DNA from: Xanthobacter sp. NM-59
Lineage (GTDB): Bacteria; Pseudomonadota; Alphaproteobacteria; Rhizobiales; Xanthobacteraceae
Direction of reading: 5' to 3'
Assembly: GCF_021401125.1 (NCBI RefSeq)
Contig: NZ_JACBFQ010000005.1
Location: forward strand, 124,001-188,000
Length of the DNA stretch: 64,000 nt
Position 1 is the first letter of the stretch; every line of letters starts with the position of its first letter. The position numbers and the translations under genes are program-made. A model generated the notes under the pieces. It saw only the letters and a program-made list of their open reading frames with translations. It was not told where the DNA came from and searched no databases. Shown here one piece after another: positions 1 through 64,000 of the stretch.

Positions 1-1239
1 CTCCCAGCGGGCGACGACGATGGTGGCCACCGCATTGCCCGTGAAATTGGTGAGCGCCCGGCACTCCGACATGAAGCGGTCGATGCCCAGGATCAGCGCC
101 ATGCCCTCCACCGGCACCGACGGCACCACGGAAAGCGTCGCCGCCAGGGTGATGAACCCGGCGCCCGTAATGCCCGCCGCGCCCTTGGAAGAGAGCATCG
201 CCACCAGCAGCAGCAGGATCTGATCCCACAGCGACAGGTGAATGCCCACCGCCTGCGCGATGAACAGCGAAGCCAGCGTCATATAGATATTGGTGCCGTC
301 GAGATTGAACGAATAGCCGGTGGGAATGACGAGGCCCACCACCGGCTTGCCGCAGCCGGCCCGCTCCATCTTCTCCATGAGGCTGGGCAGCGCCGCCTCC
401 GATGAGGACGTGCCGAGCACCAGCAGCAGCTCTTCCTTGATGTAGCGGATGAGCGCCAGGATGGAGAAGCCGTTATAGCGCGCCACCGCGCCCAGCACGC
501 CGAGCACGAAGATGAGGGAGGTGAGGTAGAAAGTGGCGATGAGCAGCGCCAGGCTCGCCACCGAGCCGATGCCGTATTTGCCGATGGTGAAGGCCATGGC
601 GCCGAACGCGCCGACCGGGGCCGCCTTCATCAGGATGGACACCAGCTTGAACATGGCCTGGGCGGCCGATTGCAGCACCTCCATCACCGGCTCGCCGCGC
701 TCGCCCACGGCGCCGAGCGCGATGCCGAACAGCACCGAGAAGAACAGCACCTGGAGAATGTCGCCGGAGGCCAGCGCGCTCACGGGCGTCGCCGGGATGA
801 TGGCCATCAGGAAGCCGATGAGGCTCTGGTCGTGGGCCTTGGCGGCATAGTTCGCGACCGCCTTGTGGTCGAGGGTGGCGGGGTCGATGTGGAGGCCGGA
901 ACCGGGCTGGATCACATTGGCCACGATCAGGCCGATGATCAGCGCCAGGGTCGAGAAGGTGAGGAAGTAGAGCATGGCCTTGCCGGCCACGCGCCCGACC
1001 TTGCCCAGGTCGCGCATGCCGGCGATGCCGGTGACCACGGTGAGGAAGATGACCGGCGCAATCACCATCTTCACCAGCTTGATGAAGGCATCGCCGAGCG
1101 GCTTCATGTCAGCGCCGAGGCTCGGATAGAAATGACCGAGCAGGATGCCCGCGCCGATGGCGACGAGCACCTGGACATACAAATGCTGATGCAGGCGACG
1201 CGGCGCCTGGGGCGCTGCCGCTGGGATGGGGGTGGCCAT
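1..1239 (-). CDS. dctA: C4-dicarboxylate:cation symporter DctA (C-terminus cut by window edge)
   Basis: Inner-membrane carrier that imports succinate, fumarate and malate with protons or sodium (dicarboxylate/amino acid:cation symporter family). The reverse strand opens with [11 protein letters not shown], then the first hydrophobic helix ([19 protein letters not shown]) and the typical DctA segment [19 protein letters not shown]. 413 codons are present and the frame is still open at base 1, so roughly the last 30 residues lie outside. The start has a GGAGG ribosome-binding site about 9 bases upstream. It is divergent from dctBD, which fits the classical DctBD-controlled arrangement, and a sigma54 promoter lies about 110 bp upstream. 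Confidence 0.93.
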
Positions 1240-1345
1240 GAACGGTTTCCTCCGCCGGCCTCGTCGCGCCTCTTGGATCGGGCGGCGTCGAAACCGAATG
1301 GGTGACGCAACGCCCGCGCGCTCACCGCGCGGGCGCTCCCTTTCC

Positions 1346-1360
1346 GCAAGCGCTGTGCCA
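1346..1360 (-). promoter_or_regulatory. sigma54 (-24/-12) promoter of dctA
   Basis: Read on the reverse strand, the site is TGGCACAGCGCTTGC, an exact match to TGGCAC-N5-TTGC. It lies about 107 bp upstream of the dctA start and points at it. Transcription by RpoN with DctD as activator is the known mode for dctA in rhizobia; its use here is inferred. Confidence 0.88.
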
Positions 1361-1437
1361 CCCGTCCGGCCCCGCGCGGAAGCCGGCAAAGCATTGATAA
1401 ATCGTTAATTTAGAGGGCACCCGCGCGGTCCCCTCGA

Positions 1438-1492
1438 CAGATCGTGCGATCTGCCGCACAACTTCCTTCAAGATGCGTGCGAATTTTCGCAC
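1438..1492 (-). promoter_or_regulatory. Paired palindromes, probable DctD upstream activating sites
   Basis: Two 16-bp inverted repeats lie upstream of the dctA sigma54 promoter. The first, 1444-1459, has arms GTGCG/CGCAC around 6 bases. The second, 1477-1492, is GTGCGAA-TT-TTCGCAC. Their centres are 33 bp apart, about three helical turns, so they face the same side of the DNA. The first overlaps another palindrome with CAGATCG/CGATCTG arms (1438-1453). Tandem DctD sites 90-140 bp upstream of the promoter are the expected architecture. Binding is inferred. Confidence 0.7.
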
Positions 1493-1612
1493 ACATCGGC
1501 AAGGCTTCGAGCGAGGGAAGATGCCGGTTCGCTCGAAACCGCGTGACCGCAATGGACAGGAGCATCCGCCCGCTTCCCGGAGGCGGGAAACGCTCCGGAG
1601 CTGAAGCCAGCC

Positions 1613-3469
1613 GTGTTCGAACCGCAAACCACGCCCGCGCCGACGCCAGAGGCCTCCTCCTGGGGGAACCGGCCGCGCATGCTGAAGCTGCTGGTGCTGG
1701 GCGCCCTGCTGCTGGCGCTGCTGGCGGGGCTCGACCGGCTGGCGGTCTATGCCGCCACGCGCTGGGCCCTGGCCAAGGTGGAGGCCGAAGCCGCCTTCGC
1801 CGCGGACCTGCGCGTGACCGCCCTGCGCAGTGAGATCGAGAAGCAGCGCACGCTGCCCGTGGTGCTCGCCCAGGATCCGGACGTACGCGACGCCCTCCGC
1901 CATGGCGATGCCGCTGCCATTACGGCCCTCGATGCCAAGTTCAAGACCCTGGCTCAGGCCACCCGCGCCGGCGTCATCTATCTGATGAACGATGCCGGGC
2001 TCTGCATTTCCGCCAGCAATGCGGGCACGCCGCTGAGCTTTGTGGGGTCCGACTACGCCTTCCGCCCCTATTTCCGGCTGGCCATGGCGGAGGGCGGGGC
2101 CGAGCATTTCGCCTTCGGCACGGTCAGCCTGCACCCCGGGCTTTATCTGTCGCGCCGGGTGGATGGGCCCGATGGACGCCCGCTGGGCGTGGTGGTGGTG
2201 AAGGACGAGTTCGACACCATCGAAAGCGACTGGCGGCGGCTGCCCGTGCCGACCCCCACCTTCGTCAGCGACGCCCACTCGGTCATCATCGTCACCAGCG
2301 AGCCGGGCTGGCGCTTCCGGACCACCGCAGCCATCGCGCCCGAGGAGAAAGAAAGCATCCGCGCCAGCCTGCAATTTGGTGACGCGCCGCTCCAACCTCT
2401 CTCCTTCGCCCCCGACGGCGACGGCGTGGTGAGGGCGACGCTGCCGGGTGCCCGCGCGCCGCAAACCTTCCTGGAAGCGCAGGAGCAGGTGCCGACCACC
2501 CCCTGGACGCTGCACGTGCTCGCCCCCACCGCCCCGGCGGTGAACCTTGCCACCACGGCGGGCCGCGCCGTCGCATTGCTGGTGGGGGTGGTGGGGCTCG
2601 GGGCCGCCGGCCTACTACTCTCCCGCCGCACCCGTCGACAGGTGGAAAAGGCGCGACAGACCGAAGCGCGGCGCGAGCTGGAAGAGCAGGTGGAGACCCG
2701 CACTGCGGAGCTGAAGACCGCCAATGCCCAGCTGAAAGCCGAAATGGCGGAGCGCCGCCGTGCCCGCATCTCGCTGGAGGTGCTCCAGGACGAGCTGGCG
2801 CAGGCCACCAAGCTCGCCATGCTGGGCCAGATCGCCGCCTCCATCGCCCATGAGGTGAACCAGCCCGTGGCCGCCATTCGCGTGTTCGCCGACAATGCCC
2901 GCGCCTTCCTCGATCGTGGTCAGACGGATGCCGCGGGGGAAAATCTGGGCACCATCGCCGCGCTCACCGATCGCATCGGCGCCATCACCCAGGAGCTGCG
3001 CGCCTTCGCCCGCAAGCCGGCGCGCGAGGTGGGGCCGGTGCCCCTCGCCCAGGCGGTGAAGGGGGTGCTCGGCCTCATGGGCTATCGCCTGCGCGAGCAG
3101 AACATCACGCTGGCCCTCGACATCCCCGAAACCCTGGTGGCGCGGGCCGATCGGGGCCGGCTGGAACAGGTGCTGGTCAATCTCATCCAGAACGCCATTG
3201 AAGCCCTGGCGGAGCGCGCGGATCGCAGGGTCAGCATCACCGCGGCCCCTGGGGAAGGCGCCATCACGCTCACCATCGCCGACAATGGCCCGGGGGTGCC
3301 GGAAGAAGTGATGGCCGCGCTGTTCATGCCGTTCACCACCACCAAGCCCCACGGCCTGGGGCTGGGCCTCGTCATCTGCCAGGACATCCTGCGGGAATTC
3401 GGCGGCACTCTCTCGGTGGAGAACGGCAACGGCGCCCGCTTCATCATCACCCTGCCGGAGGACCGCTGA
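1613..3469 (+). CDS. dctB: C4-dicarboxylate sensor histidine kinase DctB
   Basis: Membrane sensor kinase that detects C4-dicarboxylates in the periplasm and phosphorylates DctD. 618 residues from a GTG start, with GGAG about 12 bases upstream. Order: short cytoplasmic tail, TM1 (about 24-46), periplasmic sensor region of double-PDC type (about 47-315), TM2 (about 317-340), coiled coil rich in charged residues (about 345-400), then the HisKA domain with IAHEVNQP (phospho-acceptor His413). The ATPase domain shows an N box ([10 protein letters not shown]), a G1 box (DNGPGVP) and a G2 stretch ([12 protein letters not shown]). Its TGA overlaps the dctD start by one base, so the two are translationally coupled. 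Size and architecture match the family. Confidence 0.93.
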
Positions 3470-4806
3470 TGGATGTCGCCTTCATCGACGACGACGAGGC
3501 GCTCCGCGCCGCCAACGTGCAGGCCCTCATGCTGGCCGGGCTCAAGGTGAAGCCCTTCGCCTCGGCGGAAGCGGCCCTCGACGACCTGGACGAGGCCTTT
3601 CCCGGCGTGGTGGTGAGCGATGTGCGCATGCCGCGCATGGACGGGCTCACGCTGTTCCGCCACCTGAAGCGCATCGACGCAGATCTCCCGGTCATCCTCA
3701 TCACCGGCCACGGCGACATTGCCATGGCGGTGGAGGCCATGCGCGAGGGGGCCTATGACTTCCTGGCCAAGCCCTACCCCATGGATCGCCTGCTCTCCGC
3801 CATCCGCCACGCGCTGGAAAAGCGCCGCCTGGTCCTGGAAAACCGCGAGCTGAAGCAGCGGGCCGAGGCGGCGAGCGAGGGCGAGCCGCTGATCGGTGTG
3901 GCCCCGGCCATGGAGCGGCTGCGCCAGATGCTGCGCCAGCTCGCGGACGCGGATGTGGACGTGCTGGTAGAGGGCGAGACCGGCTCCGGCAAGGAGGTGG
4001 TGGCCCACAGCCTGCATCGCTGGAGCCGCCGCGCCGCCCGCCCGCTGGTGGCGGTGAATTGCGGCGCCCTGCCGGAAAGCATGATCGAGAGCGAGCTGTT
4101 CGGCCACGAGGCCGGAGCCTTCACCGGCGCCGCCAAGAAGCGCGTGGGGCGCATCGAGCATGCGAGCGGCGGCACGCTGTTCCTGGACGAGATCGAGGCC
4201 ATGTCCCCCGCCCTCCAGGTGAAACTGCTGCGGGTGTTGGAGGCGCGGGAGGTGACCCCGCTCGGCACCAACGAGGTGCGGCGGGTGAACCTGCGGGTGG
4301 TCGCCGCCTCGAAGATCGATCTCATCGACCTGGTGCGGAAGGGCGAATTCCGCGAGGATCTCTATTACCGCCTGCATGTGGCGAGCCTGCGCATTCCGCC
4401 GCTGCGCGAGCGGCGCGAGGATGTGCCGCTCTTGTTCGGCCATTTCCTGACCCGCGCCGCCCGGCGCTTCGGGCGGGAGCCCCCGCCCCTGCTGGCCGGG
4501 GTGCGCCACCATCTGGAGACCCACCATTGGCCGGGCAATGTGCGCGAGCTGGCCCATTATGCCGAACGGGTCGCCCTCGGCCTCGCCGCCGCTGACAGCG
4601 GGCCGGCGGTGGAGACGCGGGGGGACGCCCCCTCCTTGCCCGAGCGGGTGGAGGCGTTCGAGGCGGCGGAAATCCGCTCCGCCCTCGCCGCCACGCGGGG
4701 CGATGTGCAGGCCGCCGTGCGCGCCCTCGGCATTCCGCGCAAGACCTTCTACGACAAGCTCCGCCGCCACGGCATCGACCAGGCCGGCTACCGACCCGGC
4801 AAATGA
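3469..4806 (+). CDS. dctD: C4-dicarboxylate response regulator DctD, sigma54 activator
   Basis: NtrC-class activator that opens sigma54 promoters when phosphorylated by DctB; the natural target is dctA. 445 residues. The N-terminal receiver carries the acidic pair at 9-10 and phospho-acceptor Asp51 ([12 protein letters not shown]). The central AAA+ domain has Walker A GETGSGKE, the sigma54-contact loop GAFTGA and Walker [13 protein letters not shown] Fis-type helix-turn-helix ([19 protein letters not shown]) is at the C-terminus. Its start overlaps the dctB stop (TGATG). It ends 10 bp from the convergent PAP2 gene. Confidence 0.94.
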
Positions 4807-4816
4807 GGCAGACGAA

Positions 4817-5677
4817 TCAGGGCGCCCGCGGCGCTTGCCCCGCAAGCTCCTCCCCCTCCGCCGGGAGTTTCGGCTCGGGCTCCACGTCGCCCTTGCGCTG
4901 GAGCCACAGCATCACCAGCCAGCACATGGCCGCCCACGCGGCGCCCAGCATCCAGCCGCCCAGCACATCGGTGGGCCAGTGCACCCCCAGATAGATACGG
5001 CTGATGCCGACGAGCACCGTCACCGCAGCCGCGACGGCCAGCATGAACACCTTCACCCGCGTGCGCGCCTGGGTGCGGGCCAGAAGCGCGCCCAGGGTGA
5101 GATAGACGATGGCCGAGAGCATGGCGTGGCCGCTGGGAAAGCTCTGGGTGTAGACGGCGGTGCCATGGGGCACCAGATCCGGCCGCGGCCGGTCGAAGCC
5201 CCACTTCATCACCTGCGACAGCGCCGTGCCGCCGGCCACCGACAGCGCCACCAGCAGCGCGGAATGACGCCGATGGGTCATGAGCAGGAACAGGAGAACG
5301 ACGATGGTCAGCAGGGTGAGCACCCCGGTGCTGCCCAGCGCCGTGAAATCGCGCATCATCTCCTCGAACCAGGGCGGCCCCAGCGGATCGGAGAGATTCG
5401 CCGGGTCGCGCAGCGCCAGCAGGATGCCGCGATCCAGGCCGCCCGTCTCGTGGTCCATCACCTCGTCGGCCACTTTGACGAAGGCATAGAGCGCACAGGC
5501 GGCGAACGCCACGGTCGCGAGGGTCATCCGCTCCATCCGGCTCACCGAGGCGAGCAGGCGGCCGATGACGGGCAGGCTTTCGATGCGGCGGCGGCCGCGG
5601 GTGATCAGCGATGTCATGACGGAAGGCTTGGCGCGACCGTCGCCCCGCGTCAATCCTAACCGTCTTAATCCCGTCAC
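4817..5677 (-). CDS. PAP2-family membrane phosphatase
   Basis: Integral membrane phosphatase of the phosphatidic acid phosphatase type 2 family, probably acting on a lipid phosphate or undecaprenyl pyrophosphate at the outer face of the inner membrane; the substrate cannot be told. 286 residues with about six hydrophobic segments. All three signature motifs are present: [16 protein letters not shown] and [16 protein letters not shown], holding the catalytic histidines and the aspartate. A second possible start is Met21 (5617); neither start has a convincing ribosome-binding site, so the N-terminus is uncertain. The C-terminal tail is acidic and proline-rich. Confidence 0.85.
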
Positions 5678-5739
5678 ATGGAACCGTGCGGGCGGGATCC
5701 CCCCTTGCCGGCGCGGCGCCCGCCTGCCATCTCCCGGCC

Positions 5740-6234
5740 ATGACCATTCCAGTCACGGGGCGGGTCGCGCCCATCGCCCTTTATATCGACGCCGACGCCT
5801 GCCCGGTGAAGGATGAGGCCTACAAGGTGGCCTGGCGCCACGGCATCCGGGTGCATGTGGTGGCGAACATGGCGCTGGCGGTGCCCTCGCACCCGCTGGT
5901 GGAACGGGTGGTGGTGCCCGCCGGGCCGGATGCGGCCGACGACTTCATTGCCGCCCGGGTGTCGCGGGGCGATGTGGTGGTCACCGCCGACGTGCCCCTG
6001 GCCGCGCGCTGTGTGAAGGCGGGGGCGGATGTGATCGCCCCTTCCGGCAAACCCTTCACCGCCGATTCCATCGGCATGGCCCTGGCCACGCGCAACCTGA
6101 TGGACGAACTGCGCTCGGCCGGCACCGTCACCGGCGGCCCGAAGCCCTTCTCCGCCCGCGACCGCTCGGCCTTTCTTTCCGCCCTCGACGTCGCCGTGGT
6201 CCGCCTGAAGCGGGCCGGCTTTGCGGTGGGCTAG
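5740..6234 (+). CDS. YaiI/YqxD family protein (DUF188)
   Basis: 164-residue soluble protein of the UPF0178/DUF188 family, related to PIN-like nuclease folds; the function is not established. The family signature [14 protein letters not shown] sits close to the N-terminus, followed by [19 protein letters not shown] and the conserved MDELR segment. An in-frame ATG 54 bases upstream (5686) would add a non-conserved leader, so the ATG at 5740 is preferred because family members begin just before the DADACP motif. Divergent from the PAP2 gene. Confidence 0.85.
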
Positions 6235-6281
6235 GGCCCGCCCCCTCTTCACGGGCTCGGGGGATGCTCCAGGGATTGGAG

Positions 6282-6334
6282 TTGACGCGTCTTCTTCACG
6301 CGAACCGCGTGTCCCCTGCGCCCGAAACCGCTCC
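6282..6334. repeat. Dispersed intergenic repeat, copy 1
   Basis: About 53 bp beginning TTGACGCGT and containing TTCTTCACGCGAACCG and CGAAACCGCTCC. It matches four other copies in this window (near 15.2, 33.9, 49.7 and 60.0 kb). It ends about 5 bp beyond the cowN stop codon on the downstream side of that gene. An inverted pair GCTCC/GGAG just before it may form a small hairpin. Confidence 0.7.
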
Positions 6335-6339
6335 AAGGC

Positions 6340-6669
6340 TCAGAAGCACTCTTCCTCCAGCTTCTTGAGATCGGCCAGTGCTGCCTCGTCATCGTACTCC
6401 TCGAACAGGTCCACCATGTAATAGACGTGGGAATGGAGCAGCAGCAGCTTGTCACAGGTGGCTGCCCCGCCCGCCTCCGCCGCTTCCAACCGCGACTTGA
6501 AGCGGGCCCAGAAGGCATTGGTGCGCGCGGGATCGTCGATGTATCGGGCAAGGTGGCCCAGCACCCGCGCCATGTTGCCGTCGAAATCGATGCCGCGGAA
6601 GGTGACGTAGCGGTCCGCATTGTCGAGCTCGTCGGGCAGCTCGGAGAAACGGGCGGCGGGTGAATCCAT
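6340..6669 (-). CDS. cowN: CowN, sustains nitrogenase activity in the presence of CO
   Basis: Small cytoplasmic protein (109 residues) that protects nitrogenase from inhibition by carbon monoxide, as known from Rhodospirillum rubrum and other diazotrophs. Recognised from [29 protein letters not shown] and the C-terminal [20 protein letters not shown], all family hallmarks. ATG start with AAGGGG about 7 bases upstream. The next gene upstream on the same strand is a PAS-LytTR regulator resembling RcoM, the CO sensor known to control cowN in other bacteria. The gene implies that the organism fixes nitrogen, though no nif gene lies in this window. Confidence 0.9.
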
Positions 6670-6746
6670 TGCAGGGCCCCTTAGCAGTCAGGCGCGTCGA
6701 CCGCGCAGGGGCAAAGGGTGCGGGGCCACGCAACGCCGCTCAACGA

Positions 6747-6800
6747 TGCGGGAACGGCTCACGGCGTGCGTGCACGAACGGCATCAGGGCTGCACGAATG
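6747..6800 (-). promoter_or_regulatory. Three direct repeats upstream of cowN, candidate RcoM (LytTR) sites
   Basis: Read on the reverse strand, the repeats are CATTCGTGCA (6791-6800), CGTTCGTGCA (6771-6780) and the weaker CGTTCCCGCA (6747-6756), starting 20 and 24 bp apart. LytTR-domain regulators bind direct repeats roughly two helical turns apart. They lie about 80-130 bp upstream of the cowN start and just after the rcoM stop. The assignment to RcoM is an inference from position and repeat layout. Confidence 0.55.
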
Positions 6801-6831
6801 GCACGCCGTCCCATCCGGCTGGCCTTCGGCG

Positions 6832-7632
6832 TCACACGGCGAGCATGCGCCGCATGGTCTCCACCTTCGCCCGGCTCACCGGAACCTGCGTGCCCTGCTT
6901 GTCCGCGAGGATGAGGTGCCAGGCCCCATCGGTGCGCGCCGCGCCGCGCACATGGCGCATGTTCACCACATAGCGCCGATGCACGCGCAGGAAGGAGGCG
7001 GGGTCCAGCCGCCGTTCCAGATCCGCCAGGGAGCGCGGGCAGAAGGCGGAGAAGGAGACCGTGCGCGCCTCCGCATAATGGCCCTGGGCCACCAGGCACA
7101 CCACCTCTCCCACATCGATGAGGGAGATCACAGCGCCCTTGCCGTGCATCAAGGGCAGCTTCATCAGGGGGCAAAGGGCCTGGCCCGCCTCCCCCGCCAC
7201 GGGCAGCGCTTCCATCAGCTCTTCCGCCGCTTCCGATTCGGCGCGGCCCATTGCGGGCGCATCGGTCAACGCATGGATCATCATGCAATAGCCCTCGACC
7301 GCGCCGCCTGTGCCGTCGAGACGGCTGACCTTCGCCACCAGACTGCCCATGGCGGTGGTCACCACCAGCGAGGCGGTGCCCTCCGGCCCACTCGACGCGC
7401 GGGAGATGAGCCAGCCCACCTTGTCGCGCGCCTCCTCCGGATGGAGATCCAGGATATTGGCGCCGAACAGGTCCGCCCCCGTCGGCGCCAGCAGACGCAA
7501 AGCCACTGGATTCACCGAGCGGATGGCCAATTCCGCATCCAGCATCACCACCCCGACCGGGGTCCGGTTGAGGCGGTATTCGAACGAGGGGCCGGCCTGC
7601 TGCGGCCGCGCGTCGTCCCTGCCCTTCGCCAT
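6832..7632 (-). CDS. rcoM: CO-sensing PAS-LytTR transcriptional regulator, RcoM type
   Basis: Single-component regulator of about 266 residues: an N-terminal PAS domain (about 15-125) that binds haem in RcoM proteins, a linker, and a C-terminal LytTR DNA-binding domain (about 160-262; RRLDPASFLRVHRRYVVNMRHV, VPVSRAKVETMR). Two residues that could serve as haem ligands, His64 (DLHPEEAR) and Met95 (TTAMGS), are 31 apart, close to the His74/Met104 pair of characterised RcoM. The ATG at 7632 has a strong GGGAGG seven bases upstream; a longer reading from 7767 adds a non-conserved, proline-rich leader. Same strand as cowN, its probable target. Autogenous control is possible but not visible. Confidence 0.82.
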   Translation of the reverse strand: MAKGRDDARPQQAGPSFEYRLNRTPVGVVMLDAELAIRSVNPVALRLLAPTGADLFGANILDLHPEEARDKVGWLISRASSGPEGTASLVVTTAMGSLVAKVSRLDGTGGAVEGYCMMIHALTDAPAMGRAESEAAEELMEALPVAGEAGQALCPLMKLPLMHGKGAVISLIDVGEVVCLVAQGHYAEARTVSFSAFCPRSLADLERRLDPASFLRVHRRYVVNMRHVRGAARTDGAWHLILADKQGTQVPVSRAKVETMRRMLAV

Positions 7633-7823
7633 CGCCCTGCCTCCCCCGGCGCCGCCGTCGCCCTTCGCGGAAGAGTTTAGGGCGGGGGCCGGCGCCGGCA
7701 ATAGCGAATGCAAACCTGCGTCGCCCACAGGCGCGACCACGCCGGGTTTGCCACGATGAGGCCGCATGGATACGTTACGCGCCCTGAGCCGGAACGCCGG
7801 CCCCCAGCACCTGCGGACCTTTG

Positions 7824-8600
7824 ATGACCGACATTTTCCACGAGATCCAGGAAGACCTCCGCCGCGAGCGGATGCGCAAGCTCTGGGACCGCTACGGCAT
7901 TGTCCTCATTGCCGCGGTCGTGCTCGCCATCGCCGGCGCGGCGGCCTGGAGCGGCTACCAGTACTGGCGCCAGCAGAAGGCCATTGCCGCCAGCCTCGCC
8001 CTCGACGAGGCCGTGACGCTGAACGCCGCCGGCAAGGTCGCCGAGGCCGAGGCCGCCTTCCAGGAGATCGCCAAGACCGGGCCGGACGGCTATCGCGCCA
8101 TTGCCCTCTTCCACGCAGCCAATGCCGCCGCCGCGCGCGACAAGGCCGCCGGCGTCGCCGCGTTTGATGCCATCGCCGCAGACGGGCGCCTGCCCGCTCT
8201 GGTGCGCGACATGGGGCAGCTGCGCGCAGGCCTCATCCTGCTGGACACCTCCGACCTCGCCGCCGTGAGGCAGCGCGTGGGCGACCTCGCCGCCGGCACC
8301 GGACCGCTGCGCAATCCGGCGCGCGAGATCCTGGCCCTGGCGCAGATGAAGGCCGGCGACATCGCCGCCGCCAACAAGACCGCCACAGAGATCACCGAGG
8401 ATGCGGACGCCAATGCCGGCATCCGTTCCCGCGCGGAGCTCCTGCGCCGCATTACCGCTCCCGCCGCGCCGGCCCCGGCCGCACCCGCGGCCACCCCCGA
8501 CTCGCCTGCGCCGTCCGCTGCCGGCGAGCCTGCCGCGGACGCACCGAAGGCGCCTTCGGCTCCCGCCGAGGCCCCGGCCGCTCCGGCCCCCGAAAAGTAA
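7824..8600 (+). CDS. Membrane-anchored tetratricopeptide protein (YfgM/Ancillary SecYEG translocon-like)
   Basis: 258 residues: short basic cytoplasmic N-terminus, one TM segment (about 25-47), then an alanine-rich alpha-helical periplasmic domain of the TPR_21 type, ending in about 55 residues of Ala/Pro-rich low complexity. In many proteobacteria a YfgM-like protein, BamB and Der are encoded in a row; here the TPR protein is followed by a short lipoprotein and der, so the order is kept. A role in outer-membrane protein handling follows from that family and context. ATG at 7824; a TTG directly before it is not needed. Ribosome-binding site weak. Confidence 0.75.
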   Translation: MTDIFHEIQEDLRRERMRKLWDRYGIVLIAAVVLAIAGAAAWSGYQYWRQQKAIAASLALDEAVTLNAAGKVAEAEAAFQEIAKTGPDGYRAIALFHAANAAAARDKAAGVAAFDAIAADGRLPALVRDMGQLRAGLILLDTSDLAAVRQRVGDLAAGTGPLRNPAREILALAQMKAGDIAAANKTATEITEDADANAGIRSRAELLRRITAPAAPAPAAPAATPDSPAPSAAGEPAADAPKAPSAPAEAPAAPAPEK

Positions 8601-8611
8601 GGATGCGCTCC

Positions 8612-8878
8612 ATGGGACATGCCCCTCGCCTCCTGCGCACGCTGCGCGTCGCCATCGGGCTCTCGCTCGCTCTGGCGGCGGCCGGCTGCGAAAGCCTCGA
8701 GAAGTTCAACCCCTTCGAGGAACACAAGAAGCCGATTCCCGGCGAGCGCCACGCGGTGTTCCCGGAAGGCGTGCCAGGCGTCGATTATTCGACCGGCCCC
8801 GGGCAGCCCAGCAATGCCAACGCCGTCCTCGACGCGCCGGCCACACCCCCCACCCCCGGGGTCGGCCCGTCGCGCTGA
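8612..8878 (+). CDS. Short lipoprotein resembling only the N-terminus of BamB
   Basis: 88-residue lipoprotein: basic start, hydrophobic stretch, lipobox LAAAGC, then FNPFEEHKKPIPGERHAVFPEG, which looks like the segment just after the lipidated cysteine in alphaproteobacterial BamB, and a Pro-rich tail. The WD40-like beta-propeller of BamB (about 350 residues) is absent and the gene ends cleanly before der. It occupies the place where bamB stands in related genomes. The start at 8612 has AAGGA about 8 bases upstream, overlapping the stop of the TPR gene; an ATG at 8603 is possible but sits directly on that site. Either a degraded bamB or a stand-alone lipoprotein family. Confidence 0.6.
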   Translation: MGHAPRLLRTLRVAIGLSLALAAAGCESLEKFNPFEEHKKPIPGERHAVFPEGVPGVDYSTGPGQPSNANAVLDAPATPPTPGVGPSR

Positions 8879-8962
8879 CGCGCGACGACGGCCAGCCTCA
8901 TTCACCTCTTCTTCGGGCGGCAAGTCGATCCCAGCCGCGTCGATCCCAGCCGAGCCGATTCC

Positions 8963-10330
8963 ATGAGCTTCACCCTGGCCATTGTCGGCCGGCCCAATGT
9001 GGGCAAGTCCACCCTCTTCAACCGCCTCGTGGGCAAGAAGCTCGCGCTGGTGGACGACCGCCCCGGCGTCACGCGTGACCGCCGCGAGGGCGACGGCCGG
9101 CTTGGCGACCTCACCTTCCGCATCGTCGATACGGCCGGCCTCGAGGAGGCGGACGCGGCGAGCCTTGAGGGCCGCATGCGCGCCCAGACCGAGGCTGCCA
9201 TCGGCGATGCTGACGCGCTCTTGTTCCTCATTGACGCGCGCGTGGGCCTGACGCCCACCGACCGGGCCTTCGCGGCCTTCGTACGCCGCTCCGGCAAGCC
9301 CACCATTCTCGTGGCCAACAAGAGTGAGGGGCGTGGCGGCGAAGCGGGGACCATGGAGGCCTTCGCTTTGGGTCTGGGCACGCCCGTGCCCTTCTCGGCC
9401 GAGCATGGCGAGGGACTTTCGAACCTCTACGACGCCATCTGTGACGCCCTGCCGGAACAGACCAGCCCCGAAGCGCTGGAGGAGGAAGAGGCCCAAGACG
9501 GCGAGGAGGGCGATGACGCGCCCAAGCGGCCCATCAAGGTGGCCGTTCTGGGCCGCCCGAATGCCGGCAAGAGCACGCTCATCAACCGCCTGCTGGGGGA
9601 GGACCGCCTGCTCACCGGCCCCGAGGCCGGCATCACCCGCGACTCAATCGCGGTGGAGGTGGATTTCCGCGGCACCAAGCTGGAGGTGTTCGACACCGCC
9701 GGCCTGCGCAAGCGCGCACGCATCGAGGACAAGCTGGAGAAGCTCTCCGCAGCCGATGCCCTGCGCGCCATGAAGTTCGCCGAGGTGGTGGTGGTGCTCA
9801 TCGACGCCACCCATCCCTTCGAGGAGCAGGATCTGCGCATCGCGGACCTGGTCGCCCGCGAGGGGCGCGCCGTGGTGATCGGCTACAACAAGTCGGACCT
9901 GATCGCCCGCGGCGGCCTCGCCACCCGCCTGCGCGAGGAGGCGGACCACCTGCTGCCGCAGATCAAGGGCGTGCCCATCGTGCCCCTCTCGGGCCTGACG
10001 GGGCATGGCCTCGACAAGCTGGTGGAGGCCATCGCCAAGGCCCACAAGGTGTGGAACAAGCGCGTGGCCACCAACCCGCTCAACCGCCTGCTCCAGCAGG
10101 CGGTGGACAACCACCCGCCGCCGGCTGTCTCGGGGCGGCGCGTGAAGCTGCGCTATATCACCCAGCCCAAGGCCCGGCCCCCGTCCTTTGTGCTGTTCTG
10201 CTCGCGGGCGGATGCGCTGCCGGAAAGCTATGTGCGCTACCTCACCAATGCCCTGCGCGAGGCATTCGACCTGCCCGGCGTCCCCATCCGCCTGACCCTG
10301 CGCCAGAAGGACAATCCTTACGCCGAATGA
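8963..10330 (+). CDS. der: Ribosome assembly GTPase Der (EngA)
   Basis: Essential GTPase with two tandem G domains that acts in 50S subunit maturation. 455 residues. First G domain: GRPNVGKST (8-16), DTAGL, NKSE. Second: GRPNAGKST (about 194-202), [14 protein letters not shown]. The C-terminal KH-like domain includes NPLNRLLQ and ends [13 protein letters not shown], as usual for alphaproteobacterial Der. An acidic linker ([16 protein letters not shown]) separates the G domains. It is the last gene of the TPR-lipoprotein-der group. Confidence 0.96.
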
Positions 10331-11110
10331 CGCGGTTCCGCTGCCATCGGGCAAGGGCGCTCGACGCGCACAGCGCAGGCGGTGCCTGCCGGGCTGATGC
10401 ACCGGCGGCCCGCTCCCGGTCCGCGGCACCGGGGATCGCCGATCCGGCAAAGGCGCACGGGCGGGCTGCCCCACCATAATGACGAAGACCGCTTCCACCA
10501 CTCCGGCAGGTGACGGCGGGCAGCCGATGCCAAAGTGCGATGCGCCTGGCTGGGGGACGAGGGCTGCGGTCCGGCTGAGACGACGAAACGCGCCGGCTCG
10601 GCATTTGCGACGGGTTTTTCCAGGATACCGGCGCCCACGTCCTTGGAGCCGCTTGCGACGATATACGCAATGCCTCGCCGGCCAGGCGAGCGCTCCGCGC
10701 CGGTGTATGGCGCCGACGTCAATCACAAACGGAGCCGGACACGCGGGATAGCCCCACTCGGCTGGTGCAATATCGATAAACGGGAAATCGGATATCAGGG
10801 TGATCCAACAGATCGCGCTGATATCCGGCGGCGCCGGCAGGGGCGCGAATGTTGCGGTCGCCTAGGAAACTCCGGTGCCACCCGCACCCCGCCCCGGATC
10901 GCAAACGACCGGCCCGCTGCGCCGATTGGAAGGCCGTCCATCCGCCATCCTGAAACGGCAATCGGCTCCCTCGCCGCAGTCAAAGGGGCGAGGGGCCAGG
11001 CAAGCCGCGAATGGCCCCTCGATGCATGCTCGACGCCGTTTCGTTTCCACGAAACGGGGCAAACACAAGCCGGCATGAGGCGTCACTCGACGCCTCCGCT
11101 ACGGCCGCGC
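10331..11110. other. 780-bp stretch without a recognised gene; contains a 10-bp inverted repeat
   Basis: Open frames here give compositionally odd, Arg/Pro/Ser-rich translations without known motifs, so none is called. One clear structure is a perfect inverted repeat CGGATATCAG (10789-10798) / CTGATATCCG (10818-10827) around 19 bases. There is no T-run, so it looks more like an operator or remnant than a terminator. The segment lies between the ends of two converging genes, der (+) and the IalB-family gene (-). Confidence 0.5.
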
Positions 11111-11725
11111 TCAATCCTTCAGGCTGGCTTCCATGGCCTCGCCGAGGCCCTTGAAGGAAACGGGCAGGATGATCGGGTTACGCGAGCCATTTTCGAAGGT
11201 GAGATCACCCTGTCCCGAACTCGCCTTCAGGGCGGCGATATTCTCCTGGGTCAGCTCCACGCTCGCCACGCAATATTGGCCGCAGCGCTTGTAGGTCAGC
11301 GCGATGTCCGGCACACCACCCACCTTGAGGGTGACATTCGCGGGCAACCAGACGCCGGGCGGCGTCAGGACGATCAGGCGAACCGGACCCTGGTGCTGCG
11401 CACGCACGGCCACATGGGCCAGGACGCCCTTGAGATCGGTCGTCTGAAGGGTCTGCACCGCCTCGCACTCCTTCGGCGAGACGTCCTTCTTGCAGCGCAC
11501 GATCCAGTCGCCATGGGTCGAGCGGGTCTCGCTCGCCGACGGCGGGGTGGCGGGCGTGGCATTTTCTGCACGTGCGGCCACGCCCTGGAGCATCAGCGCG
11601 CCACCCAGAGCCAGCACGGACACCAGCGCTTTGCCGGCGAACAAGCGCGCAGCGCGTCCGCCCGCTGCCTTGGCGATCCGGGAGGCCCGCTTGGGCAGGA
11701 AGTCCTTGCGCGACATGCTGATCAT
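11111..11725 (-). CDS. Invasion-associated locus B (IalB) family protein
   Basis: 204-residue exported protein of the IalB family (PF06776), named after a Bartonella factor but widespread in non-pathogenic alphaproteobacteria; the molecular role is unclear. Basic N-terminus (SRKDFLPKRASR), hydrophobic signal segment (LVSVLALGGALMLQG) and a probable cleavage after VAARA. The mature part has the family pattern THGDWIVRCKK, GVWLP, paired cysteines (RCGQYCVASVEL) and VSFKGLGEAMEAL near the end. ATG at 11725 has GGGGAA five bases upstream; a longer frame to 11866 adds only non-conserved sequence. Lies downstream of the Wza-type gene on the same strand, with a hairpin between them. Confidence 0.85.
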   Translation of the reverse strand: MISMSRKDFLPKRASRIAKAAGGRAARLFAGKALVSVLALGGALMLQGVAARAENATPATPPSASETRSTHGDWIVRCKKDVSPKECEAVQTLQTTDLKGVLAHVAVRAQHQGPVRLIVLTPPGVWLPANVTLKVGGVPDIALTYKRCGQYCVASVELTQENIAALKASSGQGDLTFENGSRNPIILPVSFKGLGEAMEASLKD

Positions 11726-11820
11726 AGCGTTCCCCGACGTTTGGCAGTGCCCTGCCCCAGCTGCTTGCGCCGGAATATCCGAATCGCGGCTGGTTCGGCA
11801 ACTCCTATCCCGACGGCAAT

Positions 11821-11850
11821 GGGGGGCGCCTCCATCCGGACGCGCCCCCC
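11821..11850 (-). terminator. GC hairpin between the Wza-type gene and the IalB-family gene
   Basis: Perfect 9-bp stem GGGGGGCGC / GCGCCCCCC with a 12-base loop, about 40 bp after the stop of the export lipoprotein gene. No T-run follows on the reverse strand, so it may be an attenuator or RNA-stability element rather than a strong terminator. Confidence 0.45.
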
Positions 11851-11890
11851 AAGGCCACCTTTTCACTCCGCCTGCAGCCGGAAGGCCAGA

Positions 11891-13111
11891 TCAGAGGTTG
11901 TTGATGCTGGCCGCGACGCCCACGGCGCTGATGGCCGGAGACACGGCGACACGGAACAGTTCCAGGAACTTCTGCATCTCCACGCTCGGCGCGTTGGAGA
12001 GATAGATGATGTCCCGGTCCCGCAGCACGAAGCTGTCCGCCAGGAAGAAGCCGGAAGTCGCCTGGAAATTGAACTGGTAGACCACCGGCACATAGGGCGT
12101 GTCCGCCGGCTGGTCGGGCGTCAGCTGGCTGACGACCCGCTTCGGCTCATAGCGCAGAACGAACACGCCCCGCACGTCCGCACGCGTGTCCTGAAGGCCG
12201 CCATTACGAGCCAGCGCATTGGCGAGGGTCAGCTGCTCCGGAGGCAGCGGCGCCTCGGTGGTGCGGCCGGCGGCGCCCATGATGAGATAGATGCGCGGCT
12301 TCACCGAAATGTTGATGAAATCGCCGCCCTTGAGCTTCACGTCCGAGGTCGGCTGGTTGATCAGCGCCTGCAGACGCACGGAGCGCGTCGTACCGTTCCG
12401 GGTCAGCTCCACGATGACGTCGCTGGGCGCGACCGTGGGCCCGCCGGCCCGCGTCACGAGCTGCAGCAGGGTTTCGCCGGCGGCGGTGACGTCAAACTCG
12501 CCGGGCGCCTTCACCGCGCCGGCAATGATGACCTTGTTGGCCGAGTTACCGACGAGGCGGACGATCACCTGCGGCTGGATGATGCGGCTCTTCAGCTCTT
12601 CCTCAAGCTTCAGCTGCACCTGCCGGGTGGTCAAGCCGGACACGTGCACGGAGCCCACCAGAGGGAAGCTGATGGTGCCCTGGCTGTCCACCGACATATC
12701 GGGCAGCGTAACGAGAGCGGCCGACTGGCCACCCGCGGTCTGCGAATTGATGCCCGAGAACACGCCGCCGGATGCCGGCTCCATCACCGTAATGGCCAGC
12801 GTGTCGCCGGGGCCCAGCACCGGCCCGCCGGCCTTGCGGTCGCTGCGGAAGAAGCCGTTGGTGCTCATGCTGTCGTCGGGATTGCGCAGCAGCACGCGGC
12901 TGACCGCCACATCCACCGGCACGAGGCGGAACGGGAAATCTCCCGGATTCTCGCTCTCCTGCTGGATCTCGCTCGCCATGGGGCCGCTACGCGGCGTCTC
13001 GCAGCCAGCAAGGCCCAGCGCGGCACCCATGGCCAGGGCCAGAAGCGCGTGCGCGGGCTTGAGCGTCTCACCAAGAGCGAGCCGGCAGCTGCGGAGCCAA
13101 TTCAATACCAT
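11891..13111 (-). CDS. Wza/KpsD-type polysaccharide export lipoprotein
   Basis: 406-residue outer-membrane lipoprotein of the polysaccharide export family. N-terminal hydrophobic segment with lipobox LGLAGC (Cys about 36), then the Poly_export domain (VLGPGDTLAITVMEPASGG, ISFPLVGSVHVSGLTTRQVQ, LVGNSANKVIIAGAVKAPGEF) and SLBB-type repeats (FINISVKPRIYLIMGAAGRT). Members form the exit channel for capsule or exopolysaccharide, together with a Wzc-type tyrosine kinase and Wzx/Wzy or ABC exporters. None of those partners is nearby, so the gene is an orphan. ATG at 13111 has AAGAAGG and AGGGGGA upstream; an extension to 13219 is not conserved. Confidence 0.86.
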   Translation of the reverse strand: MVLNWLRSCRLALGETLKPAHALLALAMGAALGLAGCETPRSGPMASEIQQESENPGDFPFRLVPVDVAVSRVLLRNPDDSMSTNGFFRSDRKAGGPVLGPGDTLAITVMEPASGGVFSGINSQTAGGQSAALVTLPDMSVDSQGTISFPLVGSVHVSGLTTRQVQLKLEEELKSRIIQPQVIVRLVGNSANKVIIAGAVKAPGEFDVTAAGETLLQLVTRAGGPTVAPSDVIVELTRNGTTRSVRLQALINQPTSDVKLKGGDFINISVKPRIYLIMGAAGRTTEAPLPPEQLTLANALARNGGLQDTRADVRGVFVLRYEPKRVVSQLTPDQPADTPYVPVVYQFNFQATSGFFLADSFVLRDRDIIYLSNAPSVEMQKFLELFRVAVSPAISAVGVAASINNL

Positions 13112-13734
13112 TCCCCCTGGCCTTCTTGCTGACTGCAATGACCACCGATGCGTCGCCCCCTGGACGATGCCCTCGGCGCCGACGCGCCTGAGGGGCCTGT
13201 CCGGATGACGCCCCCTCACACCTCACTGCCTGGCACCGGCCGTGCCAGACACCACTCGGCATGCGGACGACGACCGCAGCGCGCCAAACCGCGACAGCCA
13301 CGATTGCCTTTAACATGCCCGCGTTGCGGCGCAAACGCGGCGAAGCCACGCGACACCTGAACACGAAGCGCCACACCGGAGCGCAGACGCCACCCCAGTG
13401 ACGAGACATTATGCGAGTCAAAAGTGAAGACGCACCTGCAAAATGATGCGCGACAGCGCCCTTACGGCCCCAAATGTGCAATCCATCGCCAACCGTGTCT
13501 TCACGGCAACAACTTCAATCCTATACCAATCAAACAGTTTCCGCTGAGACAGCACCGTAACGTCGCGCCTGAAAGCGCAGAACTTCATAACCATACGTTA
13601 AGGTAAAAATATATTCATGATCTTCTGAATAAAGCCTCCAGTACATCTCCCCACAAAACCACCCCGCCCATCTCATCTCCGCGCCCACGCCGATTCCCCG
13701 CACGACGCCGCCGAGGCCCCCCCCCCAAAACGCA
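13112..13734. other. Intergenic stretch upstream of the export gene, with an AT-rich patch
   Basis: About 620 bp without a credible gene. Bases 13575-13640 are clearly AT-richer than their surroundings (ACGTTAAGGTAAAAATATAT) and could hold a promoter or UP element for the leftward export gene, although it is about 480 bp away. A run of ten cytosines lies at 13717-13726. A 79-codon reverse frame at 13530-13769 has no recognisable motif and runs through the terminator hairpin, so it is not called. Confidence 0.45.
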
Positions 13735-13766
13735 ACGACCGCGCGGCTTGGGTGCCGCGCGGTCGT
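13735..13766 (-). terminator. Terminator of the accB-accC block
   Basis: Perfect 13-bp inverted repeat ACGACCGCGCGGC / GCCGCGCGGTCGT with a 6-base loop, starting about 35 bp after the accC stop. On the reverse strand the stem is followed by TGCGTTTTG, a short T-tract. Confidence 0.75.
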
Positions 13767-13800
13767 CATGAAAACCGTCCGATCCAGGAAGACTCAGGCT

Positions 13801-15156
13801 TCAGCCGTGCGGATGCGCTGTGTCGGCCAGGAAATGCTCCAGCCAGTGGATGTCGTATTTGCCCTCCGCGATGTCCCGGGTCCGCACCAGGGTCCGGAAC
13901 AGCGGGAGCGTGGTGTCAATACCGTCCACCACGAACTCATCCAGCGCCCGACGCAGGCGGCGCAGGCATTCGTCGCGATTCTGGCCGTGGACGATCAGCT
14001 TGCCCACCAGGCTGTCATAGGTGGGGGGGATCACGTAGCCCTGATAGGCATTGGAATCCACGCGCACGCCGAGACCACCCGGCACATGATAATGCGTGAT
14101 CTTGCCCGGCGAGGGGCGGAACGTGGTGGGGTGCTCTGCATTCACGCGGCACTCGATGGCATGGCCATTGATGACCACATCCTCCTGGGCGAGGCTCATG
14201 GGCTCGCCGGCGGCCACGCGGATCTGCTCGTTGATGAGATCGATGCCGGTCACCATCTCCGTCACCGGATGTTCCACCTGGATGCGGGTGTTCATCTCGA
14301 TGAAGTAGAAGCTGCCGTTCTCATACAGGAACTCGATCGTGCCGACGCCGAGATATTGCAGCTCGCGCATCGCGTTGGCGCAGGTCTCGCCGATCTGCTG
14401 ACGCTGGGCGGCGGTGATCACCGGCGAGGGCGCCTCCTCCCACACCTTCTGGTGGCGGCGCTGCAGCGAGCAGTCACGCTCGCCCAGGTGGATTGCCTTG
14501 CCCCGGCCGTCCCCCAGCACCTGCACCTCAATGTGGCGCGGCGTGGAGAGGTACTTCTCGAGATAGACCGCGTCGTCGCCGAAGGCTGCCTTGGCCTCGA
14601 TGCGGGCGGTGGAGAGGGCCTGCGACAGGTCCTCCTTGGCATGCGCAACCTTCATGCCGCGCCCGCCGCCGCCGGCCGCGGCCTTCACCAGCACCGGAAA
14701 GCCGATCTCGGCGGCCACGCGATGGGCCTCCTCGTCGTCGCGGATGCCGCCCTCGGAGCCCGGCACCACGGGGATGCCCAGGGCCTGCGCGGTCTTCTTG
14801 GCCTCGATCTTGTCGCCCATGATGCGGATGTGCTCCGCCTTGGGGCCGATGAAGCCGATATTGTGATCCGCCAGGATCTCCGCGAACCGCGCATTCTCCG
14901 CCAGGAAGCCGTAGCCGGGGTGCACGGCGTCCGCGCCGGTGATCTCGCAGGCGGCCAGGATGGAGGGAATGTTCAGGTAGCTGTCGCGCGCCGGGGGCGG
15001 GCCAATGCACACGCTCTCGTCCGCGAGGCGCACATGCATGGCGTCGGCATCCGCGGTGGAATGCACCGCCACCGTGGCAATGTCGAGCTCCTTGCAGGCG
15101 CGCAGGATGCGCAGCGCGATCTCGCCGCGATTGGCGATGAGGATTTTCTTGAACAT
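13801..15156 (-). CDS. accC: Acetyl-CoA carboxylase, biotin carboxylase subunit
   Basis: ATP-dependent carboxylation of the biotin carried by AccB, the first half-reaction of malonyl-CoA formation for fatty acid synthesis. 451 residues, the normal length. Shows [16 protein letters not shown] at the start, the [15 protein letters not shown] segment, the ATP-grasp glycine loop [32 protein letters not shown], and the active-site stretch [14 protein letters not shown]. Lies 161 bp downstream of accB; one copy of the dispersed repeat is between them. Confidence 0.97.
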
Positions 15157-15167
15157 CTGGCCTGCCC

Positions 15168-15200
15168 TCAGAGCATTTTCGAGCGGGGTGGGTTCCCCTC
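15168..15200. repeat. Dispersed intergenic repeat, partial reversed copy 2
   Basis: Read on the reverse strand, the segment ends GAACCCACCCCGCTCGAAAA then TGCTCT, matching the second half of the repeat found near 33.9 and 60.0 kb (CACTTCGCTTGAAAACGCT). It lies in the accB-accC spacer in opposite orientation to the other copies; the first half is not recognisable. Confidence 0.5.
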
Positions 15201-15317
15201 ATTCGGGAAGGACACGCCACCTCCAGGACCGGGAGCGCTTCCGGGGCCCGCAGAGGACCTGGAGCGCCTCACGCGCAGCGCGCCACCAGTGAACAGGCGG
15301 CGCGCCGATCTGCCGAA

Positions 15318-15794
15318 TTACTCGATGATGAGCAGCGGCTCGCCGTATTCCACCGGCTGCGCGTTGCCCACCAGAACGCGGGTCACCGTGCCGGAGCGGG
15401 GCGCGGGGATGGCATTCATGGTCTTCATCGCCTCGACGATGAGCACCGTCTGGCCCTCCTTCACGCTGGCGCCCACCTCGACGAAGGCGGGGGCGCCGGG
15501 CTCCGGAGACAGGTAGGCCGTGCCCACCATTGGCGAGGTCACCGCGCCGGGATGCTTGGACAGATCGGCAGGGGCATCGGCGGTGGCCACGGGCGCGGCC
15601 ACGGCGGCGGCAGCGGCGGGCGCGGCGGCGGCCATCGGGGCGGCGGCGATCACCGGCGCCGGAGCGCGCACCACGCGGACCCGCAGGCCCTCATGCTCCA
15701 CCTCGATCTCGGTCAAGTCGCTGTCCGACAGGAGCTTGGCGATATCCTTGACGAGGTCGGTATCGATCTGAGGTTTGGTAGGCTTCATCATCAT
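15318..15794 (-). CDS. accB: Acetyl-CoA carboxylase, biotin carboxyl carrier protein
   Basis: Carries the biotin that moves carboxyl groups from AccC to the carboxyltransferase. 158 residues: a conserved N-terminal helix region (IDTDLVKDIAKLLSDSDLTEIEVEHEGLRV), an Ala/Pro-rich flexible linker (about 50-75), and a C-terminal biotinyl domain ending with the biotinylation motif EAMKTMN (the lysine is the attachment site). Three consecutive ATG codons open the gene; AGGA lies before and partly within them, so the exact start is unsure by one or two residues. Followed by accC. Confidence 0.95.
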   Translation of the reverse strand: MMMKPTKPQIDTDLVKDIAKLLSDSDLTEIEVEHEGLRVRVVRAPAPVIAAAPMAAAAPAAAAAVAAPVATADAPADLSKHPGAVTSPMVGTAYLSPEPGAPAFVEVGASVKEGQTVLIVEAMKTMNAIPAPRSGTVTRVLVGNAQPVEYGEPLLIIE

Positions 15795-15848
15795 CCTGCT
15801 CTTGCCGGCAGCGCGCCCGCTTTCGCCGGGCGGCGCGCCATCATATCG

Positions 15849-16280
15849 TCACGGAAGGCGCGCCAGCGCCTGGATGCCAAGCACGTAGCTCTGCGGGCCG
15901 AAGCCGCAGATCACGCCGCGCGCCACCGGCGACAAATAGGAATGGTGGCGGAACGGCTCACGCGCGAACACGTTGGACAGGTGCACCTCGATGGTGGGCA
16001 CCCCCACCGCCGCCACCGCGTCCCGAATGGCCACGGAGGTGTGCGTATAGGCCGCCGCGTTCAGCACGATCCCCTTCGCGCCGCGCGCGGCCTGGATCAG
16101 GTCCACGAGCGTGCCTTCCGAATTGGTCTGCTGGAACACGATCTCAAGACCATGCAGCGCCGCCTCGGCGCGGCACAGCCCCTCCACATCGGCCAGGGTC
16201 GCGGCACCATAGATGCCGGGCTCGCGCGTGCCGAGGAGGTTGAGGTTAGGCCCGTTCAAGACGTGGATAATATTCGACAT
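15849..16280 (-). CDS. aroQ: Type II 3-dehydroquinate dehydratase
   Basis: Cytoplasmic enzyme that dehydrates 3-dehydroquinate to 3-dehydroshikimate in the shikimate pathway. 143 residues, typical of the dodecameric type II class. Motifs: [19 protein letters not shown] near the N-terminus (with the active-site Tyr), [28 protein letters not shown], and [17 protein letters not shown] with the catalytic His. ATG at 16280; a longer frame upstream is not conserved. Directly upstream of accB on the same strand, an arrangement common in alphaproteobacteria. Confidence 0.95.
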
Positions 16281-16399
16281 CAAACAGACATCTGCCGCCG
16301 GCGCCCCATGGCCGGGTCGGGCGCACTTATAGGGGTGGTCACGGCGCAAGGAAAGAGGCCGCTCGCCCCGCCCCGCGCCGCGCCCATCCGGTTTACGCA

Positions 16400-16424
16400 C
16401 ATCCGGGTTGCATCAGCCCGGATG
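16400..16424 (-). terminator. Hairpin after the DsbA-like gene
   Basis: Inverted repeat CATCCGGG / CCCGGATG with a 9-base loop, beginning about 12 bp after the stop of the DsbA-like gene on the reverse strand. No T-run, so termination efficiency is uncertain. Confidence 0.45.
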
Positions 16425-16436
16425 CGCGGAAAGCGA

Positions 16437-17210
16437 TCAGTTCGCCTTGGCCGGCGCCTTTTCCTTGGCGCGGGTGTCGGCGATGGCGGCCTTGAGCTTG
16501 TCGAAGCCCACCGCGCCCACCACCACCTGGTCACCCACCACATAAGAGGGCGTGCCGTTGAGCGAGAGCGCCTCGGCCAGCTTCATGCTCTCATCCAGCG
16601 TGGCGTTGAGCTCCGGCGAGGAGGCCTGCTTCTGCAGGAGATCGGGATCGATGCCCACGGACTTGGCGGCGGCCAGGGCCTTGGCCCGGTCGGCCTGGCC
16701 ACGGCCGTTCAGCAGCGCCTGATGGAAGGCCATGTACTTGTCGGGCGCCACCATGCGCACCGCCACCGCCACCTGCGCGGCTTCCACCGAGCCCGGGCCA
16801 AGCACCGGGAACTCGCGCAGCACCACGCGCAGGTTCGGATCCTCCTTGATCAGGTTCTGAAGGTCGGCCAGCGCATGCTTGCAGTAGCCGCAGTTGTAGT
16901 CGAAGAACTCCACCAGGGTCACGTCGCCCTTGGGGTTGCCCACCACCACGCCACGCGGGCTTTCCATCAGCAGCGGCTTCACGGAAGCCAGCGCCTTGCC
17001 GCGCTCCTGGGCCTCGGCGGCGTTGTGGCGCGTCTCCAGCACCATGATGGCCTCCTGGAGCACCTCCGGATTCTGCAGGAGGTATTCCCGGATGACAGGG
17101 CCGAGCTCCTTCTTCTCCTCGTCGGTGAAGGCGGAAGCGGGGCTGGAGGCCAAGGCGGCCGCCAGCGCCAGCGGAATGAGGCCGGCGCTGAGGCCGAGGC
17201 GCGAGAACAT
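16437..17210 (-). CDS. Periplasmic thiol:disulfide oxidoreductase, DsbA/ScsC-like
   Basis: 257 residues with a signal peptide (cleavage after about SPASA). An N-terminal helical region (FTDEEKKELGPVIREYLLQNPEV), as in ScsC-type proteins that oligomerise, precedes a thioredoxin-fold domain with redox pair C107-G-Y-C110 and a cis-proline loop (GTPSYVVG). It probably isomerises or oxidises disulfides in exported proteins. The ATG at 17210 has GGAG seven bases upstream; an ATG four codons earlier (17222) has no such site. It starts about 30 bp after the stop of the M48 protease gene, so the two form an envelope quality-control pair. Confidence 0.87.
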   Translation of the reverse strand: MFSRLGLSAGLIPLALAAALASSPASAFTDEEKKELGPVIREYLLQNPEVLQEAIMVLETRHNAAEAQERGKALASVKPLLMESPRGVVVGNPKGDVTLVEFFDYNCGYCKHALADLQNLIKEDPNLRVVLREFPVLGPGSVEAAQVAVAVRMVAPDKYMAFHQALLNGRGQADRAKALAAAKSVGIDPDLLQKQASSPELNATLDESMKLAEALSLNGTPSYVVGDQVVVGAVGFDKLKAAIADTRAKEKAPAKAN

Positions 17211-17241
17211 GCGAATCTCCATCGCGTGAGGAAAGGGTCGT

Positions 17242-18684
17242 CTACTGCCGGCCGCCTGGGCCGCCTTTGTCGGCGCCCTCGGGAGGCTTGAAGCTCACGA
17301 GGTCGTCGGCCTTCAGCCAGCCCGGGGTGCCCTTGGGAAAGCGCTCCCGCGCGCGGGCGGCGAGCTCGCGGCCGGTCTTGAAGTCTCCGGAAGCGAAATA
17401 GCCGTTCGCCGCCGCAAGGTCGGCATTGGCAAGGTCGCCCTTGCGGCCATAGGCGATGGCGAGTGAGCGCCACGCCCCGGCCGAATTGGGATCGCGCACC
17501 GTCGCCTGGATCAGCTCGCGGATGGCCTCGTCGGGGTTGGTCTTGCTGCCCGACTGCACCATGGCCTGGCCGAGCATGGCGCGGATGAGCGGCGCGCCGT
17601 TGGTCATGGCCACCGCCTTGCGCAGGGGCGCGACCGATTCGGCGGCGCGCCCGCTCTCCAGCAGGGCCTGACCCTTCAGCTCGTAGAAATAGGGATTATT
17701 GGGCTGCTTGGCGATGAGCGCGTCGATCTGCGCCACCGCCCGGTCCACATTGCCGAACCGATAGGCCGAGATGGCGCGGGCATATTGCGCCGCCAGCGAG
17801 TTGTCCGAGATGGGATATTGCCGGTTCACCGCCTCCGGCCGCTCGGTGAAGGCGATGAGCTTGGCGCGCATCAGGTCATGGCGCGCCTGCAGCTCCGGCG
17901 AGTCCTTGGCATTGTAATAGGGGCTGGACTTGGCCAGCTGCTCCAGCGCCGCGATACGCTCGCGCGCCATGGGATGGCTCAACAGGTAGGGGTCCACCCG
18001 CTGGCTGATGAAAAGCTGGTCGTTCTGGAAGCGCTCGAACGTCTCCAGCATGCCCTTGGACGACTGGTGGGTGGCATCCAGATACTTCACCGCCGATCGG
18101 TCGGCGGCCTGCTCCTCGCTGCGCTGGTAGGAAAGGAGCGAGCGGCGAATCATTTCCTGCGGAGCGCTCATGCCGGCTGCGGCGGCGCTGCCCAGATTGC
18201 TGCCGCCCATGCCGCTCGCCGCCCCCGCGGCCACGCCCGCGCCGGCCAGCAGCATGGCCACAATGGCCATGGTCTGTGCCCCCGCGAGCTGTTGGCGCAT
18301 GCGGGCGAGATGGCCGCCGGCGATATGGCCGGTCTCGTGCGCCAGCACGCCGATGATCTGGTTCGGCGTCTTGGAATCGATGAGCGCGCCGGTATTGACG
18401 AAGATGCGCTTGCCGTCGGCCACGAAGGCGTTGAACGAGCGCTGGTTGATGAGCACCACTTCCACATTCTGCTGCGACAGGCCCGCCACCTTCAGAATCG
18501 GCCGGGTGTAGTCGCGCAGCAGCGCCTCGATCTCGGTGTCGCGGATGGTGGACATCCGCCCCTGCGCGCTCTCCTGGGCGGAAGCGCCGTGGAAAGGCAG
18601 GGCCGCCACCGCGAGACCCGCCAGCATCCGCCCGGCGCGCGACGCGGCCCGGCGCAGAAGGGAGGAAGATGTTGGTTCGCCCAT
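17242..18684 (-). CDS. Periplasmic M48 metalloprotease with TPR domain, BepA-like
   Basis: 480 residues: signal peptide (to about ASA, 36), M48 peptidase domain with zinc motif H116-E-T-G-H120 and a downstream acidic ligand region (SYQRSEEQAADRSA), a hydrophobic Gly/Ala loop (about 130-165), then TPR-like helices (about 290-450) and a Gly-rich tail. BepA-type proteases degrade misfolded outer-membrane proteins such as stalled LptD or BamA substrates. It lies directly upstream of the DsbA-like gene, supporting a role in envelope protein folding. Family assignment is firm; the specific substrate is not known. Confidence 0.88.
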   Translation of the reverse strand: MGEPTSSSLLRRAASRAGRMLAGLAVAALPFHGASAQESAQGRMSTIRDTEIEALLRDYTRPILKVAGLSQQNVEVVLINQRSFNAFVADGKRIFVNTGALIDSKTPNQIIGVLAHETGHIAGGHLARMRQQLAGAQTMAIVAMLLAGAGVAAGAASGMGGSNLGSAAAAGMSAPQEMIRRSLLSYQRSEEQAADRSAVKYLDATHQSSKGMLETFERFQNDQLFISQRVDPYLLSHPMARERIAALEQLAKSSPYYNAKDSPELQARHDLMRAKLIAFTERPEAVNRQYPISDNSLAAQYARAISAYRFGNVDRAVAQIDALIAKQPNNPYFYELKGQALLESGRAAESVAPLRKAVAMTNGAPLIRAMLGQAMVQSGSKTNPDEAIRELIQATVRDPNSAGAWRSLAIAYGRKGDLANADLAAANGYFASGDFKTGRELAARARERFPKGTPGWLKADDLVSFKPPEGADKGGPGGRQ

Positions 18685-19017
18685 GAGCCCTGACGCTTGC
18701 CTCGCCGTTTCGCACCGCCCGCGGCGCCTCCCTGGAGGCGATGCGCGCCGTCATTCCCCACCGCACCACAGGCGTGCCCGGTCGGACGCCGCCCCGCCGG
18801 AAGCCGCCTTGGTGACCGGCGTGCCGGACGACCCGCGGTTCTCGCTCCCCTTGGCGCGCTTTACGGCAGGCGTTAGGAAGCGGGCGGACAGTGGCGCCCC
18901 GCGCCGGCCGGGTCAACGGACCCGTTTTCACATTGGGGCGACCTTTTTCTCAAGGACCGCGAGAATGCGGCGGCAGCACGGCAGGCCCCGCGCCCGAATG
19001 CCGAAGGACCTTCATCC
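18685..19017. other. Divergent promoter region without a gene
   Basis: 333 bp between the leftward protease gene and the rightward aminotransferase gene. No conserved frame and no clear palindrome was seen. A short T-rich tract (TTTTTCTCAAGG) at about 18950 precedes the aminotransferase by roughly 70 bp. Confidence 0.4.
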
Positions 19018-20205
19018 ATGACCCTTTCATCTCCCCGCGCCAGCTCGGGCGTGCAGCCTTCCCGCCGCAGCGCCGTCGCCCCCTTCATCGTGATGGATGT
19101 GATGGAGCATGCCGCGCGCATCGAGGCCGCCGGGGGGCGGGTGATGCACCTGGAGGTGGGCCAGCCGGCCGCGCCCGCGCCACTGGTGGCCCGGCAGGCC
19201 GCCGCCGCCGCGCTGGAGGCCGGCCAGGTGGCCTACACGGCGGCGCTGGGCATTCCCGCGCTGCGCACCCGCATCGCCCGCCACTACGAGGAGGTGCACA
19301 AGGTCGCCCTCGACCCCGAGCGGGTGGTGGTAACGAATGGCTCATCGGGCGGCTTCATCCTGGCCTTCCTGGCCTTGTTCGAGGCCGGCGACCGCGTGGC
19401 CATCGCCGCTCCGGGCTATCCGCCCTATCGCCACGTGCTCTCGGCGCTGGGCTGCGAGCCCGTGCTGATCGAGACCCGCGCCGAGGACCGCCACGCTTTC
19501 ACCCCCGAGCGGCTGATGGAGGCCCATCGCAAGGCGCCGCTCAAGGGCGTTCTGGTGGCGAGTCCCGGCAACCCCACCGGCACCATGATGGACCGGACCG
19601 CCTTGACCGCACTCTATGAATGCGCGCGGGAACTCGGCATCGCCTTCGTTTCCGACGAGATCTATCACGGGCTCGATTATGCCTTTCCGGCGGTGAGCGC
19701 GGTGGAGATCGCGGAGGATGTCACCGTCATCAATTCCTTCTCCAAATATTTCTGCATGACCGGCTGGCGCGTGGGCTGGATGGTGGTGCCGCCCGGCCTC
19801 TCGCGCACCATGGAGCGGCTGCAGCAGAACCTCTCCATTTCCGTGCCCACCCTATCGCAGATCGCCGCCGCCGCCGCTTTCGAGGGCCGCGAGGAGATGG
19901 ACAAGGTGAAGGCCGGCTATGTGGAGAACCGGCGCATTCTCACAGAGGGGCTGCCGAAGGCGGGGCTTTCCCACTTCCTGCCCGCCGACGGCGCCTTCTA
20001 CCTTTATGCGGACGTATCGGCCTTCACCGGCGATTCGACCGCCTTCGCCACCCGCATGCTCGATGCCGTGCACGTGGCCACCACGCCGGGGGTGGACTTC
20101 GACCCCTTCCGGGGCAAGCAGTTCCTGCGCCTCTCCTATGCCGGATCGGCCGACGACATGCGCGAGGCGGTGGCGCGCATCGGCACCTTCCTCAAGGGAG
20201 AGTGA
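19018..20205 (+). CDS. Class I/II pyridoxal-phosphate aminotransferase
   Basis: 395 residues. Fold type I aminotransferase, probably acting on an amino acid with 2-oxoglutarate or pyruvate as partner; the substrate cannot be read from sequence. Conserved points: [11 protein letters not shown], the cofactor-binding [22 protein letters not shown] (the Asn that contacts PLP), SDEIYHGL, and [18 protein letters not shown] with the Schiff-base lysine (SFSK) and the phosphate-binding Arg. C-terminal LRLSYAGS carries the carboxylate-binding Arg. Followed 68 bp later by aat on the same strand. Confidence 0.9.
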
Positions 20206-20273
20206 GCGGGAAATTCCCCCCGCGCGGGCCGCTGCGCCATACAGTCGCGCCATTTCCTGCTAATCTGGTCGTC

Positions 20274-20951
20274 ATGAGCCGATTGAACGACCAGATCGTG
20301 GAAATCACTCCGGAGGTGCTGCTGAAGGCCTATGCCTGCGGCATCTTCCCCATGGCCGAGAGCGCCGACGATCCCGGCCTTTACTGGATCGAGCCCGAGC
20401 GGCGCGGCATCATCCCCCTCGACGACTTCCGCATCTCCTCGCGGCTCGCGCGCACGGTGCGGTCCGACAAGTTCGAGGTGCGGGTGGATTCGGACTTCGA
20501 GGGCGTCATCGACGGCTGCGCCGAGCCCCAGGAGGGCCGCGAGAAGACCTGGATCAACACCCGCATCCGCAGCCTCTATGGCGAGCTGTTCGCGCGCGGC
20601 CGCTGCCACACGGTGGAGGCCTGGCGCGACGGGCGCCTGGTGGGTGGGCTTTACGGGGTGCGGCTGGGCGGCGCCTTCTTCGGTGAAAGCATGTTCCACC
20701 GCGAGCGCGACGCCTCCAAAGTGGCGCTGGTGCACCTGGTGGGGCGGCTGATCGCCGGCGGCTTTCGCCTGCTCGACACCCAGTTCGTCACCAGCCACCT
20801 GAAGACTTTCGGCGCCACCGAGGTCTCGCGGCGCCAATATCACCGCCTGCTGGATCAGGCGCTGGCGGTGGAAGGGGACTTCTACTGCTGGCCCGCCGGG
20901 GCCGCGGTGACGGGCGCCGGGGCCTTGCAGCCGATCAGCCACACGTCATAG
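20274..20951 (+). CDS. aat: Leucyl/phenylalanyl-tRNA--protein transferase
   Basis: Adds Leu or Phe from tRNA to N-terminal Arg or Lys of proteins, marking them for ClpAP (N-degron pathway). 225 residues. Family motifs: [85 protein letters not shown] and [18 protein letters not shown]. The last 70 bp overlap the 3' end of the convergent DUF2155 gene, so the two transcripts share complementary ends. Confidence 0.95.
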
Positions 20952-21562
20952 ACGGGGTGTTCCACACCGTGCAGGCCGGGGCTGGACGCAAACATCCACC
21001 CGGTGAAGATGCGCTTGGCCTCGCCCTTCAGCGTCACCTCGTTCACCTCGGTGAAGGACGTGGTGTTCTGCGTCTCGTTCGCCGGGCGCGTGTAGCACAC
21101 CCGCGGCGTCACCTGGAGTGCGCCGAACTGGGCCGTTTCGCCCATGGCCACATCGAAGGTGGTGGTGCGGCCGGTGATTTTGTCGAGGCCTGCATAGACC
21201 GCATAGCCATTGGGAATCTTCACCGCCGGCGGCTGAACCACCACGCCTTCCACATCACCCGGCACAGCTGGCGCGGCTGTGGCCGGCGCCGCCGCCGTAG
21301 TGGCGCGGCCGGGGGCGGCTGGAGCGGATGAAGACGGCTCCGGCCGATAGGGGGCGGGCTCGTAGGGCGAGGGCTGGTAGGGCGCGGGCGGCGAGACCCG
21401 GCGCGGCTCCGGCGCAGTGGGGGCGCCATAGCCCGTGGGCGGCGGCACGTTCGACTGTTCGATTCCCGAACGCTGGAGCTGCGCCGCGGCGGGCGAGAGG
21501 CATACCGCCTGCGCCGCCGCCGCGAGGGCGAGCCACGCCAGGCCCTGGGACATCCGCATCAT
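20882..21562 (-). CDS. Exported DUF2155 family protein
   Basis: 226 residues: signal peptide (hydrophobic segment about 8-27), then about 75 residues rich in Pro, Ala, Ser and Tyr (a flexible linker), then the DUF2155 domain (about 110-220) with [22 protein letters not shown], two cysteines (PRVCYTRP and WLIGCK) and [25 protein letters not shown]. The function is unknown; the family is common in alphaproteobacteria and often next to aat, accB/accC or NDUFA12 genes, as here. Its 3' end overlaps aat by 70 bp. Start choice among clustered Met codons is uncertain. Confidence 0.82.
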
Positions 21563-22255
21563 GCTACAGGCGCACCGGTCTAGTATCTGGAACCCACGTG
21601 CTTCCGTCGCGCGGACCCACGCCGGGCCGCCGGAAGCACCCTATGGCGAGACGGGTGCGCCATGCGGCGCCTCCGAACCGAGTTGAGCTTCGTGACAGGC
21701 CGATTAGCACTGACAATGCGGCTTGAACAGGGCGTAGGCGAATGCAAGGGCTGCCTCCGCCCCGCGCCATGCCCGCGCGACGTGAACCAGCCGGGGAATC
21801 GGGGCGGAAGAAAAGCGCCCCGGTTGGCGGGTCCGGCGGCACCACCGCGCCCGTCGGGATCGCGCTGCGCCCTCCACGAGCCCGAGCCCCTGCGCGAAAG
21901 GAGAGAACCCCGGCAGCAGATGGGTGCACCCGCCCCTTTCACGCCGCTCCCGGCGCGAAAGAAGAGAGCACTTCCAAGCGAAGTTGGCTCCGTTGCGCGT
22001 GAAAGAAGAGCATAGGAGCAACCGGATAGGCTGCCCCGAAGGTTCCATTAGGAACCTGCAGTGACCTGCGGCCGAGCCCCAACCGTGCTGATTCCCGCCC
22101 GCGCGGCGGGGCGAAGCCTCAGCCCCGCAGCCGCAACAAAAATGGCGCGCCCGTTCGAGCGCGCCACATGCCCGGCGTCTGGCCGGCGGGAACGAAATCC
22201 ACCCTCCCCTTCCCCGGCATCCGGAACGGACCCGAGGAGGGACCAAGTGCAGCCC
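21563..22255. other. Intergenic stretch with three short direct repeats
   Basis: About 690 bp without a supported gene. Three related copies occur of GCGCGAAAGGAGAG (21892), GCGCGAAAGAAGAG (21953) and GCGCGTGAAAGAAGAG (21995), spaced 61 and 42 bp. The second copy directly follows a small stem CGCCGCTCCCGGCG. They may be regulatory or decayed repeats. Overlapping open frames on both strands are Arg/Pro-rich and lack motifs. Confidence 0.4.
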
Positions 22256-22666
22256 TCACTCGCCGGGGGCCCAGGCCTTGTAATCGCCGGTGACCGCCGG
22301 GCGCGGCCCGGTGGCAAGCACGGAACCCTTGGGATGATAGGCGGCCGGCGTACCCGTGAGGTTCGCGCTGTGCTCCTTCTGCCACTCGTGAGGCGTGTAG
22401 GTTTCCTGCGAGGGGGGCGTATCGACGCGGTGGTGGATCCAGCCCCACCAGCCGGGAGGAATGCTGGAGGCTTCCGCATAGCCCGGATAGATCACCCAGC
22501 GCCGCTCAAAGCCGAGGGTCGGGTCAACCACGCCACCCTTGGTGCGATAGTAGCGATTGCCGAACTCGTCCTTCCCGACGAACTCGCCGTAGCGCTTGGT
22601 CCACAACCAAGTGCCCACGGTCTGCTTTTGCCACCAGGTGAAGATGTAGAGCAGGAGAGTCTTCAC
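22256..22666 (-). CDS. NADH:ubiquinone oxidoreductase subunit NDUFA12 (B17.2) family
   Basis: 136-residue accessory subunit of respiratory complex I, found in alphaproteobacteria and mitochondria. Begins KTLLLYIFTWWQKQTVGTWL, followed by FVGKDEFGNRYYRTKGG, RRWVIYPGYAEASSIPPGWWGWIHH and PHEWQKEHSANLTGTPAAY, all hallmark segments. The GTG at 22666 is chosen because homologues start with the KT(F/L)LL stretch and GAGG lies 8 bases upstream; the ATG at 22726 would add a non-conserved leader. No other complex I genes are near, as is usual for this subunit. Confidence 0.9.
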   Translation of the reverse strand: MKTLLLYIFTWWQKQTVGTWLWTKRYGEFVGKDEFGNRYYRTKGGVVDPTLGFERRWVIYPGYAEASSIPPGWWGWIHHRVDTPPSQETYTPHEWQKEHSANLTGTPAAYHPKGSVLATGPRPAVTGDYKAWAPGE

Positions 22667-22781
22667 GGCCCACGCCTCGTTCCGAAACCGGGGCGGAACA
22701 TGCCACCTGGCCCGCGCCGTGTCCACCGCCGAGAGCGCCCTCCCTCGCCCGCCTCTCCCCTTCTTTCGCCGCAGCCGGCGC

Positions 22782-23897
22782 TCACGGCACGATGGTGAGC
22801 ATCAGGTACACGCCAAACAGGATGAGGTGCACGATGCCGTTGAGCGCATTGGTGCGGCCCGTGCCGAACGACACGATGGACAGCACGAAGGTCAGCACCA
22901 TCATGGTCCTGTCCTCCGGATCGAGGCCCAGCACCATGGGCAGGCCGAGCATCATGCTGATGGCGGCCATGGCCGGAATGGTGAGCGCAATGGAGGCCAG
23001 CGCCGAGCCCAGGGCGATGTTGAGGCTGTGCTGCAGGTGATTGCGGCTCGCCGCGCGCACGGCGCTGATGCCCTCTGGCAGAAGCAGCAGGGTGGCCACC
23101 AGCGCGCCGGTCACCGCGTCGGGATCGGCAAGGGGAAAGAGCGCGAGGAAATCCTCGAAGCTGCCGGCCACGTGGTCGGAAAGGCTCACCACGCCCGCCA
23201 GGCTCAGCAGCAGCATGCCCACCGCAAAAAAGAAGCGCCTCAGTGAAGGGCGCCTGTCGCTCTGCTCGTCATCGATGCCGACGAAGTGCTCAGTGTAGCG
23301 CACGGTCTGCATATAGAGAAAAGCCGCATAGAGGCCGACCGCGACAAAGGCCATGAAGCCGAGCTGGAACGGTGTGAACTGGCCCGTGGCACCGTCGCGC
23401 GTCTCGCTCGGCAGGATCAGCAGCATCACCCCGAGCGCGATCAGCACCGAAAGAAAGCCCGCCACCCCCTGCTGCTGAATCACCTGTTCGCGGTGCTTCA
23501 GGCTGCCCAGGAGCAGGCACAGGCCGACAATGCCCGTATTCACGATCATGATGACCGAGAACACCGATTCGCGGACCAGGGTCGGATTGTGGGAGGCGTG
23601 CAGCATCATGGCCGCGAGCACCGACACCTCGATCAGCGTGACCGAGAGGGTCAGCACCAGGGTTCCATAGGGCTGGCCCAGGCGCGCCGCCGCCACGTCC
23701 GAATGCGCCACCGCAGAGAAGGAGGAGCCGCAGAGAAACAGCACCGCAAGCAGCCCGCCCACAAGGCGCGCCTCGCCCGCTACCCCCGGTGGCGCGGCAT
23801 CGGGAGCGAGCTGGGGCACCAGCGCCAGCAGGACGGCCAGGCCGACCGCCAGGAAGGGGAAAACAAAGGCATAGGCGCCAAATCGTGTCTTCCTCAC
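22782..23897 (-). CDS. chaA: Calcium/sodium:proton antiporter, ChaA/CAX type
   Basis: 371-residue inner-membrane exchanger with about eleven hydrophobic segments. The two inverted CaCA-type halves are visible: first alpha-repeat with LTLSVTLIEVSVLAAMML, second with ALVATLLLLPEGISAVRAA, separated by a hydrophilic acidic loop (GIDDEQSDRRPSLRR). The glutamates in these repeats (LIEVS, LLPEG) are the ion-binding positions of the family. The GTG at 23897 has GAGGTGG a few bases upstream and gives an N-terminus MRKTRFGAYAFVFP; an ATG at 23939 is possible. Downstream, on the same strand after about 115 bp, is the NDUFA12 gene. Confidence 0.87.
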   Translation of the reverse strand: MRKTRFGAYAFVFPFLAVGLAVLLALVPQLAPDAAPPGVAGEARLVGGLLAVLFLCGSSFSAVAHSDVAAARLGQPYGTLVLTLSVTLIEVSVLAAMMLHASHNPTLVRESVFSVIMIVNTGIVGLCLLLGSLKHREQVIQQQGVAGFLSVLIALGVMLLILPSETRDGATGQFTPFQLGFMAFVAVGLYAAFLYMQTVRYTEHFVGIDDEQSDRRPSLRRFFFAVGMLLLSLAGVVSLSDHVAGSFEDFLALFPLADPDAVTGALVATLLLLPEGISAVRAASRNHLQHSLNIALGSALASIALTIPAMAAISMMLGLPMVLGLDPEDRTMMVLTFVLSIVSFGTGRTNALNGIVHLILFGVYLMLTIVP

Positions 23898-23963
23898 GCT
23901 GCCACCTCGCAGTGCGCGAACCGCGCCGCTCTCCCACATCGGCGCCGTCCGTGCAAGGCATTG

Positions 23964-24944
23964 TCAGGGCGCGATTGCGCGTCCCGCCGCCTTCCGCTGC
24001 GCGAGCAGGCAGAGATAGATGGAAGCCAGCGTCGCGCCGGCCAGCGCCGTCACCTCCGCATGGTCGTACGGCGGCGAGACCTCGGTCACGTCGAAGCCCT
24101 TGAAATCGAGCCCGCCCAGGCGCTTGAGGCAGGAGATCGCCTCCCGGGTGGTGAGCCCGCCGCAGACCGGTGTGCCGGTGCCGGGCGCGAACGCGGGATC
24201 GAGGGCATCAATGTCGAACGAGAGGTAGACCGGGGCATCCCCCACCCGCTCGGCAATGCGCGCGGCCACCGCCGCCGGCCCCAGGTCTCCCGCCGTCTGC
24301 GCATCCAGGATCTCGATGCCGAAGGTGTTGGGCGCGTGGGTGCGAATGCCCACCTGGATCGAACGATCGGTGCGAATCAGGCCATCGCGCACGGCGCGGG
24401 TGATCATGGTGCCGTGGTCCACCCGGTCGCCCGCGTCATCCCAGGTATCCTGGTGGGCATCGAACTGCACCAGGGCGACCGGCGCGCCGGTGCGCGCCAC
24501 CAGCGCCTTCAGCACCGGATAGGTCAGGAAATGGTCGCCGCCGAGGGTGATGAGGTGGCTGCCGCGCGCATAGTGCGCCCCCGCCTGATCGCGGATGGAG
24601 GAGGCGATGCCGGCCGGCACGCCATAATCGAACACACAATCGCCGGCATCCGCCACGTCGAGGGTCTCGAACGGGTCGATGCCGAAGGGATAGAAGGGGT
24701 CGCCATCCAGGATGCTGGAGGCGGCGCGGATCGCCCGCGGCCCGAACCGGGTACCGGGGCGGTTGGAGACCGCCACGTCGAGCGGCACGCCCCACACCAC
24801 GATTTCAGCCCCGCCGCCATCGCGCGCATAGCGCCGGCGCAGAAACGAGGTGACGCCCGAATAGTTCGGCTCGGTGGACTGGCCATGCCGGAAGGTGGGG
24901 TCCAGCGCCCGATCCACAGGACGCGGCAGCACGGGTTGAGTCAT
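23964..24944 (-). CDS. speB: Ureohydrolase family enzyme, agmatinase-like
   Basis: 326-residue binuclear manganese hydrolase of the arginase/agmatinase family. Metal-binding motifs: GGDHFLTYP, DAHQDTWDD and SFDIDALDPAFAPG. Also GTRFGPRAIR and EVSPPYDH, typical of agmatinases (agmatine to putrescine plus urea); guanidinobutyrase or a related guanidino-acid hydrolase cannot be excluded. The ATG at 24944 has GAGAGG about 5 bases upstream; a longer frame to 24980 is not supported. No polyamine genes lie nearby. Confidence 0.85.
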   Translation of the reverse strand: MTQPVLPRPVDRALDPTFRHGQSTEPNYSGVTSFLRRRYARDGGGAEIVVWGVPLDVAVSNRPGTRFGPRAIRAASSILDGDPFYPFGIDPFETLDVADAGDCVFDYGVPAGIASSIRDQAGAHYARGSHLITLGGDHFLTYPVLKALVARTGAPVALVQFDAHQDTWDDAGDRVDHGTMITRAVRDGLIRTDRSIQVGIRTHAPNTFGIEILDAQTAGDLGPAAVAARIAERVGDAPVYLSFDIDALDPAFAPGTGTPVCGGLTTREAISCLKRLGGLDFKGFDVTEVSPPYDHAEVTALAGATLASIYLCLLAQRKAAGRAIAP

Positions 24945-25155
24945 CAAATACCTCTCAGCTCGACGGAGCGGCCGGCGCATGATATCCAGCCCGTGTGATC
25001 ATGCCACTTCTTACGGGCGCGCACCTGAAGGGTGTAGCATTCGCACACGGCCGCAACCTTTCCACCGCCCATGGCGCGTGGAAGCGGCAGCAAGCGCCCT
25101 CTCCCCGTGAAGACCGCCAGATCCGCCTCGGTTTTCCGGCAACCCGGTAGCGTGC

Positions 25156-26319
25156 ATGACGCTTCATGTTCCGACCATGCTTTTCACGTCGGCCATGATG
25201 AGCGGCCTTGTCGCCGCATTGCAGTTCTTTGTCAGCTATCGCCTGCAGAATCAGGCCCTGGTCTACTGGGCCATGGCGAGCTTCGCCATGGCCAGCGGCG
25301 CCGCGATCCTCGGCATGCGCGCCGAGTTTCCGCCGGCCGTCTCCATCATTATCGGCAATGGCCTCGTTTTCGCGGCGCTGGGGCTCACCCTCTCAGGCGT
25401 GCGCGTGTTCGACGGCCGCACGCCGATGCTGGGCACCATCTTCCTCGGCACCCTTGTGGGCGCGGGGCTGCTGTTCGTCTCGCTGCTGTTCGGCGATTAC
25501 CTGGGGCAGCGAATCATCATCTTCTCGCTGGTCGTGGGATGCTGGGGGGTGCTCGCGGCCTCGACCCTCCTGCACAAGCCGGCGCGCGATGACTGGTCGC
25601 TCACGCGCACCGTCTGCGCCGTGCTGCTGCTGCTCCTGGCCATGATCTATTTCGGCCGCGCCGTCGCGGTGGCCACCGGGTGGGTGCATGTGGTCGATGC
25701 CGCCTCGGGCACCGCGCAGGGGCTGCTCGTGCTGGTCGGGCTCGCGCTCTCCACCAGCTGGAACTTCGGCTCCCTCTATATGGTGCTGGACCGCCTGGCC
25801 TCCACCGACGACCTCACCGGCCTCTTGAACCGGCGCACCACCCTGCGGCGCGGAAGGCGGCTGTTCGAGGAGGCACTCCTGCGCCAGCGCGCGATGTCGA
25901 TTTTGATGGTGGACCTCGACCACTTCAAATCCATCAATGACCGCTTCGGCCATCATGTGGGCGATGCGGTGCTGCGCAGCTTTGCGGAGACGGCGGCGCG
26001 CAGCCTTCGCCCGGGAGACCTGATCGGGCGGCTGGGCGGCGAGGAATTCTGCGTCATCCTGCCCGGCGCGGACGCCAGCGCCGCCAGCGAGGTGGGCGAG
26101 CGCCTGCGCCGCATCACCGAGCGGGAGCTGCGCTATGTCTCCGGCATGCCGGTCAATGTCACGGTGACGGTGGGGGTGGCCACGCTGCACCCGGCGGGCC
26201 TCACCGTGCCCGCGCTCTCCAACCTCATCCGCTCGGCGGACGAGGCGCTGTATCGCGGCAAGTCGGAAGGGCGCAATCGCGTGCACCCCTCCCACTCCGC
26301 CTGCGGCGCCGCCGGCTGA
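25156..26319 (+). CDS. Membrane-bound diguanylate cyclase (GGDEF)
   Basis: 387 residues: about six hydrophobic helices (10-215) of unassigned sensory type, then a complete GGDEF domain (about 222-380). The active-site loop reads GGEEF (about 294-298), with STDDLTGLLNRR and VDLDHFKSINDRFGHHVGD as normal. An RxxD product-inhibition site (RPGD) stands exactly five residues before GGEEF, so the enzyme should be active and feedback-inhibited by cyclic di-GMP. No partner EAL or PilZ gene is nearby. Confidence 0.9.
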   Translation: MTLHVPTMLFTSAMMSGLVAALQFFVSYRLQNQALVYWAMASFAMASGAAILGMRAEFPPAVSIIIGNGLVFAALGLTLSGVRVFDGRTPMLGTIFLGTLVGAGLLFVSLLFGDYLGQRIIIFSLVVGCWGVLAASTLLHKPARDDWSLTRTVCAVLLLLLAMIYFGRAVAVATGWVHVVDAASGTAQGLLVLVGLALSTSWNFGSLYMVLDRLASTDDLTGLLNRRTTLRRGRRLFEEALLRQRAMSILMVDLDHFKSINDRFGHHVGDAVLRSFAETAARSLRPGDLIGRLGGEEFCVILPGADASAASEVGERLRRITERELRYVSGMPVNVTVTVGVATLHPAGLTVPALSNLIRSADEALYRGKSEGRNRVHPSHSACGAAG

Positions 26320-26366
26320 TGCCGGAACACGGCTGCGCCGGGGGCCTGAAGCCGGGCTGAGGAACC

Positions 26367-29300
26367 TCAGCCGCCAATCCTGGCATTGTAGACTTCCTCG
26401 CCCGGCGTGCCGGGAGCATCGAGGGAATCCAGCGTCACCGAAAGACGCGCCGTGCCCGGCGCGCTGCCGGCGAGAAGGCGACCCAGGTCGGAAACCGTCA
26501 CCATCTCGCTTGCGAACGTGCCAAGCAGATGGGTGCCGCCACCCTCCGTCTTCAACCTCAGCTGATAGATGTATCCCGGCGGGGCCGGCTCCGCCGCGAC
26601 GATCCGCAATTCCGTGCGCCCGGAGCGCTCATCGAGCCGCAGGCGCACCTCCGTCGGCGGATTGGCGACGAACACCGGCGCCAGCTCCACCCGTCGCGGC
26701 TGCGGCGCGCCGTCGCCGCGCCAATGGGCCAGCATGTCGGAACCGACGCCCAGCCCAAGCGCCACCGCCAGGGCGCCGACCGCCCAAAGCACCCGCGCAC
26801 GCCGAGAACCGCGTGGCGACGGCTCCACCGTGCGCAGGGGCGGCAGCGGCCGTTCGGCCTCATCCGCGGTCGGCGCGGCCGCCTCCCCGGCTTCGCTCCC
26901 GGCAACTCCCGCATCCTCCGGCCGGTCCGATGGCGGCTTGCCACTTTCTCTCGGCTTCGATCGCGCGCCAGCGCCGCGCGCAGGCGCCGCGTCAGGGCGT
27001 TCGACAGCAACCTCATCCTGGGTCTGAGACGCACCCAGCTCCGGGATTTCAGCCCCCTTCGTCCGCGCGGCGGTTTCCGCGACCGGTTCCGCCGTCGGGG
27101 TGGGGCCCTCCGGCGAAGGGGCAGGTGGCGCCTTCGCCTTGATCCCCGAGGACTTGACCTCAGGCTCCAAAGCCCGCTTCGCCGAGAGCGCGACGGCGGT
27201 CGGCCTGCGTTTCACCATGGCCTTGACGATCGGCCTCGCGTCCAATGGCGCTGCCAACCCATCCCTGCCGGAGACCGCCTCGGCAGCGGGTGGCGCGCGA
27301 CCGGGCACCATGGCCGGAACCCGGGACTTGGGCCCGACATTCTCTGCCCGCTCCCGCAGTTTCGGCCAAGCCGGCACCCAGCGCGGCGGCCCCTCCCCGT
27401 CGGCAGCCACCTCCCCCGCACCGGGAGGCTCGGCCCCCGCCTCCGTCTGCGCCGCGTCACCATCGCCAGCCGTGTCGGAAGCCGACGACCCAAGCTCAGC
27501 CACCGGGACAGCCCCGCCCTCCGGGAGCCGCACCTGCGCCTCCGCAGAGGCCACGGGAGCGGTGTCCTGTGGCTCGCCGGACACCTCCTGATCGGTCGCA
27601 GCAGCGGCCGGCACCGCCGCCGCTTCATCATCCCCAGAGCGAGCCGGATCGGCGCGCTCTTCAGAATGCGAGGCTTCCGTTTCACTGGGCGAGGGCTCGG
27701 GCGCGCGGCCCGAGACGGCAGCCGGCCCGGCATCCGTTGGCGCCGGAGGCTCCTCGATCGAGAGCGCAATCGGGACCTCCGCGGCATCGCCGGGAGACTC
27801 CTGATTGGCCGCCTCGACCGCGGACAGGTCAGCCGCCTGAGCGTCCCCGAAGCGCACCGCCTCATTCGCCGGCTCGCCGGAAGCAGCGGCTTCGGCCTCA
27901 ACAGGCTCTGACCCACGTTCTCCAGCCGGGGTTGCTGCCATGTCCGCCTGAAACACCATCTGGGGTGCTTCCGGCCCCGGCGCTTCAGTCGCCTCAACGG
28001 TTTCGTGGCCGCGATCCTCGTTGTCCGCTGCGACGGCGGACAGGGCGGCGGTTTGATCGTCTCCGAAGTGGGCAGCTTCATTGGCTGGTTTGCCGGAGGG
28101 CGCCGCCTCCGCCTCGACGGGTTCCGGCCTATGGTCGCCGTCCGCGATCGCAGCCTTCTCCGCCCGCATCACCACCCGGGATTCCTCGGGCTCCAGCTCT
28201 TCAGTCGCCTCGACGATTTCGCGGCGGCGATCCTCATTGGGCATCTCGACGGCGGACAGGTCGGCGCCGTCACCGTCTCCGGCAGGACTTCCCGCATTGG
28301 CCGGTTCGCCCGAAGGCGCAGCCTCAGCCTCAACAGGCTCCACCTCGCGTTCGGCATCCGCGACCGCAGCCGCTTCGACCGGCATCACCACCTGGGGCTC
28401 TTCCGACCCCGGCGCCTCAGTCGCCTCAACGGTCTCGCGAGAGCGGTCCCCATTGACCGCCTCGATGGCGGACAGGTCGGCGCCTTCACCGTCTCCGGCA
28501 CGAGCTCCCGCATTGTCCGGCCCGCCGGAAAGCGCGGTCTCGGCCTCGACGGGCTCCAGCCCGCATTTGGCGTCCGCGATCGCAGCCGCTTCGGCGTCCA
28601 TCACCACCGGACGCTTTTCCGGCCCCGGCGCTTCAGCCGGCTCGACCGTTTGGCAAGGACTGTCCTCATTGGCCACATCGAGGGCGGACAGGTCAGCGGC
28701 TCGGTCGTCCCCGAAGTGGCCGGCCTCAATAGCCGGAGTGCCGGAAGGCGCGGCCTCGGCTTCAGGAGGCTCCGCCTCGCGTTCGGCGTCCGCGATCGCA
28801 GCCGGTTCGACCGGCATCACCACCTGGGGCTCTTCCGACCCCGGCGCCTCAGTCGCCTCGACGGTTTCGGGGCGGCGGTCCGGATTGACCGCCTCGACGG
28901 CGGACAGGTCGGTGCCTTCACCGTCTCCGGAGCGAGCGGCTTGATTGGCCGGCTCGCCGGAAGGCGCGGCTTCGGCCGCAGCCGGCTTCGACCCGCGGGC
29001 GCCGTCCGCAACGGGCTCCGTCTCGGCTTCCAACAGGGCCGAGAGCGCCGGCATCGACGGCGCGGGCTTGGTCTCCCCTGGTTCGCTGGAGGGCTCCGGG
29101 CTGGCGGCCTCGACCGCGGAGAGGTCGGCGGCTTCGCCGTCGGGGGTGCGAGCCGCCGCATCTTTGGGCTCACCGACAGGCACGGCCGCGGCGTGAGCAG
29201 GCTCTGGCAGCCCGTCCACCTCCGCTGCGGAGAGGACCGGAGCGTCGCCGGCCACCAGCACAGGCGCAGCATCTCCGGTTTCGCCGGCCGGCGCGTCACC

Positions 29301-31340
29301 GGCCTCGGTGCCAACAACGTGGGCGGCAGCTTCGCCCTGCTCCGCCGAAGTAGCGGCAGCGGCGGGTTCGCTGACAGGAGCGACCTCCGTCTCAGCCGGT
29401 GTCGGCTGGTGCTCGTGGGCCGCCACGGCGGCCGCCGGAAGCGCCTGGGGCTCCTCGGCATCGAGCCCGGACATGGCGTCCCCGGGCGCGCTTGCGGGCG
29501 CAGGCTCCAGAACCGGCTCGCGGGCGGATCCGTCATCGGTGCCGGCGGCCGCCACAGTCTCGGGCCGGGCCGTGGGCTCGTCCGTCGCGGCCGCCGCCAG
29601 GGCCTCCGGAGGCGCCTGCGGCTCCTCGGCATCGAGCCCGGACATGGCGTCCCCGGGCGCGCTTGTGGGCGCATGCTCCGGAACGGGCTCACGGGCGGAT
29701 CCGTCATCGGTGCCGGCGGCCGCCACAGTCTCGGGTCGGGCCGTGGGCTCGTCCGTCGCGGCCGCCGCCAGGGCCTCCGGAGGCGCCTGCGGCTCCTCAG
29801 CATGGAGCCTGGAGATGGCGTCCCCGGGCCCGCTTGCGGGCGCGGGCGGGGCCTCCGCCGGTTCTCCCAGGGGCAAGGGCTCGGCGGCTTCACGAATAGG
29901 CGGAATGTCCGCGTCCGTCTCGTCGTCGGCGAAAAGGAGCGCCTGCAGCTCTTCCGTCAAGGCCGCGAGACCCGCGGCTGACGCGGCGGCGCTGGAATCG
30001 GGGAGTTCCGGCTCAATGTCGGCCTGCGAGGAGCCTGCCTGCGCAGCGGGCAATTCCCCTGCCCCTGGGGCAGAGGGATGCGCCGCAGCGTCCTCAGCCG
30101 GGCCGGACGGGTGCGCCTCCACGTCCATCGACAGAGGCCCGGCGGGGGCCGCCTCAATGCGGTCCTCCCAGTCCACCAAGGGCTCGGAAGCGGCGGCCTC
30201 GCCGGTTTCCACGGCGGGCACCGGCTCGGCGTCAGCAAGCGTCTCCGGCAATTGAAGCGGCGCGCCAGCCGCCTCAACGTCGCCGCGAGGCGCGGGCTCA
30301 ATGGTATCGAAGGCGGGCGTCGTATCGGCGCGGGCCGCTTCGTCCGCCCGGCCCCCTGAAGCGGCATCCGCCTCGGCACCTGCCGGCGCAGGACGGGAGC
30401 GGACAGGTGCGCCCACCGACGTCCCCTCATCAATGGGCGAGGCGCCGTCCGCATCGGTCGCCGGAGCTTCCACCGATCCTGACGCGGGCTCATCGGGGAC
30501 ATGCGGCGCCATGCCGGCGGGGGTCGGAACGGCCTCGTTGCCGTCCTCCTCCGCCAACTGCGTCACTTTGAACTCGGGCAAGACAACCGCCGGAACCAGG
30601 GTCAGCGCGGCAGTACCGGACTGCGCCTCCCCGCCCTTTTCCGCCACGGGCGACATGACCGGCGGCGCTTCGGGGGCGGTGTCTGGCGAGCGGTGGCGCG
30701 GCTCCTGGGCGCGCTCGGCGCGCACGTCCGGCGCAACGGCCTCGGGCACCGTCATATCATCGCGGATATGGGGAATGGGCGCCGCGGCTTTGCCAGCCGA
30801 GCCTCGCCCGCGCCGCGAAGACCGCTTTGGCGGCTCGGGGGGCGCGACATCTGGGGGGGCGATCTCAAGCGGCGCCTTTGGCTCCCGGGCGTCATCGCGC
30901 GGGGCCTCGCCAACCTCCGGCGGACGGGACCGCAATCCCCGCACCAACCCCTTAACGGCGTGGAACGGGGCGCTCAGCGCCTTGCCGACCCCGCCCTTGG
31001 CCGTCTCGCCGGGCTTGCGACGCCTGGTGTCCGCCTCCCCTGCGGCGGCGTCCGTCGGCTCGGCGGGCGGCAGCTCCTGGCCCTTCCGGCCCCGCCCGCG
31101 ACGGGAACCGAACATGCCGGAGCGCGAATCACTAAGGTCTTCCTCAATGCTGAGCCACAAAGCGGGCGGCGGCGCGATGGGCGTCACCAGCTCGTAGAGC
31201 GGCGCCAGCGCCCGCTCCCATGCCCGCACCCGCGCCGCGAAGGAGATGTCCACCGCCATCCGGGTGCGCACCTCCGCCCGTTCAGCGGCATCGAGGGTGC
31301 CGATGACGAATTCCGCTGCGAGGGCGTCGTCCCGCGTCAT
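26367..31340 (-). CDS. Giant RskA-type anti-sigma factor with tandem-repeat cytoplasmic region
   Basis: 1657 residues, against roughly 230-260 for usual RskA-type anti-sigma factors. Residues 1-70 form the anti-sigma domain (DDALAAEFVIGTLDAAERAE, AWERALAPLYELVTPIAPPPALW). A single TM segment lies at about 1514-1535 (VLWAVGALAVALGLGVG), followed by the periplasmic RskA domain to the end (PGYIYQLRLKTEGGGTHLLG, LSVTLDSLDAPGTP). Between them are over 1400 residues, basic at first (RRGRGRKGQ) then strongly acidic, rich in Ala, Glu, Pro, Thr, with seven 72-residue and 2.3 57-residue tandem repeats. Its ATG overlaps the sigma gene stop (ATGA), so expression is coupled. Both conserved ends are in one uninterrupted frame, which argues that it is real. 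Confidence 0.85.
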   Translation of the reverse strand: MTRDDALAAEFVIGTLDAAERAEVRTRMAVDISFAARVRAWERALAPLYELVTPIAPPPALWLSIEEDLSDSRSGMFGSRRGRGRKGQELPPAEPTDAAAGEADTRRRKPGETAKGGVGKALSAPFHAVKGLVRGLRSRPPEVGEAPRDDAREPKAPLEIAPPDVAPPEPPKRSSRRGRGSAGKAAAPIPHIRDDMTVPEAVAPDVRAERAQEPRHRSPDTAPEAPPVMSPVAEKGGEAQSGTAALTLVPAVVLPEFKVTQLAEEDGNEAVPTPAGMAPHVPDEPASGSVEAPATDADGASPIDEGTSVGAPVRSRPAPAGAEADAASGGRADEAARADTTPAFDTIEPAPRGDVEAAGAPLQLPETLADAEPVPAVETGEAAASEPLVDWEDRIEAAPAGPLSMDVEAHPSGPAEDAAAHPSAPGAGELPAAQAGSSQADIEPELPDSSAAASAAGLAALTEELQALLFADDETDADIPPIREAAEPLPLGEPAEAPPAPASGPGDAISRLHAEEPQAPPEALAAAATDEPTARPETVAAAGTDDGSAREPVPEHAPTSAPGDAMSGLDAEEPQAPPEALAAAATDEPTARPETVAAAGTDDGSAREPVLEPAPASAPGDAMSGLDAEEPQALPAAAVAAHEHQPTPAETEVAPVSEPAAAATSAEQGEAAAHVVGTEAGDAPAGETGDAAPVLVAGDAPVLSAAEVDGLPEPAHAAAVPVGEPKDAAARTPDGEAADLSAVEAASPEPSSEPGETKPAPSMPALSALLEAETEPVADGARGSKPAAAEAAPSGEPANQAARSGDGEGTDLSAVEAVNPDRRPETVEATEAPGSEEPQVVMPVEPAAIADAEREAEPPEAEAAPSGTPAIEAGHFGDDRAADLSALDVANEDSPCQTVEPAEAPGPEKRPVVMDAEAAAIADAKCGLEPVEAETALSGGPDNAGARAGDGEGADLSAIEAVNGDRSRETVEATEAPGSEEPQVVMPVEAAAVADAEREVEPVEAEAAPSGEPANAGSPAGDGDGADLSAVEMPNEDRRREIVEATEELEPEESRVVMRAEKAAIADGDHRPEPVEAEAAPSGKPANEAAHFGDDQTAALSAVAADNEDRGHETVEATEAPGPEAPQMVFQADMAATPAGERGSEPVEAEAAASGEPANEAVRFGDAQAADLSAVEAANQESPGDAAEVPIALSIEEPPAPTDAGPAAVSGRAPEPSPSETEASHSEERADPARSGDDEAAAVPAAAATDQEVSGEPQDTAPVASAEAQVRLPEGGAVPVAELGSSASDTAGDGDAAQTEAGAEPPGAGEVAADGEGPPRWVPAWPKLRERAENVGPKSRVPAMVPGRAPPAAEAVSGRDGLAAPLDARPIVKAMVKRRPTAVALSAKRALEPEVKSSGIKAKAPPAPSPEGPTPTAEPVAETAARTKGAEIPELGASQTQDEVAVERPDAAPARGAGARSKPRESGKPPSDRPEDAGVAGSEAGEAAAPTADEAERPLPPLRTVEPSPRGSRRARVLWAVGALAVALGLGVGSDMLAHWRGDGAPQPRRVELAPVFVANPPTEVRLRLDERSGRTELRIVAAEPAPPGYIYQLRLKTEGGGTHLLGTFASEMVTVSDLGRLLAGSAPGTARLSVTLDSLDAPGTPGEEVYNARIGG
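27681..29192 (-). repeat. Seven tandem 216-bp (72-residue) units inside the anti-sigma factor gene
   Basis: The DLSA codons recur at 27822, 28038, 28254, 28470, 28686, 28902 and 29118, exactly 216 bp apart each time. Unit pattern (72 residues): AEAAPSGEPAN..., a G-D-acidic patch, ADLSAVEA, then ETVEATEAPG and EPQVVM, then AAIADAERE..EPVE. Units are diverged but length is perfectly kept. They correspond to about residues 717-1220. Confidence 0.95.
29451..29838 (-). repeat. 171-bp near-identical tandem repeat inside the anti-sigma factor gene
   Basis: Copies begin at 29451, 29622 and (partial) 29793, exactly 171 bp (57 residues) apart. The first two copies differ at only about seven positions, roughly 96 percent identity, which suggests recent duplication. 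Each encodes a unit with GDAMSGLDAEEPQ followed by ALAAAATDEPTARPETV. Confidence 0.92.
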
Positions 31341-31879
31341 GCCCGGATCCCGAGCACGGTGGCGAGCTGCTGGATGCTGCGCCCCAGCCAGGCGCGCACG
31401 CCGGCGGCCGGAACGTCGAAATAGACGCCCAGCGCTTCGCGCGTCCAACCATCATAATAAGCGAGAAGCATCATGCGGCGGCGCTCTTCGGACAGGGTGC
31501 CGAGCCCGGCGAGAAGGCGCATCAGCCCCTTGCTGCGCCCGGGCAAGGCCAGCGGATCCTCCGCCGGCTGGGTGACGCGGAACGGCTCGAACGCATCAAG
31601 ACCACCATGCTCGCGGGCCACATCCAGCGCCGCGGTGCGCGCGATCACCACCATCACCGCCAGCGGGTCGTGCTGCTCCGCCAGGGTTCCGGCCTGGGAA
31701 AAGATCTGGCGGTAGGTGCGCCGCATGGCCTCGGTGGCGAGCTCCGGCCGGCGCACGAGGCGCAGAACGAGACCGTAAAGCTTGGGTGAGGACAGGGCAT
31801 AGATGCGCTCACGGGCGGCGGCGTCCGTGGCTGTCGACAGCAGGGCACGAAGCTCTCGGTGGGGCGTCACGGCCGTCAC
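31337..31879 (-). CDS. ECF-like RNA polymerase sigma factor
   Basis: About 180 residues with a sigma region 2-like part (RERIYALSSPKLYGLVLRLV, IFSQAGTLAEQHDPLAVMVVIARTAALDVAREH) and a clear region 4 helix-turn-helix (LSEERRRMMLLAYYDGWTREALGVYFDVPAAGVRAWLGR). The region 2.4 part is short, as in RskA-partnered ECF sigma factors. The start is uncertain: GTG at 31879 (GAGAAAGG close upstream) is chosen; in-frame starts up to 31981 exist. Its stop overlaps the ATG of the anti-sigma factor gene (ATGA), the usual coupling of such pairs. The target regulon is unknown. Confidence 0.78.
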   Translation of the reverse strand: MTAVTPHRELRALLSTATDAAARERIYALSSPKLYGLVLRLVRRPELATEAMRRTYRQIFSQAGTLAEQHDPLAVMVVIARTAALDVAREHGGLDAFEPFRVTQPAEDPLALPGRSKGLMRLLAGLGTLSEERRRMMLLAYYDGWTREALGVYFDVPAAGVRAWLGRSIQQLATVLGIRA

Positions 31880-32047
31880 ACCTTTCTCGCCGCCGCGCGC
31901 AAAGGCGCCTCCAGGCGGCATCCACAGCGGGATCAGCGGTTCCACGCCTGGCCGGGAGACCGACGCGCGGACACGCATCATTCAAGCGCTCGGGCCGGGC
32001 GGATGACCAGAGGAAACATCTGCACGCGCCGCAAGCAGGCCTGCGCC

Positions 32048-32443
32048 TCAGGCGCGGGAAGCGTCCGCGTGGCGCCACACGGCCCGGCGCCCGCCCATTT
32101 CGGGCTTGGCCGCGCGGTCCAGATCGTCGGCGGCCTCGGCCAGGGCCAGGTCGGCTTCCGCTTCCGAAAGGGCAGTGCTGGCGGCGGCGCGCTGGGCGGC
32201 AAGGTCTTCCACCGAGCGACGCAGGTTGTCGCGACGGCCGCGGGCGGCATGGGCCAGCGGCGGATAAGCGAAATGGGCGGGATCGGTGATACCGGAGCGC
32301 TGCTCCTCGGCCGCGATGTCGCGATCGAGATCAACGGCCATGCGCTCGAAGTCGGCGATCATGGCATCAATCTGAGCGAGACGCCGGCGGGCATCGTCGA
32401 TCTGAAACTTCTTGGCGCGAATCAAGGGCTCTCGCGACTTCAT
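32048..32443 (-). CDS. fliJ: Flagellar FliJ family protein
   Basis: 131 residues, almost entirely alpha-helical and predicted coiled coil: KSREPLIRAKKFQIDDARRRLAQIDAMIADFERMAVDLDRDIAAEEQRSGITDPAHFAYPPLAHAARGRRDNL. This matches the FliJ-like protein found beside ctrA in Rhizobiales. FliJ is a soluble stalk/chaperone of the flagellar export ATPase complex. The partner gene fliI is not in the window. Divergent from ctrA, sharing a 458-bp upstream region. The ATG at 32443 is chosen because the conserved sequence begins there. Confidence 0.8.
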   Translation of the reverse strand: MKSREPLIRAKKFQIDDARRRLAQIDAMIADFERMAVDLDRDIAAEEQRSGITDPAHFAYPPLAHAARGRRDNLRRSVEDLAAQRAAASTALSEAEADLALAEAADDLDRAAKPEMGGRRAVWRHADASRA

Positions 32444-32901
32444 CGCCGTCAACTCCGGTACGCAATGACGCAATGCGGTCCGAGCAACCCCGGACCCCTC
32501 TCAACAGGCGCCACAATGCCGGCCGGCGGTTGCCCCTTTCTTACCGCCGACCCCTCCGCTGCGGAAAATCGCAACAGATCGTCCGCCGGAAACCAATCGT
32601 TTACCGCCTTCGTTAATCATGGCTCCACGGTTCGAACGAGGCCCGCGAGGCGCCCGCTCGAACGCCGCCGGAAGGTGCTCGGCAACGGGTGGTACGGGGG
32701 CTCGGCAGGGGCAAAAAACAGTTAAGTGCTTGGTGGCGATTCGCTCTTCGCAACCGTGCACAATTGTTTTGCCACAAGGCCTTGTCCGCGAGAATCGGGG
32801 TCTGCTATCGATTCACCACACGTTACGCGAATCACCCCGACGGCCGAGCAACGGAAGTCGCCATCGCCGCCTTCCGAACAGTTGCGAGGAAAGGGATTGC
32901 C
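32444..32901. promoter_or_regulatory. Divergent fliJ/ctrA control region with clustered GANTC sites
   Basis: 458 bp without a gene. Four GANTC sites, the target of the cell-cycle methylase CcrM, lie at 32738, 32802, 32820 and 32829, three of them within 32 bp and about 70-100 bp before the ctrA start. In Caulobacter, hemimethylation of such a site controls a ctrA promoter; the same is inferred here. TTAA half-sites occur at 32613 and 32722 but not as a correctly spaced CtrA box. Confidence 0.6.
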
Positions 32902-33603
32902 ATGCGCGTCTTGCTCATCGAAGACGACAGTGCGACGGCCAAGGGCATCGAGCTGATGCTCAAGACCGAAAACTTCAACGTCTACACGACCAACTTCGGT
33001 GAGGAGGGCGTCGATCTCGGCAAGGTTTACGAGTATGATATCATTCTGCTCGACCTGAACCTGCCGGACATGTCCGGGTTTGAAGTCTTGCGCAACCTCC
33101 GCGTTGCCAAGGTGAAGACCCCCATCCTCATCCTCTCCGGCCTTGCCAATACGGAAGACAAGGTGAAGGGCTTCGGCTTCGGTGCCGATGACTACCTCAC
33201 CAAGCCCTTCCACAAGGACGAGATGGTGGCGCGCATCCACGCCATCGTCCGCCGCTCCAAGGGCCACGCTCAGTCGGTGATCCAGACCGGCGACCTCGTC
33301 GTCAACCTCGACACCAAGACGGTGGAGGTCGAAGGCGCCCGCGTGCACCTGACCGGCAAGGAATACCAGATGCTGGAGCTGCTCTCGCTCCGCAAGGGCA
33401 CGACCCTCACCAAGGAGATGTTCCTCAACCATCTCTATGGCGGCATGGACGAGCCCGAACTGAAGATCATCGACGTCTTCATCTGCAAGCTGCGCAAGAA
33501 GCTGGCCAACGCCTCTTCCGGCAAGAACTACATCGAGACGGTCTGGGGCCGCGGCTATGTGCTGCGCGAGCCGGCGGTCGGTGCCGAGCGGATGGCGGTC
33601 TAG
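32902..33603 (+). CDS. ctrA: Cell-cycle response regulator CtrA
   Basis: Master OmpR-type regulator of the alphaproteobacterial cell cycle, flagellar genes and, in some species, replication initiation. 233 residues. The receiver begins [20 protein letters not shown] and has the phospho-acceptor aspartate in [14 protein letters not shown] (Asp51); lysine in TKPFHKDEM. Winged-helix C-terminal domain with [37 protein letters not shown] and [25 protein letters not shown], nearly invariant in the family. ATG at 32902 with AGGAAAGG upstream. The phosphotransferase gene chpT is the next gene downstream (opposite strand). Confidence 0.97.
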
Positions 33604-33860
33604 CCCGTTTCTGGCGACACGGAGACCCGTTCACGCCACGGCGCGTCGAGGCAGGTTTCAGAGCGAATGACGTGCGCCCAGGCGAACGCAAGAGCGCTCC
33701 GTGCCGTATCGTCCCTTTCTTTCGAAGAGTGTCCTCGCAAGCGCGATGCCCCGCCCATCCGGTGGGGCATTCTGCGTTTGGGGCCGCGTTGCGTATCGAC
33801 ACAGCGAGCCCGCGCGCATCTCCCGGTTTTACGGAACCGAGGAAATGCGCCAGGTCATCG
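33604..33860. other. ctrA-chpT intergenic stretch
   Basis: Between two converging genes. Nothing coding is supported. A small stem CGGTT/AACCG around 6 bases lies at about 33824-33839. The last 50 bp before chpT are a copy of the dispersed repeat (separate entry). Confidence 0.4.
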
Positions 33861-33914
33861 ACTTAACGCGCCTTTTCACGCGAACCGGCATCCCCGGTGC
33901 CCGAAGACGCTCTA
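33861..33914. repeat. Dispersed intergenic repeat, copy 3, reaching into the chpT stop codon
   Basis: Sequence ACTTAACGCGCCTTTTCACG then CGAACCGGCATCC and ends GAAGACGCTCTAG. Homologous to the copies near 6.3, 49.7 and 60.0 kb. The chpT stop codon (reverse strand TAG at 33912-33914) falls inside the terminal CTCTAG of the element. Confidence 0.75.
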
Positions 33915-34619
33915 GCGCGTGGTTGCGGTGAGCGTCACCAGCTCGTCTTCGGCCGAAAAGCTGACGACCATGCCGCACGCCCGCGCCAGCAGACCGGCAT
34001 AGAACGGCTGGATCACCTGCGCCGCCAGACCGCCCTCGGGGGCGATCCCCGCCACCAGGGCCTCGGCGCCGCTGGGAATGCGCGCCTTCGGGCCGCGCGC
34101 AGCCAGCACGAAGCCCATCTGCTCACCCTCGCCCAAGGGCATCACCCGGATCACGCCACCGCGCGCCACGGAGGCCGCGGCGATCAGCATCAGGTTGAGC
34201 AGCATCTTCACCTTGTTCTTGGACTGGAACTCGCGCGGCAGCATCCATTCGATCCGCGTGCGATCATCCTCAATCATTCCGCGCGAGACCTGCTCGGCGT
34301 CCCCGAGATCCAGCTGCGCGCCCGCGGAGCCGGCGGCGCCGAAGGCCAGACGCGTGAACTGCAGGCGGGCAGAAGCCTGCCGCGCGCTCTTGGTGATGAG
34401 CTCCAGCGCCGCCTCGCGCATGTCGGCGGCGTCCTCATCCTCCAGCACCTCAATGCCGTTGACGATGGAGCCCACAGGGCTGATGACATCGTGACACACG
34501 CGCGAGCACAGCAGGGCCGCGAGATCGAGCGCGGAGATGGACACCACCGCATCCGGCGCGGTCATATCGGGCGACGTCGCGTCGGGCTGGTTCACGTCGG
34601 GGCTGTTCACGTCGGACAT
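33912..34619 (-). CDS. chpT: Histidine phosphotransferase ChpT
   Basis: 235-residue phosphotransferase that passes phosphate from CckA to CtrA and CpdR. Conserved helix ALLCSRVCHDVISPVGSIVNGIEVL holds the phospho-acceptor His43; the rest resembles a degenerate kinase ATPase fold (KMLLNLMLIAAASVARGG, GMVVSFSAEDELVTL). An odd N-terminal tail shows four five-residue repeats of the type xxPDx (NSPDV-NQPDA-TSPDM-TAPDA). ATG at 34619 with GGAAG upstream; longer frames are not conserved. Proximity to ctrA supports the assignment. Confidence 0.9.
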   Translation of the reverse strand: MSDVNSPDVNQPDATSPDMTAPDAVVSISALDLAALLCSRVCHDVISPVGSIVNGIEVLEDEDAADMREAALELITKSARQASARLQFTRLAFGAAGSAGAQLDLGDAEQVSRGMIEDDRTRIEWMLPREFQSKNKVKMLLNLMLIAAASVARGGVIRVMPLGEGEQMGFVLAARGPKARIPSGAEALVAGIAPEGGLAAQVIQPFYAGLLARACGMVVSFSAEDELVTLTATTR

Positions 34620-34789
34620 GGGGCGGGGCTTCCGGGCGTGCTGCGTTTCCGGGCCGGCAGCCGTCCGCCGGGGCGGACCCTCGGCGGCACGTGAAACCAC
34701 ATGGATGAAGGCCGGCTCTGATACACCCGGCGATGGCCCGCCCACAAGCCGCCGTCGACAGCCCACCGGCGGGCGGCTAGAAAGCGGCC

Positions 34790-35644
34790 ATGACTTCCCC
34801 CGCTTTTACCCCCGGCGCCCCTTTCCGCGCGCCCGCCCCCACCGACGCTTCCCTGCTGGCCGGCCTTGCTGAAGCGGCGCTGGCGGCAGGCGTCGCCATC
34901 CGCCGGATCGAGGCGGAGGGCATCGAGGCGCACCTGAAGTCCGACATGAGCCCGGTCACCGCGGCCGATGGCGCTGCGGAAGAGATCATCTGCGCCGCCC
35001 TCGCCAAGCTGGCACCCGGCGTGCCCGTGGTGGCCGAGGAGGCCATGTCCGACGGCGCCAAGGTCACCTGCGGATCCCGCTTCTTCCTGGTGGACCCTTT
35101 GGACGGCACCCGCGAGTTCATTTCCGGCAATGGCGAGTACACGGTCAATATCGCGCTGGTGGAAGATGGCGTCCCGGTGCTGGGCGTGGTCTACGCTCCG
35201 GCGCGGGCGGCCCTGTTTGCCGGCCGGCCCGGAGGCGCCTTCCATGCGTTGCGCGCGCCCGGCGCCCCGGTGGATGCGCAGGACTGGACGCCCATTGCCT
35301 GCCGCCCCATTCCCGAAGGTCCGCTGGTGGTGGCAGCCAGCCGCTCCCACAACGACCCCGCCACCGATGCCCTGGTGGCGCGGTACCCCGTGGCGGAATA
35401 CATTCCCGCCGGTTCCGCGCTCAAATTCGGCCTGCTGGCGGAAGGGCGGGTGGATTTCTATCCGCGCCTCGGCACGGTGATGGAGTGGGATTGCGCGGCG
35501 GGTCACGCCGTGGTCGCCGCCGCCGGCGGCCACCTCACCCGCCCCGATGGCAGCCCCCTCACCTATGGGCACGCGGACCAGGGCTTCAAGGTGCGCGGCT
35601 TCCTTGCCTGGGGTGCCGGCACGCCGCCCCAGCCCGCCGGTTAA
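34790..35644 (+). CDS. cysQ: 3'(2'),5'-bisphosphate nucleotidase CysQ (inositol monophosphatase family)
   Basis: 284 residues. Magnesium-dependent, lithium-sensitive phosphatase fold with the signature FLVDPLDGTREFISGNGEYTVNIAL, the upstream SPVTAADGAAEEII and VVAEEA metal ligands, and MEWDCAAGHAVVAAAGG near the C-terminus. The combination DPLDGTREF fits CysQ, which recycles PAP to AMP during sulfate assimilation. Divergent from chpT, with about 170 bp between the starts. Confidence 0.87.
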   Translation: MTSPAFTPGAPFRAPAPTDASLLAGLAEAALAAGVAIRRIEAEGIEAHLKSDMSPVTAADGAAEEIICAALAKLAPGVPVVAEEAMSDGAKVTCGSRFFLVDPLDGTREFISGNGEYTVNIALVEDGVPVLGVVYAPARAALFAGRPGGAFHALRAPGAPVDAQDWTPIACRPIPEGPLVVAASRSHNDPATDALVARYPVAEYIPAGSALKFGLLAEGRVDFYPRLGTVMEWDCAAGHAVVAAAGGHLTRPDGSPLTYGHADQGFKVRGFLAWGAGTPPQPAG

Positions 35645-35797
35645 CCGGGCGATAAGCCCCACGGCCGATCGTGGACGCGGCCCCAGGCGGCGCGATGGCA
35701 CTGCGCCACCGTCGCCTTTTCACGGTCACAGTGCTGAGAATAATCAGCGGCCGAGTCGCGGCACCCGCCGTCCCGAAGCTAACCGCGAGATCCCGTC

Positions 35798-36409
35798 ATG
35801 CGCTTCTCCCCGAGCTTCCTCTCGAGTGTTCCCCGCCGCGCAGTGCTGCGCCACATGCTGGCCGCCGGCGTGGCCGCGGCCACGCTGGGCGCCGTGCCGG
35901 CGATAGCCCAACAGCAGCAACCGCCTGGCACTTATTCCAGTGGCGAGCTGGTCAGCAAGGGCCACTCTTTCTTCGGCAGCGTCTCGCGCGGGCTTGCCCT
36001 TTCCATCGAGAAGGCGGTGTCCCAGTGGGGTGAGCCCAATGGCTACATCCTTGGCCAGGAAGGGTCCGGCGCCTTCGTAGGCGGCCTGCGCTATGGCGAG
36101 GGCGTGCTCTACACCCGCAATGCGGGTGACATGAAGGTGTATTGGCAGGGCCCGTCCGTGGGCTGGGATTTCGGCGGCGATGGCGCCCGCACCATGATCC
36201 TGGTCTACAACCTGCGCAGCGTGGAAGACGTGTTCCGCCGCTTCGCCGGGATTTCGGGCTCGGCCTATGTGGTGGCCGGCTTCGGCATGACGGCCCTGGG
36301 CGCCGATGGCATCGTGGTGGTGCCCATCCGTTCGGGCGTGGGCGTGCGGCTCGGCGCCAATCTGGGCTATCTGAAGTTCACCTCCAGCCCCACCTGGAAC
36401 CCCTTCTGA
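35798..36409 (+). CDS. eipA: EipA family envelope integrity protein (DUF1134)
   Basis: 203-residue exported protein; signal peptide with twin positive charges (SSVPRRAVLRHMLAAGVAAATLG) and cleavage near AIAQ. The mature domain is the conserved DUF1134 fold: FFGSVSRGLALSIEKAVSQWGEPNGYILGQEGSGAFVGGLRYGEG, MKVYWQGPSVGWDFGGDGARTMILVYNL and GVGVRLGANLGYLKFTSSPTWNPF. In Brucella EipA maintains the cell envelope, is essential for full virulence and is controlled by CtrA; here it lies 2 kb from ctrA. Independent transcription unit. Confidence 0.9.
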   Translation: MRFSPSFLSSVPRRAVLRHMLAAGVAAATLGAVPAIAQQQQPPGTYSSGELVSKGHSFFGSVSRGLALSIEKAVSQWGEPNGYILGQEGSGAFVGGLRYGEGVLYTRNAGDMKVYWQGPSVGWDFGGDGARTMILVYNLRSVEDVFRRFAGISGSAYVVAGFGMTALGADGIVVVPIRSGVGVRLGANLGYLKFTSSPTWNPF

Positions 36410-36547
36410 GGTCAAGACCGCGAGCCGGCGCCCCTCCCCTTCGGTAAGGAGGCGGGTAACGTCCGGACTGGTGCGCCGTCGCCAACTCTGGCATGAATGG
36501 GCAAGAGATCCGCGCTCGCGGATCCAAGCTGAAGGACAAGGGCCGAC

Positions 36548-37318
36548 GTGATCGAGCAGATCATGTATTTCGCTTTGGGCGCGCTCATCGCGACGCTGGT
36601 GGCCCTGCTCGTTCTGCCGGCCGTGTGGCATCGTGCGGTGCGGCTGACCACGCGGCGCGTGGAAGCGGCCGTGCCCGTCTCGCTGTTCGAGGTGCAGGCG
36701 GACAAGGACCAGCAACGCGCCTTCTTCGCCCTCAACCAGCGCCGGCTGGAGTTGCAGGCCGACACCATGCGGGAGGCCATCGCCGCCCATGCCGCCACCA
36801 TTGAGCACCAGCGGCTGAAGATCATGGAGCTGGAGCAGGCGAAAGCGGCGCTGGAGGAACAATCCCGCCGGCTGGAGGGCCTCAATGCTGAGCAGGCGGT
36901 CCTCATCGGCGAGCTGCAGGACCAGGTAGCGGATCGCGCCGCCACCGCCGGTCGTCTCGATGCCGAAATGGGGGCTCGCCTGACCGACCTGACCGAAGCC
37001 AACGAGATCATCGCGCGGCTGCAGGCCGACGTGGAGCGGCTGACCACGACACTCTCCGCGCGCGACGATCAGGTGCGCGCGCTGGAAGCGGACCAGGCCC
37101 GCCTTCTGACCGAAGACGGCACCACCTCGGACAGCTCGGACCTCGCCTTGCGCGCCGCCTTGACGGAGCTTGCCGCCAAGGTGGTCGTTCTCACCGCCCA
37201 GGTGGAAGGCGCCGCCTCACCCATACCCGCTCTGGTGGCGAACGCCCGCAAGGGAGACACCAGCCTCGCGAGCCGCATCCGTGCCCTGCTCAACGAGACC
37301 CCCCAGGCCGCAGAATAG
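36548..37318 (+). CDS. Membrane-anchored coiled-coil protein, conserved in Rhizobiales, function unknown
   Basis: 256 residues from a GTG start: one N-terminal TM segment (IMYFALGALIATLVALLVLPAVW, 5-27), the conserved motif RAVRLTTRRVEAAVPVSLFEVQADKDQQRAFFA, then a long coiled coil (about 60-205) and a short C-terminal helix (IPALVANARKGDTSLASRIRALL). The arrangement suggests a cytoplasmic rod attached to the inner membrane. I recognise it as a recurrent hypothetical protein of the order but know no function. Follows eipA on the same strand after 138 bp. Confidence 0.8.
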   Translation: MIEQIMYFALGALIATLVALLVLPAVWHRAVRLTTRRVEAAVPVSLFEVQADKDQQRAFFALNQRRLELQADTMREAIAAHAATIEHQRLKIMELEQAKAALEEQSRRLEGLNAEQAVLIGELQDQVADRAATAGRLDAEMGARLTDLTEANEIIARLQADVERLTTTLSARDDQVRALEADQARLLTEDGTTSDSSDLALRAALTELAAKVVVLTAQVEGAASPIPALVANARKGDTSLASRIRALLNETPQAAE

Positions 37319-37940
37319 GCGTATGGCGCGCCACGCGCCCTTCGCCCGAAGGGCGCCGTCGTAAAAATGCGCGCGTCGCGAGGTTCATGCCCGACGACGT
37401 CCCGCGGAGGGCCCATCGACATTTAATACCTGCGGCGCGGCTCTTGAACGCCCGCCAACATACTCCTCATGCTGCGGCTCCCGCTCCCCGAGCGGGGGGC
37501 TGTCCAGGGAGGCAAGACATCGGCCCCCAGCGCTGAGGCAAGGGACGACACTGCGGAACGCCCGGTCGCCTTGCCGCCTTCCGGTCCGCCGCCGTTCCCC
37601 CGTCCCGGCTCAGGAAGGATCCGGCCAGAAGACCAGACATCCGGAATGCGCCTGCGCTGAGGCAAGGAAGGACGCTGCGGGACGCCACGGTGCCTTGCCG
37701 CCTTCCGGTCCGCCGCGACGCCCCCCCACTCAAAAGGGATGGGCCCGGCCTCTTTCGCGCGCCCTCTCCGGACGGTCGATCAAGCCCCCGGGGTTCATCC
37801 CAAGCCCCGCTCCAAGCCCCGCTCGACCGTGCCCGCGAGACCTTCCCGACTGCGCATCACCCGCCGCGCACAACGTCCCGGACGCCGCCGCACCCGTGAG
37901 CGCAGCGAAGTCGCACGGACGGCACGAAACGGGGCTCGTC
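37319..37940. other. Intergenic stretch containing a 124-bp tandem duplication
   Basis: Apart from the duplication at about 37494-37717 (separate entry) no gene is supported; frames on both strands are Pro/Arg/Ser-rich. A small inverted repeat GCTCCC/GGGAGC-like arm pair is near 37485. The segment separates the coiled-coil gene from a possible small membrane protein. Confidence 0.4.
37494..37717. repeat. Two-copy tandem repeat of about 124 bp
   Basis: Each unit contains a CCAG...AGACATC segment, then GCGCTGAGGCAAGG, GCGG(A/G)ACGCC and a closing CCTTGCCGCCTTCCGGTCCG. Matching points are at 37530/37654 (GCGCTGAGGCAAGG) and 37569/37693 (CCTTGCCGCCTTCCGG), 124 bp apart. The region around AGGCAAGG and CCTTGCC within each unit can pair, so each unit could fold into a hairpin. 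Confidence 0.75.
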
Positions 37941-38189
37941 TCAGGCGAACTGCGAGTGAGAGAAGCTCAGGTGCGGGGCTCGCACCGGCTCCGGCGCCAC
38001 CGCCGGCGCATCGGGCCGGAAGGTCATGACAGCCAGCGTCGGCGTGGCGATGAGCAGGGCCGCGAACAGCAGCACCACCAGCGAGATGAGGAGGGACGAG
38101 CTGCGCCAGGTGCCCGCGTCCGCTCGTGACGAGCTGGAAAAGGCCGGACGGGCAGACAGAAGGACAGGCCGGGTGACAGATGAAGCCAT
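37941..38189 (-). CDS. Possible small single-pass membrane protein
   Basis: 82 residues: Ser/Arg-rich cytoplasmic N-terminus (MASSVTRPVLLSARPAFSSS), one strong TM segment (LLISLVVLLFAALLIATPTLAVM) and a short Pro-rich outer tail. ATG at 38189 with AAAGGA about 9 bases upstream. I do not recognise a family, and the gene is called only because of the clean TM pattern and ribosome-binding site in an otherwise empty stretch. Confidence 0.4.
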   Translation of the reverse strand: MASSVTRPVLLSARPAFSSSSRADAGTWRSSSLLISLVVLLFAALLIATPTLAVMTFRPDAPAVAPEPVRAPHLSFSHSQFA

Positions 38190-38571
38190 GGCGGGCATCC
38201 TTTCGAGCATCCTTTTCGACCCCTGCGCCCACGCGCCGGAAGCGCATGAACGACGCCCTCGGCCCAGCCCCAAACTGGAACCGGCCGGGAGCGCTCAACC
38301 GCCGCGCAGACTCCCCCCCGCGCGCCCGTGAGGCAGCGCCACGGGCCCTAGAATGGAAGTCCGTTCGGGGTGCCTCTCTCCGGTCCGCCGCACCGGTGGA
38401 GAGGTGTGAAGGAAAGGTTAACCCGGGCCGCGAAGTTCCCGTTCCCGGCATTCACGAATCCGAGAGAATCACGACGCCGCGCAGCGGCTGATTTTCGCTG
38501 CATTGCAGCGCGCGCGGGCAGTTGCGCCGAGGGGAGTTGCGCAACATCGTTCCCGTCCCTGATATGGGGGC
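38190..38571. other. Upstream region of the LysR regulator gene, no gene seen
   Basis: 382 bp between the possible small membrane protein and the LysR-type gene. Two GANTC sequences lie close together at about 38457 and 38466 (GAATCCGAGAGAATC). No clear operator palindrome was seen. Confidence 0.4.
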
Positions 38572-39501
38572 ATGATCGACAAGCTCGAATACCTCATCGC
38601 CCTGGCCCGCGAGCGTCACTTCGGCCGCGCCGCCGAAGGGTGCGGCGTCACCCAGCCCACCCTTTCCGCAGGCATCAAGCAGCTCGAGGACATGCTGGGC
38701 GTGTTGCTGGTGCAGCGCGGCTCGCGCTTCATGGGCTTCACGCCCGAGGGTGAGCGGGCGCTGGAATGGGCACGGCGCATCGTGTCCGACGCGCGGGCCA
38801 TGCGGCAGGATATCGATGCCCTCAAGCGCGGCCTGTCGGGCCCGCTGCGCATCGCCGCCATTCCCACCGCCTTGCCCATGGTGGCAGCGCTCACCACCCC
38901 GTTCCGCGCCCGCCACCCGGATGTACGGTTCACGGTGATTTCGCGCAACTCACTGGAAATCCTGAGCGATCTTGAGAATCTCGAGATTGACGCCGGCATC
39001 ACCTATCTGGACAACGAGCCCCTCGGCCGGGTGAACACAGTGCCGCTTTATCGCGAGCGCTACCGGCTCGTCACCGCCGCCAATGCCCGCTTCGGCGACC
39101 GCACCAGCGTGACATGGGCCGAGGTGGCGGAACTGCCCCTGGCCCTCCTCACGCCCGACATGCAGAATCGCCGGATCGTGGACGATCTGCTGGCGGCGGC
39201 GGGGGCGCGACCGAAACCCACCCTCGAATCCAACTCCATGACGGTGCTGTTCACCCATGTGCGCACCGGCCTTTGGGCCAGCGTCATGCCCGCCATGCTG
39301 GCCGATTCCCTGGGCCTCACGGCGCTGGTGCGCTCCATTCCCATTCTGGAGCCGGACATCTCCCACTCCATCGGCCTCGTGGTCCCCCACCGGGAGCCGA
39401 CCACGCCCGTCATCTCCGCCTTGGTGGCGGAGGCGCGACGCATTGCCCCGAAGCTCGACCAGCAGGTGCTGGCCGATCCCGCTCTTGCCGCGATGCAATA
39501 A
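38572..39501 (+). CDS. fdsR: LysR-type regulator next to the formate dehydrogenase operon (FdsR-like)
   Basis: 309 residues with a winged-helix N-terminus (FGRAAEGCGVTQPTLSAGIKQLEDMLGVLLVQR) and a LysR substrate-binding domain (LRIAAIPTALPMVAALTTPFRARHPDVRFTVISR; ITYLDNEPLGRV). It lies directly upstream of, and in the same direction as, fdsGBA, where a LysR-type activator of the fds operon is found in other formate-oxidising bacteria. The effector is not known from sequence; formate or a related metabolite is likely by context. A palindrome with the T-N11-A pattern stands between this gene and fdsG. Confidence 0.83.
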   Translation: MIDKLEYLIALARERHFGRAAEGCGVTQPTLSAGIKQLEDMLGVLLVQRGSRFMGFTPEGERALEWARRIVSDARAMRQDIDALKRGLSGPLRIAAIPTALPMVAALTTPFRARHPDVRFTVISRNSLEILSDLENLEIDAGITYLDNEPLGRVNTVPLYRERYRLVTAANARFGDRTSVTWAEVAELPLALLTPDMQNRRIVDDLLAAAGARPKPTLESNSMTVLFTHVRTGLWASVMPAMLADSLGLTALVRSIPILEPDISHSIGLVVPHREPTTPVISALVAEARRIAPKLDQQVLADPALAAMQ

Positions 39502-39636
39502 ACGCGATGCCCGCGCACGCGGGTACACATAGAAAAGTCCGATCAATCCAGGCGCCGGAGGCGCGGCACATGCCATTTTGCCGCACCTTCGGCGCCTGTG
39601 TTTTCACGTCGACCATGCTGATGGGGGCGGTCAACC

Positions 39637-39651
39637 ATAGAAATGTTCTAT
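39637..39651 (+). promoter_or_regulatory. LysR-type operator candidate upstream of fdsG
   Basis: Perfect inverted repeat ATAGAA-ATG-TTCTAT, with the T-N11-A form expected for LysR regulators, 125 bp before the fdsG start. A second, wider inverted pair TTGTGA (39688-39693) / TCACAA (39711-39716) follows. Binding by the adjacent LysR protein is inferred. Confidence 0.55.
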
Positions 39652-39720
39652 TGCACCATCCCACGGCTGCATTGATCCCCGCCGCTTTTGTGACAGTCTG
39701 TTTGAAATCATCACAAGAAA

Positions 39721-39739
39721 GGGCCGCCCCGAGCGGCCC
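39721..39739 (+). other. GC hairpin in the fdsG leader
   Basis: Perfect 7-bp stem GGGCCGC / GCGGCCC with a 5-base loop, 37 bp upstream of the fdsG start codon, preceded by AGAAA. It could stabilise the leader RNA or attenuate transcription; no downstream T-run is present. Confidence 0.45.
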
Positions 39740-39775
39740 CGATGTGCACAGTCTGACGCGGGAAGGCGGACGCCC

Positions 39776-40270
39776 ATGGCGGTCTATGAGGATTGGAGCA
39801 CCGAGCGCGCGGCTCAGGTGATCGCGGAGCATCGGCACCTGGAGGGTGCCACGATGCCCATTCTGCACGCCTTGCAGGAAACCTTCGGCTTCGTACCCGA
39901 TCCGGCGGTGCCCATGATCGCGGAGAGCCTCAACCTCTCCCGCGCGGAGGTCTATGGCGTCCTCACCTTCTATCACGACTTCCGCCGCGCGGCCCCGGGC
40001 CACCATGTGGTGAAGATGTGCGCGGCCGAGGCCTGCCAGTCCATGGGCGGCAAGGCACTGGCCGATTATGCCGAGGACAGGTTCGGCGTGGGCATGGGCG
40101 AGACCTCGCCCGACGGCAAGATCACCCTTGAGCCCATCTACTGCCTGGGCCTGTGCGCCTGCTCCCCCTCCGCTTTGGTGGACGGCCAGCTGGTCGGCCG
40201 GCTCGATCGTGCCGCCATCGATGAGATGGCCGAGTGCTTCGCCGCCGGCAAAGACTTCGGAGACGCGTGA
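39776..40270 (+). CDS. fdsG: NAD-dependent formate dehydrogenase gamma subunit
   Basis: 164-residue NuoE-like subunit carrying one [2Fe-2S] cluster in the soluble molybdenum formate dehydrogenase. Ligand cysteines: KMCAAEACQSMGG (two) and YCLGLCACSP (two), the normal thioredoxin-like ferredoxin pattern. N-terminal helices (MPILHALQETFGFVPDPAV, AEVYGVLTFYHDFR) match NuoE. First gene of the operon; its TGA overlaps the fdsB start (TGATG). Confidence 0.94.
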   Translation: MAVYEDWSTERAAQVIAEHRHLEGATMPILHALQETFGFVPDPAVPMIAESLNLSRAEVYGVLTFYHDFRRAAPGHHVVKMCAAEACQSMGGKALADYAEDRFGVGMGETSPDGKITLEPIYCLGLCACSPSALVDGQLVGRLDRAAIDEMAECFAAGKDFGDA

Positions 40271-41832
40271 TGAAATCCCCCCGCATCTTCGTCCCCAACG
40301 ACGCCACGGCCGTCGCCTGCGGCGCCAACCGGGTCGCCCATAAGCTGGAGCATGAACTGCTCGCCCGCGGCGTCACCGCCGACATCACCCGCAACGGCTC
40401 GCGCGGCCTGTTCTGGCTGGAACCGCTGATCGAGGTGGAGACCGAGAAGGGCCGCGTGGGCTACGGCCCGGTGAAACCCTCGGACGTGGAAAGCCTGCTG
40501 CATGCGGGCCTGCTCCATGGCGGCGACCACCCTCTGTGCGTGGGGCTGGTGGATGAGATCCCCTATCTCAAGAAGCAGACCCGCCTCACCTTTGCCCGGG
40601 TCGGCATCATCGATCCGCTCTCGCTCACCGATTACGAGGCCCACGGCGGCTATCGCGGCCTGAAGCGGGCCATGGAGATCGGCCCCTCAGCCACCGTGGA
40701 AGAGGTGGTGGAAAGCGGCCTGCGCGGTCGCGGCGGCGCCGGCTTTCCCACCGGCATCAAGTGGCGCACCGTGGCCGCCGCCCCGGCCGAGCAGCGCTAC
40801 ATCGTCTGCAATGCGGACGAGGGCGACAGCGGCACCTTCGCCGACCGGCTCATCATGGAGGCGGACCCCTTCTGCCTCATCGAGGGCATGACCATTGCCG
40901 GCCTCGCGGTGGGCGCCACGCGCGGCTATGTTTATTCGCGCTCGGAATATCCCCTCTCCTTCGTGGTGATGGAAAAGGCCATCGAGAAGGCGCGCGACGC
41001 GGGGTTGCTGGGCAAGAACATCCTGGGCTCGGGACACGATTTCGACCTTGAGATGCGCATGGGCGCAGGCGCCTATGTGTGCGGCGAGGAAACCGCCCTT
41101 CTGGAAAGCCTGGAGGGCAAGCGCGGCCTGGTTCGCGCCAAGCCGCCGCTGCCGGCGCACAAGGGCCTGTTCCAGCAGCCCACCGTCATCAACAATCTGG
41201 TGTCGCTGGCCACCGTGCCTGTGATCCTGGACAAGGGCGGCAGCTTCTATCGCGATTTCGGCATGGGCCGTTCGCGCGGCACCATGCCCATCCAGCTCGC
41301 CGGCAACATCAAATATGGCGGCCTGTTCGAGACCGCCTTCGGCATCTCGCTGGGCGAATTGGTCAACGACATCGGCGGCGGCACGGCGTCCGGCCGGCCG
41401 GTGAAGGCGGTGCAGGCGGGTGGGCCACTCGGGGCCTATCTGCCCGTCTCCCAGTTCGACACGCCGTTTGATTATGAGGCCTTCGCGGCGAAGGATGCGC
41501 TCATCGGCCATGGCGGCATCGTGGTGTTCGACGACACGGTGGACCTGGCGCGGATGGCCCATTTCGCCATGGAATTCTGCGCCCATGAGAGCTGCGGCAA
41601 GTGCACGCCCTGCCGCATCGGCTCCACCCGCGGCGCGGAGACCCTCGAAAAGGTGATCGCCGGCGAGAAGCGGGAGCAGAATCTCGAACTGCTGCGCGAC
41701 CTTTGCGACACCATGAAGCTCGGCTCCCTCTGCGCTTTGGGCGGCTTCACGCCCTATCCGGTGCTGAGTGCCCTCAACCATTTCCCGGAAGACTTCGGCG
41801 CCACGCCGAGCCTGCCGGCCGCCGCGGAATAA
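40270..41832 (+). CDS. fdsB: NAD-dependent formate dehydrogenase beta subunit (FMN, NAD)
   Basis: 520 residues, NuoF-like. Passes electrons from iron-sulfur centres through FMN to NAD+. An N-terminal thioredoxin-like part (about 1-100) precedes the flavin domain: glycine-rich GLRGRGGAGFPTGIKWR, NADEGDSGTFADR, YVYSRSEYP and GAGAYVCGEETALLESLEG for FMN and NAD binding. The C-terminal [4Fe-4S] ligands are ESCGKCTPCRIGSTRG plus the cysteine in GSLCALGG. ATG at 40270 overlaps the fdsG stop; the shorter start is preferred over in-frame codons inside fdsG. Confidence 0.95.
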   Translation: MKSPRIFVPNDATAVACGANRVAHKLEHELLARGVTADITRNGSRGLFWLEPLIEVETEKGRVGYGPVKPSDVESLLHAGLLHGGDHPLCVGLVDEIPYLKKQTRLTFARVGIIDPLSLTDYEAHGGYRGLKRAMEIGPSATVEEVVESGLRGRGGAGFPTGIKWRTVAAAPAEQRYIVCNADEGDSGTFADRLIMEADPFCLIEGMTIAGLAVGATRGYVYSRSEYPLSFVVMEKAIEKARDAGLLGKNILGSGHDFDLEMRMGAGAYVCGEETALLESLEGKRGLVRAKPPLPAHKGLFQQPTVINNLVSLATVPVILDKGGSFYRDFGMGRSRGTMPIQLAGNIKYGGLFETAFGISLGELVNDIGGGTASGRPVKAVQAGGPLGAYLPVSQFDTPFDYEAFAAKDALIGHGGIVVFDDTVDLARMAHFAMEFCAHESCGKCTPCRIGSTRGAETLEKVIAGEKREQNLELLRDLCDTMKLGSLCALGGFTPYPVLSALNHFPEDFGATPSLPAAAE

Positions 41833-41845
41833 TGGAGGAACACCC

Positions 41846-44686
41846 ATGTCCCTCATCAACGAAATCGACTACGGCACGCCGGCTTCCAAGTCCGAAAAGC
41901 TGGTCACCCTCACCATTGACGGCATGAAGGTCAGCGTGCCGGAAGGCACCTCCATCATGCGGGCAGCCATGGAGGTGGGGAACCAGATCCCCAAGCTCTG
42001 CGCCACCGACATGCTGGACGCCTTCGGCTCCTGCCGCCTCTGCCTGGTGGAGATCGAGGGCCGCAACGGCACTCCGGCCTCCTGCACCACCCCGGTGGCC
42101 GAGGGCATCGTGGTGAAGACCCAGACCGAGCGGCTGAAGCGGCTGCGCAAGGGGGTGATGGAACTCTACATCTCCGACCACCCGCTGGACTGCCTCACCT
42201 GCTCCGCCAATGGCGATTGCGAGTTGCAGGAGATGGCCGGCGTGGTGGGCCTGCGCGAGGTGCGCTACGGCTATGAGGGCGAGAACCACACCACCCTCGG
42301 CAAGGACGAATCCAACCCCTACTTCACCTATGAGCAGTCGAAATGCATCGTCTGCAATCGGTGCGTGCGGGCGTGTGAGGAGGTGCAGGGCACCTTCGCG
42401 CTGACCATTTCCGGCCGGGGCTTCGACAGCCGCGTTTCGCCGGGCATGAACGAGCCGTTCCTCACCTCCGAATGCGTGTCCTGCGGCGCCTGCGTGCAGT
42501 CGTGCCCCACCGCCACGCTCAATGAAAAGTCCATGGTGGAGATCGGCACCCCCGAGCATTCGGTGGTGACCACCTGCGCCTATTGCGGCGTGGGCTGCGC
42601 CTTCAAGGCCGAGATGCGCGGCGACGAGCTGGTGCGCATGGTGCCCTATAAGGACGGCAAGGCGAACCGGGGCCATAGCTGCGTGAAGGGCCGCTTCGCC
42701 TATGGCTATGCCACCCACCAGGACCGCATCCTGAAGCCCATGATCCGCTCTTCCATCACGGAGCCGTGGAAGGAAGTGACCTATGAGGAGGCGATCCAAT
42801 ACGCCGCCTCCGAGTTCAAGCGGATCCAGGAGAAGTATGGCAAGCGCGCCGTTGGCGGCATCACCTCGTCCCGCTGCACCAATGAAGAGACCTATCTGGT
42901 CCAGAAGCTGATCCGCGGCGGCTTCGGCAACAACAATGTGGACACCTGCGCCCGCGTCTGCCACTCGCCGACCGGCTATGGCCTTTCCCAGACCTATGGC
43001 ACCTCGGCCGGCACCCAGGATTTCGACAGCGTCGAGCAGACCGACGTGGTGCTCATCATCGGCGCCAACCCCACCGATGGGCACCCGGTGTTCGCCTCCC
43101 GCCTCAAGAAGCGGCTGCGCCAGGGCGCCAAGCTCATCGTGGTGGACCCGCGCCGCACCGACATCGTGCGCTCGCCCCATATCGAGGCGGCCTACCATCT
43201 GGCGCTGAAGCCGGGCACCAATGTCGCCATCGTCACCGCCTTGGCCCATGTGATCGTCACCGAGGGCCTGGTGAACGAAGCCTTCGTGCGCGAGCGCTGC
43301 GACTGGGAGGATTTCCAGGAGTGGGCGGCCTTCGTGGCCGACGAGCGCCACAGCCCCGAGGCGGTGGAGAAATATACCCAGGTGCCAGCCGACCTGGTGC
43401 GGCAGGCGGCCCGCCTCTATGCCACCGGCGGCAATGCCGCCATCTATTACGGCCTCGGCGTCACCGAGCATTCGCAGGGCTCGACCACGGTGATGGCCAT
43501 CGCCAACCTCGCCATGGCCACCGGCAATATCGGCCGCGAGGGCGTGGGCGTGAACCCGCTGCGCGGGCAGAACAATGTGCAGGGCTCCTGCGACATGGGT
43601 TCCTTCCCCCATGAGCTGCCGGGCTATCGCCACATCTCCGACGACGCCACCCGCGCCTCGTTCGAGGCCCTGTGGGGCGTCAACCTGGACGACGAGCCGG
43701 GCCTTCGCATTCCCAACATGTTCGATGCCGCGGTCGATGGCACCTATAAGGGCATGTATGTGCAGGGCGAGGACATTTTGCAGTCCGACCCGGACACCCA
43801 CCATGTCTCGGCCGGCCTTGCGGCGCTTGAATGCCTGGTGGTGCAGGACCTGTTCCTGAACGAAACGGCCAATTACGCCCACGTCTTCCTGCCCGGCTGC
43901 ACCTTCCTGGAGAAGGACGGCACCTTCACCAATGCGGAACGGCGCATCCAGCGCGTGCGCAAGGTGATGGCGCCCAAGAATGGCTATGCCGACTGGGAAG
44001 TGACCCAGATGCTCGCCAATGCCATGGGCTTCAAGATGGACTATGGCCATCCCTCTGAGATCATGGACGAGATCGCGGCGCTGACTCCCTCCTTCGCGGG
44101 CGTGAGCTATGCCAGGCTCGACGAGCTCGGCTCGGTGCAGTGGCCCTGCAACGAGAAGGCCCCCGCCGGCACGCCAGTAATGCATATCGGCGGCTTCGTG
44201 CGCGGCAAGGGCAAGTTCATGCTCACCGAATACGTGCCCACCGACGAGAAGACGGGCCCCCGCTTCCCGCTGCTGCTCACCACCGGGCGCATCCTTTCCC
44301 AGTACAATGTGGGTGCCCAGACCCGGCGCACGGCGAACGTGGCCTGGCATCCGGAGGACGTGCTGGAGATCCACCCCTTCGACGCCGAGAATCGGGGCAT
44401 CCGCGACGGCGACTATGTGAAGGTGGAAAGCCGCGCCGGCTCCACCTCCCTGAAGGCGGAGATCTCGGAGCGGGTGGCGCCGGGCGTGGTCTACACCACC
44501 TTCCACCACCCGGTGACCCAGGCCAATGTTGTGACCACCGACTATTCCGACTGGGCCACCAATTGCCCGGAATACAAGGTCACCGCCGTGCAGGTCTCGC
44601 CGTCCAACGGCCCGACCCCGTGGCAGGAAGAGTATGAGGACCTGACCCGCAAGAGCCGCCGCATCGCCGCGGAAGCTGCGGAATGA
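41846..44686 (+). CDS. fdsA: NAD-dependent formate dehydrogenase alpha (catalytic, Mo-bis-MGD) subunit
   Basis: 946 residues. Oxidises formate to CO2 at a molybdenum bis-guanine dinucleotide centre. N-terminal NuoG-like part binds [2Fe-2S] (CATDMLDAFGSCRLC... C), a His/Cys-ligated cluster (HPLDCLTCSANGDCEL), and two [4Fe-4S] (CIVCNRCVRAC, CVSCGACVQSC). The catalytic part starts with CAYCGVGCAFK; the molybdenum-ligand Cys372 is in TCARVCHSPTGYG, so this is a cysteine, not selenocysteine, enzyme. The ATG at 41846 has GGAGGAA eight bases upstream and begins 13 bp after fdsB; longer frames enter fdsB. Reaction supplies NADH and CO2, useful for autotrophic growth on formate or methanol. Confidence 0.96.
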   Translation: MSLINEIDYGTPASKSEKLVTLTIDGMKVSVPEGTSIMRAAMEVGNQIPKLCATDMLDAFGSCRLCLVEIEGRNGTPASCTTPVAEGIVVKTQTERLKRLRKGVMELYISDHPLDCLTCSANGDCELQEMAGVVGLREVRYGYEGENHTTLGKDESNPYFTYEQSKCIVCNRCVRACEEVQGTFALTISGRGFDSRVSPGMNEPFLTSECVSCGACVQSCPTATLNEKSMVEIGTPEHSVVTTCAYCGVGCAFKAEMRGDELVRMVPYKDGKANRGHSCVKGRFAYGYATHQDRILKPMIRSSITEPWKEVTYEEAIQYAASEFKRIQEKYGKRAVGGITSSRCTNEETYLVQKLIRGGFGNNNVDTCARVCHSPTGYGLSQTYGTSAGTQDFDSVEQTDVVLIIGANPTDGHPVFASRLKKRLRQGAKLIVVDPRRTDIVRSPHIEAAYHLALKPGTNVAIVTALAHVIVTEGLVNEAFVRERCDWEDFQEWAAFVADERHSPEAVEKYTQVPADLVRQAARLYATGGNAAIYYGLGVTEHSQGSTTVMAIANLAMATGNIGREGVGVNPLRGQNNVQGSCDMGSFPHELPGYRHISDDATRASFEALWGVNLDDEPGLRIPNMFDAAVDGTYKGMYVQGEDILQSDPDTHHVSAGLAALECLVVQDLFLNETANYAHVFLPGCTFLEKDGTFTNAERRIQRVRKVMAPKNGYADWEVTQMLANAMGFKMDYGHPSEIMDEIAALTPSFAGVSYARLDELGSVQWPCNEKAPAGTPVMHIGGFVRGKGKFMLTEYVPTDEKTGPRFPLLLTTGRILSQYNVGAQTRRTANVAWHPEDVLEIHPFDAENRGIRDGDYVKVESRAGSTSLKAEISERVAPGVVYTTFHHPVTQANVVTTDYSDWATNCPEYKVTAVQVSPSNGPTPWQEEYEDLTRKSRRIAAEAAE

Positions 44687-44692
44687 AGCCGG

Positions 44693-44726
44693 GCATGCCG
44701 GGCGAACACCTTTTCACCCGGCATGC
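44693..44726 (+). terminator. Strong hairpin between fdsA and fdhD
   Basis: Perfect 10-bp inverted repeat GCATGCCGGG / CCCGGCATGC with a 14-base loop, starting 6 bp after the fdsA stop. No T-run. Probably a partial terminator or an RNA processing site that lowers expression of the downstream fdhD and fdsD. A second inverted pair GCAATTCC (44745) / GGAATTGC (44781) follows. Confidence 0.5.
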
Positions 44727-44949
44727 TCCAGGGTCTGCTTCCACGCAATTCCAGGCGCGGGCCAGATGCGCGCCTCCGCCGGAATTGCCTTGAGCGGATC
44801 GCCCCGGGCGACGCCGCTCCTCCCGCCGGGGTCTCCCTCGCCCCGGCGGGAATGGCGCATCTGAAGCGCCGCCGTTTCCCGATGCCCGGCGCGGACGAAG
44901 TGACCCGTTCCGGGCAAAACGTAGATTGAGGACCCGAAGGGCCGCCCCT

Positions 44950-45834
44950 ATGGCCGACACGCCCGTTTCCCCCCTCTCCTGCCCTGCGGCGCAGGAGCTC
45001 CCCGCTCCGCCGCCGGCGCGGCGGGTGGAGCGCGCGCAAGTGCGGGAGGGTGCGGTTTCCCAGGGCGGCCGCACCGTGCCGGAGGAAACCCCCGTCGCCC
45101 TCACCTTCAACGGCACCACCCATGCGGTGATGATGGCGACACCCGCAGACATTCCCGCCTTCGCCCTGGGCTTCGCGCTCACGGAAGGCATCGTGGCGTC
45201 GCCCGCGGACATCCTGTCCATCGAGGAAATCGTGGTGGAGGACGGCATCGAGGCGCGCATCTGGATCGCGGAAGAGAAGATGCGCACCCTTTCCGCCCGC
45301 CGCCGGGCACTGGCCGGGCCCACCGGCTGCGGCCTGTGCGGGGTGGAGAGCCTGGCCGAGGCGGTGAAGCCCGCCGCCCATGTGGCCTGCGATCTGGTGC
45401 TGACCCCTGAGGAGATCCTGGCCGCCATGGCCGCCCTTGGCCCGCTGCAGGAGCTCAATCGCGAAACCCGCGCCGTGCACGCCGCCGCCTATGCCGAGCC
45501 CGGCGCCGGCATCCGCGCCGTGGCGGAGGATGTGGGCCGGCACAATGCCCTCGACAAGCTGGTGGGCCTTGCCGTCACCGGCGGCTTCGACACGTCGAAA
45601 GGCCTGCTGCTGCTCACCAGTCGGGTGTCCATCGAGATGGTGCAGAAGGCGTCGGTGCTGGGCACCGGCATCATCGCGGCGGTCTCGGCCCCCACCTCCC
45701 TCGCCATCCGCACCGCCGAGGCCGCGGGCATCACGCTGTGTGCCGTGGTGCGCACCGACGGCTTCGAGATTTTCACCCACCCCGGGCGCATCGCGCTCGG
45801 CAGCCCACATGAACGGCCCGCTTATGTCGCATAG
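44950..45834 (+). CDS. fdhD: Formate dehydrogenase accessory sulfurtransferase FdhD (FdsC)
   Basis: 294 residues. Transfers sulfur from the cysteine desulfurase to the bis-MGD cofactor, forming the sulfido ligand needed for formate oxidation. Redox/sulfur-transfer pair C127-G-L-C130 (GPTGCGLCGVESL), also ALGFALTEGIV, AEDVGRHNALDKLVG and LLLTSRVSIEMVQKA, all hallmarks. Lies 263 bp after fdsA; its 3' end overlaps the start of fdsD. ATG at 44950 preferred over a TTG at 44926. Confidence 0.94.
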   Translation: MADTPVSPLSCPAAQELPAPPPARRVERAQVREGAVSQGGRTVPEETPVALTFNGTTHAVMMATPADIPAFALGFALTEGIVASPADILSIEEIVVEDGIEARIWIAEEKMRTLSARRRALAGPTGCGLCGVESLAEAVKPAAHVACDLVLTPEEILAAMAALGPLQELNRETRAVHAAAYAEPGAGIRAVAEDVGRHNALDKLVGLAVTGGFDTSKGLLLLTSRVSIEMVQKASVLGTGIIAAVSAPTSLAIRTAEAAGITLCAVVRTDGFEIFTHPGRIALGSPHERPAYVA

Positions 45835-46054
45835 CACCGCGGAAAAGCTCGTCTATATGGCGAACCAGATCGCCACCGCCTTCGCCCAGCAGAGCCACGA
45901 GGCGGCGGTGGAAGCCACGCGCACCCACATTCGCAAATTCTGGGATCCGCGCATGCGCGCCAAGATCGCGGAGCATGTGGCGGCCGGTGGCGAAGGCCTC
46001 TCCAGCGTCGCGAAGGAGGCCCTGGAAGGGCTGCCACCCGTCAGGGCCGCCTGA
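45824..46054 (+). CDS. fdsD: Formate dehydrogenase delta subunit
   Basis: 76 residues, small helical protein of the FdsD family: AEKLVYMANQIATAFAQQSHEAAVEATRTHIRKFWDPRMRAKI. It binds the Fds complex and, in Rhodobacter capsulatus, helps cofactor binding during maturation. ATG at 45824 lies 11 bases before the fdhD stop, so they overlap; an ATG at 45809 is a second option. Last gene of the operon; the converging CDF transporter ends 22 bp later. Confidence 0.9.
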   Translation: MSHSTAEKLVYMANQIATAFAQQSHEAAVEATRTHIRKFWDPRMRAKIAEHVAAGGEGLSSVAKEALEGLPPVRAA

Positions 46055-46076
46055 GCGGCACTTCAGCCGGGGCTGA

Positions 46077-47303
46077 TCAGACCACCTCGGCGGGGGCGAG
46101 CGCGCACGCCATGCGCCCCTCTTCCACCTGCAGCACCGAATGGGAAATGCCGAAGCGCGACTTCAGCTCCCGCATGGTGCTGTCCAGGAACGTATCGTCG
46201 AGGCTCGCCCCCGGGCGCACCAGATGGGCGGAGAGCGCCGCATCGGTGGTGGAGAGGCCCCAGATGTGCAGATCGTGCACCTCGCTCACCCCCGGCAGGG
46301 CGGCAAGATAGGCTTCCACCTCCGCGCGGTCGATGTGCGCCGGCACGCTGTCGAGCGCGAGATCCACGCTGTCGCGCGCCAGGCCCCAGGTGGACACGAT
46401 GATGACCACCGCGATCACCAAGGACACGGCCGAATCGAGCCACAGCCACCCGGTGAAGGCGATGAGGCCGGCGGCGATCACCACGCCCACCGAGACCGCC
46501 GCATCGGCCGCCATGTGCAGGAAGGCGCCGCGCACATTGAGGTCGCTCTTGCGTCCGGACATGAACAGCATGACCGTGCCGAGATTGACGGCGACGCCCA
46601 CCAGCGCGGTCGCCATGACCACGCCAGTCTTCACCGGCTCCGGATCCTCCAGGCGCGACAGAGCTTCGATAATGATGGCGCCGGTGCCCACCAGCAGCAA
46701 AATGGCGTTTGCGAGAGCCGCGAGGATGGAGGAGCGCCCGTAACCGAAGGTGCGCCGCGCAGTGGGCGCCCGGCGCGACAGCCAAGCCGCGCCCCAGGCC
46801 AGCAGCAGGCCCAGAACGTCCGAAAGGTTATGGCCGGCATCGGCCACCAAAGCGAGCGATCCCGCCCAAAGCCCTAGCAGAACCTCAACCACCACGAAGC
46901 CGAAATTCAGCGACGCGCCAATGGCGAAGGCGCGCAGGGATTGGGGCATGGCATGGGAATGACCCGCATGGTCATGGCCCGTATGGCCGTGACCTGTGTG
47001 GGAATGACCCGCGTGGGAATGACCCGAATGGGAATGTCCAGAGTGGGAATGCGCGTCGTGAGCCTGGTCTTCACCCGCATGGTCCCCGTGGAGGGCCTCG
47101 TCATGCGCCTGATGGGCGTGGCCTTCCGTCGCGTGGGCTGCGCCGGGGCCATCGGAATGCGGGTGGGTGTCGCCGTCATGGTGCGCGGGGGCGTGCTCGT
47201 GCGCGCCACCGGCGGAAGCGGATGCCGGGCGCGGGACAGATGCCCCCTGCGCTCGCGGCGATCCCTTATCGGTCGTGCCTGCCCCCGCCTCCGGCCCGCT
47301 CAT
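46077..47303 (-). CDS. Cation diffusion facilitator (CDF) with histidine-rich N-terminus
   Basis: 408 residues. Metal(II)/proton antiporter of the inner membrane exporting Zn2+, Co2+ or Ni2+. Residues about 35-115 are extremely rich in His, Gly and Asp, with a tandem heptapeptide-like pattern (HSHSGHSHAGHSHTGHGH), a metal-buffering region. Six TM helices follow, with metal-site motifs DAGHNLSD and HMAADAAVS in TM2 and TM5, and a C-terminal cytoplasmic ferredoxin-like domain (VSEVHDLHIWGLS). GAGGGGG lies six bases before the ATG at 47303; longer frames are not conserved. Which metal is moved cannot be told. Confidence 0.9.
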   Translation of the reverse strand: MSGPEAGAGTTDKGSPRAQGASVPRPASASAGGAHEHAPAHHDGDTHPHSDGPGAAHATEGHAHQAHDEALHGDHAGEDQAHDAHSHSGHSHSGHSHAGHSHTGHGHTGHDHAGHSHAMPQSLRAFAIGASLNFGFVVVEVLLGLWAGSLALVADAGHNLSDVLGLLLAWGAAWLSRRAPTARRTFGYGRSSILAALANAILLLVGTGAIIIEALSRLEDPEPVKTGVVMATALVGVAVNLGTVMLFMSGRKSDLNVRGAFLHMAADAAVSVGVVIAAGLIAFTGWLWLDSAVSLVIAVVIIVSTWGLARDSVDLALDSVPAHIDRAEVEAYLAALPGVSEVHDLHIWGLSTTDAALSAHLVRPGASLDDTFLDSTMRELKSRFGISHSVLQVEEGRMACALAPAEVV

Positions 47304-47422
47304 GCCACGCCCCCTCGCCCTGAAGATCCGACGGACGAGCATACCTCACCAGTATGTGAGGCGCATGTCACCGGCCTTCGAAAGGAAATGAGCGTGAGCG
47401 GCTTTCAGGGGTGCAGAAAAAC

Positions 47423-47635
47423 TCAGTCCTCGAGATCGGTATCGAGGATGGCCATCTGGAAGTTATAGGAGAGCTCGCCGTCTTCCTTGTCCTCGAACAG
47501 GACACCGATGAACTCTTCGCCGATATAGACCTCGGCCGAATCCTTCTTCTTCGGGCGGCCCATCACCTTGATCTGGGGGTTGCCGAAGAGGTTACGCATA
47601 TAGCGCTGAATGCTTTCGAGATCTTTCTTTTCCAA
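47423..47635 (-). CDS. DUF3126 family protein
   Basis: 70-residue protein of an alphaproteobacterial family without known function: KKDLESIQRYMRNLFGNPQIKV, GRPKKKDSAEVYIGEEFIGVLFEDKEDGELSYNFQMAIL. Starts with TTG at 47635 behind an AGGAGG five bases upstream; that site lies in the palindrome GGAGGCCTCC, which could pair with itself and limit initiation. Next gene on the same strand upstream is cysE, about 160 bp away, a conserved neighbour in related genomes. Confidence 0.87.
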   Translation of the reverse strand: MEKKDLESIQRYMRNLFGNPQIKVMGRPKKKDSAEVYIGEEFIGVLFEDKEDGELSYNFQMAILDTDLED

Positions 47636-47797
47636 GGAGGCCTCCTGAGGTCCGAGGGCGCGTTATGGCCGCCGACGCGGGCGCATTCAAGGCACGATCG
47701 CGCGCAAATCCCAGATATCGCCACGGTGGCCAGGCACCGCGACGCCGCGTGGGGAACGCCCGCCCCGGCCTTCCACCACGGGCGACCCGCCGTTGCG

Positions 47798-48700
47798 TCA
47801 GATATCCGCCCCGGCGAAAATGGCGATATCCTCGAACACCTGATCCATGGAGCGGGAGGGTTCAGCGCAGCCGGCCTCGCCCACCACCTTGGCCGGAATG
47901 CCGGCCACCGTGGTGTTGCGCGGCACCGGCTTCAGCACCACCGAGCCCGCCGCCACGCGGGCGCAGCGCCCCACCTCGATATTGCCCAGCACCTTGGCGC
48001 CGGCGCCAATGAGCACGCCGCGGCGGATCTTGGGATGGCGATCCCCCGTCTCCTTGCCGGTGCCGCCCAGGGTAACGCCCTGGAGGATGGACACGTCGTC
48101 CTCGATCACCGCCGTCATGCCGATGACGACGCCCGTGGCATGGTCGAGGAAGATGCCCCGGCCCATGGGCACCTGGGGGTGGATATCCACGCCGAACACG
48201 CTCGACGTGCGGCTCTGCAGGTAGAGGGCAAGATCGAACTGGCCCCTCATCCATAGCCAGTGGGCGAGCCGATGGGTCTGGATGGCGTGGAAGCCCTTGA
48301 AATACAAAATCGGCTCCAGCGCGCGCGTCGCCGCCGGATCACGATCGACCACCGCCATGATATCGGCGCGCAGGGCATGGCCGATGGCCTTGTCATCGGC
48401 CACCGCCTCAAGATACGCGGTCTGGATGACCGCCGCCGGCACGTCGGCATGGTCGAGGCGCATGGCGATGCGCTGGCCCACCGCGGCCTCAAGGCTGGGC
48501 TGGCCGAGCACGGTGCCGGTGAGGAAGGCGGCCATGAGCGGCTCGCGTATGACGGCTTCCTCCGCCTCCGCGCGCACCCGCGCCCACACCGGATCCACCA
48601 CGTCGTGCCAGCGATCCACGGGCGCCTTGGTGAGGCGCACCGCCGGCGTCTCGCCCTGCACCACGTTCGCGGGCTGAACCGGCACCGGAATCTGACCCAT
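47798..48700 (-). CDS. cysE: Serine O-acetyltransferase
   Basis: Makes O-acetylserine from serine and acetyl-CoA, the first step of cysteine synthesis. 300 residues: helical N-terminal domain (WARVRAEAEEAVIREPLMAAFL, MRLDHADVPA), then the left-handed beta-helix of hexapeptide repeats with DIHPQVPMGRGIFLDHATGVVIG, GVTLGGTGKETGDRHPKI and GAKVLGNIEVGRCARVAAGSVVL, holding the catalytic His and Asp. AAGGAGG five bases before the ATG at 48700 fixes the start. The C-terminal tail is short and could mediate complex formation with CysK. Confidence 0.95.
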   Translation of the reverse strand: MGQIPVPVQPANVVQGETPAVRLTKAPVDRWHDVVDPVWARVRAEAEEAVIREPLMAAFLTGTVLGQPSLEAAVGQRIAMRLDHADVPAAVIQTAYLEAVADDKAIGHALRADIMAVVDRDPAATRALEPILYFKGFHAIQTHRLAHWLWMRGQFDLALYLQSRTSSVFGVDIHPQVPMGRGIFLDHATGVVIGMTAVIEDDVSILQGVTLGGTGKETGDRHPKIRRGVLIGAGAKVLGNIEVGRCARVAAGSVVLKPVPRNTTVAGIPAKVVGEAGCAEPSRSMDQVFEDIAIFAGADI

Positions 48701-48805
48701 GCGTGCCTCCTTGAGATGAGGGGAACTTGCTTCCATTCTTAGCACATACGGCGGCGGCGCGAGAGTTCGCGCCGCGTAGCGCCGCCATTCACAAATGCGA
48801 GCGGC

Positions 48806-49558
48806 TCACGGCCGGCGGCGCAGAAATTCCAGCACGCCCTGCTTGAACACCTTGTCGCCCACCGCCGGATTGTGATCGCGGTTGGGAATGTCGAGCACCT
48901 CGCCGTCCGGCAGCAGCTCCACCAGGGGGCGCGCATCGCCGGCCACCTTGTCGCGGGTGCCCACGGCCACCAGCACCGGCTGGAAGATGCGGGCCACCTC
49001 CTCCCGCGTCAGCACCTGGCGCGAGCCGCGGATGCAGGCGGCCAGCGCCCGCAGGTCCTGCTTGTTGGCATCGGCGAACGAGCGGAACATCCGGCCCATG
49101 GGATCGGAAACCGCCTCCAGGCTCGGCGCCTCCATGGCGTCGGCGATGGACTGGGGCAGCCCCACCCCGTCCACCAGATGGATGCCGAGCCCGCCCAGCA
49201 CCAGCGAGCGCACCATGTGGGGAAACAGCAGCGCGCTGAACGCGCCCACCCGCGCCCCCATGGAATAGCCGATCACATCCGCCCGCTCGATGCCCAGATG
49301 CGCCAGCAGGCGCTGGGCGTCCTCCGCCATGCGGGCGGTGTGGTACAGCGCGGGCTCATAGACCTTGCCGGAAGCGCCGTGGCCCCGGTGATCGAAGGCG
49401 ATGGCGCGATAGCCCGCCTCGGTCAGGGTCTTCACCCAGGACGGGCCGACCCAGTTGATCTCCTTGTTCGACGCGAAGCCGTGGATGAGGAGCACAGGAT
49501 CGCCGGCACCCTCGTCAAGATAGGCGATGTCGATGCCGTCGGAATTGAAATGGGGCAT
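48806..49558 (-). CDS. Alpha/beta hydrolase
   Basis: 250 residues with a canonical alpha/beta-hydrolase fold: oxyanion region LLIHGFASNKEINW, FDHRGHGAS, nucleophile elbow GYSMGA (Ser99), a late acid in VAVGTRDKVAGD and catalytic His in NRDHNPAVGD. Specific substrate unknown; could be an esterase, lipase-like or C-C hydrolase. The ATG at 49558 with GAAGGA six bases upstream is preferred over a start seven codons earlier. Separated from cysE by about 105 bp. Confidence 0.85.
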   Translation of the reverse strand: MPHFNSDGIDIAYLDEGAGDPVLLIHGFASNKEINWVGPSWVKTLTEAGYRAIAFDHRGHGASGKVYEPALYHTARMAEDAQRLLAHLGIERADVIGYSMGARVGAFSALLFPHMVRSLVLGGLGIHLVDGVGLPQSIADAMEAPSLEAVSDPMGRMFRSFADANKQDLRALAACIRGSRQVLTREEVARIFQPVLVAVGTRDKVAGDARPLVELLPDGEVLDIPNRDHNPAVGDKVFKQGVLEFLRRRP

Positions 49559-49606
49559 GGAAAATCCTTCGCGTGGCACGCGAGGCGGGGAAAAGGGTGC
49601 GAGAAC

Positions 49607-50833
49607 CTAGAGCAACTCCCCGCGCCGTGGAATCCGGGAGTTGCTCCGCGTCCCTGAGGTCGACGCGTTTTCCTCATGCGCACCGCGGCACATGTCGCGC
49701 CAAGACGTTGAGTTCCGCACGCCGCCGCTGCCAATCCCGCCGGGTTCCGATGCCATCGCCCCGCCCACCGGCCCGTGACGGCCGCGCGCCTGCCCTCGGC
49801 GGCGCCACAGGCGGCGGGCGCAGGCGACGCAGAAGGCATTGGTGGAAGACACCACGAGATAGGCATAGGCCACCATCGCCAGCGTCCACCACACCAGCTT
49901 CAGCAGCGCGCGGGTGATGACGATGGCGCCGCGGCCCAGGGTTTTGAGAATGGCCAGCGTCTGCCCGCCCTTGGCCTCGGCCAGGCGCGCCACGCGGGCA
50001 AGGTCGCGCCCGTCATCGGCCACCCTCAGCCCCTCCAAAGCGGCGCGGGTGCCGGCCTTGGCCTGCACCACGGCCACGTCATCCAGCATCCGGACCAGCC
50101 CCGCCACGTGATTCGAGCGCACCACCCCCTTCAGCGCCGCCCCATCCACCGCGCCGGGATGGGCGGCGAGCCGGCGCAAGGCGGCGAAATCCACACTTTC
50201 GCGCACCGCGCGGGCAAGGGTGCGCGCCAGGGCGGCGGAGAGCTTGCCGGTGCGCTCCCCCACCTTCACCAGCGTGATTCCCGCCCGCAGCGGCAGGCTC
50301 GCGCCGCCGGTGGCATAAGTGCCTGCGGTGAGGGCGATACCGACCGCCGAAAGGCCGAGAATGAGCTCGTCCACCTCCTCGCCCCGCGCCAGTTTCCAGC
50401 CCTCGCGGGAGGCATCGCGGATGTCGCCCCACACCATCAGATCGCCCGTCAGCGCCCCGGTGAGGCCGGCCAGATCCTCCGGCTGGCCACTCAAAAAGCC
50501 GGCGCCGAAACTCCGCGCCGCGCGCAGCGCCTCCGCCGTGGGTGCGGTGGCGGCCTCTACGCGCGCCCGCAAATCGGCGGGCAGGGCAAGGCCGCGCGCG
50601 TCCGCCAGCTCCAGGTAGGATGCCGCCAGGGCCGCATCATCCGCTTTCAGCGCCTCGGTTATGGCGGCCTGTGCGTCGGCCGGGGTGAAGGCGGAAAGGC
50701 CGAGGTCCGCGAGCGCCGCCGGATCGTCCCGCGCGGCGATGAGGCGCACGCTCTCCTTCGCCACCGGCACCAGCCAGGGCGCGACGCCAAAAAGCGTGGC
50801 CAGAAGGGCGAGGGAAGCAAAAAGGCGTGCCAT
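49607..50833 (-). CDS. Hypothetical membrane protein
   Basis: 408 residues, not assigned to a family. An N-terminal hydrophobic segment (LFASLALLATLFGVAPWLVPV) may be a signal anchor; an Ala-rich helical region follows (about 40-105), then Gly-rich hydrophobic stretches (LGLSAVGIALTAGTYATGGASLPLRAGI) and a TM helix near 330 (LLKLVWWTLAMVAYAYLVVSST), ending in an Arg/Ser-rich tail. The last part is encoded by a dispersed repeat and is probably not functional sequence. ATG at 50833, or a GTG one codon before. Divergent from the zinc-finger gene. Confidence 0.7.
   Translation of the reverse strand: MARLFASLALLATLFGVAPWLVPVAKESVRLIAARDDPAALADLGLSAFTPADAQAAITEALKADDAALAASYLELADARGLALPADLRARVEAATAPTAEALRAARSFGAGFLSGQPEDLAGLTGALTGDLMVWGDIRDASREGWKLARGEEVDELILGLSAVGIALTAGTYATGGASLPLRAGITLVKVGERTGKLSAALARTLARAVRESVDFAALRRLAAHPGAVDGAALKGVVRSNHVAGLVRMLDDVAVVQAKAGTRAALEGLRVADDGRDLARVARLAEAKGGQTLAILKTLGRGAIVITRALLKLVWWTLAMVAYAYLVVSSTNAFCVACARRLWRRRGQARGRHGPVGGAMASEPGGIGSGGVRNSTSWRDMCRGAHEENASTSGTRSNSRIPRRGELL
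49608..49713. repeat. Dispersed intergenic repeat, copy 4, with hairpin; supplies the end of the neighbouring gene
   Basis: Part one is a perfect 11-bp stem GAGCAACTCCC (49611-49621) / GGGAGTTGCTC (49636-49646). Part two, 49660-49713, starts TCGACGCGTTTTCCTCATGCG and aligns to copies at 6.3, 33.9 and 60.0 kb. On the reverse strand the last 35 or so codons and the TAG of the membrane-protein gene lie in this element. Confidence 0.7.
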
Positions 50834-50966
50834 CACGCCTTATATGGCCCCGCCGGCTCCCCGCGCGAGAGGCGCCCGGCGGATGTGACGCGCCAGGCCC
50901 CCTTTCATCCGGCGCCGCCAGGGGCTAAGGTCGCGACGCTTTTTTGGACCCTCTACAGGCAGAGCC

Positions 50967-51227
50967 ATGGCGGACACCGGCATTCCTCACTTCTGCAACG
51001 ACCTCGGCCTCACGACGATCGAGGTGGGCAGCAAGGAGTTCATGTGCATCGGCGCGAAACCGCCGTTCGACCATCCGCACATCTTCCTCGACCTCGGTGA
51101 GGATACGGAGAAGGTCTGCCCGTACTGCTCCACCCTTTACCGCTACAATCCGGAGCTCGCTCCGGGAGCGGCCAAGCCCGAAGCCTGCGTGTGGCACGAC
51201 GACGGCGAGACTTCCGCCGCCGCCTGA
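50967..51227 (+). CDS. Zinc-finger domain protein, NDUFS6/zf-CHCC type
   Basis: 86 residues. C-H-C-C zinc site visible: HPH followed by VCPYCSTLYRYNP, with conserved GSKEFMCIGAKPPFDHPHIFLDLGEDTEKVCPYC. Homologous to the mitochondrial complex I subunit NDUFS6 (13-kDa subunit) and its alphaproteobacterial relatives; a role in complex I assembly is likely by homology. Followed 38 bp later by a flavin monooxygenase gene; the two might be cotranscribed. Confidence 0.88.
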   Translation: MADTGIPHFCNDLGLTTIEVGSKEFMCIGAKPPFDHPHIFLDLGEDTEKVCPYCSTLYRYNPELAPGAAKPEACVWHDDGETSAAA

Positions 51228-51265
51228 CACCGCCTTTTGCCGGCCGCGCCGCGGCTGGAACCGAC

Positions 51266-52453
51266 ATGCCCGACCCGATTCCCTTCCGACCGAAACCGCA
51301 GCTCGCGGCGCGCAGCGCCGTCATCGTGGGCGGCGGCATCGGTGGGCTGGCCTGTGCCATTGCCCTGCGCCGCGCAGGCCTCGCCGTCCAGGTGGTGGAG
51401 CGGGCGAAGCGCTTGCGCGAAGTGGGCGCGGGCCTTCAGCTCACCCCCAACGCCACCCGCATCATCCGGGATTTCGGCCTGCTGGAGCGGCTCGAAGCCG
51501 TCGCCGTGGCGCCCAATGCCCTCGATGTGCGCGACGGGCGCACCGGCGCCACCCTCACCCGCACCGAATATGCCGCCGCCGCCAGCCGCTTCGGCGCGCC
51601 CTTCCTGGTGGTGCACCGGGCCGACCTGCAGAACTTGCTGGCGGAAGCGGCCATGGAGGCCGGCGCCACCATGGCGCTCGGGGCCGATCTCACCAGCGTG
51701 GAACCCGCCTTCGGCAGCGTGCGCGCGGTGGTGAATCAGGGTGGCGAGCTCATCGCCCATGGCGCCGATATCCTGGTGGGGGCGGACGGCGTGCGCTCCG
51801 CCGTGCGCGCGCATCTGGGGCCCGCCGGGGCGCCGGTATTCGCCCGCCGGGTCGCCTATCGCGCCACCGTCAACGTGCCCGACGACTATCCGCTGGAAGT
51901 GCGCCTGTATCTCGGCCGCGACGCGCATCTGGTAGCCTATCCGGTGAAAGGCGGGGCCACCTTGAACCTCGTCGCCATCGTGAAGGAGACTAAGCCGGTC
52001 GCCCGCTGGAATGCCCCCGGCGAGAGCGCGGCGGTGCACCAGGCCTTCGCCGGCTGGAACGCGGAGGTGCGCAAGCTTTTGGAAAGCGCGCCCCATTTCC
52101 TGTGCTGGGGCCTTTACGACATTGATCCCCTGCCCCGCTGGAGCTCGGGCCGGGTGACCCTGCTGGGCGATGCCGCCCACGCCATGCTGCCCTTCCTCGC
52201 CCAGGGCGCGGCCCAGGCGATTGAGGATGCGGCGGCCCTCGCCCGCGCCATCACCAGCCACCGCGACGCGCCCAGCGCCCTGAAGGCCTATGAAAGCGAG
52301 CGCATGGCCCGCACCGCCCGCATCCAGCGCGAGGCGCGGCGCAACGGCATCATCTACCACCTCTCCGGACCACCGCGCTTCGCCCGTGATCTCGTCCTGC
52401 GCCGCCAGGGCCCGGCCCTGCTGGAACGCTACGGCTGGATCTACGGCGCCTGA
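51266..52453 (+). CDS. FAD-dependent aromatic monooxygenase, salicylate-hydroxylase-like
   Basis: 395 residues, class A flavoprotein monooxygenase: FAD-binding VIVGGGIGGLACAIALRRAG (about 15-34), the ribityl/NADPH motif ILVGADGVRS and the second FAD motif TLLGDAAHAMLPFLAQGAAQAIEDAAAL. Other conserved points: GAGLQLTPNATRII, HRADLQNLL. Such enzymes hydroxylate aromatic acids; 6-hydroxynicotinate and ubiquinone-type enzymes belong to the same family, so the substrate is open. No catabolic cluster around it. Confidence 0.88.
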   Translation: MPDPIPFRPKPQLAARSAVIVGGGIGGLACAIALRRAGLAVQVVERAKRLREVGAGLQLTPNATRIIRDFGLLERLEAVAVAPNALDVRDGRTGATLTRTEYAAAASRFGAPFLVVHRADLQNLLAEAAMEAGATMALGADLTSVEPAFGSVRAVVNQGGELIAHGADILVGADGVRSAVRAHLGPAGAPVFARRVAYRATVNVPDDYPLEVRLYLGRDAHLVAYPVKGGATLNLVAIVKETKPVARWNAPGESAAVHQAFAGWNAEVRKLLESAPHFLCWGLYDIDPLPRWSSGRVTLLGDAAHAMLPFLAQGAAQAIEDAAALARAITSHRDAPSALKAYESERMARTARIQREARRNGIIYHLSGPPRFARDLVLRRQGPALLERYGWIYGA

Positions 52454-53499
52454 GGGCGAATCAGCCACGCGCATCACGACGACGAGCGCTCGCATCGGCG
52501 CGGAGCTTCCCCAGATGGGCAATTCCGGGCCGAAGGAGCGCCCTTCCCGGCGGCGACGCCGGCCGGTCCGCAGCCCCGGCCATTCTTCTCTTGCGAGCTT
52601 GAGCTGACGGATGGTCCCGCATCCGGGGCGAGGGAGCCGCGCCGACCGGAGTTAGTGCCCCCCCGGTTGGCTCTGGGCCTGTGACACGGCCGGACTTGGC
52701 AACTCCGGACCGAAAGAAGCCCCTCCTCCGCCCGAGGCGTCGGCCGATCCGTTCGCCGGCCAGCCTGCTCTGGCGCGCTTGACGCTCACAGATCGCCCCA
52801 CGTCCAGGGCCGGGGGGCCGCAGGGATCGGAGCTGCCGCCCTCCTGGGGCTCCTGGCCAGTGGCGCAACGGAACTTCGCAATTCCGATCCGTCGCATCGG
52901 CAACACGCGTAGCGCGAGCGTGGCACTCGCGCATGGTTCCGCGACGCAGCCAGAGAGCGGCTCGGGTCAAAACTCCTGCCCGGCGGCCTCATACCCGTGG
53001 CGCAACCGGACTTGGCAATTCCGGACGAAAGGAAGCGCCCGGCTCACCGGCGCCGCTGCCCGGTCCATTCGCCAGGCAACACGCGGCGCGGACTTGGCGC
53101 TCGCACGGAGCCCCGCTGCGGGGTTGGAGGGCAGAGGCGACCGAGGCCATTGCCCAGAGCGCATCATGCCGCGTGCAGCGCGGGGACACGGCCATTCCGG
53201 ACCAAGGGAAGCGCCCGGCTTCGCCAAGGGTGCGCACTTATCCATGACCCCGGCGAACCCACGAGCGAGCGTGGCGCCCACGCATGGTCCGCGCCCGGCG
53301 GCCGCGCCGAACATGGCCGCCCAGCGGCAGGTCTCGCGACCCGCCGGCCCTTCGAGGATGTCGGGATCGGCCAGGCGCGCGGCTCGCCCGCCTTAGCATC
53401 GAGCCTCGAACAGGTCCCCGGCCGCCAGATGCGTCCGGGGCCTTCATCGGCCACAGGGCCAAGCCCGCGGCGAAACTGCCGCGCGCGTAGCGAGAGGGA
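52454..53499. repeat. Non-coding array of about 178-bp degenerate direct repeats
   Basis: The motif GCAATTCCGG(A/G)CCGAA.G.AGCGCCC recurs at 52519, 52699 (GCAACTCCGGACC), 52878 (degenerate), 53014 and 53191, spaced 180, 179, 136 and 177 bp. Further shared blocks: GGCGCAACnGnACTT before the motif (52863, 52999), a GGTCCATTCGCCAGG-like stretch about 30 bases after it (52748, 53063) and CACGCATGGTnCGCG at 52926 and 53279. All five motif copies are on one strand. The translations lack family motifs and stop codons vary between units, so the array is probably not coding. The last 200 bp, from 53300, show no further clear unit. Confidence 0.75.
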
Positions 53500-54198
53500 T
53501 CAGACCGCCGCGCCCACCAGATGGCCGACGCCGGCCGTGACGGCCATGGCGATCGCGCCCCAGAAGCCGACGCGCAAAGTGGGCTTGAGCATGGGCGCGC
53601 CGCCCGCCTTCGCGCCCATGGCGCCGAGCACCAGCAGCAGCAGCAGCGACACGACGGAAATGGAGATCGCCAGCACGTTCTCCGGCGCCAGAGCGGCGAC
53701 GATAATGGGCACGATGGCGCCCGCGGAGAAGGTTCCGGCGGAGGTGAGCGCGGCCTCGATGGGCCGGGCCACCACCACTTCCGAAATGCCCAGCTCGTCG
53801 CGGGCATGGGCGCCGAGGGCATCCTTGGCCATGAGCTGCTCGGCCACCTTGTCGGCCAGCTCTGGCTCCACACCGCGGCTCACATAGATGGCGGCGAGCT
53901 CCTTGCGCTCGTGATCCGGCATGGTGGCGAGCTCGCGCCGTTCCTGCGCCAGCTCCGCATCCTCCGTGTCGGCCTGGGAGCTGACCGAGACATACTCACC
54001 CGCCGCCATGGAGAGCGCGCCGGCCACGATGCCGGCGATGCCCGCCACCAGCACGTCCGAGGAGGAAGTGGCCGCCGAGGCCACGCCCACCATGAGGGAC
54101 GAGGTGGAGATGATGCCGTCATTGGCGCCGAGCACGGCGGCCCGGAGCCAGCCAATACGATCGACGACATGGCGCTCGGAGTGCAGGGGTGGGTTCAA
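53500..54198 (-). CDS. VIT1/CCC1 family metal transporter
   Basis: 232 residues, with four to five TM helices. Conserved stretches GWLRAAVLGANDGIISTSSLMVGVASA, ALSMAAGEYVSVSSQADTEDAEL and a second hydrophobic half FSAGAIVPIIVAALAP. VIT/CCC1 proteins move Fe2+ or Mn2+, in bacteria often as part of iron homeostasis. The start is a TTG at 54198 with GAGGA about 8 bases upstream; no ATG exists before the conserved region. The neighbouring gene upstream, on the same strand but about 150 bp away, is unrelated. Confidence 0.86.
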   Translation of the reverse strand: MNPPLHSERHVVDRIGWLRAAVLGANDGIISTSSLMVGVASAATSSSDVLVAGIAGIVAGALSMAAGEYVSVSSQADTEDAELAQERRELATMPDHERKELAAIYVSRGVEPELADKVAEQLMAKDALGAHARDELGISEVVVARPIEAALTSAGTFSAGAIVPIIVAALAPENVLAISISVVSLLLLLVLGAMGAKAGGAPMLKPTLRVGFWGAIAMAVTAGVGHLVGAAV

Positions 54199-54351
54199 GA
54201 TCAGTCCTCACTGAGGGATGCGAGACGAACCACCACGCGACGCCGGCACCCCACGGCGCGCCAGAGCGGTACGCCAGGGCAGCGCCACCCACTCGCCCCT
54301 TCCTGCGCAACCGGGATGACACCTTCACGACAGCCGGAATTCGCTGTGATG

Positions 54352-55323
54352 TCAAACTCTTGCGAACCGATCGCGATCATGGGGCGCATCAAGGTCCTGG
54401 AGCGGCCCGAGGGGCACGATGCCGGTGGGGTTGATGGTCTTGTGGCTCTCGTAATAGTGCCGCTTGATGTGGATGAAATCCACCGTGGGCCGCACCTTCG
54501 TGTGCTGATAGAGCGCCTTCAGGTAGCCGAACAGGTTGGGATAGTCGGCGATGCGGCGGATGTTGCACTTGAAGTGCCCCACATAGACCGCATCGAAACG
54601 CACCAGCGTCGTGAACAGGCGGATGTCGGCCTCGGTGAGCACATCTCCCACCAGATAGGGGTGCTCGGCCAAGCGCGCTTCGAGCGCGTCGAGGCGGCGG
54701 AACAGCGTCGTCACCGCCTCCTCATAGGCGGCCTGGGTGGTGGCGAAGCCGGCCTTGTAGACGCCGTTGTTCACGTCGTCATAGATCCGCTGGTTGATCT
54801 CGTCGATCTCGGCCCGCAACGGCGCGGGGCAATAATCGGTGGCCACGTCCGTCACGGCGGCGAAGGCCGAATTGAACATGCGGATGATCTCGGCCGATTC
54901 GTTGCTCACGATGGTGCCGCGCTGCTTGTCCCACAGCACAGGCACCGTCACGCGGCCGGTATAAGTGGGGTCGGCGGCGGTGTAGATCTCGTGTAGGCGG
55001 GTCTTGCCCAGCACCGGCTCGGGCGCGGCAAAGGTCCAGCCTTCCGTGCCCATGAAGGGGTCCACCACGCTCACCGAGATCGCGTTTTCCAGCCCCTTCA
55101 AGGCGCGCATGATGAGGGTGCGGTGCGCCCAGGGGCACGCCAGCGAGACATAAAGATGGTAGCGGCCGGAGGCGGCGGGAAAGCCGCCCTCCCCGCTCGG
55201 CCCCGGCGCGCCGTCGGGCGTGATGAAGTTGCGGAAGCGCGAGGCCTGCCGCTCGAAGCGCCCGCCGGTCTTGGCGGTGTCGTACCACTGGTCGTGCCAG
55301 ACACCGTGGATGAGAAGGCCCAT
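54352..55323 (-). CDS. Glutathionyl-hydroquinone reductase (Xi-class GST, YqjG/ECM4 family)
   Basis: 323 residues. Removes glutathione from glutathionyl-hydroquinones. The catalytic cysteine is Cys63 in YVSLACPWAHRT, the same position as in Escherichia coli YqjG. N-terminal thioredoxin fold (VPVLWDKQRGTIVSNESAEIIRMFN), C-terminal helical domain with KAGFATTQAAYEEAV, LVGDVLTEADIRLFTTLVRFDAVYVGHFKCN and HIKRHYYESHKTINPTGIVPLGP, the typical end. ATG at 55323; the frame continues upstream for 220 non-conserved codons. Confidence 0.93.
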   Translation of the reverse strand: MGLLIHGVWHDQWYDTAKTGGRFERQASRFRNFITPDGAPGPSGEGGFPAASGRYHLYVSLACPWAHRTLIMRALKGLENAISVSVVDPFMGTEGWTFAAPEPVLGKTRLHEIYTAADPTYTGRVTVPVLWDKQRGTIVSNESAEIIRMFNSAFAAVTDVATDYCPAPLRAEIDEINQRIYDDVNNGVYKAGFATTQAAYEEAVTTLFRRLDALEARLAEHPYLVGDVLTEADIRLFTTLVRFDAVYVGHFKCNIRRIADYPNLFGYLKALYQHTKVRPTVDFIHIKRHYYESHKTINPTGIVPLGPLQDLDAPHDRDRFARV

Positions 55324-55674
55324 GGGTGGCACTCCTGTGTTGCGAGGGAACAGCCTTTCAAATGGCCGCTCGCGGGGGCCATGGCCATGGGCGCGGCGGC
55401 AAACGCCGTTTGCACGCGGGCATCCTTCCCCCCGGCGCCTTTTGAGAAGCTTTGAGATGCCCCCTGGACCCGCGCGGGAGAGCATGCTATCGCCCGCGCC
55501 TTCGGATGAAGGAACCGTCGAGATGAGCGCCATGGCCCGCGGCCAGCAGCGACGACGAATGAACGCGGTGCGCCTGCGCGCACGCTTCGCCTTGCCTGCC
55601 TGACGCACTTCGGCGCCCCCGCGCCGGGGCCCGGGCGGGATGCCTGCCCCTGCCTGATAGCGCCGAAGACGACC
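55324..55674. other. Spacer with no supported gene
   Basis: 351 bp between the divergent hydroquinone-reductase and GNAT genes. An AAGGCTG/CAGCC-like pair lies near 55350. Frames running into it belong to the neighbours and lack conserved motifs. No clear promoter was identified. Confidence 0.4.
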
Positions 55675-56169
55675 ATGACCGAACTTCCCCTCACCATCGC
55701 CCTCGAAACCCAGCACGATGACGTGGCCGTGGACCGGCTGCACGAGCGCACCTTCGGCCCCGGCCGCTATGCGCGCACGGCCTTCCGCATTCGCGAGCAG
55801 ACCAGCCACGAGCGCGCCCTCTCCTTCACCGCGCGGGTGGGCACCATGCTGGTGGGCTCGGTGCGGCTCACGCGGGTGCGGATCGGCGCGACGCCGGCTC
55901 TGCTGCTGGGCCCCCTCTCGGTGGAACCGCCGTTCCAGTCCGTGGGCATCGGCGCGCGCCTGATGGACGTGGCCCTGGAGGCCGCCAAGGCGGCCGGCCA
56001 CCGGCTGGTGATCCTGGTGGGCGACGAGCCCTATTACGCCAAGTTCGGTTTCAAGCGGGTGCCCACCGGCCGCGTCACCCTGCCCGGCCCGGTGGACCCC
56101 GCGCGGCTTCTGGTGGCGGAGCTGGAGGACGGCGCCTTCGAGGGTGTCGGCGGCGCCGTCAGCGCCTGA
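55675..56169 (+). CDS. GNAT family N-acetyltransferase
   Basis: 164 residues of the YhbS-like acetyltransferase group. Acetyl-CoA-binding core: LGPLSVEPPFQSVGIGARLMDVALEAAKAAG (the Q/R-x-x-G-x-G/A signature), and VILVGDEPYYAKFGFKRVP, in which the tyrosine-rich segment is typical. The acceptor molecule is unknown. Its stop is 3 bp from the stop of the convergent membrane-protein gene. Confidence 0.85.
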   Translation: MTELPLTIALETQHDDVAVDRLHERTFGPGRYARTAFRIREQTSHERALSFTARVGTMLVGSVRLTRVRIGATPALLLGPLSVEPPFQSVGIGARLMDVALEAAKAAGHRLVILVGDEPYYAKFGFKRVPTGRVTLPGPVDPARLLVAELEDGAFEGVGGAVSA

Positions 56170-56172
56170 GGC

Positions 56173-56625
56173 TCAAAAGAACAGCCCCACCAGGAACAGC
56201 GCCAGCAGGCCGGCCATGCCGAGATCGGAGACCATGGCGATGGTCTCCTTGGCATTGCGCTCGGCCTGCACGGCATGCTGGATGCCGGCCAGGCCCAGGA
56301 ACAGCGCCCCGGCCAGCGCCGCCGGCGCCACGAAAGGCGGCCAGGCCAGCGACAGCAGCGCCAGGCTGGCGATGGAGGCATTGGCGAAGCCTAGCTCCCG
56401 CACCACGATATTGGCGCGCGGATCCTCGATCTTCAGAATGCGCCGGGTGAATTCGGGCTGCGTCATCTGCTTCACCGCCGCCAGCATGATGCGCACGCCC
56501 ACGCCCCAGAAGGTGAACCACTTGCCCGCCAGGGCCACCACCCAACCGCCGTGCATCACCAGGTCGATGCCCAGGGAAACGAGGGGCAGCACAAGCATGG
56601 TGGCAATGACGACGCCGAGATACAT
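56173..56625 (-). CDS. Small integral membrane protein, family not certain
   Basis: 150 residues with four hydrophobic segments (about 3-20, 33-50, 75-100, 125-148). Motif-like parts are KWFTFWGVGVRIMLAAVKQMTQPEFTRRIL and VRELGFANASIASLALLSL. It resembles small DUF6790-type membrane proteins of unknown function, but I am not sure. GAGGGGGA lies five bases before the ATG at 56625; the longer frame through 57054 is antisense to the PAS-LuxR gene and not conserved. Confidence 0.72.
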   Translation of the reverse strand: MYLGVVIATMLVLPLVSLGIDLVMHGGWVVALAGKWFTFWGVGVRIMLAAVKQMTQPEFTRRILKIEDPRANIVVRELGFANASIASLALLSLAWPPFVAPAALAGALFLGLAGIQHAVQAERNAKETIAMVSDLGMAGLLALFLVGLFF

Positions 56626-56771
56626 GGCTTCCCCCTCGCCGCGCTCCGCGGCCGGCACCGCCAAGCTATGACGGATAAGGCTCCGAGGGGAGACTGAAAG
56701 CGCGTCGCCGGCGCCTTCCGCACAGCCATCGATGCCCTGGAAAGCGTGCCCCCGGGACATTCTCGGCACAT

Positions 56772-57329
56772 CTATGCCGGCCCGGCGCCCATGCGCGCGT
56801 TCAGCTCGGCGGCGTTGCCCACCTTCAACTTGCGCATGAGGCGCAGGCGGTGCCCCTCCACCGTGCGGGGGGACAGGCCCATGAGCTTGGCGATCTCCTT
56901 GCTGGTGCGCCCGCGCGCCACATGGCAGGCCACGTCCCGTTCCCGCCGCGACAAGGTGGCGTCCAGGTACAGCGGCGTCGGCAGCTCGGAGAAGCTCCAC
57001 ACCGCCCGCGCCAGCGGATCGCACGGCGTGAGCGAGCGCCCGGCCACGCGGCACCAGAAAAGGTCGCCGTCACCGCGCTTCATGAAGCGCTCGTCCGCGA
57101 ACGCCGCCCCCTCACGCAGGGGCACAAGCCAGCGCTCGACCACCTGCGCGAATGCATCGACCGAGGGATAAAGCTGCGCCAGGGAGCGGCCCGCCAAGGC
57201 CTCCGGCTCCGCGCGGAACAGGGCCGCGAAAGCGGTGTTGCAGGCCTCGACCATGCGATGGCGGGACAGGACCAGCGCCACTGGGGCATTCAGAAAGCCC
57301 GCCGCCAGATCGGGATCCTCGCTCGGCAT
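56772..57329 (-). CDS. PAS domain LuxR-type (NarL/FixJ-like) transcriptional regulator
   Basis: 185 residues: a PAS domain (about 10-115; APVALVLSRHRMVEACNTAFAALFRAEPEALAGRSLAQLYP) and a LuxR helix-turn-helix (about 125-180; LSRRERDVACHVARGRTSKEIAKLMGLSPRTVEGHRLRLMRKL). No receiver domain, so it acts as a one-component sensor. Ligand unknown. ATG at 57329 with GGAG eight bases upstream. Divergent from the acyl-CoA ligase gene, which it may control; that is only positional inference. Confidence 0.86.
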   Translation of the reverse strand: MPSEDPDLAAGFLNAPVALVLSRHRMVEACNTAFAALFRAEPEALAGRSLAQLYPSVDAFAQVVERWLVPLREGAAFADERFMKRGDGDLFWCRVAGRSLTPCDPLARAVWSFSELPTPLYLDATLSRRERDVACHVARGRTSKEIAKLMGLSPRTVEGHRLRLMRKLKVGNAAELNARMGAGPA

Positions 57330-57540
57330 GGCTGCGCTCCGGGCACGACAAATCACGTAATTCTACGCATTGCCGCCGACCTGTCACCAGGGCTTACCTG
57401 GGTGCAGACCTGAAGCGACGCCGGTCCACTGGCGCGATGGGGAGGGAACCTCCCCAAAGGGAAGGAAACATGACGCCAATTCTGGCTGGCCGCCGCGCCG
57501 GCAAACGCCCCCATTGCGTCCGGCGCCTCGGGCACCGGCC

Positions 57541-59088
57541 ATGAACGTCGCCCGCTGGCTCCTGTCGAGCTCCCAGCTCCAGCCCCATGCCCCGGCGCTC
57601 CTGGAAGGTGCGCGGGTGGAGGCCGACTACGCCACCTTCGCCCGCCGCGCCGGCGCCATCGCCCATGGCCTGCGTGAACGCCACGCCATCTCGCCCGGCG
57701 ACCGAATCGGCGTGTTCATGGGCAATCGCACCCGCTACCTGGAAGCGCTGTACGGCATCTGGTGGGCCGGCGCGGTGGCGGTTCCCATCAATGCCAAGCT
57801 GCATGGCCGCGAGGCCGCCTGGATCCTGGACGACGCCCAGGCCAGCCTCGCCTTCGCGGCCGACCACACCCTGGAGGCGCTGAACGAGGTCGCCGACAGC
57901 GTGGCGCTGCCGCCCCTCCTGGATGTGGACAGCGCGGCATTCGAGACCCTGCGCTCGGGGCCCGCCGCACCGGAGCCCGAGCCGCGCGAGGCGGATGACC
58001 TGGCGTGGCTGTTCTACACCTCCGGCACCACCGGCCGCCCCAAGGGGGTGATGCTGAGCCACGGCAACCTGGTCGCCATGTCCCTGTCCTATCTCGCGGA
58101 CGTGGATACGGCGCAGGCGCAGGACGCCATTGTCTATGCCGCGCCCATGTCCCACGGGGCGGGGCTCTACAATTTCATCCATGTGCGCGTGGCGGCGCGC
58201 CATGTGGTGCCCGCCTCCGGCGGTTTCGATGCCGATGAGGTGCTGGATCTCGGCCACCAGGTGGGCAATCTCACCTTCTTCGCCGCCCCCACCATCGTGC
58301 GCCGCCTCACCGAGGCCGCGCGGCGGCGGGGCGAGAACGGGACCGGCATCAAGACCATCATTTATGGCGGCGCGCCCATGTACCTGGCCGACCTCGAAGA
58401 GGCGATCGCGGTGATGGGCCAGCGCTTCGTGCAGATCTATGGCCAGGGCGAGAGCCCCATGGCCATCACCGCCCTCGCCCGCCCCTATCATGCCGACACC
58501 GCCACGGAGCGGGGCCGCGCGCGCCTCGCCTCGGTGGGGGTGGCGCAGAGCGTGGTGGAGGTGCGGGTGGCGGATGTTTCCGGCCACACCTTGCCACCGG
58601 GGGAAACGGGCGAGATCGTGGTGAAGGGCACCACGGTGATGCTGGGCTACTGGCGCAACCCCAAGGCCACGGCCGACGCCCTCAAAGGGGGCTGGCTCTT
58701 CACCGGCGATCTCGGGCGTATGGACGCGGACGGCTTCCTCACCCTCACCGACCGCTCGAAGGACGTCATCATTTCCGGCGGCACCAACATCTATCCGCGC
58801 GAGGTGGAAGAAGCGCTGCTCACCCACCCGGCCATCGCCGAGGTGTGCGTGGTGGGCGAGCCCGACCCGGAATGGGGGGAAAACGTGGTGGCCTATGTGG
58901 TGACCCTGCCGGGGGCGCAGGTGTCGGACGCCGAGCTCGACGCCCACTGCCTCGCCACCATCGCCCGCTTCAAGCGGCCCAAGCGCTACGAGCGGCGCGA
59001 GGAACTGCCCAAGAGCAATTACGGGAAGATCCTCAAGACGGTGCTGCGCGCCGAGATCGCCGAACGGGCCGCGCGCGGCGAAAGCTGA
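57541..59088 (+). CDS. AMP-dependent acyl-CoA synthetase/ligase
   Basis: 515 residues of the ANL superfamily. Activates a carboxylic acid to its CoA ester through an acyl adenylate. Core motifs: P-loop LFYTSGTTGRPKGVMLSHGN (about 157-176), YGQGESPMAI (A5), GWLFTGDLGRMDADGFLTLTDRSKDVIISGGTNIYPREVE (A7/A8), and C-terminal lysine in LPKSNYGKILKTVL. The substrate is unknown; medium-chain or aromatic acids are possible. Next gene downstream is an SDR, 65 bp away, and then a branched-chain-type solute-binding protein; a shared catabolic use is plausible. Confidence 0.88.
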   Translation: MNVARWLLSSSQLQPHAPALLEGARVEADYATFARRAGAIAHGLRERHAISPGDRIGVFMGNRTRYLEALYGIWWAGAVAVPINAKLHGREAAWILDDAQASLAFAADHTLEALNEVADSVALPPLLDVDSAAFETLRSGPAAPEPEPREADDLAWLFYTSGTTGRPKGVMLSHGNLVAMSLSYLADVDTAQAQDAIVYAAPMSHGAGLYNFIHVRVAARHVVPASGGFDADEVLDLGHQVGNLTFFAAPTIVRRLTEAARRRGENGTGIKTIIYGGAPMYLADLEEAIAVMGQRFVQIYGQGESPMAITALARPYHADTATERGRARLASVGVAQSVVEVRVADVSGHTLPPGETGEIVVKGTTVMLGYWRNPKATADALKGGWLFTGDLGRMDADGFLTLTDRSKDVIISGGTNIYPREVEEALLTHPAIAEVCVVGEPDPEWGENVVAYVVTLPGAQVSDAELDAHCLATIARFKRPKRYERREELPKSNYGKILKTVLRAEIAERAARGES

Positions 59089-59152
59089 CAAATCCAAGGA
59101 TCACCGCCCGGCCAACAGGGCGGGACCAATCACCCGGGGAAGGAGATTGCGC

Positions 59153-59959
59153 ATGGGAGAGCGCCTTTCAGGAAAGACCGCGCTGGTGGTGGGCGCGGGC
59201 TCGGCGGGGCCGGGCTGGGGCAATGGCAAGGCCACCGCGGTGCTGTTCGCCCGCGAGGGGGCGAAGGTGTTCTGCGTGGACGTGAACGCCGCCGCCGCCG
59301 AGGAGACGGTGAACATCATCCGCTCCGAGGGCGGCGAGGCGGAGGCCTTCCGGGCGGACGTGTCCAAGCCCGCCGAGATTGCCGGCTTCGTCGCGGCCTG
59401 CCTGGAGCGCTATGGCCGCATCGACGTGCTCGACAACAATGTGGGCCTCGCCGAGGTGGGTGGCGTGGTGGAGCTGCCGGAAGAGGACTGGGACCGGGTG
59501 TTCCAGGTCAATCTCAAGAGCTGCTTTCTGGCCATGAAGCACACCATCCCGGTGATGGAGCGGCAGGGCGGCGGCTCCATCATCAATATCTCGTCCATCG
59601 CCTCCATCCGCTATACGGGCGTGCCCTACGCGACCTATTACGCGACCAAGGCGGCCATGAACCACCTCTCGCGCACCACCGCGGTGGAGTACGCGCCGAA
59701 GAACATCCGTGTGAACTGCGTGCTGCCGGGCCTGATGAAGACGCCCATGGTGGAGAAATCCGCTGGCCTTGCCGGCAGCTATGGCGGCGGCGACGTGGAA
59801 GCCATGTGGCGCGCCCGCGACGCCCAGGTGCCCATGGGCCACATGGGCACCGCCTGGGACGTGGCCCATGCCGCGCTGTTCCTCGCCAGCGATGAATCCA
59901 GGTACGTGACCGGGCTGGACCTGGTGGTGGACGGCGGCATCACCGCCAAGATCGCCTGA
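59153..59959 (+). CDS. Short-chain dehydrogenase/reductase
   Basis: 268 residues. NAD(P)-binding nucleotide fold with an unusual longer glycine loop VVGAGSAGPGWGNGKA (classic SDRs have TGxxxGIG), then DVNAAAAEETV, LDNNVGLAEVGG (NNAG-like), catalytic Ser in INISSIASIRY and Tyr-Lys in ATYYATKAAMNHL. C-terminal LPGLMKTPMVEK and YVTGLDLVVDGGITAKI. Substrate is unknown. The ATG at 59153 with AAGGAG six bases upstream. Ends with a strong stem-loop whose first bases overlap the stop codon. Confidence 0.9.
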   Translation: MGERLSGKTALVVGAGSAGPGWGNGKATAVLFAREGAKVFCVDVNAAAAEETVNIIRSEGGEAEAFRADVSKPAEIAGFVAACLERYGRIDVLDNNVGLAEVGGVVELPEEDWDRVFQVNLKSCFLAMKHTIPVMERQGGGSIINISSIASIRYTGVPYATYYATKAAMNHLSRTTAVEYAPKNIRVNCVLPGLMKTPMVEKSAGLAGSYGGGDVEAMWRARDAQVPMGHMGTAWDVAHAALFLASDESRYVTGLDLVVDGGITAKIA

Positions 59960-59994
59960 GCAGAAAAGGGCCCGGGTCGGGCCCCGTTCTGCTC
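59958..59994 (+). terminator. Two-part stem-loop at the end of the SDR gene
   Basis: Stem GAGCAGAA / TTCTGCTC outside, GGGCCCG / CGGGCCC inside, with a GGT loop and a two-base bulge on each side. It begins inside the TGA. No T-run follows, so it is listed as a likely rather than certain terminator. Confidence 0.55.
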
Positions 59995-60000
59995 TATTGA

Positions 60001-60053
60001 TGTGACGCGTTTTCTTCACGTGAAGCGGTCTCCACTTCGCTTGAAAACGCTAT
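60001..60053. repeat. Dispersed intergenic repeat, copy 5
   Basis: Contains TGACGCGTTTTCTTCACGTG, TCTCCACTTCGCTTGAAAAC and GCTATGA. The clearest full copy; matches those at 6.3, 33.9 and 49.7 kb and the 3' half at 15.2 kb. It lies between the SDR stem-loop and the solute-binding protein gene, 31 bp before its start. Confidence 0.75.
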
Positions 60054-60083
60054 GAACGGACGAAAAACGAGGGAGGAAACCCG

Positions 60084-61295
60084 ATGAAAAGACGCAGCCT
60101 GTTGCTGGCGGCGGCACTGCTTGGCCTTGCGGCCGGGGGTGCCCACGCCGAAGACATCGACGTGAAGCTGGGCGTGCTCAATGACATGTCCGGCCTTTAT
60201 GCCGATATTTCCGGCCCCGGCTCCGTGGTCGCCGCGCAGATGGCGGCCGACGACTTCATGGCCAAGAACAAGGGCGTCAAGGTGCAGGTGATCGGCGCCG
60301 ATCACCAGAACAAGCCCGACGTCGGCTCCGCCATCGCCCGCAAATGGTATGACCAGGAGGGCGTGGACGTCATCATGGACACCACCACCTCCTCGGTGGC
60401 GCTGGCCGTGAATGACGTGACGCGTGAGAAGGACAAGATCTTCCTGGTTTCCGGCGGCGGCACCTCCGACCTCACCGGCGCCAAGTGCTCGCCCAACACG
60501 GTGCATTGGACCTACGATACCTGGGCGCTGGCCAACGGCACCGGCTCCGCCCTCACCAAGCAGGGCGGCACGCCCTGGTTCTTCATCACCGCCGACTATG
60601 CCTTCGGCGCGGCGCTGGAGCGCGATGCCTCCGCCGCCGTGAAGAAGGCCGGCGGCAAGGTGGCGGGCAGCGTGAAACACCCGCTCAGCGCCACCGACTT
60701 CTCCTCCTTCCTGCTGCAGGCCCAGGCCTCCGGCGCCAAGGTGATCGGCCTTGCCAATGCGGGTTCCGATCTCATCAACGCCATCAAGCAGGCCTCCGAG
60801 TTCGGCATCACCCAGGGCGGCCAGTCGCTGGCGGGGCTGCTGATCTTCTCCAGCGACGTGAAGGCGATGGGGCTCCAGGCGGCGCAGGGCCTGCTGCTCA
60901 CCGAGGCCTTCTACTGGGACCTGAACGACGACACCCGCGCCTTCTCCAAGCGCTTCGCGGAGAAATTCAACGGCCGCATGCCCACCAGCGCCCAGGCCGG
61001 CGTCTATTCCAGCGCCATGCACTATCTGAACGCGGTGAAGGACGCCAAGACCAAGGACGCCCAGAAGGTGATGGCGCAGATGCGCGCCACCCCCATCGAC
61101 GATCCGCTGTTCGGCAAGGGCGAGGTCCGCATCGATGGCCGCGCCACCCATCCCATGTATCTGTTCCGGGTGAAGAAGCCGGCGGATTCCAAGGGTCCGT
61201 GGGACCTTTACGAGCTGGTGGCCACCATTCCCGCCAACGAGGCCTTCCGCCCGCTGGCCGATGGCGGCTGCCCGCTGGTGGCGCAGGCGAAGTGA
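60084..61295 (+). CDS. Branched-chain amino acid-type ABC transporter solute-binding protein
   Basis: 403 residues with a signal peptide (MKRRSLLLAAALLGLAAGG, cleaved after AHA). Type I periplasmic-binding fold of the LivJ family: KLGVLNDMSGLYADISGPGSVVAAQMA, VDVIMDTTTSSVALAVN, ADYAFGAALERDASAAVKKAGGKVAGSVKHPL and FNGRMPTSAQAGVYSSAM. Such proteins bind amino acids, amides, urea or aromatic acids. No permease or ATPase genes follow, so it is an orphan within the window. GGAGGAAACC before the ATG. Confidence 0.88.
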   Translation: MKRRSLLLAAALLGLAAGGAHAEDIDVKLGVLNDMSGLYADISGPGSVVAAQMAADDFMAKNKGVKVQVIGADHQNKPDVGSAIARKWYDQEGVDVIMDTTTSSVALAVNDVTREKDKIFLVSGGGTSDLTGAKCSPNTVHWTYDTWALANGTGSALTKQGGTPWFFITADYAFGAALERDASAAVKKAGGKVAGSVKHPLSATDFSSFLLQAQASGAKVIGLANAGSDLINAIKQASEFGITQGGQSLAGLLIFSSDVKAMGLQAAQGLLLTEAFYWDLNDDTRAFSKRFAEKFNGRMPTSAQAGVYSSAMHYLNAVKDAKTKDAQKVMAQMRATPIDDPLFGKGEVRIDGRATHPMYLFRVKKPADSKGPWDLYELVATIPANEAFRPLADGGCPLVAQAK

Positions 61296-61322
61296 TCGCC
61301 CGCCTCTGAGCGCGAAAAAGGG

Positions 61323-61353
61323 GAAAGGGCCGCGTTCCGCACGCGGCCCTTTC
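61323..61353. terminator. Bidirectional terminator between converging genes
   Basis: Stem GAAAGGGCCGCG / CGCGGCCCTTTC, 12 bp, with a 7-base loop. A five-T run follows on the reverse strand (CCCCTTTTTC) and TCGTTTC on the forward strand. It separates the solute-binding protein gene and the converging SRPBCC gene. Confidence 0.82.
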
Positions 61354-61358
61354 TCGTT

Positions 61359-61826
61359 TCAGGCGCCGTGCTCCACCAGGTCCGGCAGGCGCTTGGCGAG
61401 GGAGCGCAGCACGCTCTCCGAGCCCTTGGCCATGATCTCGAAGACGCCGTTGGAGGCTTCGTCGGTGGGAAAGCCCTCGTGCAGGAAGGTGAGCCTGGTG
61501 CCGGTCTCGGTCGGGGTAAGGGTCCAGGTCACGGTGGTGTCGATATAGCGGCCGAAGCCCTTCAGCTCCTCATGCCCGCCGCGCCAGGTAAACTTGAGCC
61601 GCTTTTCCGGCTGCACCTCCACCACCTGGCACTGGAACTCGCCGTCCCACCGCTCGATGGGGCGGCTCCAGATGGTGAACTTGTGGTCCAGCACGGGCTG
61701 GATGTCATTCGGGAAGAACCACACGGCGAGCCATTCGGAGTCGGTCATGGCGCGCCACACCGTCTCCACGGGAAAGGCGAACTCTGCTTCCTTGAGAATG
61801 GCGCGGGTCTCGGCGAGGGTGGTCAC
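61359..61826 (-). CDS. SRPBCC/AHSA1-type ligand-binding domain protein
   Basis: 155 residues with the START-like fold: EAEFAFPVETVWRAMTDSEWLAVWFFPNDIQPVLDHKFTIW, EVQPEKRLKFTWRGG, TVTWTLTPTETGTRLTFLHEGF. AHSA1-type proteins bind small hydrophobic molecules or act as co-chaperone-like modules; no specific function is known for this one. GTG start at 61826 with GGAG eight bases upstream. Just downstream of trxC on the same strand. Confidence 0.83.
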   Translation of the reverse strand: MTTLAETRAILKEAEFAFPVETVWRAMTDSEWLAVWFFPNDIQPVLDHKFTIWSRPIERWDGEFQCQVVEVQPEKRLKFTWRGGHEELKGFGRYIDTTVTWTLTPTETGTRLTFLHEGFPTDEASNGVFEIMAKGSESVLRSLAKRLPDLVEHGA

Positions 61827-61860
61827 GGGGCAGCTCCCAGTCTGGCGATGAAAAAGGGGT

Positions 61861-62319
61861 TCAGGGCGTCGGCTCGGCCTCCGCCTCGGAAAGGCCGCTC
61901 CAGATCCAGCGACTGAGCTCGGTGGCCGTCATGGCGCCGGACACCCGCGCCACTTCCTTGTGGTGGTGGATGAGGCTCACGGTGGGGATGGTCTGGATGC
62001 GAAAATAATTGGCGAGCGCGCCTTCGGCCTCCGTATCCACCTTGGCGAAGCGCACATGGGGCTCGAACTCGGCGGCCAGCGCCTCGAACACGGGCGCCAT
62101 GGTGCGGCAGGGACCGCACCAGTCGGCCCAGAAGTCGATGAGCAGCGGCAGCCCGCCTTCCGCCGTGTGGGCCTCGAAGCGCGCGGCGGTGAGATGCAGC
62201 GGCTGGCCGGTGAAGAGCGCTCCACCGCAGGCGCCGCAGCGGGCCGCCTTCAGCTCCACCCCCGTGGCCTGGGGAATGCGCGCGTCGCAATGGGGACAGG
62301 CGATGGTGAGCACGCTCAT
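61861..62319 (-). CDS. trxC: Thioredoxin 2 (zinc-finger thioredoxin TrxC type)
   Basis: 152 residues: N-terminal zinc ribbon with CPHC and CGAC pairs (about 8-31), then a thioredoxin domain with active site WCGPC (FWADWCGPCRTMAPVFEAL) and cis-proline IPTVSL. TrxC reduces protein disulfides and is induced under oxidative stress in several bacteria. Its ATG overlaps the stop of the gene upstream (ATGA), and its ribosome-binding site AGGAGA lies in a triplicated 15-bp repeat. Confidence 0.92.
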   Translation of the reverse strand: MSVLTIACPHCDARIPQATGVELKAARCGACGGALFTGQPLHLTAARFEAHTAEGGLPLLIDFWADWCGPCRTMAPVFEALAAEFEPHVRFAKVDTEAEGALANYFRIQTIPTVSLIHHHKEVARVSGAMTATELSRWIWSGLSEAEAEPTP

Positions 62320-62831
62320 GGCAGGTCTCCTGATGGCAGGTCTCCTGATAGCGGATCTCCTGAGACGGAAGGCGCGCCGGAGCCCTGCCTCTCCAGCCGG
62401 CCGGCGAGGCGTTCGGCAAACCGGGCGCGGAAGGCCGCCCAGTCTTCGGCGCGCGGAAAAGCCACCTCGGCCAGCCATTCCACCGTGGTGGTGCCATCGG
62501 TCCAGCTGCGCGGCCGCGAGCACCAACCGAAGGTGGGCCAGCGCGGGTTGCGCGCCACCCGCCCCGCGCCATCGCGCGCCGAAGGCCGGCCGATATCCGC
62601 GCTCAGGCCCGCCATCACCTCCGGGCGGAAGGTGAGCGCGAAGGACACGCCATGGCGATTGAGCCGGTGCGGCAGGCGCAGCAGATGCTGTTCCACCAGG
62701 GCAAAGCCCGGCGGCCCGTCGATGCGGAACTCGCGCAGCAGCAGCACGCGGAAACCCGCCGGTCGCAGCTCCGCCGGCACGGCATGAATGGCCGTGGGCT
62801 CCCGGTGCGATGCCGCGGACCGCGCATCCAT
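62316..62831 (-). CDS. Hypothetical protein between ltaE and trxC
   Basis: 171 residues, no family recognised. Contains a conserved-looking core (FRVLLLREFRIDGPPGFALVEQHLLRLPHRLNRHGVSFALTFRPEVMAGL, TTTVEWLAEVAFPRAEDWAAFRARFAERLA). Its start overlaps the ltaE stop (TGATG on the coding strand), and its stop overlaps the trxC start (ATGA), so translation is linked in a row of three. The C-terminal SGD repeats come from a 15-bp tandem repeat. Cytoplasmic by lack of a signal. Confidence 0.62.
   Translation of the reverse strand: MDARSAASHREPTAIHAVPAELRPAGFRVLLLREFRIDGPPGFALVEQHLLRLPHRLNRHGVSFALTFRPEVMAGLSADIGRPSARDGAGRVARNPRWPTFGWCSRPRSWTDGTTTVEWLAEVAFPRAEDWAAFRARFAERLAGRLERQGSGAPSVSGDPLSGDLPSGDLP
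62320..62364 (-). repeat. Three 15-bp tandem repeats carrying the trxC ribosome-binding site
   Basis: Forward-strand copies are GGCAGGTCTCCTGAT, GGCAGGTCTCCTGAT and AGCGGATCTCCTGAG. On the reverse strand each contains AGGAGA; the last one is the trxC ribosome-binding site. In the upstream gene they encode three near-repeats SGDPL-SGDLP-SGDLP at its C-terminus. Confidence 0.9.
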
Positions 62832-63850
62832 CAGCCGGCCTCCACCAGCGCGATCAGGCGCCCCACCTCCTCCTCGCCGGTGGCGAAGGAGGTGACGAAG
62901 CGCCGGCCCTGCGGCCCCAGGGCCGGCCAGTCGTAGAAATGCGCGCCCTGCCGGCGCAAGGCCGCCGCCAGCGCCTCCGGCATGTGCACGAACACGGAAT
63001 TCGCCTCCACCGGATGGACCGGCGCGAGGCCCGCCGCCGCAAAGCCCTCCGCCAGTTGCCGGGCACGCCCATTGGCGTGGGCGGCGAGGCGCAGCCACAG
63101 GCCATCGGCGATGGAGGCAAGGAGCTGAGCCGCCAGGAACCGCCCCTTGGCCAGAAGCTGGCCGGCGCGCTTGCGGCGATAGCCGAAGCCTTCCGCCAAG
63201 GCGGGATCGAAGAAGACCACCGCCTCCGCCATCATCGCCCCGTTCTTGGAGGCCCCGAAGGACAGCACATCCACCCCCGCCCGCCAGGTGAGATCGGCCG
63301 GTGCCGCGCCGAGGCCGGCGACCGCATTGGCGAACCGCGCCCCATCCATGTGCACCCGAAGGCCGTGGGCGCGGGCCGGGCTGGCGAGGCGGGCGACATC
63401 GGCCGCCCGGTAGCAGGTCCCCGCCTCGCTCGCCTGGCTCAGGGAAAGCACGGACGGGCGCACCTGGTGCACGCTGCCGGGGGTGGCGAGGCGCGCCGCC
63501 AAAGCCTGCGGATCGATGCGGCCGCGCACGCCCGCCAGGGGCAGCAGCTTGGCCCCGGCGCTGAAGGCTTCCGGCGCGCCGCATTCGTCGGTGTGGACAT
63601 GGGCGTCCTGGTGACAAAGCACCGCGCCCCACGGCGGCAGGAGATGGGCGAGCGCCAGCGCATTGGCTGCGGTTCCCGTGAGCACCGGAAACACCCGCAC
63701 CTCGGTCTCAAACAGCTCGCCGAAGGCCGCGTCCAGCCGCGCGGATGCCTCATCGGCGCCATAGGAGGGCGCGTGTCCCTCCCCGGCGCGGGCGATGGCG
63801 TCCAGAATGGGCGGCGCGATGCCCCCGGTATTGTCGCTCGCGAACTCCAT
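62831..63850 (-). CDS. ltaE: Low-specificity L-threonine aldolase
   Basis: 339 residues of the PLP-dependent beta-eliminating lyase group. Splits threonine or allo-threonine to glycine and acetaldehyde. Motifs: FASDNTGGIAPPILDAI, SYGADEASARLD, FPVLTGTAANALAL, HVHTDECGAPEAF, HMDGARFANAV with the PLP aspartate, and SFGASKNGAMMAEA with the Schiff-base lysine. ATG at 63850; TGA overlaps the next gene by one base. Divergent from a gene entering at the right edge. Confidence 0.92.
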   Translation of the reverse strand: MEFASDNTGGIAPPILDAIARAGEGHAPSYGADEASARLDAAFGELFETEVRVFPVLTGTAANALALAHLLPPWGAVLCHQDAHVHTDECGAPEAFSAGAKLLPLAGVRGRIDPQALAARLATPGSVHQVRPSVLSLSQASEAGTCYRAADVARLASPARAHGLRVHMDGARFANAVAGLGAAPADLTWRAGVDVLSFGASKNGAMMAEAVVFFDPALAEGFGYRRKRAGQLLAKGRFLAAQLLASIADGLWLRLAAHANGRARQLAEGFAAAGLAPVHPVEANSVFVHMPEALAAALRRQGAHFYDWPALGPQGRRFVTSFATGEEEVGRLIALVEAG

Positions 63851-63940
63851 GGCACCAAACCTGCAAGAATGCGGCCGAACCCGAAGGGCGCCGCGCGGAC
63901 CCGGCCTCTTTCGGCGCGGCGAGGCACCAAAGAGGCATCC

Positions 63941-64000
63941 GTGACCAAGACCGACTACATTCCCGAGCTCAGCGAAGTGCGCATGGTGCGCCGGGCGCCG
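63941..64000 (+). CDS. Start of an unidentified gene, cut by the window edge
   Basis: Open frame from a GTG at 63941, preceded by AGAGG six bases upstream, reading VTKTDYIPELSEVRMVRRAP to the last base. Only 20 codons are visible, too few to assign a product. The divergent position relative to ltaE and a clear ribosome-binding site support a real start. Confidence 0.45.
   Translation, partial: MTKTDYIPELSEVRMVRRAP

Follow-up and report, generated by a model that had tools for sequence, protein, structure and literature searches.

The window, i.e. the whole 64,000-nucleotide stretch of Xanthobacter sp. NM-59 DNA analyzed here, harbors an unusually long anti-sigma factor gene in a locus with the order ctrA, sigma factor, anti-sigma factor, arginase (Table 1). 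As the earlier note had claimed, the anti-sigma gene is a single frame of 1657 residues, and its start overlaps the stop of an ECF-like sigma gene. The frame is on the minus strand, with an ATG at 31340 and a stop codon at 26367-26369, and the overlap with the sigma gene (31337-31981) amounts to four bases. The encoded protein has a computed mass of 166 kDa and a pI of 4.3. The frame contains no internal stop, whereas 22.7 are expected under a dinucleotide Markov model, of which 200 runs gave a minimum of 10. Both ctrA and the anti-sigma N-domain were found at the sigma locus in all 33 loci examined, with several genomes counted twice. Wherever the stretch extends far enough, arginase lies downstream in the loci of Xanthobacter, Azorhizobium, Aquabacter and related MAGs; it does not follow at L046, L049 and L051, which belong to other genera. 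A Pfam scan of the FliJ-like gene gave no match. ChpT is located past ctrA in the Xanthobacter loci with a long enough stretch; in ChpT as called (33912-34766), about 73 residues precede the match to the ChpT model, and the true start may be further downstream. A separate minus-strand frame of 468 residues (8090-9496) has approximately 160 residues in low-entropy windows.

Table 1. Positions of the genes, domains and repeats of the anti-sigma locus in the window.
Feature	Position	Strand	Basis or remark
Anti-sigma gene	26367..31340	-	1657 residues; free of internal stops; start codon overlaps the end of the sigma gene
Class I type anti-sigma domain, residues 1-76, helices H1-H4	31113..31340	-	AlphaFold model, Foldseek, dN/dS
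Linker, residues 73-1514, Ala/Pro/Glu-rich, net charge -170, pI 4.2	26799..31124	-	Composition
Basic linker start, residues 73-172 (+20/-14)	30825..31124	-	Charge count
Basic-hydrophobic segment, residues 122-139	30924..30977	-	Aligned with VRRLFG-type segments of several Xanthobacter linkers
57-residue (171-bp) tandem repeats, 2.4 copies, 93% matches	29430..29847	-	
72-residue (216-bp) tandem repeats, 5.6 copies, 72% matches	27799..29009	-	
Transmembrane helix, residues 1515-1533	26742..26798	-	Hydropathy, model helix
RskA_C-like match (PF10099, below cut-off), TM + beta-domain	26427..26786	-	Profile match, model
ECF-type sigma factor, 214 residues	31337..31981	-	Region 4 recognized, region 2 unrecognized by Pfam
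FliJ-like gene, upstream of sigma	32048..32440	-	TIGR02473 22.6 bits, below cut-off 50.45
ctrA	32899..33603	+	NF045991 over cut-off; divergent from FliJ-like, sigma and anti-sigma genes

Class I anti-sigma domains (ASDI) are reported to have four helices, namely a bundle of H1-H3 and an H4 behind a flexible linker, with sigma region 4 held by helices 1-3 and region 2 by helix 4 (PMC7406223). Four helices were also found in the AlphaFold model of the N-domain of the window protein, at residues 3-13, 18-30, 32-51 and 59-76 (block pLDDT 81-98 for residues 1-70). The top PDB matches obtained for this domain with Foldseek were ChrR, RskA (4nqw), RslA and also MucA, all of them weak (E at least 0.37), and a PDB sequence-profile search with the same domain gave no match.

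At the other end of the protein, the C-terminus was modeled as one TM helix and seven strands (mean pLDDT 77.1). Its RskA_C score of 23.2-23.3 bits is below the curated PF10099 cut-off of 29.4, no RskA_C match appeared in a Pfam scan of the whole protein at E<=1, and Foldseek with the C-terminal model returned generic beta-sandwiches, none at E<=0.001. The RskA-family layout, i.e. a single TM between an N-terminal anti-sigma domain and a C-terminal beta-domain, is present. Among nine relatives scanned, RskA_C was above the cut-off in six, including L043, L090 and L101, and not found in L032, L036 and L048. Synteny and the sigma clade both make the window gene orthologous to the cut-off-passing genes of L043 and L090 (L076 being the same genome as the latter), and the sigma clade alone makes it orthologous to that of L101.

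The window protein resembles RskA, the anti-SigK factor of the M. tuberculosis SigK-RskA pair (4nqw), in its four-helix N-domain, its one TM and its RskA_C-like C-terminal domain, as well as in having its gene directly downstream of the sigma gene. It differs in its cytoplasmic linker of approximately 1440 residues and in an RskA_C similarity that stays under the curated cut-off. The M. tuberculosis protein is reported to be cleaved by an intramembrane protease and to be also able to activate its sigma factor (PMC7509140). ECF26-type pairs such as RpoE1/RpoE4 of S. meliloti (PMC3511301) are like the window pair in occurring in Rhizobiales with the sigma gene followed by the anti-sigma gene. 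The window pair, unlike these, adjoins ctrA and the FliJ-like gene, and none of ten neighboring frames scanned was a sulfite oxidase.

The linker between the two domains spans 1442 residues, of which 22.8% are Ala, 13.3% Pro and 12.6% Glu. It starts out basic over some hundred residues, turns acidic through its long middle and is close to neutral ahead of the TM. The earlier note's layout of N-domain, acidic linker, one TM and RskA-like C-domain was recovered, except that repeats make up part of the linker rather than all of it. Judging from the sequence, the linker has grown partly via 57- and 72-residue tandem duplications. The latter comprise six units of exactly 72 residues each, from residue 789 to 1220, and when they were sought across the organism's own genome both matches fell within the anti-sigma gene and none elsewhere. 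Low-entropy windows cover 631 residues of the 1693-residue TTG frame. The six units differ by 261, 341 and 391 changes at codon positions 1, 2 and 3, respectively. In seven stretches in the 72-residue register, pS (0.50) exceeds pN (0.35) in the real frame, as compared to 0.33 against 0.41 and 0.40 against 0.38 in the two other same-strand frames, the comparison being one among the three same-strand frames. This codon evidence supports translation of the long frame. The dN/dS of the repeats ranges from 0.24 to 0.86 over 16 pairs, with 14 of these at 0.43 or more.

The composition, together with low pLDDT past residue 70 in an AlphaFold model that ends at residue 150, makes it likely that the linker is disordered. 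The charge-hydropathy value here, 0.037, lies barely within the disordered range, and for 17 of the 22 clade proteins computed it falls within the folded range. A conserved amphipathic linker helix was also considered and rejected. In 8 of 11 Xanthobacter linkers the best amphipathic segment stood out from shuffled sequences (p<=0.05), but in the window protein and X. agilis this segment lies elsewhere. Residues 122-139 of the window protein are not its best-scoring segment, and AlphaFold gave no confident helix there, so that we propose no membrane binding.

The nearest pair was found in X. agilis LMG 16336, with a sigma factor 79% identical to that of the window and an anti-sigma factor of 729 residues. 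The two anti-sigma factors are alignable only over residues 1-137 and 1512-1656. The dN/dS between these strains is 0.09 for the N-domain (residues 1-72), 0.17 for most of the sigma factor, 0.36 for the C-terminus and 0.46 for residues 73-137, with pS of 0.46-0.66 across the regions compared. From these values, the N-domain and the sigma factor look to be under purifying selection.

Anti-sigma genes at the same locus form a series of lengths. They encode 263-279 residues in Azorhizobium, 451-560 in Aquabacter-type loci, and 576-732 in eight complete, unbroken Xanthobacter relatives. The Xanthobacter and Aquabacter genes share synteny and Ala/Pro/Glu-rich linkers with the window gene and differ from it in length. 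Within the genus, contig ends truncate the anti-sigma genes of L042, L037 and L040, and that of L034 is broken. In the latter (G011, 7036-8977), the frame stops early and the C-terminal part is found past the stop in another frame, due to either a natural break or a sequencing error. The length statistics cover 67 closed, non-duplicate rows, in which the 66 genes other than that of the window have a median of 328.5 and a maximum of 732 residues, comparison lengths that are biased upward by 40 hand-picked loci for which longer frames and new genera were favored.

The 72 loci gave 72 N-domain matches, two of them from duplicate genomes. Eight of these rows were left out of the sigma tree, namely the two duplicates, L093, L119 and L120, which have something other than a sigma factor as the neighboring frame, L105 and L112, in which the sigma frame is too long, and L124, which is short. 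In the resulting tree of 64 rows, with a midpoint root used for drawing only, a branch with support 99/96 sets 24 rows apart, and the complete, unbroken anti-sigma genes of these rows range from 250 to 1657 residues, with 250-252 in L101 and L098 and 356-370 in the MAG rows. Since genes outside the clade are shorter, we infer linker growth and not shrinkage.

A single-sequence scan of the named genomes with the sigma factor gave no matches, and an alignment query of them gave 17 loci. Out of 14 genomes of the genus, G010 was the sole one devoid of an N-domain match, and it had no sigma match either. Five genomes of the genus, i.e. G003 (L126), G004, G006, G007 and G012, had a second match in a shorter frame of 270-350 residues. 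These probably represent another sigma/anti-sigma pair, e.g. L126 with 247 residues, and were excluded from the counts of the long-linker gene.

In the wider surveys, the N-domain was matched in 195 out of 248 genomes of the family, and the next longest frame among the matches listed was 952 residues from stop to stop (L041; 732 from the start). RskA_C was matched in 153 out of 297 genomes of the order, with frames of up to 683 among the matches listed, and in 124 out of 398 genomes of the phylum, with frames of 223-589 among the matches listed and without the window gene itself. As RskA_C is poorly matched in long-linker forms, these two surveys miss such forms and cannot exclude others. The earlier note knew of no described anti-sigma factor of this form, and in the literature searched we likewise found none with a cytoplasmic linker of approximately 1440 residues. 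The claim of the note is nevertheless to be taken less strictly, as the Xanthobacter and Aquabacter-type lengths make the window gene the longest case of a trend within its clade.

Nine of the ten Xanthobacter linkers tested were found to begin basic and to go on acidic (shuffle p at most 0.0125), the exception being X. tagetidis (L044), as opposed to none of six linkers from other genera. L034, L037 and L042 were not part of this test, and the nine positive linkers are close relatives and therefore non-independent. This charge order is kept in most Xanthobacter tested.

Gene structure, domains, the locus-wide length series and coding constraint were all computed here, and taken together they make it probable that the gene encodes a membrane-held, RskA-like anti-sigma factor of class I type, with a cytoplasmic spacer of approximately 1440 residues that is mostly acidic, probably disordered and partly tandem-duplicated. 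Such a spacer would tolerate, and may exploit, extreme expansion, and the length of the linker itself is probably loosely constrained. Two variants of this reading differ in what they make of the length. In the first, which we hold to be quite possible if somewhat short of an even chance, expansion is near-neutral, i.e. the spacer is prone to duplication and tolerated in a genome rich in GC, while its length as such serves no function. This is consistent with a linker that cannot be aligned past residue 137 even with X. agilis, with the 93% matches of the 57-residue duplication, with the mostly high dN/dS of the repeats and with the C-terminal part of L034 being beyond a stop. It is countered by the charge polarity, by repeats that hold the frame with pS above pN, and by the comparison of linker lengths called for in the earlier note, in which a short, normal-sized gene at the locus was absent from all eight Xanthobacter relatives with a complete, unbroken gene.

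In the second variant, which we regard as the more doubtful, length is a selected device, with the linker acting as an acidic long-reach tether or as a degradation-timing tail that delays or shapes sigma release after cleavage. The basic-then-acidic order that persists despite sequence turnover argues for it, as does RsgI of Clostridium thermocellum, a protein that is also membrane-held but belongs to a different family, so that it provides an analogy of mechanism only. The N-terminal fragment of RsgI is reported to be freed by intramembrane cleavage and then degraded by ClpXP from its TM-derived end, and the cytoplasmic domain can affect this degradation (PMC12203970). The same study speaks against a strong version of the device, because degradation proceeded from acidic and from Gly/Ala tails of low complexity and was poor with the twelve-glycine tail alone (PMC12203970). 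By analogy with these results, a permanent or strong block would be unlikely here, while a delay or an altered reach would be possible.

A different proposition, which appears improbable, is that the sigma partner no longer works as an ordinary sigma factor and that the pair has taken on another role, e.g. that of an adaptor held at the membrane, in which the linker would be a scaffold. Region 2 has no PF04542 match at E<=1 in Pfam scans of the sigma factor of either the window or X. agilis, and for this reason the sigma activity of the partner is not certain. Region 2 is also below the cut-off of 24 bits in L036 (15.9 bits) and L045 (12.2), as opposed to 57.8 and 63.4 bits in the canonical-type L046 and L050. 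On the other hand, L042, L043 and L044 of the same clade narrowly pass this cut-off (25.3-27.7 bits), region 4 of the window sigma factor passes its own (PF08281, 27.6 bits against 25.7), whole-length ECF models match this sigma factor, though below their cut-offs, and the low dN/dS of the sigma factor and the N-domain argues for retained function. The poor conservation of the linker sequence argues against a scaffold that relies on conserved binding sites, and not against a role based on length or charge. We also considered and rejected a connection between linker length and region-2 decay, as the low scores, judged by eye, are those of a single clade, plus L125 from outside, and show no gradient within that clade; the comparison profile, being built from canonical rows, was also counted against such a connection.

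Lastly, the worry of the earlier note about an artefact in the repeats, and likewise the idea that repeats were wrongly joined or that the frame is open by chance, can be put aside as highly improbable: GC-rich sequence does yield spurious long frames in the window, the other strand having one of 658 codons, but the expected 23 or so stops are absent, the longest exact repeat in the gene is approximately 60 bp, so that short reads could resolve its repeats, and the same architecture recurs in relatives on other contigs. We regard the long anti-sigma frame as real.

For the membrane-held RskA-like factor that we favor, the N-domain would clamp the neighboring sigma factor, while the periplasmic domain and the TM would control regulated intramembrane proteolysis. 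Before cleavage, the linker could act as a flexible spacer, leaving the complex attached to the membrane yet roaming over tens of nanometres, as polymer scaling suggests. After cleavage in the TM, the long tail would be exposed to cytoplasmic proteases, e.g. ClpXP, as a place to engage, and the protease would have to traverse it before reaching the sigma-binding domain. More speculatively still, and on balance unlikely, the basic segment and the more than 1000 acidic, disordered residues may set the place of the sigma complex or the speed of release, with the lineage tuning release by the number of tandem repeats.

While the RskA-like architecture is already known, what is new here is the extreme, at 1657 residues, of a clade-wide lengthening of RskA-like linkers. 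The orthologues of this syntenic locus, with lengths between approximately 260 and 1657 residues, form a natural series suited to testing how the length and charge of a tether relate to the timing and place of sigma release, and equally the alternative that long spacers are merely tolerated.
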